Shown here: piece after piece, positions 1 to 38,632 of the stretch | Layout of the letters: the number at the start of each line of letters is the position of its first letter | Position numbering within the stretch: position 1 is the first letter of the stretch | Source: Armatimonadota bacterium | Lineage (GTDB): Bacteria; Armatimonadota; UBA5829; JAUSEB01 | Length of the DNA stretch: 38,632 nt | Assembly: GCA_030649165.1 (NCBI GenBank) | Contig: JAUSGG010000115.1 | Coordinates: 1-38,632, forward strand | Direction of reading: 5' to 3' | Made by a program: the position numbers and the translations under genes | Notes under the pieces: generated by a model | Told to the model about the DNA's origin: nothing | The model's database searches: none | Seen by the model: the letters and a program-made list of their open reading frames with translations, nothing else

Positions 1-1016
<1,016 letters not shown>

Positions 1017-1121
1017 AAATTAAAATCGTTTAAGGACTTGCGTCCGGAGCGAAAGCTCCCAGCGCGAGACCAGTATCCACAATGCTCTATATGCAGTTTT
1101 CCAAGTGCGCCGGAATCGCAC

Positions 1122-1153
1122 GATGTATCGGGACGTCCTCGTCCCGGTACATC
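1122..1153 (+). other. 23S-5S spacer hairpin
   Basis: Arms at 1122-1134 and 1141-1153 form a 13-bp stem with one G-U pair and a six-base loop. It lies in the roughly 160-base spacer between 23S and 5S; no tRNA is present in this spacer. It could be an RNase III-type processing site, or an inserted palindromic unit related to other GGGAC/GTCCC-centred hairpins in the window (28593-28622, 34834-34849). Its role is inferred. Confidence 0.6.
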
Positions 1154-1178
1154 AGTAAACCAAAACCGAATACGCTTT

Positions 1179-1294
1179 CCTGGTGACTATGCCGGAGGGG
1201 GTACACCCGTTCCCATTCCGAACACGGCAGTTAAGCCCTCCAGGGCCGACGATACTTCATGGGCAACTGTGCGGGAAAATAGGTCGTCGCCAGG
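1179..1294 (+). rRNA. rrf: 5S ribosomal RNA
   Basis: A 116-nt gene. The ends pair as helix I (1179-1187 with 1286-1294, 9 bp including one G-U), and the conserved internal segment cccattccgaacacgg is at 1211-1226. It follows 23S by about 160 nt and is followed at once by an intrinsic terminator. Its last 49 nt (1246-1294) are repeated at 3278-3326 with two substitutions, which makes this gene the apparent parent of a downstream array. Confidence 0.95.
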
Positions 1295-1305
1295 TTTTTG
1301 AGTGA

Positions 1306-1328
1306 TGCCCGCCGAAAGGCGGGCATTT
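1306..1328 (+). terminator. rRNA operon terminator
   Basis: Perfect 8-bp stem TGCCCGCC/GGCGGGCA with a GAAA tetraloop, followed by TTT, 11 nt after 5S. A near-copy follows the 5S fragment at 3334-3353 and a decayed copy is at 4030-4049. Confidence 0.85.
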
Positions 1329-1354
1329 GCTTGTACCGCGGATTGGTATATAAT
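1327..1354 (+). promoter_or_regulatory. Putative hicBA promoter
   Basis: A -35-like TTGCTT (1327-1332) and a consensus -10 TATAAT (1349-1354) are separated by 16 bp, directly downstream of the rRNA terminator and 35 nt before the hicB start. The toxin-antitoxin pair therefore has its own promoter and does not depend on rRNA read-through. Confidence 0.6.
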
Positions 1355-1388
1355 CAGTGTGCGGATCAACACCACTAGGAGAGCCAGT

Positions 1389-1604
1389 ATGATCTTCCAT
1401 GTTGTTCTTCAGAAAGGCGAAAGCGGCTGGATAGTTGTCGAGTGCCCTGCCCTGCCGGGCTGTATATCTCAGGGCAAGGACGAAGAAGAAGCCCTCGACA
1501 ATATCAAAGAAGCGATCACGGCTTGGCTCTGGGCTGAAGACCAGAAGGCCGCGAAAGCTATGAAACCGAAGCGTCGTTCCCAAGCAATCGTGGTGGCGGT
1601 ATAG
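1389..1604 (+). CDS. hicB: HicB-family antitoxin
   Basis: A 72-residue protein of the short HicB type, whose role is to bind and neutralise the HicA mRNA-cleaving toxin. The family pattern is clear: an N-terminal beta strand (MIFHVVLQ), a central VVECPALPGCISQGKDEEEAL segment typical of the partial RNase H-like HicB fold, and an EAI-W helix. The ATG at 1389 is chosen over upstream in-frame codons because AGGAG sits 7 nt before it and the HicB fold begins there. The C-terminus (AMKPKRRSQAIVVAV) is basic; no separate DNA-binding domain is present. The toxin starts 4 nt after its stop. Antitoxin-first order is common in this type. Confidence 0.88.
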   Translation: MIFHVVLQKGESGWIVVECPALPGCISQGKDEEEALDNIKEAITAWLWAEDQKAAKAMKPKRRSQAIVVAV

Positions 1605-1608
1605 GGTC

Positions 1609-1830
1609 GTGGCGCGACTTGCCAACATCTCCGGCAAACAAGCGGCGAAAGCCTTCGGCAAAGCGGGCTGGGAGCCTATCGGACAGGTAGGCAGCCATCT
1701 TGTTGTGGTGAAGTCCGGAGCAAGGGTCAACCTCTGTATTCCCCAACACAAGGAATTGGACATCGGGACGTTGCGTGCTCTGATCCGCAGCGCCGGGCTT
1801 GCCGTTGACGAATTCCTCAAACTCCTCTGA
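1609..1830 (+). CDS. hicA: HicA-family toxin (mRNA interferase)
   Basis: A 73-residue, small basic protein with the dsRBD-like HicA fold. The signature GSHLVVVK (residues 28-35) contains the expected catalytic His30; family members usually read GSHxxxxK. The GTG start lies 4 nt after the hicB stop, so the two genes are translationally coupled. HicA toxins cleave mRNA when released from HicB. Full family length, no sign of damage. A 16-bp perfect palindrome with a T-run follows 16 nt after the stop and closes the operon. Confidence 0.88.
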   Translation: MARLANISGKQAAKAFGKAGWEPIGQVGSHLVVVKSGARVNLCIPQHKELDIGTLRALIRSAGLAVDEFLKLL

Positions 1831-1846
1831 GACGTAGCGGCCCCTC

Positions 1847-1867
1847 CTGGTAATATTACCAGTTTTT
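1847..1867 (+). terminator. hicBA terminator
   Basis: A perfect 16-nt palindrome CTGGTAATATTACCAG (1847-1862) is followed by TTTTT (1863-1867), placed 16 nt after the hicA stop. Confidence 0.75.
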
Positions 1868-1877
1868 CCCGAACCTC

Positions 1878-1906
1878 TTGACAAGCAACCGGGGGGGGGG
1901 TATACA
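1878..1906 (+). promoter_or_regulatory. Promoter with a G10 spacer tract, upstream of the PEP-CTERM gene
   Basis: Consensus -35 TTGACA (1878-1883) and -10 TATACA (1901-1906) are exactly 17 bp apart. Bases 1891-1900 of the spacer are ten consecutive Gs. A homopolymer there can gain or lose bases during replication, which would shift the spacing to 16 or 18 bp and change promoter strength, the known architecture of phase-variable promoters. The start codon served is at 2016, about 100 nt further on. Confidence 0.6.
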
Positions 1907-2015
1907 CTTCACCTGGGCCCGCGCATTACTGGGGCTGCTTTGGCAGTGTAAGGCAATGTAGCGGGCTTTTCCTACATTTCAGGCTCCGTGAGAGGAGCCA
2001 GAGAAGAGAAAAGGG

Positions 2016-3263
2016 ATGAAGACGAAGCCGATCGCGTTTTGGCTGCAGGTCGCCCTGCTGTCCAGTGTAATGCTGAGAGGCACGGTTGCCGTGGCTCAGT
2101 CCCCATGGCCTATGTGGGGAGGCGACCGGTTCCACACGCGCTCTACAACGATAGTCGGCCCCTCCCAGCCTACTTTCAAGTGGAAGGCTTACGTTGGCGG
2201 AGCTGTGAGAGAGTGCTCCATCGGCGCTGATGGGAACATATACGCGCCAAACTCCTCCGGGGCGCTGACGGCGGTTTCGCCCGGCGGAGGGATATTGTGG
2301 CAAAGGGCCGGGGCGGGGGGGTTAAGCGGCTACGCGACTGCGGCAGTTGGTCCCGATGGGAACCTTTACAGCGCCAACGGTAACTACGCTGCAGCGTCCT
2401 ACAGCCCGAACGGCGAGTTGCGCTGGAGCTCGTACAACCAAGAATTGGCGAGGGCGCCCACCATTGCCGCAGACGGGAGCATCTGGACTTCGAGACTCAA
2501 GTTGAGCGCGAATGGTGATGCGATCGGCCCGTCATACTCAGAGTCTCGTACGCCCGTTTCTGAGGCGCGTGCCGGAGGTGTGTATGCGGGTGATATCTAC
2601 ACAACAACAGCAACCCCCGGCAGTCTCGGAGCTGGCGTCCTTAAAACGCAACGATTACAGCTTAACGCGCAAGGCCAGTGGTACTGGGCCACCGCGTGGA
2701 GTTTTGAAGCGTCGATGGGGCCGTCCCACTTCGGGACTCCGGCGGTAGCCGAGAACGGCAACGTGATCGTCGCGTGGAGCAGGGACGCTGTACCCCTAGA
2801 TGGCAAGATACGTGCTTTCAGCCCCGCAGGAGCCTCGCTTTGGACTGTTGGTGTTGGCGCGTACCCCGAATTGGCGATTGGCTCTGACGGAACTATCTAC
2901 GCGCACGGCGGACAGCAACTGTGGGCGATAAACCCTGACGGCTCGATTCGTTGGACCACCGATCTTGGCGTCGGGGCTAATGCTCCGTTGGTCGTCGACG
3001 GGGCTGGAACCGTGTACGTTCGTACGAGCAGCGGCCTCATCGCAGTCGCTTCGAATGGTGCCGTTTCGTGGAACATCTCTGTTGGACAAAACGGCTCACC
3101 GTCTGGGACTCCGTTGTTTGGAGCGGATGGGACTATGTACGTGGGCTCAGTGGACGGCTTCCTTTATGCCTATGCTCCAGTTCCAGAGCCCGCTTCGGCG
3201 CTTGGGCTGGCTGCCGGTCTGTTTGCTCTCGTTCCCAGCTTAAGGCGACGAGGACAACGCTAA
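2016..3263 (+). CDS. PQQ-like beta-propeller protein with PEP-CTERM sorting signal
   Basis: A 415-residue exported protein. Residues 1-28 form a signal peptide ending near AVAQ. The body has repeated beta-propeller blades with the PQQ-enzyme-like motif G-DGxxY (IGADGNIYAP, VGPDGNLYSA, IGSDGTIYAH, GADGTMYVGS) and Trp-rich strands. The tail from about residue 389 is a PEP-CTERM signal: VPEP, a hydrophobic segment (ASALGLAAGLFALVPSL) and a basic end (RRRGQR). Such tails are cut and processed by exosortases, giving a surface or matrix protein; no exosortase is in this window. No catalytic residues of PQQ dehydrogenases were recognised, so a binding or structural role is likelier. Its promoter spacer holds a G10 tract. 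The 5S-derived fragment begins 15 nt after its stop. Confidence 0.85.
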   Translation: MKTKPIAFWLQVALLSSVMLRGTVAVAQSPWPMWGGDRFHTRSTTIVGPSQPTFKWKAYVGGAVRECSIGADGNIYAPNSSGALTAVSPGGGILWQRAGAGGLSGYATAAVGPDGNLYSANGNYAAASYSPNGELRWSSYNQELARAPTIAADGSIWTSRLKLSANGDAIGPSYSESRTPVSEARAGGVYAGDIYTTTATPGSLGAGVLKTQRLQLNAQGQWYWATAWSFEASMGPSHFGTPAVAENGNVIVAWSRDAVPLDGKIRAFSPAGASLWTVGVGAYPELAIGSDGTIYAHGGQQLWAINPDGSIRWTTDLGVGANAPLVVDGAGTVYVRTSSGLIAVASNGAVSWNISVGQNGSPSGTPLFGADGTMYVGSVDGFLYAYAPVPEPASALGLAAGLFALVPSLRRRGQR

Positions 3264-3277
3264 CTCTGTCGCAACGA

Positions 3278-3326
3278 CCGACGATACTTCATGGGCAACT
3301 GTGCGGGAAAATAGGTTGTTGCCAGG
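3278..3326 (+). repeat. Partial copy of the 5S rRNA 3' end
   Basis: These 49 nt match 5S positions 1246-1294 at 47 sites; the first 39 nt are identical and two C-to-T changes follow. Similarity starts abruptly, 15 nt after the PEP-CTERM gene stop. The 5' half of 5S is absent, so this is not a functional rRNA. The copy is followed by the same kind of terminator hairpin as the real 5S gene, so the duplicated unit extends past the gene end. Confidence 0.92.
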
Positions 3327-3333
3327 TCATTTA

Positions 3334-3353
3334 TGCCCGCCGCGAGGCGGGCA
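3334..3353 (+). terminator. Copy of the 5S terminator hairpin
   Basis: 8-bp stem TGCCCGCC/GGCGGGCA with loop GCGA; it differs from the hairpin at 1306-1325 only in the loop. It is followed by an AT-rich segment and a gtac motif also seen after the first copy. Confidence 0.75.
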
Positions 3354-3359
3354 TTCTTA

Positions 3360-3389
3360 TTGTACGCACTGGCCAGAACGTGTTATAAT
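3360..3389 (+). promoter_or_regulatory. Putative promoter of the DUF433/DUF5615 pair
   Basis: TTGTAC (3360-3365) and TATAAT (3384-3389) with an 18-bp spacer, 17 nt before the start codon of the DUF433 gene. It sits right after the duplicated terminator, the same arrangement as at hicBA. Confidence 0.6.
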
Positions 3390-3406
3390 GGCTGCGGAGG
3401 ACTGAC

Positions 3407-3628
3407 ATGAAACTAGATCGGATTACATTCGACCCCAATACACTCGGCGGCAAGGCGGCCATCCGAGGCATACGTATTTCCGTGTCTCTCGTCGTCAATC
3501 TGGCGGCTAACGGCATGACGCGCCAGGAGATACTTGAGGCGTACCCTGACCTGGAAGACGATGATATTACCCAGGCTCTGAAATACGCCGCTTGGACCTC
3601 TGGCGATATGGTCACAGAAGCGGCGTGA
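3407..3628 (+). CDS. DUF433-family antitoxin
   Basis: A 73-residue protein with the DUF433 signature: GGKAAIRGIRISVSLVVNLA (about residues 14-33), then GMTRQEILEAYPDLEDDDITQALKYAA. This is a winged-helix-like domain commonly encoded just before a DUF5615 PIN-like nuclease, and the pair is regarded as a toxin-antitoxin system. The ATG has GGAGG 6 nt upstream and a strong -10 element close by. It is complete and shows no decay. The toxin start follows 8 nt after its stop. Confidence 0.85.
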   Translation: MKLDRITFDPNTLGGKAAIRGIRISVSLVVNLAANGMTRQEILEAYPDLEDDDITQALKYAAWTSGDMVTEAA

Positions 3629-3636
3629 GGGGTAAA

Positions 3637-4014
3637 ATGCGTTTCCTCGCTGACATGGGCATCTCGCCCGTTACGGTTGCTTGGCTATGCAGGGAAGGAC
3701 ATGACGCCACACATCTGAGAGATGAAGGACTTCGGCAACTTCCAGATGACCTGGTTCTTGAGAAGGCCCGCGCTGAGAAGCGCATATTGTTGACCTGTGA
3801 TCTGGATTTTGGGCAGCTTGTAGCCGCCGGCGGACACGACTTGCCAAGTGTCATACTATTTCGTCTCTCTGACATGCGCCCCAGCAACGTGAACGCCAGA
3901 CTCGACATCGCCCTGGCGGAGTTTCGCCAAGATCTGCTGAGTGGGTCGGTCATTGTCATTGGGGAAGCCAGCATAAGGGTGCGTCGGCTACCCATAGGTA
4001 AAGGAATCGAGTAA
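3637..4014 (+). CDS. DUF5615 PIN-like nuclease toxin
   Basis: A 125-residue protein. The start MRFLADMGIS is the family's first acidic motif (Asp6 in FLAD); EKRILLTCDLDFGQL holds the second acidic cluster of the PIN-like fold. The family is the toxin partner of DUF433 proteins and probably cleaves RNA; this has not been shown for this protein. The ATG at 3637 is preferred to an in-frame codon at 3592 because the domain begins there and because it follows the DUF433 stop. The stop is followed by a degenerate copy of the 5S terminator hairpin. Confidence 0.83.
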   Translation: MRFLADMGISPVTVAWLCREGHDATHLRDEGLRQLPDDLVLEKARAEKRILLTCDLDFGQLVAAGGHDLPSVILFRLSDMRPSNVNARLDIALAEFRQDLLSGSVIVIGEASIRVRRLPIGKGIE

Positions 4015-4029
4015 CGACTGGGCACATCA

Positions 4030-4049
4030 TGTCCGCCGAGAGGCAGGCA
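4030..4049 (+). repeat. Decayed third copy of the 5S terminator hairpin
   Basis: TGTCCGCC GAGA GGCAGGCA matches the two upstream hairpins at most sites but carries one C-A mismatch and one G-U pair. Like them it is followed by a T-rich stretch and gtacgc. No 5S sequence before it is convincingly preserved. It marks the far end of the 5S-associated strip. Confidence 0.5.
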
Positions 4050-4150
4050 TTTTCACGTACGCCCTCCCCCACCCCACCAAATCCGGTAATCTTACCATCT
4101 ACGCTCCCCTGCTTCCCTTTCCCGATACTAGAATGTAAGGAGATTCGCCC

Positions 4151-4546
4151 ATGCGCCCGATAGATGGCTGCCAGGCTGGAATAGAAGCCTTCAAATCCGG
4201 TAACTACGACGACGCTATATATAAGCTCGAAATGGCCACTCTCGACAATCCGCGGGACTTCCGGGCATTCGCTTTCCTCGGAGCGGCTTACGCCCAGCAG
4301 GGCCGCTACAGCGCGGCCGTCGGCTCCTTCAAGCACGCCGCCGGTCTGGAACCAGGCGTCGCCAAGGTGCATTACAATCTCGGCCAGGCGTACGAAGCGG
4401 CCGGCGTGCCCAGGGAAGCATGGTTCGAATACAAGAACGCTCTGGAGATCGATCCTTACTACCAGCCAGCCCGGGCCGCGGTCACTCTCCTGGGCGCGAA
4501 GATGATGGCGATCCGCCAGCGTCCGGGCTTAGAAGTTAGAAGTTAG
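4151..4546 (+). CDS. TPR-repeat protein
   Basis: A 131-residue protein with about three tetratricopeptide repeats: GIEAFKSGNYDDAIYKLEMA, AFAFLGAAYAQQGRYSAAVG and VHYNLGQAYEAAGVPREAWF each show the W/L-G-Y-A-P spacing of TPR helices. No signal peptide is visible, so it is probably a cytoplasmic scaffold protein. The ATG has AAGGAGA about 8 nt upstream. The last residues (LEVRS and the stop) are encoded by the first unit of a TTAGAAG heptamer repeat, so the C-terminus was altered or extended by repeat DNA. Confidence 0.75.
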   Translation: MRPIDGCQAGIEAFKSGNYDDAIYKLEMATLDNPRDFRAFAFLGAAYAQQGRYSAAVGSFKHAAGLEPGVAKVHYNLGQAYEAAGVPREAWFEYKNALEIDPYYQPARAAVTLLGAKMMAIRQRPGLEVRS

Positions 4547-4549
4547 AAG
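4529..4549 (+). repeat. TTAGAAG heptamer tandem repeat
   Basis: Three perfect units at 4529-4535, 4536-4542 and 4543-4549, overlapping the end of the TPR gene. The same heptamer occurs in inverse orientation near 28763-28777. The rest of the gap to 4801 holds a degenerate CTCTCCCC...GAGGGAGG repeat (about 4573-4610) and no recognisable gene. Confidence 0.8.
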
Positions 4550-4801
4550 TTGGAATCCCTGTAGCCTCTGTAACCTCTCCCCAACCCTTGAGGGAGGGTG
4601 GACTGGAATGGACGGAGTGGACGGTATGCACAGGGATACCTTGATCAACCCCCACTTTGAGTGACCCCGCCCCAATCTTTCCGTGAAGTGGGAGGGAGTC
4701 CGGCGCCGCACGATGTAGTTATATACTGAGGCGAAATCCGCGCCCAATCTCTCCCTCATCCTCGGGAATTCCCGGAATACGGAAAGGGGCACATCTAAAC
4801 C

Positions 4802-7800
4802 GTGCATTTCCCATATCACACCAGCGGCGCACTTGTGGCTGTCGCGTTGTTGTTTCTCGCATTGGCTTCCGTGTCATACGCGGCCAATGCGCCTTGGGAG
4901 GCCATAGTAGTCGACCGTCAGACTGAGTCCGAAAAGCTCGCGACGATCGACCTGCAGCGTTATCTCGCGCAGGTGACCGGCAAGACTCCGATCATCCTGG
5001 CCACAAAAAGCTGGCAGGAGCGCCCAAGGCCGGCAGTCATACTCGGATCTCCCAAGAGCAATCCACTGCTCGAGCGGCTTCCCATACCCCGCCCGAAGAT
5101 GGGAGACCAGGGCTACTATCTCGCCAACAGCCGGATAAAGGAGGCCACGGTGGTGGTCGCCGTGGGCCTCACTGGCGAGGGCGCTACGAACGCCATATAT
5201 GGCCTTCTTCGGGAACTGGGTTTCGGCTTCTACCTGGGCAGCGAGGCAATACCGAAGTCCGTTCCGTCTAAACTGCCGAACAGTCCGGTAATCCGCCAGC
5301 CGGTCTTCAGGATGCGCGGAGTCTTGCCCTGGTACAACTTCTTCAACAGCCCGACTACCTGGGATCCGATTGACCACCGGGCGTTTGCCGACCAGCTCAT
5401 CCGAATGGGCGCCAGCTTCCTTGGCTTCCACACGTACGACCACGAGCCCTTCGGGGCCTACGAGCAGGACAGACAGACGCAGCGGGGCAGCCGGCTGCTG
5501 AACACTCAAACGCCAACCTGGGGCACGTCATCTACGCGGACTCGCGACTTCGGGTTCGGGACCGACAAGCTGTACGCCAGAGAGTTTTTCGGCGCGGACA
5601 CGACACTGGACATCGCCGACGGTGACAAAGCCATCCGCGCGGAACAGGAGATTATGCGGGAAGCCCTGGAGTACGCCAAACGGCGCGGCCTGCATACGTG
5701 CATTGGATACGAGCTTTTTGGCGATCCGCTCGTCCCTTCCAACAGGGACTCTTTTCTAAAGCGACTCAACCATCTGCTCGACCGGTACCCCGCGGTGGAT
5801 TACATTTGGCTGTGGCAGGCGGAAACGCAGGGAGCGCAGGGCTTTGCCTCCAGCTATAACCAGCACATACTTCCGTCAAGCCTGGGGCCCAATAGTCCCC
5901 TGCCCCGCTACGGCATGGCCCGCAGGCAGGTGTTCCGCCGGATCGTCGAGGAGAGCGTGGGAGAAGCTCCTTTCTATCAGAAGACCGAGGAAGGACGGAT
6001 TGCGCGAGCTAATGAAGGCGCGCGTCTCGAACAATTCGCTCAGCTCGCGTATCACGCGATGTCACATCGCAAGAACCCGCCAAAGCTGGTGATATCGGGC
6101 TGGGGTGGAGACCAACGCCTGCTTTCCGCCGAATACTACGACGGACTCGACAAGCTCCTTCCGCGCGACGTGGTGTTCTCCTCTCTCGACAACATCGGTC
6201 CCAGGCCGAGAGTGGACGCCGTTTATGGGGTCTTGCCGCCGGAACGCGAGCGATGGCCGATCCCGTGGCTCGAAAACGACGGGGACCAGTGGCAGCCTCA
6301 ACCCTACGTTCACATATACGAAGGTCTCGCGCGCGACGCTCACAAGGGAGGCAGTCAGGGCATGCTGGGGATCCACTGGCGGAGCCGGGATGTCGAAGAA
6401 AACCTTGCTTACCTGGTCGATTACGCGTGGAATCCCAAACTTACGGCCAAGACGTTCTTCCAGGATTACGCCGCGCGCTGCTATGGCCCAAAGATTGCCG
6501 CCGAGATGGCCGACGTTCACACGGAGCTGGACAAACTGGGCTATCGGTGGGTCGGCGGCGCGGGACAGGTCGAATGCGGCGGGTTCTGGTGGGGCCCAGG
6601 CGAGGAGCCGAAGGCAAGAGAACTGGAGCATCTGCGCGCCAGGGCCGTCTCTCTGCTGCCTGAGTCCGGAAATGGAAAGGCACGGCTGGAGTGGCTGCTT
6701 CGCGAAATGGATTGGGTTCTCCGGTATCGTGAGGCCGAGCTCGACGCGGTCAAGGTCCAGCAGTTGGTGGCCCAAGCAGCGAACGCCGAGCCCGACAAGA
6801 AGAAGCAGTTGGGACAAGAGGGTCTGGAGATTCTGAACAAGGGACGCCTGGCAGTCGCCCTGCGCGCCTATGCCGAACGTCTCACCACCAGGGGCGAGTA
6901 TGGGGTCCTGGCCACAATCAACTCCAAAGCGGTCGTGGCCTGGCGAGACCTGCGCGCCAAATGCGCCGCATTGGCGGGAAGGACCGACGCTGAGATTTCC
7001 TCCGACTCGTGGCAGCCCGATCCTCAGATACTGCTGCCGCGCTTACTGGGCTCCGCTCCATCGGGGCGAGATCTGAACCTGGCTCCAATCGTTTTGGGCG
7101 GAGCCAAGGCGTGGGCGCACTACCGGACGCTCGGCCAGAAGGAATGGAAGACACAGGAGCTTCAGAGCGGAGAGAAATGGGTGGCCGGCGTCACGATTCC
7201 CGGGTCGGCCGTGGCGGCTCCCGGTGTTGAGATCGCTTTCTCGTTCAGCTCCGACCCGGCAAAGCCGGTCACATACGGTCCGATATCAGTCACCGCGCTG
7301 CCCACGGCGACGTCGCCGATGGAGGCCAGGCCGGTCCGCCCGGCACAACCGGACAACAATCTCCTGCTGAGATGCAAAGAAGGCACGATTTTCCCGGTCG
7401 AGTTGGAGTGGAACGTGATCCACGACGCGGACTACTACAAGGTCCTGCGGGGTGGGGCGGTTCTCGTCGAAACCGCGGTCCCTATGTGCCCTGACATCCC
7501 CGAACAACCAGACGTGACCTACACTGTTGAAGCGTGGAGAGACGGCAAGGTCATAGCGCGATCGAAGCCGATCACGTTTGCCGTCCCCAAACGGGTTCCG
7601 AACGAAGTCTTCGATCTGACGACCAAAACCAACGCCGCCGGTATCGCGCTCCGGTGGCCGCGGGCGAAATCTCCCTATGTAACATCTTACAAGATAAGCC
7701 GGATCTCCTCCGGCCTCGCGCCGGAGTCCGCGAAGGACCTGGGGGTCATTCCGGCCTCCGGAAGCCTGCCCCACGTCTATTGGGACTCTCCGCCTCCGGG

Positions 7801-8428
7801 GAAGTGGACCTACCGAGTCACGCCGCGCAACGTTGCGGGAGAATCGGGCTCGACTGTTACGGCAACAGTGGAGTTCGCGCCAAAAGCGGGCATATCTCCC
7901 GCGCTGGAATTGCCCCTCACGTCTAAACCGGATGGCGCGTCCGCAGTTGGCGAGGTAGCATTCTCTCCGACCGGAGCGACATTCAACGGAGGGCATATCG
8001 TCATTCCTCACAGGGACGTTATGAACCTCAATGAGGCCATGACTCTGACGTTGGAGTTCAAAGCGGACAGGACTGACCAGATGCCCGTACTGCTTTCGCA
8101 CGGACAGTGGCAGGTGGACGGTTGGTTCGTTCAGATATTCAACGGCCAACTCATTGTTCGCACTCCCGGCGGTGACGCTGTCGGACCGGCGGTGGAAACC
8201 GGGAAATGGTACGCTGTCAGGTTCGTCTTCGACGGGGCGAACTATCGTCTTGCGGTTGATGGCAAGTGGATCGAGCAGACGCCGGTATGGACACACGATT
8301 ACCCGGCGACGAGGAATCTGGTGATCGGCCAGTACGAGCCTCAGGAGCCCCAGTACGGCTTTGCCGGAACCATGCGCAACGTGAACATATACGACGACGC
8401 AATTGTAGAGAAAAACGCCGCCCCGTGA
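4802..8428 (+). CDS. Large secreted glycosidase-like protein with LamG domain
   Basis: A 1208-residue exported protein with a hydrophobic signal segment at residues 9-28. Residues about 30-160 resemble the N-terminal alpha/beta domain found before GH67/GH20-type barrels (SEKLATIDLQRYLAQVTGK, then a nucleotide-like VVVAVGLTGEG segment). A long region containing YIWLWQAETQGAQG and MLGIHWRSRDVEENLAYL suggests a (beta/alpha)8 hydrolase. Two Fn3-like parts follow (roughly 830-1010), then a C-terminal LamG/concanavalin-like domain (roughly 1020-1205; MTLTLEFKADR, WYAVRFVFDG, MRNVNIYDDAI). Substrate unknown; plausibly a plant or microbial glycan. Start codon is GTG; the upstream ribosome site is weak, so the exact start is uncertain. 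Confidence 0.7.
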   Translation: MHFPYHTSGALVAVALLFLALASVSYAANAPWEAIVVDRQTESEKLATIDLQRYLAQVTGKTPIILATKSWQERPRPAVILGSPKSNPLLERLPIPRPKMGDQGYYLANSRIKEATVVVAVGLTGEGATNAIYGLLRELGFGFYLGSEAIPKSVPSKLPNSPVIRQPVFRMRGVLPWYNFFNSPTTWDPIDHRAFADQLIRMGASFLGFHTYDHEPFGAYEQDRQTQRGSRLLNTQTPTWGTSSTRTRDFGFGTDKLYAREFFGADTTLDIADGDKAIRAEQEIMREALEYAKRRGLHTCIGYELFGDPLVPSNRDSFLKRLNHLLDRYPAVDYIWLWQAETQGAQGFASSYNQHILPSSLGPNSPLPRYGMARRQVFRRIVEESVGEAPFYQKTEEGRIARANEGARLEQFAQLAYHAMSHRKNPPKLVISGWGGDQRLLSAEYYDGLDKLLPRDVVFSSLDNIGPRPRVDAVYGVLPPERERWPIPWLENDGDQWQPQPYVHIYEGLARDAHKGGSQGMLGIHWRSRDVEENLAYLVDYAWNPKLTAKTFFQDYAARCYGPKIAAEMADVHTELDKLGYRWVGGAGQVECGGFWWGPGEEPKARELEHLRARAVSLLPESGNGKARLEWLLREMDWVLRYREAELDAVKVQQLVAQAANAEPDKKKQLGQEGLEILNKGRLAVALRAYAERLTTRGEYGVLATINSKAVVAWRDLRAKCAALAGRTDAEISSDSWQPDPQILLPRLLGSAPSGRDLNLAPIVLGGAKAWAHYRTLGQKEWKTQELQSGEKWVAGVTIPGSAVAAPGVEIAFSFSSDPAKPVTYGPISVTALPTATSPMEARPVRPAQPDNNLLLRCKEGTIFPVELEWNVIHDADYYKVLRGGAVLVETAVPMCPDIPEQPDVTYTVEAWRDGKVIARSKPITFAVPKRVPNEVFDLTTKTNAAGIALRWPRAKSPYVTSYKISRISSGLAPESAKDLGVIPASGSLPHVYWDSPPPGKWTYRVTPRNVAGESGSTVTATVEFAPKAGISPALELPLTSKPDGASAVGEVAFSPTGATFNGGHIVIPHRDVMNLNEAMTLTLEFKADRTDQMPVLLSHGQWQVDGWFVQIFNGQLIVRTPGGDAVGPAVETGKWYAVRFVFDGANYRLAVDGKWIEQTPVWTHDYPATRNLVIGQYEPQEPQYGFAGTMRNVNIYDDAIVEKNAAP

Positions 8429-8470
8429 AGACATAGTTAGCCTGCACTGGGCGGCATTGTTTACTCAGCC

Positions 8471-8492
8471 GGGTCCGCCGGAAAGCGGACCC
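8471..8492 (+). terminator. Hairpin between convergent genes
   Basis: Perfect 8-bp stem GGGTCCGC/GCGGACCC with a six-base loop, between the LamG glycosidase gene (plus) and the small membrane ORF (minus). There is no long T-run, so a bidirectional terminator role is likely but not certain. Confidence 0.5.
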
Positions 8493-8519
8493 GCGCCTAA
8501 GATCTAAGCCAGAAGAAGG

Positions 8520-8651
8520 TTAGCCCTTCTTATCGCCCCATTTGATGCACTGATAAATCAGGCTGGCGGCGATAATGACGAGCAGTCCGTTGGTAACTAC
8601 GAGAGTATCCATTTTTGTGCCTCCTTGCCTGTGGTTTACGCCACAGGTCAT
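8520..8651 (-). CDS. Small single-span membrane protein with two possible starts
   Basis: No family recognised. The ORF has two in-frame ATGs, at 8651 (43 residues) and 8612 (30 residues, MDTLVVTNGLLVIIAASLIY then QCIKWGDKKG). Each has a perfect AGGAGG exactly 7 nt upstream (8659-8664 and 8620-8625). A 7-bp hairpin CCTGTGG/CCACAGG (8628-8647) sits between the first ATG and the second ribosome site. The shared core is one hydrophobic helix followed by a Lys-rich end, typical of small inner-membrane proteins. It lies just past the oldest tRNA-Sec fragment. The strong translation signals argue that it is real. Confidence 0.6.
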   Translation of the reverse strand: MTCGVNHRQGGTKMDTLVVTNGLLVIIAASLIYQCIKWGDKKG

Positions 8652-8703
8652 CCAATATCCTCCTTGTATTATGGTTGCCTGGCAAAAAAGCTTTAGTGGG
8701 GGA

Positions 8704-8735
8704 GCGGGAGTGTGCAAGAATCGAACTCATCGAAG
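8704..8735 (-). repeat. Degenerate tRNA-Sec 3'-end fragment (copy R4)
   Basis: Matches the T-arm and part of the acceptor strand of the tRNA-Sec at 13505-13601, with several substitutions (the core GAGTTCGATTCT is intact). It overlaps the last three codons of the methyltransferase gene. It is the farthest from the tRNA and the most diverged of the three copies. Confidence 0.8.
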
Positions 8736-9377
8736 TCGAAACAGAACGTGCCACATCCCCTGCTCGCCGCGCTGCTCGATCAACTCCAGAAGCTCGAAGT
8801 CCTTCTGCCACAGGCGCGCTATCTCCTCGTGGGTGAAGTACCGACGGTAAGAGCCGTAAGCCAGATGCCAGCGTCTGGAACTCCCGTGGAAGAGGTGGAA
8901 CGTCGGGCTGAAAACCGACAGAATGTATAGACCTTGGGGCTTCAGCGCTCTCAGCAGATTTGCTCGATATGCGGGCCAATCGGCTTTGCGCTGGTGATGG
9001 AAACAGCCGTAGTCCAGGACCACGTCGAAACTCGCCGGCTGAAAAGGCAGCGCCAGTGCGCTGCCGGCGCACAGGAATATCTTACTCTGCTCCCCAGCCG
9101 GAATCAGGCCCCGCGCCCTCTGAAGCGCCAGAGGTTCGTAATCCACCCCGACCACCTCGAAACCCAGGCTTGCAGCCGCAACAGAGTGGCGACCTTCACC
9201 GCAGCCCAGGTCCAGCAGCCTGCCGGCAGGAACCAGTTCCCGCGCGCGGCCCAAAAGGCGGAGAACGTCAGGAGATGGTTCAGTGACGCCCCAGCCATGC
9301 TCGCCGGTGCGGTAAGCTTCGCGGAAGTAGCGGACGTTCGAGGCAGCCTGAGAACGTGATGGACGTTGTGCGTTCAA
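8727..9377 (-). CDS. Class I SAM-dependent methyltransferase
   Basis: A 216-residue cytoplasmic enzyme with the Rossmann-type methyltransferase fold. Motif I is LLDLGCGEGRHS (residues 54-65), the acidic residue of motif II is in VVGVDY (75-80), and the motif IV region is FDVVLDYGCFHH. The acceptor substrate cannot be read from the sequence. The start is TTG with GGAGG 6 nt upstream (9384-9388). The stop TGA (8727-8729) lies inside the tRNA-Sec-derived fragment R4, at the same tRNA position as the stop of the upstream antitoxin gene. The gene fills the block between fragments R3 and R4 and is probably cargo of the tRNA-associated array. Confidence 0.82.
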   Translation of the reverse strand: MNAQRPSRSQAASNVRYFREAYRTGEHGWGVTEPSPDVLRLLGRARELVPAGRLLDLGCGEGRHSVAAASLGFEVVGVDYEPLALQRARGLIPAGEQSKIFLCAGSALALPFQPASFDVVLDYGCFHHQRKADWPAYRANLLRALKPQGLYILSVFSPTFHLFHGSSRRWHLAYGSYRRYFTHEEIARLWQKDFELLELIEQRGEQGMWHVLFRLR

Positions 9378-9442
9378 GGATTTCCTCCCCCCGCCTGCAG
9401 CTACGGCGTGGACCGCGGCGTATCCTGCTTGGCTGGTGTGAG

Positions 9443-9481
9443 TGGCGGGAGTGTGTGAGAATCGAACTCACCCGACGCGCT
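9443..9481 (-). repeat. tRNA-Sec 3'-end fragment (copy R3)
   Basis: 39 nt identical to 13505-13543 of the tRNA-Sec gene: CCA end, acceptor 3' strand, T-arm and start of the variable arm. The 5' half of the tRNA is missing. It encodes the last four residues and stop of the HigA-like antitoxin gene. Confidence 0.95.
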
Positions 9482-9833
9482 GTTGTCGCCCACCAGCGGC
9501 GGCCTGCGCGGGGCCGCGCGAAACCCTCGTAGGTTTCATCGTACAACCCAGATTGAGCCGTACCCCGAGTTCCATGCAGATGCGCCAGAGCATTTCCAAA
9601 GCGCTGCCCTTGTAGTCAGCGTTTTCTATCGCCGATATCATTGGCTGCGTCACGCCAATTCGGGTGGCGAGTTCCTCCTGCGTGAGGTGTGCGCGGGTTC
9701 TGAGGTCGTACGCCAACTGGGCGACACGAAGGTTCAACTCTTCCTCGGCGACCATCTTGTCCCACTCGGCATCTCCGCCGTATCTGCTGTCCAGTATCTC
9801 TACCGCGTCCTCAATCCTCTTTTGTTTCCTCAT
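9468..9833 (-). CDS. XRE-family antitoxin (HigA-like)
   Basis: A 121-residue protein with a helix-turn-helix domain of the Cro/C1 type: LTQEELATRIGVTQPMISAI (about residues 50-69), after an acidic N-terminal part (EILDSRYGGDAEWDKMVAEE). It should bind and neutralise the upstream toxin and repress the operon. The ATG lies 23 nt inside the toxin gene. The tail from about residue 100 (THR-rich, then Ala/Gly/Gln) looks like added sequence; its last four residues and the TGA stop come from tRNA-Sec fragment R3. Confidence 0.83.
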   Translation of the reverse strand: MRKQKRIEDAVEILDSRYGGDAEWDKMVAEEELNLRVAQLAYDLRTRAHLTQEELATRIGVTQPMISAIENADYKGSALEMLWRICMELGVRLNLGCTMKPTRVSRGPAQAAAGGRQQRVG

Positions 9834-10200
9834 AGCTATGCCTTTCCGGATCTGATTCGTAGGTGACCTTTCTCCTCATTGCCAGGGTGATCTCCTTGTC
9901 CGGGACTTCCTTCTCCTTCATCAGACCGTGCGACACGATGGCAATGCTCTCCCCATGGAAAAAGTACAACATCCTATAGTTGACAGTGCCGAAGTGGACC
10001 CTGAGCTCGTAGATACCGTCGCGAAGATAATCAGCGGTCGGTCTTCGTAAGTCCCTGCCGTCCTGCTGAAGCGCTTTTATGGCGGCTCTGCACTTAGCGG
10101 CTATCCTCCTGTCTCGCCTTCCGACCTCTCTGTCTAACCATTCAAGCACTGGGACCGAGCCGTCTGCATCTCTGTAAAATACTACAGTTATCTTCGCCAC
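9811..10200 (-). CDS. RelE/HigB-type toxin (phage-derived Gp49-like)
   Basis: A 129-residue protein. The family pattern is clear: an N-terminal VVFYRDADGSVPVLEWLD, then YELRVHFG (64-71), NYRMLYFF (74-81) and HGLMKE (91-96), ending in EITLAMRR. These belong to the HigB/Gp49 (DUF891-like) branch of RelE-fold ribosome-dependent mRNA nucleases. The start is GTG. The toxin-first order with an overlapping antitoxin gene is typical of higBA. A TATACT -10-like element lies about 25 nt upstream of the start on the minus strand. The pair fills the block between tRNA-Sec fragments R2 and R3. Confidence 0.85.
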   Translation of the reverse strand: MAKITVVFYRDADGSVPVLEWLDREVGRRDRRIAAKCRAAIKALQQDGRDLRRPTADYLRDGIYELRVHFGTVNYRMLYFFHGESIAIVSHGLMKEKEVPDKEITLAMRRKVTYESDPERHSYEETKED

Positions 10201-10274
10201 ATATCTCTCCGAGAGTAGTATACCATATGTTGGATAATCTTACTAGCAGTAGCCCGTGATTTTACACAAGAGCA

Positions 10275-10334
10275 TTCTGGCGGGAGTGTGTGAGAATCGA
10301 ACTCACCCGACGCGCTATTGCACGTCATACATGG
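10275..10334 (-). repeat. tRNA-Sec 3'-end fragment (copy R2)
   Basis: Bases 10275-10319 are identical to 13502-13546 (45 nt), and similarity continues imperfectly to about 10334, covering the acceptor 3' strand, T-arm and most of the long variable arm. It also matches three bases downstream of CCA. It starts 6 nt after the stop of the DUF6259 gene. It is the longest and best-preserved copy. Confidence 0.95.
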
Positions 10335-10340
10335 ATTCGC

Positions 10341-13300
10341 TCACCGAAACACTACGTCTGCCCAGTGCGCCCAGTCGTACAAGTTGTCTCCGAGCGAGTC
10401 CGTGACAAGCTGGACCAGTATTGTCTGTCCGCGCCAGGTCGCGATGTCGATTGTTCCGTCAGTCCAGCCGGCTTCCCTGGTCGTATACGTCCACAGGGTC
10501 TCTCCATTGATCTTGACGGCGAAGCCGATTCCGCTTGTTATGGAGCCATCGGCAATCCCGGCGCTGAAGGAAAGCTTCAGGGAAGGCTCATCCGGCAAAT
10601 CGACCAACCAGGATATCACCGTCTGGCCGTCGCCGGGAGGATGAGCGTTGATTGCGCGTTCTTTGGAGACCTCTTTGCACGTGATCTTGCCGATTGTCCC
10701 GCTTCCGTACACCGTCCCCTTTCTCACTATGCCGTCGCCCGCCAGCGCACAGTCATGGGGGAGGCCCAGGAGATCGCGGCTCGCGGTTAAGGGACGCCCC
10801 CTGGCGAAAAATGCAACGACGCTGCAGGGCAGCGGAAGGTCGTGAAATGAGACAACTCCATCCGCTACAGCCGGCGGCGCGGCGGGCGCGGCGAATCTGA
10901 CGGATTTGCCGGACGGTATGCGAAGCTTCGCGTCTGCTCTAGGAGCGCCATCCTCGGCCACAATGCGGAGGCCGCTCCAGTTCGCGTGATCCCAGGTTGG
11001 ATCTCCCGCCGGACCGGGACCGGTCAGAAACCGAAGCCTCACGGTCTTCCCCCGCCACTTGGCCAGACTGACGCCACGGGAATGCCAGGAACTCTCCGCG
11101 ATATGCTCGCGCCAGATATCTTCTCGATTGACTGCCACCGCGAAGGTGACGCCGTCGGACTCCTTCGCCGCGTCAGACAATCCACAGCAAAAGCGCAGCT
11201 CCGGGTTTGCCGACTTGGGGACGCGGATCAGGTATTCGAAGAACGTTTCCCCCGTCCTGGACTGCCAGGGGGGATGCTGGAAGACGCCCCGGCGGGCTTG
11301 GCCCCCGCAGATGGATTCCTGCGGCAGCACGGTCGCTCCCCATTCAAGAGTCGAATCCTTGCCGCCAAAAACGGTCCCCGTCCTGGCCCGAGGAAACAAT
11401 TTCAACAGATCCATCGAACCCTCGTCTCGCGGAGTCAGTTGAAAAACGGCGAAATCGTCCCTGACCTGAGCGAACGAGAGCAGGGAGTTGTCACTCAGAT
11501 ATGACAGATGGCAACCTTCGTCAGGACGGGAATCCTCGTCCAGCCAATAGTCGCGTTCCGGGTCCAGCCCGTAGACCGTTTCCTCGTCGTAAGCCCCCCA
11601 CCCCGCCGGACGAAGAGTCGTCGCGAGTTTGGTCACGCCGGAGACTCGCGAGTACACGATTTCATCTCCCCACCGGCAACGCGCGCCGGATGGAGTGCGC
11701 TCCACTACAACCTTGGCTCCATCTGATCCTTTGAGGCGGAAAAGAGCATTTCCCCAATCCCCGGTCCAGTCCGGTTTGAGGTCGTGATCCTGCCACAGCC
11801 TGGCCCATTTGAGGGATCGACGAACGCCGGGACTTGACTCGTTCAAGTCATCAAGGCCCCAGACCGCGAGTGTCGGCGTCACACCCTGGTTTTCGTAGCG
11901 TCGGAAGTAATTGAGGTACGCCGGGTCCTCCGGACCAGGTTGCCCCAGATACCCGTAGAACGCGACTCGCTCGCCAAACAGGAAGTCCGAGACAGGATGT
12001 GGCTGCAGCGCTCCAATGATCCAGCGTTGAGCAAACCGCTCGTAAGGGGCGAGGAGTTCGTGCAGACTCTCGCCTCCAAAGACGAGGTTGGGATACGCCC
12101 GCGCCAGTTGCCGGTGCAGCTCGACCTCCCCCTCAAGGTAATTCCTGCCCTGGACCAGACCGCCGCCGTCGTTCCACGCGGGGCACGAAACGTCGAGATG
12201 TATGGCGTCGGGGTTCAACTCTCGAACAGCCGGACGCAGGCTCTCGACGAACAGGCTGCGAAATTCCCTGGCGGCCGGGTTGATGAAAGCGAAACGATCC
12301 GGCACGGTTTCCGGTTTACCCCAGTACCAACCCACTAGATCGAGGGTGCGCGCGTCCTTCACTTGATACTGCTTTACCGACGCATACGCCGGGTTGCCCG
12401 GACTGACGCCCGGAAGGTCCGTGTGAAGCATAACCCGAAACCCCAGCGAGCGAGCGAATTCCGTGAACTGTCTTGCGCCATCACGCGGCGTGTAGTCGGG
12501 GTAGTTCACGTCGTAGCCGTCCTTTCTCCAGGACGGGAGATAAATGAGTGTCTTGCGCGGGTCGAGTTTCCTGGCGAGCTGATCGAGAATCACAGTGTCG
12601 AGCCGATGCAGGGTTATGACCGTCCTTATGTCGCTTGCCCAGGACTTGGCGGCGTCGGTTTCCACCGGCCAATAGCCGGAACGAAGCCGCTCGCGGTAAT
12701 AAGCCGCCGGCTCCCGCCAATCGCCCTTGAAGGCGCGGATGCGCCATTCCAATTCCGGCACAGTGGTCGCGGGCGGCCACGGAGCGACGGCTTCGGTCTC
12801 AAATCGGGCGTCCAGAGAACGACCGTCCCTGTCCAGGCGCAGCTTCTTGAAGCGCATGCGCTCGTCGGTCGAATACACGGCAAACCCGCCGCCCTTGCCT
12901 TCCCAGATCGCCAACTGCGCCTCCCAGTCCTGGGGATAGTCGATAGTGACCGCGGCGAAGCCCGAGTCTTTGTCGGCCCGTGAGCCGCCATATGCAGGAA
13001 CGACCAGCCGGCCCTTCGACAGGTCCAGACCGCGAATGCCCCACATCGCGCCGGTGACGCCCGGGGAAGTGGTCGAACCGGACAATCGAACAACGATCTC
13101 CTGAGTCTCCTCGCACGCGGAGACCGTCATCTCGACGGACCTGGTTTCGTCCTTGAAACAAGCCGACGCCGAACTTGGGCTTATTCGCCGCCATCCAGTG
13201 CAGCGCAGTCCGGTTTCCGGCTGCGACAACATCCGCAGATCGAGAAGCGTTGCGGCTCCCTGGAACAAGCCGCAGTACCGTGCGCCCAGGCTGAGGTCGG

Positions 13301-13451
13301 TCAGACGAACGAGGTCTCCGCCGCGGAAGACAGCGCTGACGCGCTGCGTCGCCACCACAAGCTTATCGCCGTTTACTTCGATAGCGGCAATCAGAGGGCG
13401 CGCGCAGAGGAATGATATACAGATCGCAAAAACAAGACCGTGAGTTTTCAT
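10341..13451 (-). CDS. Secreted DUF6259-type glycosidase-like protein
   Basis: A 1036-residue exported protein with signal peptide MKTHGLVFAICISFLCARPLIA. The N-terminal part is a beta-sandwich. The central region resembles a TIM-barrel hydrolase of the DUF6259 type: TLIYLPSWRKDGYDVNYPDY, GFRVMLHTDLPGVSPGNPAY, AIHLDVSCPAWNDGGG and LVFGGESLHELL hold conserved Asp/Glu residues that could be catalytic. Two C-terminal segments (about 730-840 and 930-1036) share the pattern GITFAVxxNxExxW...WRGxTxxxxxxTxxG...WDxAxW and look like a repeated NPCBM-like carbohydrate-binding domain. Substrate unknown. It begins 53 nt after the 3' end of tRNA-Sec on the same strand, with no terminator between, so it may be read from the tRNA promoter. 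Confidence 0.72.
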   Translation of the reverse strand: MKTHGLVFAICISFLCARPLIAAIEVNGDKLVVATQRVSAVFRGGDLVRLTDLSLGARYCGLFQGAATLLDLRMLSQPETGLRCTGWRRISPSSASACFKDETRSVEMTVSACEETQEIVVRLSGSTTSPGVTGAMWGIRGLDLSKGRLVVPAYGGSRADKDSGFAAVTIDYPQDWEAQLAIWEGKGGGFAVYSTDERMRFKKLRLDRDGRSLDARFETEAVAPWPPATTVPELEWRIRAFKGDWREPAAYYRERLRSGYWPVETDAAKSWASDIRTVITLHRLDTVILDQLARKLDPRKTLIYLPSWRKDGYDVNYPDYTPRDGARQFTEFARSLGFRVMLHTDLPGVSPGNPAYASVKQYQVKDARTLDLVGWYWGKPETVPDRFAFINPAAREFRSLFVESLRPAVRELNPDAIHLDVSCPAWNDGGGLVQGRNYLEGEVELHRQLARAYPNLVFGGESLHELLAPYERFAQRWIIGALQPHPVSDFLFGERVAFYGYLGQPGPEDPAYLNYFRRYENQGVTPTLAVWGLDDLNESSPGVRRSLKWARLWQDHDLKPDWTGDWGNALFRLKGSDGAKVVVERTPSGARCRWGDEIVYSRVSGVTKLATTLRPAGWGAYDEETVYGLDPERDYWLDEDSRPDEGCHLSYLSDNSLLSFAQVRDDFAVFQLTPRDEGSMDLLKLFPRARTGTVFGGKDSTLEWGATVLPQESICGGQARRGVFQHPPWQSRTGETFFEYLIRVPKSANPELRFCCGLSDAAKESDGVTFAVAVNREDIWREHIAESSWHSRGVSLAKWRGKTVRLRFLTGPGPAGDPTWDHANWSGLRIVAEDGAPRADAKLRIPSGKSVRFAAPAAPPAVADGVVSFHDLPLPCSVVAFFARGRPLTASRDLLGLPHDCALAGDGIVRKGTVYGSGTIGKITCKEVSKERAINAHPPGDGQTVISWLVDLPDEPSLKLSFSAGIADGSITSGIGFAVKINGETLWTYTTREAGWTDGTIDIATWRGQTILVQLVTDSLGDNLYDWAHWADVVFR

Positions 13452-13504
13452 CTCAACAGGTTCCTATTCCGGAGTTCAGCAGCTTGAGAGTTGTCCTGGT
13501 GTTC

Positions 13505-13601
13505 TGGCGGGAGTGTGTGAGAATCGAACTCACCCGACGCGCTATTAACACGTCACACAGGTTTTGAAGACCAGGAGAGCCACCAGGCCCCATCCACTCC
13601 C
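13505..13601 (-). tRNA. selC: Selenocysteine tRNA (anticodon UCA)
   Basis: A 97-nt RNA with encoded CCA. Diagnostic tRNA-Sec features: an extended acceptor (7 clear pairs GGGAGTG/CACTCCC plus an eighth G-A opposition), a 6-bp D-stem with a 4-nt loop (GGGGCC TGGT GGCTCT), anticodon loop CTTCAAA with UCA at 13565-13567, a long variable arm (GACGTG, 7-nt loop, CGCGTC), and a 5-bp T-stem GTGAG/CTCAC with TTCGATT loop. One U-U mismatch lies in the anticodon stem. It implies that the genome decodes UGA as selenocysteine; selA, selB and selD are not in the window. Its 3' end is the source of fragments R2, R3 and R4. Confidence 0.93.
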
Positions 13602-13615
13602 GCGGAGGCAACTCT

Positions 13616-13643
13616 ATTGTACCTGTCACAGCGCGGTAGTCAA
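13616..13643 (-). promoter_or_regulatory. tRNA-Sec promoter
   Basis: Reading the minus strand: TTGACT (13638-13643), a 16-bp spacer, TACAAT (13616-13621), 14 nt before the first tRNA base. Spacing and sequence are near consensus for the housekeeping sigma factor. Confidence 0.75.
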
Positions 13644-13878
13644 GGGGAGGAGTCGGTAGAGGAGGACTCGGAAGACCTTCGGTCGGTTACGTGCGGGGTC
13701 AGGAGACCCGCGCACAGCGGGAACTCCCTCCCCTTCTAGGAGAGGGCTGGGGTGAGGTCCGTTTCATACTCTACACCCTCCACTCTCAACTCTCCTCCTC
13801 AACACTCCCACGCAGGTAACCCCCCTTCCCTTCTCTAATAACTCACTTGGTAGCAGTCACGAAAGGAGACAGACGGAT
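13644..13878. other. Intergenic repeats between selC and GH4 gene
   Basis: No gene seen. It contains a hairpin-like unit (about 13691-13715, GGTC/GACC core) and a 36-nt element at 13723-13758 that recurs at 38421-38456 with two differences; its core is ctccttctaggagaggg-type dyad symmetry followed by a G-rich half. These look like dispersed intergenic palindromic repeats. AAAGGAG at 13862-13868 is the ribosome site of the next gene. Confidence 0.6.
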
Positions 13879-15186
13879 TTGCCCAAAATAGCCCTTATCG
13901 GAGCCGGGAGCGTCGTCTTCGCGAATACGCTGACCGTAGATATACTCTCGATCCCCGAACTGCGGGATTCGAGCCTGTCGTTAATGGATATTGACGAAGA
14001 CCGCCTGGAGCTGAGCGGGCGGGTCGGACAGGCGTTTATCGATAAGCACAAACTGCCGGCTAAGGTCGAGTGGACCACCGACCGCCGCAGGGCGCTGGAC
14101 GGCGCGGATTACGTGATTGTGATGGTCCAGATCGGCGGGCTGAGCGCGGTCGAAATGGATATTAACATCCCGATGGCTCACGGCCTGGACCAGGACATCG
14201 GCGATACCCTGGGTCCCGGCGGCGTGTTCCGGGGCGTCAGAACGATCCCGGTCCTGCTCGATATGTGCAAGGAGATGGAAGAGCTTTGCCCAAAGGCCCT
14301 GCTGATTAACTACAGCAATCCGATGGCCATCAACTGCTGGGGGCTTGGCGGGGGGCAGGATAAGATCAAGTTCGTCGGCCTCTGCCACAGCGTGCAGGGC
14401 ACGGCGGGACAGCTCGCGCACTACAGCAAAATCCCGTTCGAGGAGACGTCCTACTGGGTCGGCGGGATCAATCATATGTCCTGGTTCCTGAAGTTCGAGT
14501 GGAAAGGCGAGGACGCATATCCCCTGCTTCGCAAGGCGATGGATGACCCGGAGGTCTGCAAGCACGACAAGGTCCGGTTCGAGATAATGCGGCATTTCGG
14601 CTACTTCGTGACCGAGTCTTCTTATCACATGTCCGAATACGTCCCCTACTTCCGCAAGCGGCCCGACCTGATCGAGGAGTTCCTCATGCCCAGGTACAAC
14701 TACCTCCGTATGTGCAGGGAGGACTGGAAGCCGCACTACGAGCATAAGAAGAAGCAGGTCTCGGGCGAGGAGCCGCTGCCGGAACTCAGCGTTTCGGGCG
14801 AATACTGCTCGCGGATCATCCACGCTATTGAGACGAACCAGCCCTACCGGCTCAATGGAAACGTCCCGAATACCGGCCTGATAACCAACCTGCCGGATGG
14901 CTGTATCGTCGAAGTCCCGATCCTTGTGGACGCCGCGGGGCTTCACCCGTGCTTCATCGGCGATCTGCCCTCGCAGTGCGCCGCGTTGAATAGGACGAAC
15001 ATAAACGTGCAGGAACTCGCCGCCCAAGCGGCGCTCGAAGGCGACCCGGACAAGTTGCGAATGGCGATAGCCCTCGACCCGCACACTGCCGCGACAATGG
15101 ATTTGCGCTCGATACGCAAGATGGTAGATGAGATGATCGCCGCGGAAAGGAAGCTGAGGCCGGAATTCCTTCGTGGGCAGGGTTGA
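13879..15186 (+). CDS. GH4 family NAD-dependent alpha-galactosidase/alpha-glucosidase
   Basis: A 435-residue cytoplasmic enzyme. GH4 enzymes hydrolyse glycosides by a redox-elimination route that needs NAD and a divalent metal. Visible elements: the NAD-binding GAGSVVF near the N-terminus (8-14), DIDEDRLE (37-44), NYSNPMAI (144-151), GLCHS with the metal-ligand Cys169, and GGINHMSW with His199. DQDIGDTLGPGGVFRGVRTI (104-123) is typical of the alpha-galactosidase (MelA-like) branch. The start is TTG with AAAGGAG 10 nt upstream; no other start keeps the NAD-binding N-terminus. An acetyltransferase gene and a DUF4838 gene follow on the same strand, suggesting a sugar-use cluster. Confidence 0.88.
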   Translation: MPKIALIGAGSVVFANTLTVDILSIPELRDSSLSLMDIDEDRLELSGRVGQAFIDKHKLPAKVEWTTDRRRALDGADYVIVMVQIGGLSAVEMDINIPMAHGLDQDIGDTLGPGGVFRGVRTIPVLLDMCKEMEELCPKALLINYSNPMAINCWGLGGGQDKIKFVGLCHSVQGTAGQLAHYSKIPFEETSYWVGGINHMSWFLKFEWKGEDAYPLLRKAMDDPEVCKHDKVRFEIMRHFGYFVTESSYHMSEYVPYFRKRPDLIEEFLMPRYNYLRMCREDWKPHYEHKKKQVSGEEPLPELSVSGEYCSRIIHAIETNQPYRLNGNVPNTGLITNLPDGCIVEVPILVDAAGLHPCFIGDLPSQCAALNRTNINVQELAAQAALEGDPDKLRMAIALDPHTAATMDLRSIRKMVDEMIAAERKLRPEFLRGQG

Positions 15187-15187
15187 G

Positions 15188-15263
15188 GGAAACCTCTCCC
15201 CACCCTCTCCTGAAAGGAGAGGGGAGTTCCCTCTCCCTTGAGGGAGAGGGCCAGGGTGAGGGT
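15188..15263. repeat. Composite GAGAGGG palindromic repeat
   Basis: Two inverted-repeat units in succession: ccctctcctgaaaggagagg, then ccctctcccttgagggagag with a following agggtgaggg tail. It lies directly after the GH4 stop and could be transcribed as two hairpins between the GH4 and acetyltransferase genes. It belongs to the same dispersed family as 13723-13758 and 38421-38456. Confidence 0.75.
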
Positions 15264-15305
15264 GAGACTTGCCGCGCAACACGAGTTCCCGTCAGATCTG
15301 ACCAA

Positions 15306-15878
15306 ATGGAGGCAAAGCCGATAGCGAAAACCGAAAAACAGAAGAGTCTCGCCGGGGAACTGTACCTGGCTTCGGACCCGGAGTTGGCCGCCGACCGTAA
15401 GGTAGCCCGCCGCCTTACGCGGATGTACAACCGGACCACCGAAGACGAGATCGAGGAGCGCAAGGCGATCCTGCGGGAGCTTTTCGGCGGGATCGGTCCG
15501 AATGTCGAGATCGAGCCGCCATTCTACTGTGACTACGGCTACAACATATTCGCGGGCGACCACGTCTATGTGAACTTCGGGTGCGTGATTCTTGACTGCA
15601 ATGAGGTGCATATCGGCGACCACGTGATGCTCGCGCCCTACGTTCAGATTTACGCCGCTTACCACCCGACGGACGCCAAGCTCCGCAACTCCGGTCCCGA
15701 GCTTGCCGCGCCCGTGCGCATCGGCAGCAACGTCTGGCTCGGCGGCGGCGTCATCGTGCTGCCGGGCGTGACAATCGGAGACAACACCACGATCGGCGCG
15801 GGCAGCGTCGTGGTCAAGGATATACCCGCGAACGTGGTCGCGGTGGGGAATCCATGTCGGGTTATCAAGCATTTGTAG
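15306..15878 (+). CDS. Maltose/galactoside O-acetyltransferase family (LacA/Maa-like)
   Basis: A 190-residue left-handed beta-helix acyltransferase. It starts like the family (TEKQKSLAGELYLASDPEL), then has hexapeptide repeats (VEIEPPFYCDYGYNIFAGDH, VRIGSNVWLGGGVIVLPGVT, IGDNTTIGAGSVVVKDIPAN). YAAYHP contains the catalytic-type His. These enzymes transfer acetyl from acetyl-CoA to sugar hydroxyls. The ATG at 15306 is chosen because the family N-terminus begins there; an in-frame TTG at 15183 would translate the palindromic repeat and is unlikely. The ribosome site before 15306 is weak. It sits about 120 nt after GH4. Confidence 0.87.
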   Translation: MEAKPIAKTEKQKSLAGELYLASDPELAADRKVARRLTRMYNRTTEDEIEERKAILRELFGGIGPNVEIEPPFYCDYGYNIFAGDHVYVNFGCVILDCNEVHIGDHVMLAPYVQIYAAYHPTDAKLRNSGPELAAPVRIGSNVWLGGGVIVLPGVTIGDNTTIGAGSVVVKDIPANVVAVGNPCRVIKHL

Positions 15879-15998
15879 GGTTCCAGGGTTCCGTAACAGA
15901 AAGATATGCTTCACTTGGACGCTGAGCTTGCTTCAGCTTGCTTGGTCAGACAGCGTGAGGCTTTAACCTCACGGCCTAAGTCTCGCACTGGAGGAAAC

Positions 15999-18353
15999 AT
16001 GGCTCGAATAGTTCCAAACGTCATCATAGCGCATCTGCTCATCTTGGCATCGATCACAGCCGGCGCTGCCGGAAATGTCGCGATAGTGGAGAACGGGCAG
16101 CCCAAGGCCACGATAGTCGTGTCTGCTCAGGAGAACGCAAAGGTCAAGGTCGCGGCCGCGGATTTGCAGGCTTACATTCGCAAGATGTCCGGCGCGATGC
16201 CGCCGATTGTCACGGACGCGGAGAATCCGAAAGGATCGCTCATCCTCGTTGGGAAGAGCAGACTAACTGATGAGATGAAGGTTTCCATACCTTCGGGCCT
16301 GACTAACGCCCGCAGGGAGGAAGGCTTCACGATCGTCTGCAAAGGCGACCGGATCGCGCTCGCCGGGAATGACGCCGGCCCCTATCACGGCACGGAATTC
16401 GCCGTGTACGACTTCCTCAACCGCCTTGGCGTACGCTGGTATATGCCTGGCGAGTGGGGCGAATACGTGCCGCAGAAGCAGAGCATTGCGTTTGCCGAGG
16501 TTTCCATCAAACAGAAGCCCGATTTCGTTGTAAGAAGCTGGTGGTGCCACGCGCCTCAGGATTTGCACGAGCAAGAAGACCGCTGGAAAATCCGCAACAA
16601 AATGAATGAGGCCCCGGAGCCGATGACCGCCCAAGTCGTAGACGGAAGCGCCAGGTCGATCATGCCTGAGGGACTGTTCGAGAAGCGCCCCGAGCTGTTC
16701 GCCATGAACCAGGACGGCACGCGCAACGCCGATCTGGCCAATCTAACCAACCCGGAGACGGTGAAGGTCGCGGCTGAGGTGATCAAAGACTTCTTCCGAA
16801 AGAACCCCGACGCCTGCTCCTACGGTTTTGCTCCGAACGACGGCCTGCCCCGCGACTACAGCCCCGAGACCGTCAAGCTGAGCCGCGGCTTCGTCGTAGA
16901 CGGCGGCCGGCCGGGCGTTCCCGATTGCGCCAGCATCACCGAGGAATGGATCGGCTTCGTCAACAACCTCACGGCGGAAGTCCGCAAGGAGTTCCCGGAC
17001 GCCTATCTCGCCACCAATGGGTACGCCAACCGGAATTTCGCGCCGCAGGGAGTCAATCTCGACGACCACCTGATCATCATGTTCGCCAATATCATGTGCT
17101 GCTCGCGCCACCCGTACGATGACCCCAAGTGCTGGATGAAAAACCGGGAGGCCGCAATGCTCCGGCAGTGGTGCAAACGCAGCCCTAACGTGTGGATGTA
17201 TAACTACATCGATCAGATGCTCGTTTCGGCCCTCACACCGATCCCGGAGGTCCACAAGCTCCGGCGAGACATCCCGCTCTGCAAGAAGTGGGGCGTCATG
17301 GGCTTTCGAGATGAGGCCCGCAAAGTCCTTGCCGAGTGCGGCATCCTCAGCCGGTATCTAAGGGCGCAACTTGAATGGAACGCCGGCGCTGATGTGGACG
17401 CCATTCTGGACGACTACTACAGCCATTGGTACGGCGGCGCGGCAAAACCCATGCGCGCCTTTTACGAAGCCATCGAGACCGCTTTCGACGTGGCGCCTAT
17501 ACACGGCCACGAGGACCGGATACTCCCAGAGGTCTACACTCCGAAGATGATGGCGGAGCTTGCCAAGAACCTGGCGCTGGGAGAGAAGCTGGCGGATACG
17601 GAAAGAGCGAAGCTTCACGTCCGGGTGGACAGGTTGATATACGAGCACCTGCAGACATATCTTGCGATGACCAATGCGGAGTTCGAGTGCCGTTTCGCCG
17701 ACGCGGCGAAAGAGGCGGCGCACATGATGCAACTGCGCGGTAAGATGCACGAGATCAACCCGTTCCTCATCGAGCCGGACGAGAAGGACTATGTTTCCGG
17801 CGTATGCTACTGGACCGTCACCCAGCGTCAGAAGTACTACGAGTCCCTGGCCGATCTCACATCAGGAAAAACAGGAACGCTTGTGGCCGTACTTCCTGAG
17901 AAGGCCATGTTCAGGACCGATCCGAAAGACGACGGCCTTCTGGCCGAATGGTACGATCCCGGCTTCCCGCTCTCCGGGTGGAAACCGATAAAGACCACGC
18001 GGCCTTTCTACGTGCAGGGCTACCAGGACAAGCAGTGCTATCCGTACCTCGGTTACATGTGGTATCGGTTCGATATCGACTTCCCTGCATCCGCCATCGG
18101 CAAGAAGATCATGCTCTATTCGCCGGCGCTCGAAACCGAAGGATGGGTCTGGGTCAACGGGCAATACGTAGGCCACAGACCTTACACCGACGCCTATATC
18201 CGCCCAAATGCAATGGAATTTGGGGTGGGTTCGACCCTCCGTCCCGGCAAGAACACGATAGCGATCCGCGTCAGTACAAGCCCCGGCGCAGCGCAGGAAG
18301 CCAGCGGATTGCTTTCGAGAGTGTTTTTGTACGAGCCGATGGGGAAGTTCTGA
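15999..18353 (+). CDS. Secreted DUF4838-family glycosidase-like protein
   Basis: A 784-residue exported protein with signal peptide MARIVPNVIIAHLLILASIT. Residues about 25-160 form the alpha/beta domain found before GH20/GH67-like barrels (AAADLQAYIRKMSGAMPPIV, then ALAGNDAGPYHGTEFAVYDF and LGVRWYMPGEWGEYV). The middle is the DUF4838 catalytic-like region (YGFAPNDGLPRDYS, WIGFVNNLTAEVRKEFPDAY, WMYNYIDQM). The C-terminus is a beta-sandwich with GWVWVNGQYVGHRPY, like a sugar-binding jelly roll. Substrate unknown. The ATG at 15999 has GGAGG 4 nt upstream; a longer in-frame version from 15906 lacks a signal peptide and is rejected. Confidence 0.82.
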   Translation: MARIVPNVIIAHLLILASITAGAAGNVAIVENGQPKATIVVSAQENAKVKVAAADLQAYIRKMSGAMPPIVTDAENPKGSLILVGKSRLTDEMKVSIPSGLTNARREEGFTIVCKGDRIALAGNDAGPYHGTEFAVYDFLNRLGVRWYMPGEWGEYVPQKQSIAFAEVSIKQKPDFVVRSWWCHAPQDLHEQEDRWKIRNKMNEAPEPMTAQVVDGSARSIMPEGLFEKRPELFAMNQDGTRNADLANLTNPETVKVAAEVIKDFFRKNPDACSYGFAPNDGLPRDYSPETVKLSRGFVVDGGRPGVPDCASITEEWIGFVNNLTAEVRKEFPDAYLATNGYANRNFAPQGVNLDDHLIIMFANIMCCSRHPYDDPKCWMKNREAAMLRQWCKRSPNVWMYNYIDQMLVSALTPIPEVHKLRRDIPLCKKWGVMGFRDEARKVLAECGILSRYLRAQLEWNAGADVDAILDDYYSHWYGGAAKPMRAFYEAIETAFDVAPIHGHEDRILPEVYTPKMMAELAKNLALGEKLADTERAKLHVRVDRLIYEHLQTYLAMTNAEFECRFADAAKEAAHMMQLRGKMHEINPFLIEPDEKDYVSGVCYWTVTQRQKYYESLADLTSGKTGTLVAVLPEKAMFRTDPKDDGLLAEWYDPGFPLSGWKPIKTTRPFYVQGYQDKQCYPYLGYMWYRFDIDFPASAIGKKIMLYSPALETEGWVWVNGQYVGHRPYTDAYIRPNAMEFGVGSTLRPGKNTIAIRVSTSPGAAQEASGLLSRVFLYEPMGKF

Positions 18354-18458
18354 GCGCTGAAGGCTGAAGGCTGAAAGGCTTTCGCGGTAAACCTTTCGGC
18401 CGGCCGACTCGTCGTACTACACGGTGCTATTGCCTCGTCCAGATTCCGGAGGAAACCG

Positions 18459-21062
18459 ATGAGCCGTCTTCGCGGATTGACCTCAGCCGTTATGCTTCTC
18501 TTCACGGCGCTGCCGGCGTTGTGCGTTAAACCCCCCGACCGGCTGCAAGCGCCGACCACGCTCACGAGCGTCGACAGCCGCAAGTCGCCGTACCCGGAAG
18601 CCCCGAAGGGCAAAGACGAGCGGCACGCGCAGGATGAGTTCAATTACCGCGAGAGCAGACAACAGGGCATGACCTGCGTTTACGGCACGGTCCACGGAAA
18701 CATCGCCTGGAAGAAAGCGAAGAGCCCGTACCTGATGGTGGAGAGCGTGTTCGTGGCTGAGGACGGCGCTCTGCGAATAGAGCCCGGGGTGAGAGTCGAG
18801 GTCGTGCGGCCGGAAGACACGCACAAGTATAATACGCACGGTTACTCGATTTACGCGCATGGCAAGCTGCAGGCGAGCGGCAGGCCGGACGCCAGGATTG
18901 TGTTCACCTCAGCGTCCGCCACGCCGGAGAATGCAAATGAATGGGGCGGCATAGAGTTCTACGGCGTCCAGCCGAACGTCCTCCGCTGGGCGGTGATCGA
19001 GTACGCCGGGTTCGGCGTCGAATGCAACGGCTCGCCGCTCATCGCCCACTGCGTGTTCAGGAACTGCCATACCGGGATATGGTGTTTCGAAGGCTTCATG
19101 GGGAGCATACTCCACAATGTGAGCATGACCAGCATGTACGGCGGCGTGTCGTGCAACTCGGTCGGGGCCAACGCGACCATAAGGGACAACATCTTCTACC
19201 GGAACGGCATCGGGATCAACGCCTGGGGTAACGCCGTCCCTTACGCGGACTACAACGTGTGCTATTCCGGCAAGTTCCAAAGCGGATGTGGCGGCGGCGG
19301 GCGTGGAGGCGGTCCGACATATCAGGGAATGGAGCCCGGGAAGCACGACCTGCAGGCGGACCCGAAGTTCGTGAATCCGGAAAAGGGGGATTTCCGGCTC
19401 GCCAAAGACTCACCCGCCCGGCGCGCCGGGTCCAGCGGTTCCGACCTCGGTCTGGACGCCGAGAACTGGTCGGAGCGATCGGCGAAGATGGAACTGGACA
19501 CCTGGCTTGCCGGAGGATCTCGGGCGCTGTGGTACAAAGGAATGCGGGACGACCATAGTTCCGGTCACCGATCTCGCTCCCGTTTTCCCAAGCGCGATTC
19601 CCGGCAAGCATCTTACGAGCAAGCGCTGGCGCTCAAGCCGGAACCGGAGTTGAGGTGTAAAATCCTTTGTTCCCTGGGACGCGCGCTGAACAGCGAGCAA
19701 CAGACGAGACAAGCGCAGGCGATCTTCAACAAAGCTCTCGCCGGCGCCAAGACAGCCCACCTGCGCGACCTCGCCAGGCGGGGATTGGCCGAGTGTCTGG
19801 CGCAGGCTGGGAATCCCGCGCGGGCGCTGCTCCTGGTCAACCAGGTGGAATGGCCTCAGAGCAGAGTCTGGGCCAGGCCGGACGCCGCGAAGTACTCCGC
19901 CCTGATGGGTGATGCGCCCTCGGCCCTGAAGGGCATCGCGGAACTCAAGACAAAGGAGCCTTACCGGTACGTGGAGAGTTTGAGCGAGATGATCGCGGGA
20001 GCCATCGGCGCGGGCAAGCTGGATCCCGCCCTAAACCTGCTGGATGGCTACAAGGATTTTCCAATTTGCGAGAAGGCCACCCAGTCGCGTGTCGCTCTGG
20101 CAAATGCCCTGCGCGAGAAGAAGCGCAGTGAGGACGCCGCGCGCGTGCTCCGCGAGTGCCTGGAACTGGATTCGTTCGGCCGGCAAGGCGCGCAAAATAT
20201 GGAAACACTCGCCGATATTCTGGAAACGGACCTGTTACGCACTCAGGAAGCGGATGAGGTTCGGCGGAATCTGGTCGTGACTTACTACCCTCTTGACCAG
20301 GTGGTTGCCAGAGTTCGCGCCCGGCTCGGCGAACGCGCGCCGATATCGCCTCGCGAGAAAACCGTGCTGCTGGACGCGAGCCTGGGAGAGTCCTCGATAT
20401 ACGACCGCGATCTGTATGGAAGCTGCAACTTTGGACAATATGAAGCTCTGCGGGCGCTGGTGGACGCCGGGTACCAAACACACCAGAACGAGCGATCCTA
20501 TGATCGCGACCTTCCTGCTCCGGACGTGCTGCGCGGGTACGGACTCATCGTGATGAACGGTCGCTATGGCGGAACCGACGATCCGCCCATGCCGGACGGC
20601 GCTATCGAGAGCCTGGCATCCTATGTTAAGGAAGGCGGTAGCCTGTTGATTGTCTCGGGTGGCCACGTGCTGGGCGAGGGTAGGGAGCCGGAGTTCTACA
20701 ACCGCTTGATAGGCAGGTTCGGACTGCGTTTCAAGGAAGGTGTCACGCTGCCCAGCGGAGATCGGACCGGCAGAGTCACCGATCATCCGGCTGTGTCCGG
20801 GCTCAAAGGCTTTTGGGCGGAGCACGGCGTTCCCGTCGAGACCGTCAAGGGCCAAGCGGTCGGTTTTTGCGGCAACGAACCGGTGATCGCCCTGGCTGAG
20901 TACGGCGCCGGCAGGGTTGTCATCGCCGGCCTCGGTTCAGGCTTCATGGGGCAGTGCATGGGCAAGGATGAAGGCGAGCGCGCGGAGATGAACAAGGCGC
21001 TGCTCGTAAAGCTCGCCGGGTATCTTCTTGCGCCGCGCCGGCAGCAGGCCGGTCTTCCTTAG
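18459..21062 (+). CDS. Exported beta-helix / TPR / GATase-like fusion protein
   Basis: An 867-residue protein with a signal peptide (residues 1-22). Three parts can be seen. About 60-300 is a right-handed parallel beta-helix (LRIEPGVRVEVV, ARIVFTSASATPENANEWGG, SPLIAHCVFRNCHTGIWCFE, ATIRDNIFYRNGIGINAWGN). About 375-590 is TPR-like helical repeats (RCKILCSLGRALNSEQQ, LARRGLAECLAQAGNPARAL). About 625-860 is a DUF4350/type 1 glutamine-amidotransferase-like domain (LRGYGLIVMNGRYGG, IESLASYVKEGGSLLIVSGG, YGAGRVVIAGLGSGFMG) without an evident catalytic Cys-His pair. Such a mix suggests an envelope glycan-binding assembly. The start ATG follows GGAGGAAACCG. Confidence 0.7.
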   Translation: MSRLRGLTSAVMLLFTALPALCVKPPDRLQAPTTLTSVDSRKSPYPEAPKGKDERHAQDEFNYRESRQQGMTCVYGTVHGNIAWKKAKSPYLMVESVFVAEDGALRIEPGVRVEVVRPEDTHKYNTHGYSIYAHGKLQASGRPDARIVFTSASATPENANEWGGIEFYGVQPNVLRWAVIEYAGFGVECNGSPLIAHCVFRNCHTGIWCFEGFMGSILHNVSMTSMYGGVSCNSVGANATIRDNIFYRNGIGINAWGNAVPYADYNVCYSGKFQSGCGGGGRGGGPTYQGMEPGKHDLQADPKFVNPEKGDFRLAKDSPARRAGSSGSDLGLDAENWSERSAKMELDTWLAGGSRALWYKGMRDDHSSGHRSRSRFPKRDSRQASYEQALALKPEPELRCKILCSLGRALNSEQQTRQAQAIFNKALAGAKTAHLRDLARRGLAECLAQAGNPARALLLVNQVEWPQSRVWARPDAAKYSALMGDAPSALKGIAELKTKEPYRYVESLSEMIAGAIGAGKLDPALNLLDGYKDFPICEKATQSRVALANALREKKRSEDAARVLRECLELDSFGRQGAQNMETLADILETDLLRTQEADEVRRNLVVTYYPLDQVVARVRARLGERAPISPREKTVLLDASLGESSIYDRDLYGSCNFGQYEALRALVDAGYQTHQNERSYDRDLPAPDVLRGYGLIVMNGRYGGTDDPPMPDGAIESLASYVKEGGSLLIVSGGHVLGEGREPEFYNRLIGRFGLRFKEGVTLPSGDRTGRVTDHPAVSGLKGFWAEHGVPVETVKGQAVGFCGNEPVIALAEYGAGRVVIAGLGSGFMGQCMGKDEGERAEMNKALLVKLAGYLLAPRRQQAGLP

Positions 21063-21117
21063 GACTATAGGGGTGTAAGGGTTTATGAGGTTTATAGGGT
21101 TATGGGGACTTGGGAGG
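21063..21117 (+). repeat. G/T-rich degenerate tandem repeat
   Basis: A degenerate tract of GGTTTATAGG-like units directly after the fusion-protein stop. A similar tract follows the GGDEF/HD-GYP gene (31263-31317). The end of the tract supplies GGAGGAG, the ribosome site of the next gene. Confidence 0.55.
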
Positions 21118-21122
21118 AGTAA

Positions 21123-22043
21123 GTGATCTCCGTTCTCTCCGCAGTCGCTGTGGCTGGAGTTCTTTACGCCGTGCTTTGGCAGCAGGTGGGATCGTTCTAC
21201 TATCTGAATGAGCACGACCCGACGAGTCGGCTAGTGCATCTGCACGGACATTTGATGATCGGGCTTTTCGTGATTTCCTTCGCGGCGGGACTGGCCGCAG
21301 GCTTGATAGAAGCCGGCGGTCGGCTCAAACGTCCGGTAGTCCGCGGCTCCGTCGCGGCGGTGGTTTTCGGCATATTGGCGTTTGCTATTACGATAGTTGG
21401 ACCTTTGCGGATATTTCAAGGCTTGGGACAAAGTACTGTGACGTCTATCGTGCTTTATGCTGCTCTCGCAGTGTTTGTACTCTTACTAATGGGAGCATTC
21501 GCATCAAGTCTTTTGTGCATCATCGCTGCTGCAGGCGCGGAAATTGGAGATGCTGTACGGCGACGTTCACCCAAATTGGCCTTCGGGGCCTGTGCTCTCG
21601 CATGCTGTGCCGCTCTGGTCCCGCCAATTGTCCAAGGCAGATTGTTACGGCAAACAGTTCAGGCATTTGACCAAGTGAAGCCCGTGCTTGAAGCTCGCAT
21701 TGACCGCAACCTCGTGGCTATCCGAGGCGAGCGGAAATGGCGTCTCGGCATGCGCGGCGATTTTCCGCCGACAATTGAGTATGTTTCTCTCCGGCTTCCC
21801 AATGGCGGACTGCACGTCGGAAAGCCCATGGACAGCATCCAATGGCATGCAATAGCGCACTTTACGGCACCCAGGGACATGCGGTCTCTGGCCAAGGCCG
21901 ACGCCCTGGCCTTCCTTCGAGCCCACGGAATTCGCGAAAGCCGGCTATCCGAGCTGAGAGGAAAGCCTTCTAGCGGCTGGTCAAGCTGGACAGGCAGGTA
22001 CCGTGTCAGCATGGCTGGATATGATCCTCGATATCGAGACTGA
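21123..22043 (+). CDS. Hypothetical four-helix membrane protein
   Basis: A 306-residue protein, family not recognised. Four probable membrane helices: residues 2-20, 45-66, 76-100 and 105-140, with another hydrophobic stretch at 150-170. The C-terminal 140 residues are soluble and probably extracytoplasmic (FDQVKPVLEARIDRN, GDFPPTIEYVSLRLPNGGLH). The start is GTG with GGAGGAG 4 nt upstream. Base use seems less GC-biased than in the neighbours (for example 21400-21660), which could mean a different origin. It converges with the GH5-like gene, 10 nt from its stop. Confidence 0.6.
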   Translation: MISVLSAVAVAGVLYAVLWQQVGSFYYLNEHDPTSRLVHLHGHLMIGLFVISFAAGLAAGLIEAGGRLKRPVVRGSVAAVVFGILAFAITIVGPLRIFQGLGQSTVTSIVLYAALAVFVLLLMGAFASSLLCIIAAAGAEIGDAVRRRSPKLAFGACALACCAALVPPIVQGRLLRQTVQAFDQVKPVLEARIDRNLVAIRGERKWRLGMRGDFPPTIEYVSLRLPNGGLHVGKPMDSIQWHAIAHFTAPRDMRSLAKADALAFLRAHGIRESRLSELRGKPSSGWSSWTGRYRVSMAGYDPRYRD

Positions 22044-22053
22044 CCCTGCAAAC

Positions 22054-23691
22054 CTAAGAACCTGCTAACTTCTCCACCCTCACCTGCCGGATCACGATTT
22101 CCGAGCCGTCGGGGCGGCGAACTCCGAAATCCGCGTGGGTTCCGCAGCGGTTTCCGAAGTACGCGTCCTCGATCCGCCAGGTCGCGCGCTGCCAGTCGGT
22201 CGTGCCCTTGCAGTTGAAGGCTAGCGTCTTGTGCTGGAAATCGTTGTCCCCGACTGCGTCATATTCAAGGACCAGTTCCCCGGGCTTGTCGTCGTAGTAG
22301 TCGACCTCAATAACAACTTTGGGGCGGTCGCCTTTGAAGACATAACCGTCGTCCACGTCGAAGTAGATGCTCCGCCCTTTTTGGCCGCGGGGACCGTTCG
22401 TGTTAACGCGGCCGTTCTTTCCCTGCCGTTCAACTACCTTCGTCCACCCGTCGCCGGAGCCGTCCCACTGCAGGTCCAGCTTCAGCCCGTTCTCGAGGTT
22501 CTTGTCGTCCAGCGTTATGTCTATGATTTTGCGGTTAACTTCGTCAGACCTTAACCGATAAACCGCCTTATCCTTAGGGCGAGGGCGCAGGTCGGCCATC
22601 AACTCGACGTATCGCTTGCCTGTGTCGCCGCAGGGTTTGATGGAACGCGCCTTGTGGTTGTAGTGCATGTTCTTGTCCAGCGCGCGCTGGGCGACTCGCA
22701 GAGATGTATCGTAGCTCTCCTCGGAAGTTCTCCAGCCATCCGTATCGACAACTATCACTTTGCCGAACTTCGACCAGTCCGCCAGTAACTTGTCCACCTC
22801 CACCGGACTCTTTGGACCGTGATCGGCAATGATGTCCACCTCCGGTATCGCGTGGCACTCGTCCTTGTCGTCGAAGGTGTTCACCGCGATCAGGAACGAG
22901 CATTTCAGTTCGTTCCTCAGGTACTTAGCAACAAAACTGTTGAACTCATAGCCAACATAGCCTTCGTTTTCGATCTCGAAGATAACGTTGTCGAGACCTT
23001 TCGTCTCCTCAACCCATTTCCGGAGATACGCCTCGTGCAGCCCCTTGATCTTGGGATTCTTGATGTCGTAAATGTGCGGGATTCCCCTCTCCATTCCGCG
23101 CGGCACAAGATCACTGCCTATCGTGCCCGGCACGCTGTTGTCGGGATTCCACGGGTGGAAGCTCCACCTGTGCGGGCTGATCGAGTCCGAGTCAACCCCG
23201 CAGCGGTCGTACAACGTCACTTCGACTACAACGCCCTTCTTCGAGGCATATTCCAAAGCCTTCCGGGCGCGAGTCCAGAAGCGGTCGTCGAACTGCGACA
23301 GATCGACCAGCGCATACCGCTCGCCCTGTTTCACTGGATCGTTGGCCGAGTCCATCCGCTTCCAGCAGAACAGATCGTTCGCCCAGCCGTCCCACACGAA
23401 GCATCTCGTGAAGTTCACTCCGTTCTTCTTCAGCATGTCGAAGAACGGCTCATACGACGGTTTCTTCCTGTCCGCTTCGTTTGTGATCCAGTCCAGGCCC
23501 TTTGGGACTTTATTGGTATTCAGCAGATCATAGAAGTCATAGCCGATCAGTTTGAAGCTGTCGTTCCCCTGAAACGACAGCAACATCGGGTCCGATTTGC
23601 TCCTGCAGATCGGCTTTTTCCCGGCGCTTGCGCCCGAAGGGATCGTCACCGCGAACACTACCAAAACAACGATTAGAAACATCCTTGTCAT
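22054..23691 (-). CDS. Secreted GH5-like glycoside hydrolase (clan A-like barrel)
   Basis: A 545-residue exported protein with signal peptide ending near ASAGK. The region 40-350 looks like a (beta/alpha)8 barrel: GYDFYDLL, GVNFTRCFVWDGW, GVVVEVTLYDRCG, and DNVIFEIENEGYVG with Asn242-Glu243, the expected acid/base pair of clan A. The strand where the nucleophile Glu usually sits reads VIVVDTDGW, with Asp instead of Glu. A C-terminal beta-sandwich (about 400-545; LVLEYDAVGDNDFQHKTLAF, WQRATWRIEDAYFGNR) is probably a carbohydrate-binding domain. GGAGG lies 9 nt before ATG. It follows the YqgF-like gene by 31 nt on the same strand. Confidence 0.72.
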   Translation of the reverse strand: MTRMFLIVVLVVFAVTIPSGASAGKKPICRSKSDPMLLSFQGNDSFKLIGYDFYDLLNTNKVPKGLDWITNEADRKKPSYEPFFDMLKKNGVNFTRCFVWDGWANDLFCWKRMDSANDPVKQGERYALVDLSQFDDRFWTRARKALEYASKKGVVVEVTLYDRCGVDSDSISPHRWSFHPWNPDNSVPGTIGSDLVPRGMERGIPHIYDIKNPKIKGLHEAYLRKWVEETKGLDNVIFEIENEGYVGYEFNSFVAKYLRNELKCSFLIAVNTFDDKDECHAIPEVDIIADHGPKSPVEVDKLLADWSKFGKVIVVDTDGWRTSEESYDTSLRVAQRALDKNMHYNHKARSIKPCGDTGKRYVELMADLRPRPKDKAVYRLRSDEVNRKIIDITLDDKNLENGLKLDLQWDGSGDGWTKVVERQGKNGRVNTNGPRGQKGRSIYFDVDDGYVFKGDRPKVVIEVDYYDDKPGELVLEYDAVGDNDFQHKTLAFNCKGTTDWQRATWRIEDAYFGNRCGTHADFGVRRPDGSEIVIRQVRVEKLAGS

Positions 23692-23722
23692 TGCAAACTA
23701 CCTCCCGGAATACGTCAGGTTA

Positions 23723-24178
23723 TCAGTTGTCAGCGCCCGGTTGTCCGTCCTCGGCGCTCTCGCTATGAGTGGCTATATATCTCTCCGCCAACAGCACCGC
23801 GACGTAGTCGTCATACGGAACCTGTGGAGACTGAAGCGTAACAGGGATCAACTTGCGGAAACCTCGCGGGGGATTCTCTTTGAAGAACCTCTCTTTTGCG
23901 TCGAGTGAGGTGAACTTCTCGTCCACCGTTTCGACCGGCGCTCCTCCGGAGGCGGCCTCGATCGCCGATCTCGCGGCCTTGCTTCCGGTGCCGCCGCCGA
24001 CTATCACCACGCTCGGCGAGTACGCCCTGGCGAAAGTCTCCACCGTCTCCACGAGCTTGGTCCTCGGCACTACGGCGCGAGTGCGCACGCCGGAATCGGA
24101 GCCTACGACCGCGAGACCGCACTTACTTCTGCCGGGATCTACTGCCAGGACAAGCAATTCCAAACCCTCGCCCCTCAA
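23723..24178 (-). CDS. YqgF/RuvX-like RNase H-fold protein
   Basis: A 151-residue cytoplasmic protein. VLAVDPGRSKCGLAVV (10-25) is the first acidic strand of the YqgF/RuvX RNase H fold; VVIVGGGTGSK, ETVDEKFTSLDAKERFF and YDDYVAVLLAERY fit the remaining acidic motifs. The family includes pre-16S rRNA nucleases and putative Holliday-junction resolvases; which role applies is not clear, and the sequence is less canonical than RuvX. The gene overlaps DUF3084 by 4 nt (TTGA), showing translational coupling. A second TTG at residue 6 after GAGGG is an alternative start. Confidence 0.75.
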   Translation of the reverse strand: MRGEGLELLVLAVDPGRSKCGLAVVGSDSGVRTRAVVPRTKLVETVETFARAYSPSVVIVGGGTGSKAARSAIEAASGGAPVETVDEKFTSLDAKERFFKENPPRGFRKLIPVTLQSPQVPYDDYVAVLLAERYIATHSESAEDGQPGADN

Positions 24179-25437
24179 CCCGCGCCTGCTGCATTTGCAG
24201 ACGACCTGGATATAACAAAATCCAGGTTTGCCAGACTCATCCGCTCCGCGACTTTGATATCCTGCTGCGCCATTACGCGCACCGACACGGAACCGTTGTT
24301 CTCTTTGATGCGATTGACAACGCTCAGGAACTCATCCATCTGCTGTTGTCCGGATATCGTACCGAACATCGCCTGCGGATCATCCGGGTCGAACACCGGG
24401 ATCATATCCGCCCTGATAGCTGCCAGCCGGACGTCGCGCTGAAAGAAGCCGATCAAATCGTTCAAAACGTGCGCTTCAGATCTGGAGCCGTCAATCGTTG
24501 TGGAGGCGATGCTGTCGCCCTTATGGAAAGCCAGTTTGTTGCGATACAGCCGGATGACCACCGGAACTTGTTCTCCTTGGACTGCGTTGCGAGCCGAACT
24601 CACGATTACCACAACCTCAGCGTTGTAACTCGATATCTTCCTCGCTATGGCATCTATGTTGTCGCTTTCAAGCTTCAAGCCGGGCTTCGGCACAATAACA
24701 ATCGTCCGGCCGTTTTTTGGAGCCCTGGCGCCTTTTGCGGCCATTATCCTGCTTGCGTCGTTAAGCAGAGCCACGAGATCTCTCTTCACCACGCCCGAAG
24801 GCCGAATCACGCCTCTCGCGATCTCTTCGCGGCTTTGCACTATGACCCGCTTCTCAACGGCCTCGCCGTACTCTTTGACAAAATACTCCGCAAACAATCC
24901 AATGTTGTGCAGCCTGTCTGTCGTGTCCCGAAGCTCTCGCCGCTTCGAAGCCAACTCTCCTGCCGCACTCTTGTATTCGGCTTCCACCACCGCAAGCTGA
25001 GTCGTTCGCTTCCGAACGTCCTCCTGCAGGCGTTTGGAGTTTTCCTCGGACAGGCGCTGCGCCTTTTCAGCTTTCGTAGCTCCTTCGACTGCGCTGTCCA
25101 TCCGCGCCGTGAGGTCCGACTGTCGCGTTTGCAGCCTGTTCATATCCTTCCTGAGCGCGTTATTGAGGTTGACCAGCCGCGTATTATCGCCGCGGATCTT
25201 CCACCCCCGCACCAGCATAGTGCGCAGATGCTCGCTGCCTGCGAGCAGGATCGTCAGCGTCAGGGCGGCGATTACCATGCCGGTGATCGTGGTCATAACG
25301 ATGGCCGTATGCCTGGGTCTCAGTCCGAAGAGAGTGAGCCGGCGTTTCCCCATCCGGCGGCCCAGCAAATCCCCCCAATACGCTATGAACCCCGACACGA
25401 TAACCAGGGTCACCAGAAAGAAGATCGAATATATCAT
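24175..25437 (-). CDS. DUF3084 coiled-coil membrane protein
   Basis: A 420-residue protein. Two N-terminal membrane helices (residues 3-22 and 43-66) are separated by the basic GRRMGKRRLTLFGLRPRHTA, a hallmark of DUF3084. A long coiled coil (about 85-185; LNNALRKDMNRLQTRQSDLT, LASKRRELRDTTDRLHN) is followed by a soluble alpha/beta domain (RTIVIVPKPG, AEVVVIVSSARNAVQGEQVP). The function is unknown; the gene is often found next to a YqgF-like gene in cyanobacteria and related lineages. Here it lies 95 nt after lptF. Confidence 0.8.
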   Translation of the reverse strand: MIYSIFFLVTLVIVSGFIAYWGDLLGRRMGKRRLTLFGLRPRHTAIVMTTITGMVIAALTLTILLAGSEHLRTMLVRGWKIRGDNTRLVNLNNALRKDMNRLQTRQSDLTARMDSAVEGATKAEKAQRLSEENSKRLQEDVRKRTTQLAVVEAEYKSAAGELASKRRELRDTTDRLHNIGLFAEYFVKEYGEAVEKRVIVQSREEIARGVIRPSGVVKRDLVALLNDASRIMAAKGARAPKNGRTIVIVPKPGLKLESDNIDAIARKISSYNAEVVVIVSSARNAVQGEQVPVVIRLYRNKLAFHKGDSIASTTIDGSRSEAHVLNDLIGFFQRDVRLAAIRADMIPVFDPDDPQAMFGTISGQQQMDEFLSVVNRIKENNGSVSVRVMAQQDIKVAERMSLANLDFVISRSSANAAGAG

Positions 25438-25509
25438 ATTCTACACACCCTTTCCAGCGGCTTCGGCCGCGAACGAAGCTGAAGTATCAAAGCGAGGCTG
25501 ACGACTGAT

Positions 25510-25534
25510 AGCTGAAAGCTGTCAGCTTTCAGCT
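25510..25534. terminator. 11-bp perfect hairpin at the lptF stop
   Basis: AGCTGAAAGCT (25510-25520), a 3-nt loop, and AGCTTTCAGCT (25524-25534). The last two bases overlap the lptF stop codon. It could attenuate transcription between lptF and DUF3084; there is no T-run. The heptamer-like gctgaaa units resemble repeats after the DUF4838 gene (18357-18378). Confidence 0.55.
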
Positions 25535-26651
25535 ACCTCGCCGCCTTTCTCAGCAACACTACGCCCGCCGTCAGCGCGAGCAGCACGGCCGCAAATGAGC
25601 CCAGCACGGGCGGCATCGTCCCGTTCTTGGCCAATGCCGAAGTGAAATGCCACACTATCCAGTATAGAAATATTATCAGCACGCTGAGTCCCAGGCCGAC
25701 CGAGGACCCGCCCCGGTGCGATCTGAGACCGAGCGAAGACGCCAATACCGCGAACACGAACGCCGAAACCGGAAGAGCCAGCTTGTTGTAAAGGTCCAGT
25801 TCCTCTTCCCTCGTCGGCGCGCCAATCGAGTGCAGCTTTCGAATGTGGCGCAGCAACTGGGAAAAGCTCAACTCTTCCGCCCGTTTCTGGTATGCCTCGA
25901 TCTCTTCAGGCGTGTGCCTCAGACTGACCGCTATGCCCATCGAGCTGAACCTGTTCGTGCCCACCAGGTCCCCCTCCGGCGGCGGACGCTCCTGCAGCAG
26001 CGACTCCGAATATCCTTCGCGCAGCCGCCAAACGTAATCTCCGTTCTTCTCGCCCTCGTATCTCGCCGTCTTGGCGCGGAAGAACAACCGCGGCGCGTTA
26101 TCGCGAAACAGAATAACCGTAACGTCTCGCAGCGAACGCGACGCGGGATCTATCCCGCCCTGCACGTACACTATCGAGTTCGTTACGCCGTTCTTTATGT
26201 CGGCGAATGGTATAGGCTTGGCGAGCGCGACGTGCTCCTTGAGCAGTCTCGTCCGCATCTCCCTTGCCCGGGCGGTTGCCGCGGGGACGACATTTTCGTT
26301 TAGTATAAAACCGAGTGCGCTCACCACAATGCCGAGAGCGAAGACTACAATCACAATCCTGTACAGGCTCACGCCCCCAGCGTAAATTGCGATGATCTCG
26401 CTCTCGGAAGACAGCCGGCCTATTGCCAGCAGCGTCGCCAGCAGGACCGCCATCGGCAGGACCATGACTATGATCGCCGGCAGTTGCAGCGCGATCAACT
26501 CCCCGGCGACCCCCACCGGCAGTCCTTTGACTATATCGTTGATTATCTTAAGCAGGTCGCGTCCCGCGAAGAATATCGACGCGAACGCGGCCACGCCGAA
26601 TACGAAAGGTCCGAGCAGCTCGCGTATGATCAGGCGGTCCAGCAGTCTCAT
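25533..26651 (-). CDS. LptF/LptG-family permease of the LPS export system
   Basis: A 372-residue inner-membrane protein of the YjgP/YjgQ family. It starts RLLDRLIIRELLGPFVFGVA (cytoplasmic amphipathic helix into TM1), has TM helices around 60-80 and 98-118, a large periplasmic beta-jellyroll-like domain (125-275), then three TM helices (about 288-308, 312-332, 345-366). The Lpt transporter lifts LPS from the inner membrane to LptC. Only one LptF/G gene is present here, while the E. coli complex uses two different subunits; this copy may form a homodimer or the second gene may lie elsewhere. Confidence 0.87.
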   Translation of the reverse strand: MRLLDRLIIRELLGPFVFGVAAFASIFFAGRDLLKIINDIVKGLPVGVAGELIALQLPAIIVMVLPMAVLLATLLAIGRLSSESEIIAIYAGGVSLYRIVIVVFALGIVVSALGFILNENVVPAATARAREMRTRLLKEHVALAKPIPFADIKNGVTNSIVYVQGGIDPASRSLRDVTVILFRDNAPRLFFRAKTARYEGEKNGDYVWRLREGYSESLLQERPPPEGDLVGTNRFSSMGIAVSLRHTPEEIEAYQKRAEELSFSQLLRHIRKLHSIGAPTREEELDLYNKLALPVSAFVFAVLASSLGLRSHRGGSSVGLGLSVLIIFLYWIVWHFTSALAKNGTMPPVLGSFAAVLLALTAGVVLLRKAAR

Positions 26652-26667
26652 AGAACCTCTTCCGCCT

Positions 26668-27387
26668 TCACATCGAAAACCTGTCGCCCAGGTAGAATTG
26701 TTTGGCTACGGGATCGTTCGGCAGATCGGCGGACGAACCCGACGTCCGTATCTGTCCGTCCGATATTATGTACGCGCGGTCGGTTATCGCAAGCGTCTCG
26801 CGCACGTTGTGGTCGGTTATGATTATACCTATGCCCTTAGTCTTCAGTTGGGCGATAATGTCTTGAATGTCGCCGATTGCTATCGGATCGACCCCGGTGA
26901 ACGGCTCGTCCAGAAGGATGAAATGCGGCTCGGTGGCCAGCGCCCGGGCGATTTCGGTGCGCCTGCGCTCGCCGCCGGACAATATCTGCCCTTTCTGGTT
27001 CCTGATGCTTTCGATATTGAGTTCCTTCAGCAGCGCCTCCAGCCTCTTGTTTCGCTCCCGACCGCCCATGCCCATCATTTCCAGGACCAAAAGGATATTT
27101 TCGGCAACTGTCAGCTTCCGAAACACCGAGGGCTCCTGTGGGAGATAGCCGATGCCCATCCTCGCCCGGCGGTACATCGGCAGGCCCGAGATATCCTTAC
27201 CGTCGAGAAGCACCCGCCCGCCGTCCGGCTTAACCAGGCCGACGATCATGTAGAAGGTCGTCGTCTTGCCGGCGCCGTTCGGGCCGAGCAGTCCGACGAT
27301 CTCGCCCTTGGAAATCTCCAGGCTTATCCCGTCGACCACATTTCGCCCGCGGTATGTCTTTATTAGTTCCTGCGTAACGATATTCAA
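26668..27387 (-). CDS. lptB: LPS export ABC transporter ATP-binding protein LptB
   Basis: A 239-residue cytoplasmic ATPase. Walker [10 protein letters not shown] (35-43), Q-loop Q84, signature LSGGE (136-140), Walker B FILLDEP with Asp160/Glu161, and H-loop His193 are all intact. [20 protein letters not shown] matches the LptB subfamily closely. It powers LPS extraction with the LptF/G permease. The start is TTG. It lies 1 nt after lptA and 16 nt before lptF, so the genes form one operon. Confidence 0.93.
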
Positions 27388-27388
27388 G

Positions 27389-27913
27389 CTACGGCCTTCC
27401 TGACGATTTCGGGCTTACGCTGAAACGACTCCCCGATGGCCGGCTCGTCGCCACAACGCGCCCTTCCTTAAGATACAGCGTTACTGTGTCGCCTGACAAC
27501 ACGACCGGCCGGGCAAACCTCGCGCTGTCGAACCTTTTCACGATGACGTTCCCGCTGAGTTCGGCGCGCTGCTGCGACGGGCGGATAACCGCTCTTTCGC
27601 AGGTTGCGTCGAGCGCGGCGCCCGCGCCCCGGACCACTCGGAGCTTAACGCGCCCCACGGCTTGCACGGTCGCTATCATCTGCCGCCCCTTTGACTTTGT
27701 GAGCGCAAGGACAAGCCTCGACGCGGACAACCTCAGTTTTCCGTCTCCGGACGTGATCCGCGGAGCTCCGCCGGAGGCGACGATCCTGCTCTCGGTCATT
27801 TCGAGTGTGCGCCACCCGACGAGGTTGTACGTGGCGTCCTGCCCAGCGGCGCCCGCGAGGACCGCGAGGGCCAGTAGCAGCAGAGTCGGAGCTATTGACC
27901 GGAGTCGTTTCAT
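27389..27913 (-). CDS. lptA: LptA/OstA-like periplasmic LPS-binding protein
   Basis: A 174-residue protein with a signal peptide ([20 protein letters not shown]). The body has short beta strands with the OstA-like pattern ([72 protein letters not shown]), as in the jellyroll bridge that carries LPS across the periplasm. It overlaps lptC by 4 nt. Weak sequence conservation is normal for the family; context supports the call. Confidence 0.82.
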
Positions 27914-28518
27914 AGGCTGAGTTTCAGCGCGGTCGCGGCCAGTGAAGCTTTACCCCCTTTGTCTGACCACAGCTTAACCTCTTTCAGAGTCGTATCGCCC
28001 TCCAACCGGTCCGCCGATAAGGCGCCCGCATCCGACGCCACGCTTATGCCGCCCTCACCCAAAAGCCGGTTTTCGCGGTTCTTCCATACGAGCGACTCGG
28101 CGCGCGCTCGGACGTTGCCGAGGAGCGATTGTACGACGATCCCGCCGGTAGCTCTGAGCGTGCCCGCTTTCGCGTCGGCATCGATCGTGTCCGCCGAAAG
28201 AGATGCAGCTTCCCTGCCGTTCTTGTAGAGAATGGCCTTCGCCCCTTTGAGGCGCGCTTTGCCGGTCTCCTCGTCCGCGACGAATGTCTTTGCCCGGGCG
28301 CGCATAATATACCGTCCCCCGGACTGCCAGGAGAGTTCCCGGACCCCGTGCGTCACAACCCGCAGCCGCGGGGATTGCAGCCCCCTGCCGGCGCGCGGCG
28401 GCGTTACAGCCGGCTTTCGGACCGCGTTCCGAACACGCCCTGGCTTACCACAGCCGGCGAGCGCCGCCATCAGCATCACCAAAACAACCAGACACAGGCT
28501 CAGCCGGCGATTCGCCAA
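27910..28518 (-). CDS. lptC: LptC-like LPS export lipoprotein
   Basis: A 202-residue protein. Residues 7-22 are a hydrophobic signal and LAGC (20-23) is a lipobox, suggesting a lipid-anchored form rather than the single-TM anchor of E. coli LptC. The body has LptC/OstA-type strands (MRARAKTFVADEETGKARLK, ASLSADTIDADAKAGTLRAT, ENRLLGEGGISVASDAGALS). It should pass LPS from LptB-F/G to LptA. The start is TTG with GGAGG 8 nt upstream. It is the first gene of the operon. Confidence 0.8.
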   Translation of the reverse strand: MANRRLSLCLVVLVMLMAALAGCGKPGRVRNAVRKPAVTPPRAGRGLQSPRLRVVTHGVRELSWQSGGRYIMRARAKTFVADEETGKARLKGAKAILYKNGREAASLSADTIDADAKAGTLRATGGIVVQSLLGNVRARAESLVWKNRENRLLGEGGISVASDAGALSADRLEGDTTLKEVKLWSDKGGKASLAATALKLSL

Positions 28519-28833
28519 ATCGCTGCCCTCCTTGGACGGCCGCCGAATTAAGGCGCTGAGAAAAGCTCAGGCTTTATAGAAGTCGTTTCACCGGTTGGCC
28601 AGACATTCTTGTCCGGCCTACCTCGCACAAACTTGACCAACTTTTCTGCGTTAAGTTTAGCACAAACACCGCCGCCAGGCAACGCAGCAGGCAGGCATGC
28701 TCAGTGACCGGTGAACAGTAAACAGGATTTCGGGGCGCGCCGGTGAGGGTGAACTCCACATGTAACTTCTAACTTCTAAATTGGGTATACTGCAACCGGC
28801 AAGGCATACCATACCAGCAAGGTGGCGAGGACA
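28519..28833. other. Intergenic region between lptC and ACT-domain gene
   Basis: No gene seen. It contains a CTGAG-AAAAG-CTCAG dyad (about 28556-28570), a 12-nt-arm imperfect hairpin (28593-28604 with 28611-28622, 10 of 12 paired, GGCC core), and two AACTTCT units (about 28763-28777), the inverse of the heptamer repeat at 4529-4549. TATACT near 28785-28790 could be the -10 of the ACT-domain gene. Confidence 0.5.
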
Positions 28834-29232
28834 ATGGCGAAGGAGATTCAACAGTCGATTTTCCTGGAGAATGCGGTCGGGAAGTTGGCGAACCTGTGCT
28901 CGGAGCTGAAAGCCGCCCAGGTCAATGTGAAGGCGATCTCGGTGGTGGACTCGGGCGATTTCGGCGTAGTTCGTATGCTCACCGATAATCCGGAGAAAAC
29001 GAGCGATATTCTGAAGGAGCGAAGACTCTCTTTTCTCGAGTCTCAGGTGATCACGAGTCTACTGCCGGACAAGCCCGGCGCTCTGGCCGATGCGGCGCGC
29101 GAACTTGCGGAAGCCGGGGTGAACATCCAGTACGTCTATGGAAGCGCCGCTGGAGAGGGACGGGCTCTCGTAGTGTTCCGAGTATCCGCTCCGTCCCTCG
29201 CTGAGGAGATTCTTTCCAGGATATCCTCTTAA
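28834..29232 (+). CDS. Tandem ACT-domain protein
   Basis: A 132-residue cytoplasmic protein with two ACT-like units: IQQSIFLENAVGKLANLCSE ... GVVRMLTD (residues 4-49), and SLLPDKPGALADAARELAEA ... VYGSAAGEGRALVVFRV (about 69-122). The second unit has the classical P-G-aLA-vt-L-a-GiNi pattern of amino-acid-binding ACT domains. It is probably a small regulator responding to an amino acid. The ATG at 28834 is preferred over the GTG at 28822 because GAGG lies 3-4 nt upstream and the family N-terminus fits. Confidence 0.82.
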   Translation: MAKEIQQSIFLENAVGKLANLCSELKAAQVNVKAISVVDSGDFGVVRMLTDNPEKTSDILKERRLSFLESQVITSLLPDKPGALADAARELAEAGVNIQYVYGSAAGEGRALVVFRVSAPSLAEEILSRISS

Positions 29233-29306
29233 GAAATGCTCGGTCCCGTGCCGATAATTGAACATGCGCCAACTGTCTGGCCATACCAGTTATCGCTGAG
29301 GACCGG

Positions 29307-31262
29307 ATGCACGCAAAATTCGCCGCAAGGCTTGCTATCGTCTTTGGACTATCTACTATCTGCGTAACTACGTTCGCAATTGGATTGCTCTACACTCGCG
29401 CGCGCGACGCCGTGCATAGGGAGATCAACGCCAAGCTGATCGATGTGGCTTTGAGCTCCAGTCAGCTCGTCGATCCGCAGGCGCTGAAGTCAATCCACAC
29501 AGCCAATGACCCCGGCTACCGGCGCACTAGAAACACTCTTGAACGACTGCGCAAAAGCAATCCCCGGCTGGTGCACATATATGCGCTCGTCAAGACCGCT
29601 GAGCCCGGAAAACTGAAGTTCGTGGTAGACGTAGGCGGGGCGGCTACTCCGACGGCCAGGTTGGGGTGCCCCCTCGACGCCAGAAACCATCCGGAAATGC
29701 TGGAAGCGTTTAAGCAGCCAACCGTCGATGGGCGGGTTCGGACAGACAGATGGGGTAGCTGGATTTCCGCTTATGCGCCGATCAAGAACTATCTTGGGCA
29801 GACGATCGCCATACTCGGCATCGATATGGAGGCGCAGTATATCCTGCACGAAGAAGACGCTCTGGGCGTGGCCGCGTATCTGGCGTTTTCCATTGCGATC
29901 GGCCTCGCGGTGCTGCTGACACTGATCTTCGCATCCCGCATCAGCCGCCCGGTCTGGCAGTTGACCACGGCCACGCGCCACATTGCGGAAGGCAATCTGG
30001 ACTACACCATCAGAATCGACAGTAAGGACGAGATCGGCGAGCTTGCCAAGAGCTTCAACCAAATGGTCTCTTCGCTGAAAGAGAGTCAGAACCGGCTGCT
30101 GAAACGCGCCAACACTGACGGTCTTACCGGCCTGTATAACCACAGGTATTTCCAGGAAAGACTCAATCAGGAGCTCAAACGCGCGCTGCGCTACGGCAGG
30201 CCGCTGTCGCTGATAATGATCGACGTAGACGGCTTCAAGACGATCAACGACACGATGGGCCATCCCGCCGGCGACACTATTCTGCAGAAAATCGCCGAAA
30301 CGATATCGGAAAATGTCCGCGATATAGACATCCCGACCCGTTACGGCGGGGACGAGTTCGCCATCATCCTGCCCGAAACAGAATTGCAGGAAGCGATGCA
30401 GACCGCGGAACGAATCCGCGGCGTGCTCGACGGAACCGCGCGCTCTCGCGCGGAGAACGCGGAGAACCCGGAAGAAACCGGCGGTCTTCCGCACAACGTG
30501 ACTGTCAGCGTCGGCGTGGCCGTGTGTCCGAAACACGCAAAACAGCGAGACTCACTGCTCGCCGCCGCGGACATAGCCATGTATCACGCGAAACACGTCT
30601 CCCAAAACGCCGTTTGCGGCTACGATGATGTTCCCGGCGCCGGAAGCTCGATGGATCCTTGTCGCATTCACGCGTTCCTCCAGAGCGCAAGCGTCGCAAC
30701 TATCGCCGCGCTGGCCGCGGCTGTAGACGCCAAAGACCATTATACAAAGGGCCATTCCGAATCTGTCGCCAAATACGCTGTCGCGATCGCGAATGAACTG
30801 CACATGTCCGACGAAGAGAAGTTCAGCGTGCGCATCGCGGCGCTGCTGCACGATGTCGGCAAGATCGGCATGCCGGACACTATTCTCAAGAATCCGGGCG
30901 CGCTTTCGGCAGAACAAAGGCAGATCGTGCGCGATCACCCGTCTGTCGGCGAGAGCATTGTGAAACAAGTCCCGCAGTTGCAGAAAATCCTCCCCGGCAT
31001 ACTCTACCACCACGAACGCTACGACGGCGCCGGCTATCCCTGCGGGCTGTTGGGCGACCACATTCCTCTGCTTGCCAGGATCATCTGCGTCGCGGATTCG
31101 TTCGACGCCATGACCTCCAATCGGCCCTACCGGGAGGCCATGACTACCGACGTGGCCATTGCGCAGCTCCGGGCGTCGACCGGGAAGCAGTTCGACCCGA
31201 GACTCGTGGACGCGTTCATCCGGTGGTTAAAGAGCGAGGACGTCCAGGCCAACGCGGCATAG
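29307..31262 (+). CDS. Membrane sensor with GGDEF and HD-GYP domains (c-di-GMP turnover)
   Basis: A 651-residue protein. TM1 (8-30), an extracytoplasmic sensor (about 31-185; cache-like), TM2 (187-208), HAMP (about 210-262), GGDEF (about 265-435) and HD-GYP (about 455-645). The diguanylate cyclase motif GGDEF (347-351) is intact, and RDID (338-341), five residues upstream, fits the inhibitory I-site RxxD. The HD-GYP has HD (515-516), HHERYDGAGYP (568-578) and other expected His residues. Both activities may be present, so it could make and degrade c-di-GMP. It lies 74 nt after the ACT-domain gene. Confidence 0.92.
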   Translation: MHAKFAARLAIVFGLSTICVTTFAIGLLYTRARDAVHREINAKLIDVALSSSQLVDPQALKSIHTANDPGYRRTRNTLERLRKSNPRLVHIYALVKTAEPGKLKFVVDVGGAATPTARLGCPLDARNHPEMLEAFKQPTVDGRVRTDRWGSWISAYAPIKNYLGQTIAILGIDMEAQYILHEEDALGVAAYLAFSIAIGLAVLLTLIFASRISRPVWQLTTATRHIAEGNLDYTIRIDSKDEIGELAKSFNQMVSSLKESQNRLLKRANTDGLTGLYNHRYFQERLNQELKRALRYGRPLSLIMIDVDGFKTINDTMGHPAGDTILQKIAETISENVRDIDIPTRYGGDEFAIILPETELQEAMQTAERIRGVLDGTARSRAENAENPEETGGLPHNVTVSVGVAVCPKHAKQRDSLLAAADIAMYHAKHVSQNAVCGYDDVPGAGSSMDPCRIHAFLQSASVATIAALAAAVDAKDHYTKGHSESVAKYAVAIANELHMSDEEKFSVRIAALLHDVGKIGMPDTILKNPGALSAEQRQIVRDHPSVGESIVKQVPQLQKILPGILYHHERYDGAGYPCGLLGDHIPLLARIICVADSFDAMTSNRPYREAMTTDVAIAQLRASTGKQFDPRLVDAFIRWLKSEDVQANAA

Positions 31263-31317
31263 GGTTGTAAGGGTTTTAGGGTTTTAGGGTTCGGGGTTCT
31301 GAGGTTCTGAGGTTGAG
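31263..31317 (+). repeat. G/T-rich degenerate tandem repeat
   Basis: Starts directly after the stop codon: units of the type GGTTTTAG (two near-perfect 8-mers) and then GGTTCTGA (two). Similar to 21063-21117. Confidence 0.7.
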
Positions 31318-31357
31318 ATTCTGAAGTGAAACCCGGTTCCAGCAAAGGCCCATCCCT

Positions 31358-31440
31358 GCCCTATCTCTCCAGGCGCCTTACCTGAAGGAAACAAGAAGGC
31401 CCTATCCCTCCAGGTACCTTACCTGGAGGAAACAAAAAAG
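31358..31440 (+). repeat. Two tandem 41-nt hairpin units
   Basis: Copies at 31358-31398 and 31399-31440 share most positions (gccctat, ctccagg, ccttacctg, aggaaacaa). In the second, CCTCCAGGTA/TACCTGGAGG is a perfect 10-bp stem with a 3-nt loop (31407-31429); in the first the stem is degraded. A6-G-T6 follows (31435-31446). It may terminate the c-di-GMP gene or be a structured leader for the next ORF. Confidence 0.65.
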
Positions 31441-31460
31441 TTTTTTCTCCCCGGCCTGCA

Positions 31461-31490
31461 ACTGACACGTTTTGTCAGTAACGTACGTTA
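31461..31490. promoter_or_regulatory. Two adjacent dyads, possible operator
   Basis: ACTGACA (31461-31467) pairs with TGTCAGT (31473-31479), and the 12-nt perfect palindrome TAACGTACGTTA (31479-31490) follows at once. They lie about 100 nt before the 64-residue ORF. Adjacent dyads of this size are typical of repressor operators; no regulator can be named. Confidence 0.4.
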
Positions 31491-31589
31491 CAATCCAACT
31501 GCGAGTCCCTCTCCTTATGGGCCCGTCCTGAGCCTGCAGTAGGAAGAGGCTGGGGTAAAATCGGTCATTCTCAACCGCGGAGACGACTT

Positions 31590-31784
31590 ATGGACGAGAG
31601 TTTTCCGAAGGACCTGCGCGATTACCTGCGCGCCAGGCCCTCTTTGAGCAAGCGCCAGAAGGCGGCGCTCTCCGAACTTGTCAGGGACTGTCAGGAGCAG
31701 GTGGGTTTGCGGCCCGATGAACTGGCGGCGCGGTACGTCCGCAGATGCCTCAAATCAGGCTGGAGATCGGTGAATCCGGGATAA
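31590..31784 (+). CDS. Small hypothetical protein (64 residues)
   Basis: Not recognised. A soluble, charged, probably helical protein: FPKDLRDYLRARPSLSKRQK then AALSELVRDCQEQVGLRPDE then ARYVRRCLKSGWRSVNPG. Two Cys residues (34 and 53). No membrane segment. Weak GGAGA ribosome site about 10 nt before ATG. The composition fits the neighbours, and the upstream dyads suggest regulated expression. Confidence 0.5.
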   Translation: MDESFPKDLRDYLRARPSLSKRQKAALSELVRDCQEQVGLRPDELAARYVRRCLKSGWRSVNPG

Positions 31785-31823
31785 CACGCCAACCATCAAC
31801 CACCAACGATCAACTAACAACCA

Positions 31824-32816
31824 TCATGCGTGCAACTCCAGCACGTCCCGATCTTCAAGCACGTCGTCCCTCCCGACCATCTGTCCGTCGAACCTGCCAT
31901 GTCCCCAAATCCGGGCGAACCTGAGGCGCTCCGCGAAATCTTTGTGCACCATCGTCGCCAGTTCCTGCACGGTAGTCCCATGCGGGACGACGTAAGGCGT
32001 CTCCATGTCCGGCGGCTTGCCCGGTATCTTCGTGTAGACGCGTACGATGTCGAGCATCTTAAAGACCTGCTGCTTCAACTCTTCCAGGCCCCTGCCGGTA
32101 TCCGCTGAGATAGGCAGAATCGGAAATCGGCCGTCGTACGCCTCGATAACGACTTCGAGGTTGTCAAAGCTGCTCGGCTCGTCCATCTTGTTGGCGACCA
32201 GGATCGTCTTCTTCGCCGCGACTATGCCGAACTCGTCCGGCGGAACCGGCCTGTCCCAACCGTACAGGCTGACACGGAACTTCTCCAGCGTCCGCGCGGT
32301 CGTTTCGATCTGGTCCAGAACGGCCCCATCGCTCATATCCAGCAGGAAGAGCGCGGCATCGGCGTTTCTCACAATAGCTGCCATCCACGGCTCCGTAAAC
32401 TCCTGTGTAATCGGCGGCAAATCGACTATCTGGAGATAGATGTCCTCGTACGGCATCATCCCCGGCAGCGGCATTTGCGTGGTGAAGGGGTAATCGCCGA
32501 TATCGGGATGAGCGTTCGTCAGGCGAGAGAGGAGCCGGGACTTGCCCGCGTTCGGCGGCCCGACGAGCACGACCTGTCCCCCACCCTCTTTCTCGACGTT
32601 GTACTCCGCGCCGCGCTTGCCGTGAGTTTTCCTGTCATTCTGCTGTTTCAGCTTGGAGATGCGGCGTTTGATATCCGCCCGCATGTGCTCCGTGCCCTTG
32701 TGCTTGGGGATGACGGCCATCATCTCATCAAGGGCCAGCAGCTTCTCCGCCGGAGTTTCGGCGAGACGATAACGCTCTTCGGCCTGTCTGTATTCGGGAG
32801 TGAGATTGGCGGGCAT
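31824..32816 (-). CDS. DRG/Obg-like GTPase with TGS domain
   Basis: A 330-residue cytoplasmic GTPase. A helical N-terminus (1-75; DRG-like basic stretch [20 protein letters not shown]), G1 GPPNAGKS (86-93), G2 region FTTQMPLPG (111-119), G3 as DLPP (132-135) instead of DxxG, G4 NKMD (209-212), G5 PISADTGRG, then a TGS domain (about 262-330; [20 protein letters not shown]) ending [13 protein letters not shown]-type proteins bind ribosomes; the bacterial role is not well known. The lack of the G3 glycine is notable. Confidence 0.83.
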
Positions 32817-32874
32817 CGTGTATGCGCCTCTACCCGTAGATTAACACATTTTTGGGGCAGTCGGAAGAGTCCGA

Positions 32875-32940
32875 CAACCATCAACCGTCAACCGTCAACT
32901 GACAACCGACAAACAACCCGACAAACAACCCGATTGACCG
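32875..32940. repeat. CAACC-rich short tandem repeats
   Basis: Degenerate heptamer-like units (caaccgt, caacccga, acaaaca) upstream of the symporter gene. A similar tract (accatcaaccaccaac) lies between the 64-residue ORF and the GTPase, about 31789-31825. Confidence 0.6.
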
Positions 32941-33007
32941 TCCGCCTTTTGTCCGATAGAATTAGCTCAGGTATTCCCTCTATTGAACCGCATGGAGGCA
33001 TATGTAA

Positions 33008-34777
33008 ATGCACTCGCTTACAAAGCTCGATATCGTCATCATCATCGCCTATCTCGTCTTTATCGTCAGCCTAGGTCTTTTCATGAAGCGGCGGGCGGCG
33101 AAGAACCTCAGCAGTTACTTCCTGGGAGGGAGAACGCTGCCCTGGTGGGCGCTGGCGATGTCCGGCAGTTCCTCCTATTTCGACATTACCGGCACGATGT
33201 GGATCGTCGGCCTGTTCGTCGTGATAGGTATCAAGGGGATGTGGCTCCAGTGGATGTGGGGCTTCATTCTGCCGGCGTTCTATATGGCCTTTATGGGCAA
33301 GTGGATCAGGCGATCGGGAGTGATGACCGGTTCCGAGTGGATGGAGACCCGCTTCGGCAGTGGCAAAGCGGGGGAAGTCGCCCGCGGATCGTATACTCTC
33401 TACGCGGTCCTGACGATCACGGCCTTTCTGGCTTTCGGCGCGGTCGGAATGGGCAAATTCGGCTCCGTCTATCTGCCATTCAGCGAGCATGTTTGCGCGG
33501 CGCTTATCATCGGCATTACCGGGATTTATGTCATTGTCGGCGGGTTTCACGGAGTCGTATTGGTCGAGGTCTTCCAGACGATAGTGCTGTCGGCCGGAGC
33601 CATCTTTATCGCCTATTTGGGATTCACTCACGTATCGCCGGCGGCGCTTGCGGGGGCGAACGTCGTGCCGGAGTGGGGGAGCCTGATTCCCAAGTGGAAT
33701 CAGTCGTACTTTGTGGACGGCGGGCTGGTAGCGCCGTTTGGCGCGTTTATCATAATCTGGGTTATGAAGGGGCTGTTGCTCTCGCTGTCCGGACCGGAGC
33801 AGCTTTACGATTTCCAGCGTTTTCTGGCGGCGAAGAACCCCAAAGACGCGTCCAAGCTCGGGGCTCTTTGGGGAGCCATACACACCGTTCGGTGGCCAAT
33901 GGCGATGGCGCTCGCGGTAATGGGGATAGTTACCCTTAACCTTGGTCCGAACATGGACCCGAAAGAGGCGGAAAAGGTTCTCCCCATGGTTATCCAGAGC
34001 TTTCATTCCGGCCTGAGAGGTCTGATTATCGCCGCGCTGCTTTCCGGTTTCCTGGCGACGTTCAACTCCACGGTCAATGGCGGCGCGAGTTACATTGTAA
34101 AGGACATCTACCATAAGTATCTGAATCGGAAAGCATCGCAGCGGACTTTGATCTATGCGAGCTACGTATCCTCTGCCTTGCTGATAACTCTCGGCGTTCT
34201 GGTCAGTTTCAAAGCTGACTCTATCGGCCAGATGTTCAAGTGGATCATGATGACTCTTGGGGCGGGCGTCCTTATGCCTAACGTTCTCAGGTGGTACTGG
34301 TGGCGCGTTAACGGTTGGGGTTACGCCGCCGGCGCGTTTTTCGGAATGCTGCTGTCGCTCCTGCAGGTGCTTGTCCCCTTCTTCGCCGGCCTTCCGCTAA
34401 ACGTAACGTTCCCGGCAATCGTGCTGCTCGTGTTGCTCGTCACGGTTATAGTCTCGCTGTCGACGAAGCCTACGGACCCGGCCGCGCTGCGGCAGTTCTT
34501 CACACAGGTTCGTCCGGCGGGTTTCTGGGGGCCTGTTGCCGCGGGGTTGAAAGCTGACGCCGAACCGGTGCGCCCGGTCACGACGCGACGCGACTTCGGC
34601 AACGTGCTCCTGGCTATGCCGTGGATCGCGGCGATGTATATGTGCCCCATCTACATCGTCCTGCACCGCTTCGGCGAGGCGCTGATTGCGGGAGGCATCG
34701 TGCTTGTCTTGTCAGCGCTGCTGTACTTCACGTGGTACAGGACACTGGAAGACGAGAAGGTAGTTGCTGAATCGTAA
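33008..34777 (+). CDS. Sodium:solute symporter (SSS family)
   Basis: A 589-residue inner-membrane protein with about 13 hydrophobic helices. The family core is visible: TM1 (about 8-26), FFLGGRTLPWW-like SSYFLGGRTLPWWALAMSG (35-53) and later GLRGLIIAALLSGFLATFNST (about 337-357), the typical Na+-site helix, then a C-terminal extension of helices. SSS proteins import sugars, amino acids or other solutes with Na+; the neighbouring GH38 gene suggests a sugar or glycan fragment. GGAGG lies 9 nt before the ATG. Confidence 0.9.
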   Translation: MHSLTKLDIVIIIAYLVFIVSLGLFMKRRAAKNLSSYFLGGRTLPWWALAMSGSSSYFDITGTMWIVGLFVVIGIKGMWLQWMWGFILPAFYMAFMGKWIRRSGVMTGSEWMETRFGSGKAGEVARGSYTLYAVLTITAFLAFGAVGMGKFGSVYLPFSEHVCAALIIGITGIYVIVGGFHGVVLVEVFQTIVLSAGAIFIAYLGFTHVSPAALAGANVVPEWGSLIPKWNQSYFVDGGLVAPFGAFIIIWVMKGLLLSLSGPEQLYDFQRFLAAKNPKDASKLGALWGAIHTVRWPMAMALAVMGIVTLNLGPNMDPKEAEKVLPMVIQSFHSGLRGLIIAALLSGFLATFNSTVNGGASYIVKDIYHKYLNRKASQRTLIYASYVSSALLITLGVLVSFKADSIGQMFKWIMMTLGAGVLMPNVLRWYWWRVNGWGYAAGAFFGMLLSLLQVLVPFFAGLPLNVTFPAIVLLVLLVTVIVSLSTKPTDPAALRQFFTQVRPAGFWGPVAAGLKADAEPVRPVTTRRDFGNVLLAMPWIAAMYMCPIYIVLHRFGEALIAGGIVLVLSALLYFTWYRTLEDEKVVAES

Positions 34778-34888
34778 GACGGATTTTTCACGAGGAGGAC
34801 CGGAAAGCGAGAAAAATGGGAAATCGCAGGTTCGGGACACGGATGTCCCCGGAAGTGGGCCCCTGACAGGATGTCTGGAGCCATCGGG

Positions 34889-34926
34889 TCCTTCGGCAGC
34901 GTCGCTGTCGCTCTGCTACCGAAGGA
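34889..34926. other. Bulged hairpin upstream of the GH38 gene
   Basis: TCCTTCGG (34889-34896) pairs with CCGAAGGA (34919-34926), and inner CAGCG/CGCTCTG bases extend the stem with bulges. The leader also holds GGGACA/TGTCCC (34834-34849). It is between the symporter and GH38 genes; it could be a terminator, attenuator or a dispersed palindromic unit. Confidence 0.45.
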
Positions 34927-34959
34927 TCAAACAAGCTGAAAGCTTTTCTGAGGAGTAAT

Positions 34960-37900
34960 ATGAGACCATTATTATTGTCAATGTTCGTGTTCGTAGCGTT
35001 GCTGGCCGCTGGTGCGCTTTGCGCTCAAGAGAGTGTGGTATGGCAGGTCGGTCAGTTCGACGGCAATTACGAGGAGTTTGCCATCGCGCGCAATCACGGC
35101 GCCTACCTCTCCACATTCCCACGCGATGTCACATTTGTCGCCGGAAAGGATGATCCCGCAAAGTCGTGGTCGTTCATACAGCCGGGACCGGGCGACGGAT
35201 GGGCCGGGTCCCGAATGCACCCCTTTGCGGTTGTCTTCAACCTGCCGACGAAGCCTAAGGGCCTGTACCGCCTCCAGATAAGCCTGGTGAACACCCACTA
35301 CATGTTCCCGCCGGCGGTCGAGATAAAGGTAAACGACACGAAAGACCGTATCGATTTGCCAATAGGCGCTTCGGACGAGGCGCTTACGAACGCGGCGAAG
35401 GGCCGGAAGCACAAACTGGACCTGAACATACCTGCGTCCCTGCTGCGAAAAGGAGAGAACGAGGTTGTGCTGACGACGGTCCACGGGTCTCATCTCCTGT
35501 ACGACGCGCTGTCGCTGACCAACAACCCGGTCGTCTCCCCGGCGGATTCCGATATCCAGAACGTTAACCTGACTCCAACGTTCCGATTTGTCCGCCGGGA
35601 CGGGAAACTGAAGCGGTTGGCGCTGCTGACTGCTCAGATCACGTCGGCCGCGGACACGCCTGTCGCGAAAGTCGCGTTCAACGGACGGACCAGGACTCTG
35701 CGTCTCCGGCCCAGGCTTTTCGGTTCGGTCGCGGAGGACATCGAGATCGACGATCTCGCCGAACCCGCCAGGCTGGAAGTATCGGTACACTGCGGGGGAC
35801 AAACGAAGAGCGCCTCCTGCGAGATAAGACCGGAAAGGCATTGGAAGGTTTTCGTGCTGCCGACCGCCCACGTCGATATTGGTTACACGGACGTTCAGGA
35901 AAACGTGAAGCTCCGGCACAACGAAAGCACGTCCCTCGTGTTGGATTTGTGCCGGAAGTACCCGGACTTCAAATGGAACATGGAAGTCGGATGGGCAGAG
36001 GATATCTACCTGTCCATGATGCCGGCGGACAGGAAGGCGGAGTTCATCCGCCGCGCGAGGGAAGGGAGAATCGGCTGCCCGGCGATCTATGGGAACATGC
36101 TGACCGGACTTTGCTCGCACGAAGAGTTGATCCGCGACCTCTACTTCACCTATTCAACGGCGAAGGAGTACGGCATACCTTACGATATGGCCGTGAGCAC
36201 GGACGTGCCGACGCAGGTCTGGACGCTGCCATCGGTATTGGCCGGCAGCGGGATTCGATACTTTGCCGCCGGTCTGAACACCGTGCGCGCCGACTCGTTT
36301 AGTCGGCTCTTCAACAAGCCGTTCTACTGGCAGGGTCCCGATGGGGGCTCGGTTCTCACGTGGCTTGCGCCCGGGTACGCGATGGCTAGTGGGCTTGGGA
36401 TGACCGACAGCCTCGAAAAAGCCAGGGGCGCGGTCGATGGCTTCATAGGCGGGTTCAACCGTCCGGACTATCCTTACGACGCCGTCCTTGCGTACGGCGC
36501 GTTTGCCGATAACGTGCAGATTGACTCACGTCTGGCTTCGGTGGTGGACGAATGGAACAAGGCTTACGCCTATCCGAATATCATTCTTTGCCGGGGACCG
36601 GAGTTCTTCCGGCATATCGAGAAGAACTTCAAAGACAGCATCCCGACGATTTCCGGCGACGGCGGGGTGTATTGGGAAGACGGCGCCGGGTCATCGGCGC
36701 GCGAGACGGCGCTTAACCGTCTGGCAAAGGAGGACCTGGTAACGGCGGAGAAACTGTTCACCCTGGCGACGCTGTGCGGCGGATCGGCCTACCCGGACGA
36801 TGAGTTGGCCGCGGTATGGAAAGACTGCATACTCTACGACGAACACACCTGGGGCGCGGCGGGCAGCATTTCGGATCCCGAGTCGGAAATGACCCGCAAG
36901 CAGTGGGCGTATAAAGCCCGGTTTGCCAAACGCGGGTCCGCAACGGCAGCCGCTCTCAAGGAGCGGGCCTTAGACAGTCTGGCGAAGCTTGTGGCGGTCG
37001 ATGAGCCTTCCGTTGTGGTCTTCAATCCTTTGAGTTGGCCGGTCAGCGACATCGTCAGAACGACAAGCCCGGACGGCCGGCCCGCCGAGTTCGCCGCCGA
37101 CGTTCCGCCCATGGCCTTCAAAGTGTACCCGCTGAACAAGGTCCTGGCGCCGGCGACGGCTGCGCCCATAGCCGACAGCGCGCTTGAGAACCGGTTCTAC
37201 CGAGTAGAGTTCGACCCCGCGACAGGCGCGGTCAAGCGTCTCTTCGACAAGGAGCTTAACCGTGAACTCGTCGACGCGTCCGCGCCTTACGGCATTAACC
37301 AATATCTTTACATCTCCGGCGTGGGGACCGCTATCAAAGACGCTACTCGAAACGCGCAGACCGCGCCTGTGAGCTTTTCGAAGAGAGTGGAACTTGGCCG
37401 TCAGATAACAACGGTCCGGGCGCCGGCGCTTGAGAAAGCGTCCTTGATCGCCGAAGTAGTCCTGTACGACGACCAGAAGAGAATCGATTTCCTCAATACG
37501 CTCGATAAGACTCCCACATACCAGAAGGAAGCCGGTTACTTTGTGTTTCCATTGGGCCTGAACAAACCACTGTTCCACGTTCAGCTTCCTAACGGAGTTA
37601 TGCAGCCTGGCAAGAACACGCTGGCGGGAGGCTGCATGGCCTGGTACTGCGCCCAGGACTTCGTTGCCGCATCCGACGACAGCGTGTCGGTGGTATGGAC
37701 GGCCCTCGATTCTCCGCTGCTGACGCTTTGCGACATCGACCGGGAGACGGCAGGAGATTGGCCCATGCCCTCAGCGATGTCCAAATGGCCGAGCCCTCTC
37801 GATAACGGACATATCTACGGCTATGCCTTCAATAACTACTGGTTCACCAACTACAAGGCCTCGCAGGGAGGAGAGCTCACCTTCCGATTCTCGCTGACCA

Positions 37901-38322
37901 GCGCGAGGTCGTACGACCAGGCCGCGGCGTCACGGTTCGGGCAGTCTGTAAGGAACCCACTGTTGGCGAAAGTTGTAACGCGCGGACTTATGAACGACGC
38001 CGGCAAGCCCGCTGTTCCCATCTCGGCCTCCCTGCTCGCCGTGTCCCCGGACAATGTGTGCCTGCAGGCATTGAAGCGCGCGGAATCGGGTCAGGGAATC
38101 ATCGTGCGCCTCAGAGAAGTTGGCGGCAAGGCCGCGCGCGCCACGATCTCACTTCAGTCGTTGCGCGTCAATGGCGCGTGGAAGTGCAACCTGCTTGAGG
38201 AGCCCAAGTCGAAACTGGGGATCTCCCACAGCCAGATCACAGTCGAGGTTCCCGCAAACGGCCTGGCCACCGTGCTGCTGCGGTTGAAGGTTTCCAAGGT
38301 TTCCAAGGTTCCAGGGCTATAG
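34960..38322 (+). CDS. Secreted GH38-type alpha-mannosidase-like protein
   Basis: A 1120-residue exported protein, signal peptide ending near LCAQ. Residues about 25-185 are a beta-sandwich of the rhamnogalacturonan-lyase/CBM type (WQVGQFDGNYEEFAIARNHG, LYRLQISLVNTHY). The GH38 catalytic domain starts at about 295: AHVDIGYT (303-310) supplies His304 and Asp306 of the Zn site, STDVPTQVW is near the nucleophile region, and DEHTWGA (627-633) holds another metal-ligand His. The C-terminal half is the all-beta GH38 region (NRFYRVEFDPATGAVKRLFD). It should remove alpha-mannose or related residues from glycans. The last residues VSKVSKVPGL are encoded by a 9-nt repeat. GAGGAG lies 5 nt before ATG. 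Confidence 0.82.
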   Translation: MRPLLLSMFVFVALLAAGALCAQESVVWQVGQFDGNYEEFAIARNHGAYLSTFPRDVTFVAGKDDPAKSWSFIQPGPGDGWAGSRMHPFAVVFNLPTKPKGLYRLQISLVNTHYMFPPAVEIKVNDTKDRIDLPIGASDEALTNAAKGRKHKLDLNIPASLLRKGENEVVLTTVHGSHLLYDALSLTNNPVVSPADSDIQNVNLTPTFRFVRRDGKLKRLALLTAQITSAADTPVAKVAFNGRTRTLRLRPRLFGSVAEDIEIDDLAEPARLEVSVHCGGQTKSASCEIRPERHWKVFVLPTAHVDIGYTDVQENVKLRHNESTSLVLDLCRKYPDFKWNMEVGWAEDIYLSMMPADRKAEFIRRAREGRIGCPAIYGNMLTGLCSHEELIRDLYFTYSTAKEYGIPYDMAVSTDVPTQVWTLPSVLAGSGIRYFAAGLNTVRADSFSRLFNKPFYWQGPDGGSVLTWLAPGYAMASGLGMTDSLEKARGAVDGFIGGFNRPDYPYDAVLAYGAFADNVQIDSRLASVVDEWNKAYAYPNIILCRGPEFFRHIEKNFKDSIPTISGDGGVYWEDGAGSSARETALNRLAKEDLVTAEKLFTLATLCGGSAYPDDELAAVWKDCILYDEHTWGAAGSISDPESEMTRKQWAYKARFAKRGSATAAALKERALDSLAKLVAVDEPSVVVFNPLSWPVSDIVRTTSPDGRPAEFAADVPPMAFKVYPLNKVLAPATAAPIADSALENRFYRVEFDPATGAVKRLFDKELNRELVDASAPYGINQYLYISGVGTAIKDATRNAQTAPVSFSKRVELGRQITTVRAPALEKASLIAEVVLYDDQKRIDFLNTLDKTPTYQKEAGYFVFPLGLNKPLFHVQLPNGVMQPGKNTLAGGCMAWYCAQDFVAASDDSVSVVWTALDSPLLTLCDIDRETAGDWPMPSAMSKWPSPLDNGHIYGYAFNNYWFTNYKASQGGELTFRFSLTSARSYDQAAASRFGQSVRNPLLAKVVTRGLMNDAGKPAVPISASLLAVSPDNVCLQALKRAESGQGIIVRLREVGGKAARATISLQSLRVNGAWKCNLLEEPKSKLGISHSQITVEVPANGLATVLLRLKVSKVSKVPGL

Positions 38323-38420
38323 GATTCATGAGGATATTCTTGCCTGAGCGCGGCATTTCCTCAATATCGTCGCATATTCCCGAACCTCCCCCTAACCCCC
38401 TCCTAAGACGAAGGGGGAAT

Positions 38421-38456
38421 ACTCCCTCTCCTTCTAGGAGAGGGTTGGGGTGAGGT
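38421..38456. repeat. Dispersed 36-nt palindromic element
   Basis: Differs at two positions from 13723-13758; related composite at 15188-15263 and degenerate forms at about 4573-4610 and 31502-31556. Core ctctccttctaggagaggg dyad followed by a G-rich half (ttggggtgagg). Confidence 0.8.
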
Positions 38457-38526
38457 TATTACGTCATCGAACTTATCAAATGAGGTACTAACCCGGATTA
38501 TTCATGAATGATACGTTGTACCGCCC

Positions 38527-38632
38527 CTCGATACGGTCCCGGAGGACCTACTCGGGGACGCGGACTTGTTGTTTTCGTGCCGGAAAAGCATAACTCCGCG
38601 TTCACGAGTAGCCGCTCCGGCGGCGTATCGAG
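38527..38632. other. About 106-nt near-perfect hairpin at window end
   Basis: Arms 38527-38570 and about 38589-38632 pair almost throughout: 9-, 6-, 7- and 7-bp runs (CTCGATACG, CCGGAG, CTACTCG, ACGCGGA) separated by 1- to 3-base symmetric mismatches, then TTTTC/GAAAA around a short loop. No ORF inside. It could be a noncoding RNA, a mobile-element end or a recombination site; the outer boundary coincides with the window end, so its full extent is unknown. Confidence 0.7.

Follow-up and report, generated by a model that had tools for sequence, protein, structure and literature searches.

Most known cases of phase variation by repeat tracts come from host-adapted pathogens. Armatimonadota is a mostly uncultured phylum. 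CRP/FNR-type activators act at class I and class II promoters. PEP-CTERM genes are regulated elsewhere by PrsK/PrsR with sigma-54. Among known systems, the closest to the locus described here is the Neisseria meningitidis porA promoter, whose expression is graded by a poly-G tract lying between the -35 and -10 boxes (PMC3639595). A tract of G11 gives high expression, G10 gives about half on the surface, and G9 gives low expression (PMC3639595). We found no paper on phase variation in Armatimonadota or Fimbriimonas among open-licence papers.

Promoter and gene at the window locus

The window is the whole stretch of DNA that was analysed, 38,632 nucleotides, and it is a complete contig of an Armatimonadota genome assembly (5.48 Mb in 266 contigs). 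It contained the following features.

1847 to 1862, plus strand: palindrome CTGGTAATATTACCAG, a probable operator or activator site predicted from the counts of GGTAATATTACC and GGTAnnnnTACC against the control
1878 to 1883, plus strand: -35 box TTGACA, at a distance from the palindrome that matches 17 other sites (17- to 18-bp class)
1891 to 1900, plus strand: G10 tract within the spacer (1884 to 1900)
1901 to 1906, plus strand: candidate -10 box TATACA, spacer of 17 bp, without T at position 6
1903 to 1908, plus strand: alternative -10 box TACACT, spacer of 19 bp, of the form TAnnnT
1909 to 2015, plus strand: presumed structured 5' leader (fold z-score of -2.4), counted from an inferred transcription start
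2016 to 3263, plus strand: gene for an exported PQQ-type beta-propeller PEP-CTERM protein of 415 aa, from sequence and domain matches
3180 to 3251, plus strand: PEP-CTERM domain
3333 to 3354, plus strand: terminator-like hairpin 3' of the PEP-CTERM gene

A sequence-only reading had placed TTGACA and TATACA 17 bp apart with ten consecutive Gs in the spacer, and this is what 1878 to 1906 contains. The 17-bp spacer is AGCAACC followed by G10, which is the longest homopolymer of the window. TTGACA-N17-TATACA matched the genome once, at this promoter, and its reversed control did not match. The same reading called the promoter a consensus one. That holds for the -35 box, which is perfect; TATACA agrees with TATAAT at four of six positions and lacks the final T. 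Against the sigma-70-type spacing of 16 to 18 bp, TATACA lies at 17 bp and TACACT at 19 bp. The leader ends in a purine-rich, RBS-like stretch that adjoins the ATG.

The locus is, we think, likely to be a housekeeping-sigma-type promoter of a palindrome-sharing gene set, with a slippage-prone G-tract spacer that switches expression of the PEP-CTERM beta-propeller in the manner of porA. Slipped-strand mispairing would add Gs to the spacer tract or remove them. Each change would bring the -35/-10 spacing closer to 17 bp, the optimum, or further from it. The exported PEP-CTERM beta-propeller would then be transcribed more strongly or more weakly, in a heritable and reversible way. Slippage at this locus, its effect on transcription and the ON length are all things that we infer.

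The reading had also described the product as an exported PEP-CTERM protein, and the gene bears this out. The genome search gave the PEP-CTERM domain 20.0 bits against a cut-off of 16; a scan of the isolated protein gave 14.8 bits, below that cut-off. The C terminus VPEPASALGLAAGLFALVPSLRRRGQR has the PEP motif, hydrophobic stretch and basic tail of the domain found in the genome search, and the N terminus is signal-peptide-like. The genome encodes two exosortases (PF09721 matches above cut-off). A surface or secreted product of this kind is usual for porA-type promoters, though not strictly defining. Homologues in relatives gave partial alignments only, with 25 to 46% identity. A DNA search and protein searches of the genome collection and of 61 genomes for an orthologous tract promoter returned beta-propeller homologues only, none of them an orthologue that carries a tract.

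The neighborhood has several features of its own. A HicB-like antitoxin and HicA toxin pair (1389 to 1831) lies directly 5' of the promoter. The last 50 nt of a 5S rRNA gene with a terminator hairpin (1246 to 1327) are repeated 2 kb downstream at 3278 to 3355 (96% and 91%), and between the two copies lie the hicBA-like pair together with the PEP-CTERM gene. The repeat may be a scar of insertion or recombination at the end of the rRNA operon. Directly past it is a DUF433 and DUF5615 pair (3407 to 4014), probably another toxin-antitoxin module. A predicted tRNA-Sec gene with anticodon TCA lies on the minus strand at 13505 to 13601.

A palindrome shared with other promoters

TTGACA starts 15 bp 3' of the palindrome. 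The genome has nine sites of GGTAATATTACC and none of the reversed control. GGTAnnnnTACC is followed by TTGAC within 30 bp at 33 genome sites, versus 4 for the reversed control. The gaps between the two are quantised: 2 bp (8 sites), 17 to 18 bp (18 sites, including the window), 28 to 29 bp (4 sites) and others (3 sites). Because a palindrome of this type precedes TTGAC 33 times at quantised distances, the window promoter, with its TTGACA and G10 spacer, is probably real.

A CRP/FNR-type regulon has palindromes at activator distances, and the distances of 2, 17 to 18 and 28 to 29 bp are of this kind. Judged by position, the palindrome centres would lie at about -44, -60 and -71 from the assumed start, which is the geometry of a CRP-type activator. 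An excess of palindrome plus TTGAC over the control was found in other genomes of the class (30 versus 3 in G020 and 17 versus 2 in G012) and was absent in some.

Genes 3' of the palindrome promoters include several for PEP-CTERM proteins and others for secreted or multihaem proteins. Two other readings of the palindrome were rejected. It is not a mark of PEP-CTERM genes only, as it was present at 7 of the 30 PEP-CTERM loci checked and at many other secreted-protein genes. Nor is 1847 to 1862 mainly a hicA terminator, since copies of the palindrome stand 5' of TTGAC at set distances, some of them lacking a T run. The best explanation is that the window promoter belongs to a palindrome-sharing gene set that appears enriched in secreted products.

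The palindrome-bearing sister promoters of the genome also bear on the choice of -10 box. Their -10 boxes are mostly TAnnnT and nearly always have T at position 6. The sole TAnnnT at the window promoter is TACACT, 2 bp past TATACA. By this comparison TATACA is a poor candidate -10 box, and TACACT is at least its equal. If TACACT is the -10 box, with a spacer of 19 bp, then G8 would restore 17 bp. The assembled G10 may therefore be a weak state, with G8 as the strong state. The ON length is uncertain: it would be G10 with TATACA and G8 with TACACT. Under either choice, tract length sets the -35/-10 spacing. A porA-type promoter carries a mononucleotide tract of at least about 8 between its boxes, and G10 is such a tract in a spacer of 17 or 19 bp.

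Long G tracts in the genome

The assembly contained eight distinct tracts of at least nine Gs. Two of the eight have TTGACA on one side and a TA-rich box on the other, and both are 3' of a same-type palindrome. For two of eight to fall within 14 bp after TTGACA, P is about 1.5e-4 if placement is random. A G10 run alone is within chance, with an order-1 estimate of 0.06 expected per window. It is the position of the tract after TTGACA that is beyond chance, not the G10 run itself.

The second G-tract promoter is on contig C218. It reads TTGACA-ATTTTGTTT-G9-TACATAAT and has the same-type palindrome CTGGTAGTAATACCAG upstream. It is followed by an RBS-like stretch, a short signal-peptide-like start (MKLGWGLRYALAVIS), a stop and a transposase-like remnant. 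The locus looks like a second secreted-protein gene of this kind that has been interrupted.

Two further loci of this genome, L003 on contig C54 and L010 on C169, share ATCTTAACGCCTATG, which is followed by C11 in the first and G14 in the second. The G14 is at a contig end, and the pair is possibly an assembly break.

The length of the window tract could also be an assembly or sequencing artefact, a poly-G miscall with a different true spacer. The assembly is a metagenome assembly, and some other long G tracts lie at contig ends (C169 and C190). The window tract is instead 1.9 kb inside its contig and links a gene and its TA-rich box to a -35 box that is in register with the regulon. Equivalent promoters occur in other genomes, some on multi-megabase contigs. 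We regard an artefact as very improbable.

Tract promoters across the phylum

A survey covered 291 Armatimonadota genomes, with the reversed pattern as the control. TTGACA-N0-14-G8 was found at 56 plus-strand sites versus 13 for the reversed pattern, each site counted once. It was present in 65 genomes versus 25 for the reversed pattern (totals summed by hand). C8 followed TTGACA at 39 sites versus 6 in the control. The enrichment over the control was fourfold for runs of at least eight Gs and sixfold for runs of at least eight Cs. C8 is enriched like G8, and the strand of the tract therefore seems not to matter; an effect specific to the G strand was rejected. TTGACA-N0-14-G8 was absent from all 27 further genomes of the class, and lowering the tract to G7 within the class gave little gain above the control.

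Across the 91 G-tract sites retrieved, TAnnnT stood 13 to 23 bp past the -35 box 62 times (9 expected from downstream offsets), with a mode of 17 bp and a broad spread. Where the box was no more than 5 nt from the tract, spacers ran from 12 to 23 bp. By the TAnnnT criterion 55 of the 91 were promoter-like. The remainder included coding sequence and chance matches. An ORF start was near 47 of the 55. Of these ORFs, 33 were signal-peptide-like, versus 24 of 119 in the background by the same crude rule. Many promoter-like sites had an ATG 10 to 15 nt past the tract, which suggests that the transcripts of many tract-promoter genes may be leaderless. The layout recurs 5' of genes for secreted proteins throughout the phylum, and for this reason it probably acts as an expression switch based on tract length.

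Individual loci of the survey varied. L039 (genome G080) has G8 in a 17-bp promoter spacer directly 5' of a tRNA-like sequence, which is odd for a slippage-prone tract. A C-tract promoter family, TTGACAGCAAG-C8-9-n-TATAAT with close variants (L159 to L166 and L172), is shared by several genomes within a single Armatimonadota family, and its downstream stretch is partly conserved. A genome of the same order (L229, G008) contains multicopy TTGACTAGACCCTTGGT-G7-9 sequences without a clear -10 box.

The G tract might instead set promoter strength through DNA or RNA structure, such as a G-quadruplex or a stiff G-rich spacer, and not through its length. The G10 run is on the non-template strand, and the leader contains more G runs. 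A lone G10 run does not make a classical quadruplex motif, same-strand C tracts are enriched too, and tract length varies while the -35 and TAnnnT boxes stay. A structural role of this sort seems highly unlikely to us.

Tract length in related promoters

We compared pairs of promoters with near-identical ungapped flanks. Tract length differed in 13 of 19 pairs (lengths 8 to 12). The 19 pairs group into some seven clusters, and an assembly error could account for a difference of a single base, less easily for one of two or three. In near-identical promoter copies, tract length was the main difference.

Compared flanks were identical for G11 and G12 in one genome (L072 and L073), for G11 and G10 in two species of one genus (L108 and L111), and for C9 and C12 (L167 and L171). 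One genome has G10, G8 and G11 at L105, L107 and L108. Apparent orthologues (L110 and L112) have G9 and G8. A repeated element, TTGACACTATTTA-C8-12 (L167 to L171), was found in different Armatimonadota families with nearly identical flanks and a variable tract.

These comparisons bear on a further explanation, in which the promoter is real and palindrome-regulated but its G tract is an incidental, stable spacer without a role in switching. The composition estimate permits some chance G10 runs, a single tract allele is known at the window locus, and in some G-tract promoters of the phylum the spacer is an ordinary 17 bp and the gene is likely constitutive, as at L039. The variable length of copies with identical flanks argues against an incidental spacer, as do the excess of long G and C tracts 3' of TTGACA relative to the reversed control and the two of eight long genomic tracts in such spacers. 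We consider an incidental spacer rather unlikely.

A length-switched promoter stays the preferred reading. The sequence-only reading had proposed a phase-variable promoter of an exported PEP-CTERM gene. This is the best-supported reading and has backing across the phylum, while its assumption that G10 and 17 bp are the optimum is uncertain. For Armatimonadota as a whole, we find the case evenly balanced that G- or C-tract spacer length is a general switch of secreted genes, with many transcripts probably leaderless, and stacked at the window on a palindrome regulon. If true, a single promoter would come under both stochastic and regulated control. Recurring spacer-tract promoters in this phylum would make bet-hedging of surface and secreted proteins directly testable in environmental bacteria. 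The test could be read from existing metagenome reads.

Comparison with known systems

The window promoter resembles that of porA in having a mononucleotide G tract of about 9 to 11 between the -35 and -10 boxes of a surface-protein gene, with box spacing set by tract length. It differs in its host, which belongs to an uncultured and presumably free-living phylum, and in the extra palindromic regulon site upstream. Its product is exosortase-sorted and is not a porin.

Phase variation in Helicobacter and Campylobacter likewise links hypermutable G/C homopolymers to variable gene expression (PMC2823697, PMC8355987). Many of their tracts appear to act inside reading frames, whereas the window tract lies in a promoter spacer.

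The palindrome, TGGTA-N4-TACCA, has the pentamer-N4-pentamer form of CRP/FNR-type sites. Its estimated centres (near -44, -60 and -71) are also similar, and the upstream ones are about one helical turn apart. Its half-site is not that of the well-known consensus sites.

Like other PEP-CTERM/exosortase systems, the locus has a C-terminal PEP-CTERM signal and the genome has exosortases. Its promoter arrangement appears to differ from the PrsK/PrsR and sigma-54 type of regulation.

Follow-up and report, generated by a model that had tools for sequence, protein, structure and literature searches.

The tRNA-Sec gene selC in the analysed window, a complete contig (C114) of 38,632 nt from an Armatimonadota bacterium, is intact and is followed by three same-strand blocks, with a copy of the selC 3' end closing each one. 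This layout was found in the 5.48-Mb draft genome (266 contigs) at four tRNA genes including selC, a 5S rRNA gene and a protein-gene junction, and no recombinase was seen inside any of the 11 blocks at these 6 sites. These data suggest that blocks of seemingly foreign genes were added singly, perhaps through ordinary homologous recombination.

Three blocks and three selC 3'-end copies behind selC

ARAGORN and Rfam (RF01852) identified an intact tRNA-Sec gene with a tca anticodon at 13505..13601 on the minus strand. Sequence comparison confirmed the three copies of its 3' end that the initial annotation had reported on the same strand: R2 (10275..10319, 45/45 nt identical), R3 (9443..9481, 39/39) and the degenerate R4 (8704..8729, 24/26). 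Identity to selC falls with distance from the gene, and the copies, spanning only 26-57 nt, have spacings of 741, 835 and 3227 nt. Upstream of its 45 identical nt, R2 shows imperfect homology to 10331, with substitutions and one indel relative to selC. When the whole draft genome was searched, a 38-nt selC pattern allowing up to 3 mismatches matched only selC, R2 and R3, a 25-nt pattern matched only selC, R2, R3 and R4, and the reversed control patterns of both gave 0 matches.

The first block encodes a 1036-aa protein with DUF6259 and NPCBM matches in Pfam (10341..13451), whose ORF starts 53 nt after selC. The second contains a HigB-like (Gp49/DUF891) toxin (9811..10200; Pfam) and a HigA-like HTH antitoxin (9468..9833; ORF and Pfam) whose stop codon lies inside R3, and the third contains a class I methyltransferase (8727..9377; Pfam; PADLOC mad2, 1e-23) whose stop codon lies inside R4. 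The cargo identities given earlier hold in Pfam, and all cargo genes are on the minus strand like selC, as stated there. Pfam analysis of the array proteins and genome-wide searches with PF00589 and PF00239 showed no integrase in the array, in line with the initial annotation; both PF00589 matches of the genome are on contigs other than this one.

In 18 relatives, the sequence flanking selC (roughly 1-10 kb, with longer stretches for 12 of them) contained no second selC copy, and the selC surroundings showed no synteny among the loci compared. The decay of the copies, the single selC copy near this locus in the relatives and the lack of a visible recombinase in the array support the earlier proposal that the blocks were added successively.

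An array at the 5S rRNA gene

Another array lies on the plus strand of the window behind a 5S rRNA gene (1179..1295; Rfam), which itself follows the 23S rRNA gene. Its first block comprises a HicB-like antitoxin (1389..1604, from an in-frame ATG at 1389 in the ORF 1302-1604; Pfam), a HicA toxin (1609..1830; Pfam) and a 415-aa protein (2016..3263) assigned by eye to the PEP-CTERM type, with beta-propeller-like Pfam matches below the cut-off. The ORF of the latter stops 14 nt ahead of a copy of the 5S rRNA 3' end and the hairpin behind it (3278..3365), in which 79 of 92 aligned columns are identical. The second block encodes DUF433 (3407..3628; Pfam) and DUF5615 (3592..4014; Pfam; likely start ATG at 3637) proteins, which we take to be a putative antitoxin and a putative toxin, respectively. 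It is followed by a degenerate copy of the hairpin (4029..4060; 26/32), which scored 20 against a maximum of 15.1 among 1500 random window stretches; a similar G+C-rich hairpin could also have originated independently here.

The same layout at other sites of the genome

In addition to the three blocks at selC and two at the 5S rRNA gene, two were found at tRNA-Glu(CTC), two at carB-pyrK and further ones at tRNA-Ser(CGA) and tRNA-Leu(GAG), with block sizes of 0.5-5.7 kb. The tRNA-Ser block, 531 nt long, is filled by a hicBA pair alone. Addiction-type cargo is present in selC block 2 and at tRNA-Ser and 5S rRNA as toxin-antitoxin (TA) pairs, and at carB-pyrK as restriction-modification (RM) and TA genes; the cargo of the DUF6259 block, the tRNA-Leu block and the first tRNA-Glu block is not of this type. 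The copies start at positions 1, 9, 43, 56, 68 and 70 along the tRNA, and all six aligned tRNA copies include the T-arm/3' part, those of R2, R3 and tRNA-Leu ending 0-3 nt past CCA. In the middle tRNA-Glu copy just the last few tRNA bases are well kept, and this copy and the second 5S copy consist mostly of sequence from behind the RNA gene. At locus L270, the repeated stretch lies directly behind tRNA-Ala.

Identical repeats of 39-45 nt could have let the assembler join unrelated contigs, and this 266-contig draft has one tRNA-Glu right at the end of a contig and several other tRNAs no more than about 0.5 kb away from an end. However, R4 as well as the copies at Ser, Glu and 5S show sequence differences and are therefore not simple assembly copies, and the same geometry occurs in an unrelated record (L197, see below), so that an assembly artefact appears very improbable.

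The carB-pyrK site contains a type II RM pair, behind which lie a pyrK 5' piece and, within 7 nt of it, a carB 3' piece; such a joint is expected from a circularised carB-RM-pyrK fragment. The two carB copies do not differ over about 115 nt, whereas identity in the pyrK piece is only 84%, a contrast that is hard to reconcile with the circle model unless gene conversion followed. The site also carries hicBA. Among 19 relatives' loci, carB adjoins pyrK in 6, with a gap of about -67 to 138 nt, and is absent within the 1.5-kb flank in 12. In the remaining relative, G001, carB and pyrK are about 367 nt apart and the gap contains a hicB-like remnant, suggesting that hicBA at this site may be an old insertion; both the distal carB copy and G001 are without 9 nt found in the intact carB end.

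The carB-pyrK site could also be read as a junction duplicated in tandem, one copy holding RM and the other hicBA, as would follow if unequal crossing-over or local duplication through replication or repair errors had doubled gene ends and terminators and foreign genes had entered the spacers later. Rows of paralogues and dispersed repeats are indeed common in this genome. Nevertheless, there is one block per selC copy, cargo stop codons lie in or beside the copies, and the upstream divergence and indel of R2 next to 45 identical nt are unlike plain local duplication. We therefore regard this explanation as improbable.

The tRNA scan of the genome covered 49 ARAGORN predictions in 34 stretches, with one degenerate Glu copy counted twice. 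A nearby same-strand repeat was found for 5 of 47 tRNA ends, one of which matched a neighbouring tRNA, compared to 23 of 264 random 100-nt queries, indicating that the repeat count alone proves nothing and that the case rests on the identity of the repeat. A tRNA-Gln prediction without CCA in L085, which matched several stretches and was judged a dispersed repeat, and other short tRNA matches (15-23 nt, E 0.02-0.03), judged to be chance, were set aside. Four other TA loci of the genome had no flanking repeat at the threshold, except the C133 pair, which lies between 19-nt repeats 2.75 kb apart; the C24 pair is too close to the contig start for its flanks to be judged.

Recombinases encoded in the genome

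PF00589 had only two matches in the genome, on C182 and C102, which pass the XerC and XerD models. Against the integron integrase model TIGR02249 these two tyrosine recombinases reached 134.9 and 142.8 bits, compared to a cut-off of 265, and both narrowly pass NF040815, 'site-specific tyrosine recombinase/integron integrase'. The single PF00239 match, on C131, is a serine recombinase of 563 aa; its best matches in NCBIfam, the Ccr recombinases, are far under their cut-offs. No tRNA fragment above chance was found in the first 20 kb of this 34.6-kb contig, which we suspect, from a reading of its genes, to be a contaminant. The initial annotation had suggested looking for an integrase elsewhere with a matching site; the PF00589 and PF00239 searches of the genome revealed no integrase-bearing element with a selC att site, and viral contigs had 0 exact matches to the selC 38-mer.

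Integration at the selC end by a recombinase that a visiting element supplied in trans or that has since been lost, without a role for XerC/XerD, would leave tandem islands with CIME-like att-flanked remnants. Elements that target tRNA 3' ends normally behave in this way, and R2, R3 and the Leu copy end within 3 nt of CCA. According to the available portions of published reports, tandem ssrA islands of Dehalococcoides include 15 without an integration module (PMC3146451, PMC5704250), and additive islands with recurring tRNA pieces occur in Actinomarinales and Methylophilaceae (PMC7771536, PMC10872708). On the other hand, no integrase was seen in any of the 11 blocks, the genome-wide searches yielded just XerC/XerD and the unlinked serine recombinase, the copy start points vary widely, and a block of 531 nt holds a TA pair alone. 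Moreover, 5S rRNA, terminators and carB-pyrK are among the targets, and a selC-specific integrase would not explain the same layout there. We consider integration of this kind a serious alternative, though somewhat short of an even prospect. A helper element outside the genome possibly supplied the integrase. The earlier proposal of integrase-driven mobilisation in trans describes a possible route, for which the only candidates found are XerC/XerD and the C131 recombinase.

Related toxin loci, donors and tRNA genes elsewhere

A HigBA relative in L197, a record from another phylum, lies between duplicated tRNA-Val ends, and other HigBA relatives lie between duplicated ends of fabF-like, LysR-like and phyH-like genes (named by eye). 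In the HicA flank test, repeats were found at 12 of 67 testable loci, compared to 10/250 and 15/377 control placements; 69 loci from a longer match list were used, the tRNA-Ser locus that had prompted the test was excluded, and L233 (C21) was scored as a miss with a repeat spacing of 1502 against the limit of 1500. Hits at L235 (tandem TA), L132, L134 and L234 (Rhs-type repeats) and L271 (hicB remnant) are better dropped, and without the first four of these 8/63 remained (Fisher p = 0.014). In the HigB test, repeats were found at 14 of 75 loci and 8 of 126 controls, with 80 loci entered and the toxin end approximate in 48 of the 80; without L177, L193, L213, L217 and L228 the count was 9/70 (p = 0.10). 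Both curated p-values are weak because the controls were not curated alike. The low-complexity filter was off in these tests, and the L118 repeats look low-complexity. Flanking repeats are more frequent at toxin loci than at controls, but the difference weakens on inspection.

The R2 allele occurred only at R2 itself among 291 genomes including its own, so no donor allele was found in the other 290. The search for HigB relatives gave 8 plasmid records, and among viral contigs relatives were present in 8 of 67 candidate stretches, none of these 8 loci containing a tRNA. No downstream tRNA 3' copy was detected at E <=0.005 in 50 loci of the relatives G001, G011 and G022 (124 ARAGORN predictions, overlaps counted repeatedly). 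The tRNA neighbourhoods of relatives, covered by 30 of 130 matches with 1.5-kb flanks and 19 longer stretches (G001, L029), contained one 18-nt match to the 5' part of tRNA-Trp.

A proposed model of homology-anchored insertion

We give an even chance to the explanation that homology-anchored additive insertion placed the foreign blocks of the selC array behind the gene one at a time. This route, in which foreign fragments enter as circles, is slightly favoured because a protein gene and terminators are among the targets and the copy starts vary. We infer a donor, a circular intermediate, an order of events and retention by addictive cargo as follows. A donor fragment would comprise the end of the donor selC and whatever followed it, such as the TA pair, the methyltransferase or the DUF6259 gene; it would be closed into a circle and brought in by a single crossover inside selC. 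The tRNA would then be intact and followed first by the cargo and next by a partial tRNA 3' end; the newest block would be the nearest to selC, and addictive cargo would help retention. A ComEC-type domain was found in the genome.

In E. coli given linear DNA, 56 of 60 Lac- clones yielded a PCR product of the duplicated homologous gene end, which was 109-950 bp long in 14 sequenced clones and was read, in the part of the report available, as a single crossover of trimmed, recircularised molecules (PMC3240628). The tRNA-Val and protein-gene-end cases described above also support homology-anchored insertion. Several observations count against it. Homology of 24-45 nt, as in the selC copies, is very short for RecA. 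An integrase acting at tRNA ends would also account for three blocks at a single selC and for copies that end 0-3 nt past CCA. The R2 allele is in none of the other 290 genomes, nearby repeats are not rare in random queries, other TA loci apart from that on C133 gave no flanking repeat at the threshold, no downstream 3' fragment was found in the tRNA neighbourhoods covered in three relatives, and hicBA at carB-pyrK is perhaps old.

More broadly, and tentatively, conserved gene ends (tRNA, 5S rRNA, terminators, carB-type) may serve as landing pads for integrase-free transfer, in which fragments circularise and insert by homology and TA and RM genes are over-represented by punishing their loss. 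If so, single TA pairs would be mobile units in their own right, and cassette-like arrays would grow blockwise. Compact TA units between copied gene ends, at several RNA genes of this genome and behind tRNA-Val in a record from another phylum, offer a way to test how solitary TA pairs of chromosomes move when no mobile element is visible. As a scar, the duplicated end would record which target was used, which donor allele came in and in what order the events took place. Should the integrase-free route be true, island searches led by integrases miss a class of transfers. Our literature search, with most subscription journals outside its range, found no description of TA pairs inserted with duplicated tRNA or gene ends, and we do not claim their absence from print.

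Comparison with known systems

The initial annotation held that the arrangement seems not to match a standard island, which is too strong, since integrase-less tandem blocks behind an RNA gene have been published. CIME/accretion arrays and ssrA islands likewise have tandem blocks bounded by direct repeats of the target end. Different from this genome, in which no such gene was found in the arrays, 16 sister ssrA islands at the same site carry an integration module including a serine integrase (PMC3146451, PMC5704250); the blocks here are of 0.5-5.7 kb, and the other targets do not belong to the classic att sites. Additive flexible genomic islands also have cassettes at tRNA genes with partial tRNA repeats, and those of Methylophilaceae range from 330 bp to 42 kb, but the text available has no mention of single-TA blocks or 5S/terminator anchors, both present here (PMC7771536, PMC10872708). 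Tycheposons are tRNA-anchored cargo elements too, with a tyrosine recombinase and a size of 4-200 kb (PMC10872708), whereas no block here has a PF00589 match. Integrons differ in that the two tyrosine recombinases here fall below the integron integrase cut-off and the separators are RNA gene ends.

RM insertion with long target duplication (Nobusato 2000, Furuta 2010, as cited in PMC3874152, PMC3031569) shares direct duplication of the target, no linked mobile element and, for part of the blocks, addiction modules; an RM pair is present at carB-pyrK. The direct duplication and the intact gene are found here as well, but the selC copies are shorter than the target duplication of about 100 bp, and while the published cases concern RM systems, the cargo here includes TA pairs and other genes and the targets include RNA gene ends. 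Single crossover of recircularised linear DNA, described along with homology-facilitated illegitimate recombination (PMC3240628), likewise gives a gene-end duplication next to foreign DNA with no integrase, although that laboratory system had 1 kb of homology, compared to 24-79 nt here. The known kinds to which the array relates are tandem islands lacking an integrase and insertion with long target duplication, and it does not form a new category.

Partial copies of RNA gene ends delimit cargo blocks

In the 5.48-Mb draft genome, of which the window is one full contig (C114, 38.6 kb), the intact tRNA-Sec gene selC (13505-13601, minus strand) is followed downstream on the same strand by three partial copies of its 3' end, R2, R3 and R4, which match it at 45/45, 39/39 and 24/26 nt, respectively. 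A pattern search of the whole genome found no further copies. Going away from selC, and on its strand throughout, the cargo comprises a DUF6259/NPCBM protein, then a HigBA-type pair and lastly a class I methyltransferase. The stop codons of the HigBA-type antitoxin and of the methyltransferase lie inside R3 and R4, respectively, and that of the DUF6259 gene lies 9 nt ahead of the R2 homology. The array is real, and selC, the three copies, the cargo identities and the common strand are as described in the initial annotation. Its most plausible reading is a stepwise gain of single blocks at selC, as had been proposed there.

A second array in the window (1179-4060) contains two toxin-antitoxin (TA)-type pairs behind a 5S rRNA gene (1179-1295, plus strand). 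The first cargo is a HicB-HicA pair, followed by a PEP-CTERM type protein (2016-3263) and an 88-nt copy (3278-3365) of the 5S end together with its trailing hairpin, identical in 79/92 aligned columns. Next comes a DUF433-DUF5615 pair, which we take to be antitoxin and toxin, respectively, and then, at 4029-4060, a degenerate copy of the hairpin with 26/32 matches. The degenerate copy scored 20, compared to a maximum of 15.1 over 1500 random stretches.

Scanning of the tRNA neighbourhoods (49 ARAGORN calls in 34 stretches) uncovered three tRNAs besides selC with a downstream same-strand copy of their own 3' end. The block behind tRNA-Ser(CGA) is 531 nt long and holds hicB, hicA and hardly anything more; downstream of it, several paralogous genes stand in a row (L079, 1044-14947) and are about 72-82% alike. 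The block behind tRNA-Leu(GAG) is 3.5 kb, with a closing copy of 79/79 nt. Behind tRNA-Glu(CTC), a 5.7-kb stretch (L098, contig C229, 1029-6733) ends with a copy that spans almost the entire tRNA but is degenerate in its 5' half, and is split by a copy consisting mostly of the hairpin behind the tRNA. Its cargo includes a 396-aa protein weakly similar to RT models of DRT systems and a DUF1848 protein that matches the PADLOC model RTasDUF1848. Another complete tRNA-Glu(CTC) (L096, 4344-4419), followed by a near-identical hairpin, sits right at the end of contig C195.

Some observations weigh against this picture. Same-strand repeats close to one another occur often in this genome, being found for 23/264 random queries versus 5/47 tRNA ends. 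No clear flanking repeat was found at four other TA loci of the genome; one of these shows a 19-nt repeat at a spacing of 2.75 kb, and one is at a contig start. No downstream 3'-end copies were found in the tRNA neighbourhoods examined of three relatives.

Probable insertions at the carB-pyrK junction

In a pyrimidine operon on contig C21 (L233, 2532-10416; carB and pyrK named by eye from translations), the order is carB, a type II restriction-modification (RM) pair, a 74-nt piece of the pyrK 5' end and, within 7 nt, a carB 3' piece, then hicBA with DUF5131, and intact pyrK. The carB piece comprises 174 nt versus 183 nt for the matching stretch of intact carB. Among 19 pyrK loci of relatives, carB adjoins pyrK in 7 and was not found in the flank in 12; the gap is about -67 to 138 nt in six loci and about 367 nt in the relative G001. 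Since this last gap contains a hicB-like remnant, hicBA at this site may predate the split of this genome from G001, and the RM block may have been added later. In both G001 and the distal carB copy, 9 nt of the intact carB end are absent, which would follow if the distal copy were native and the insert had brought the end of the intact gene. However, the two copies are identical over about 115 nt, which does not fit this neatly.

Toxin loci outside this genome

In a Deltaproteobacteria record, a HigBA relative has intact tRNA-Val(CAC) on one side and, on the other, a copy of that tRNA's end (29/31 nt). Other HigBA relatives are flanked by duplicated ends of what we take, in part by eye, to be fabF-like, LysR-like, DUF2851-like and phyH-like genes. 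Flanking repeats were found at 14/75 HigB loci versus 8/126 controls, and at 12/67 HicA loci among the matches listed versus 10/250 and 15/377 controls. Without tandem TA copies and Rhs-type repeats, the excess was smaller for both HicA (8/63, p = 0.014) and HigB (9/70, p = 0.10). In stretches from other Armatimonadota genomes (L132, L134 and L234), hicAB pairs lie between duplicated segments recognised by eye as Rhs-type.

Mode of insertion

For insertion anchored by homology, we judge the chances evenly balanced: a foreign fragment would insert by homology to a gene end, part of which would become duplicated. Its weak point is that homology of 24-45 nt is little for RecA. A donor selC allele was searched for and not found. 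In E. coli given linear DNA, 56/60 Lac- clones yielded a PCR product of a partly duplicated homologous gene end (109-950 bp duplicated in 14 sequenced), attributed to a single crossover of trimmed, recircularised molecules (PMC3240628). Insertion with long target duplication is reported for RM systems (PMC3874152).

The default reading, site-specific integration at the tRNA 3' end with the integrase lost or supplied in trans, seems to us possible but somewhat doubtful. Parallels exist in tRNA-anchored additive islands (PMC7771536, PMC10872708) and in the tandem ssrA islands of Dehalococcoides; for 15 of the latter, which have no integration module, it is proposed that they are perhaps cis-mobilizable (PMC3146451). 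However, the copies begin at varying points of the tRNA, the same genome also has 5S, terminator and protein-gene targets, and no candidate integrase for the arrays was found in the genome. Contig C131 (L303, 1-20000), which may be a contaminant, carries a large serine recombinase distantly like Ccr, an IstAB-like pair and, presumably, a DUF2924-like gene.

The selC array belongs both with known integrase-less tandem arrays and with known insertions with target duplication. What is new is the combination, in one genome, of very compact units, several being single TA pairs, with location at several RNA genes, the targets including 5S rRNA and also terminators.
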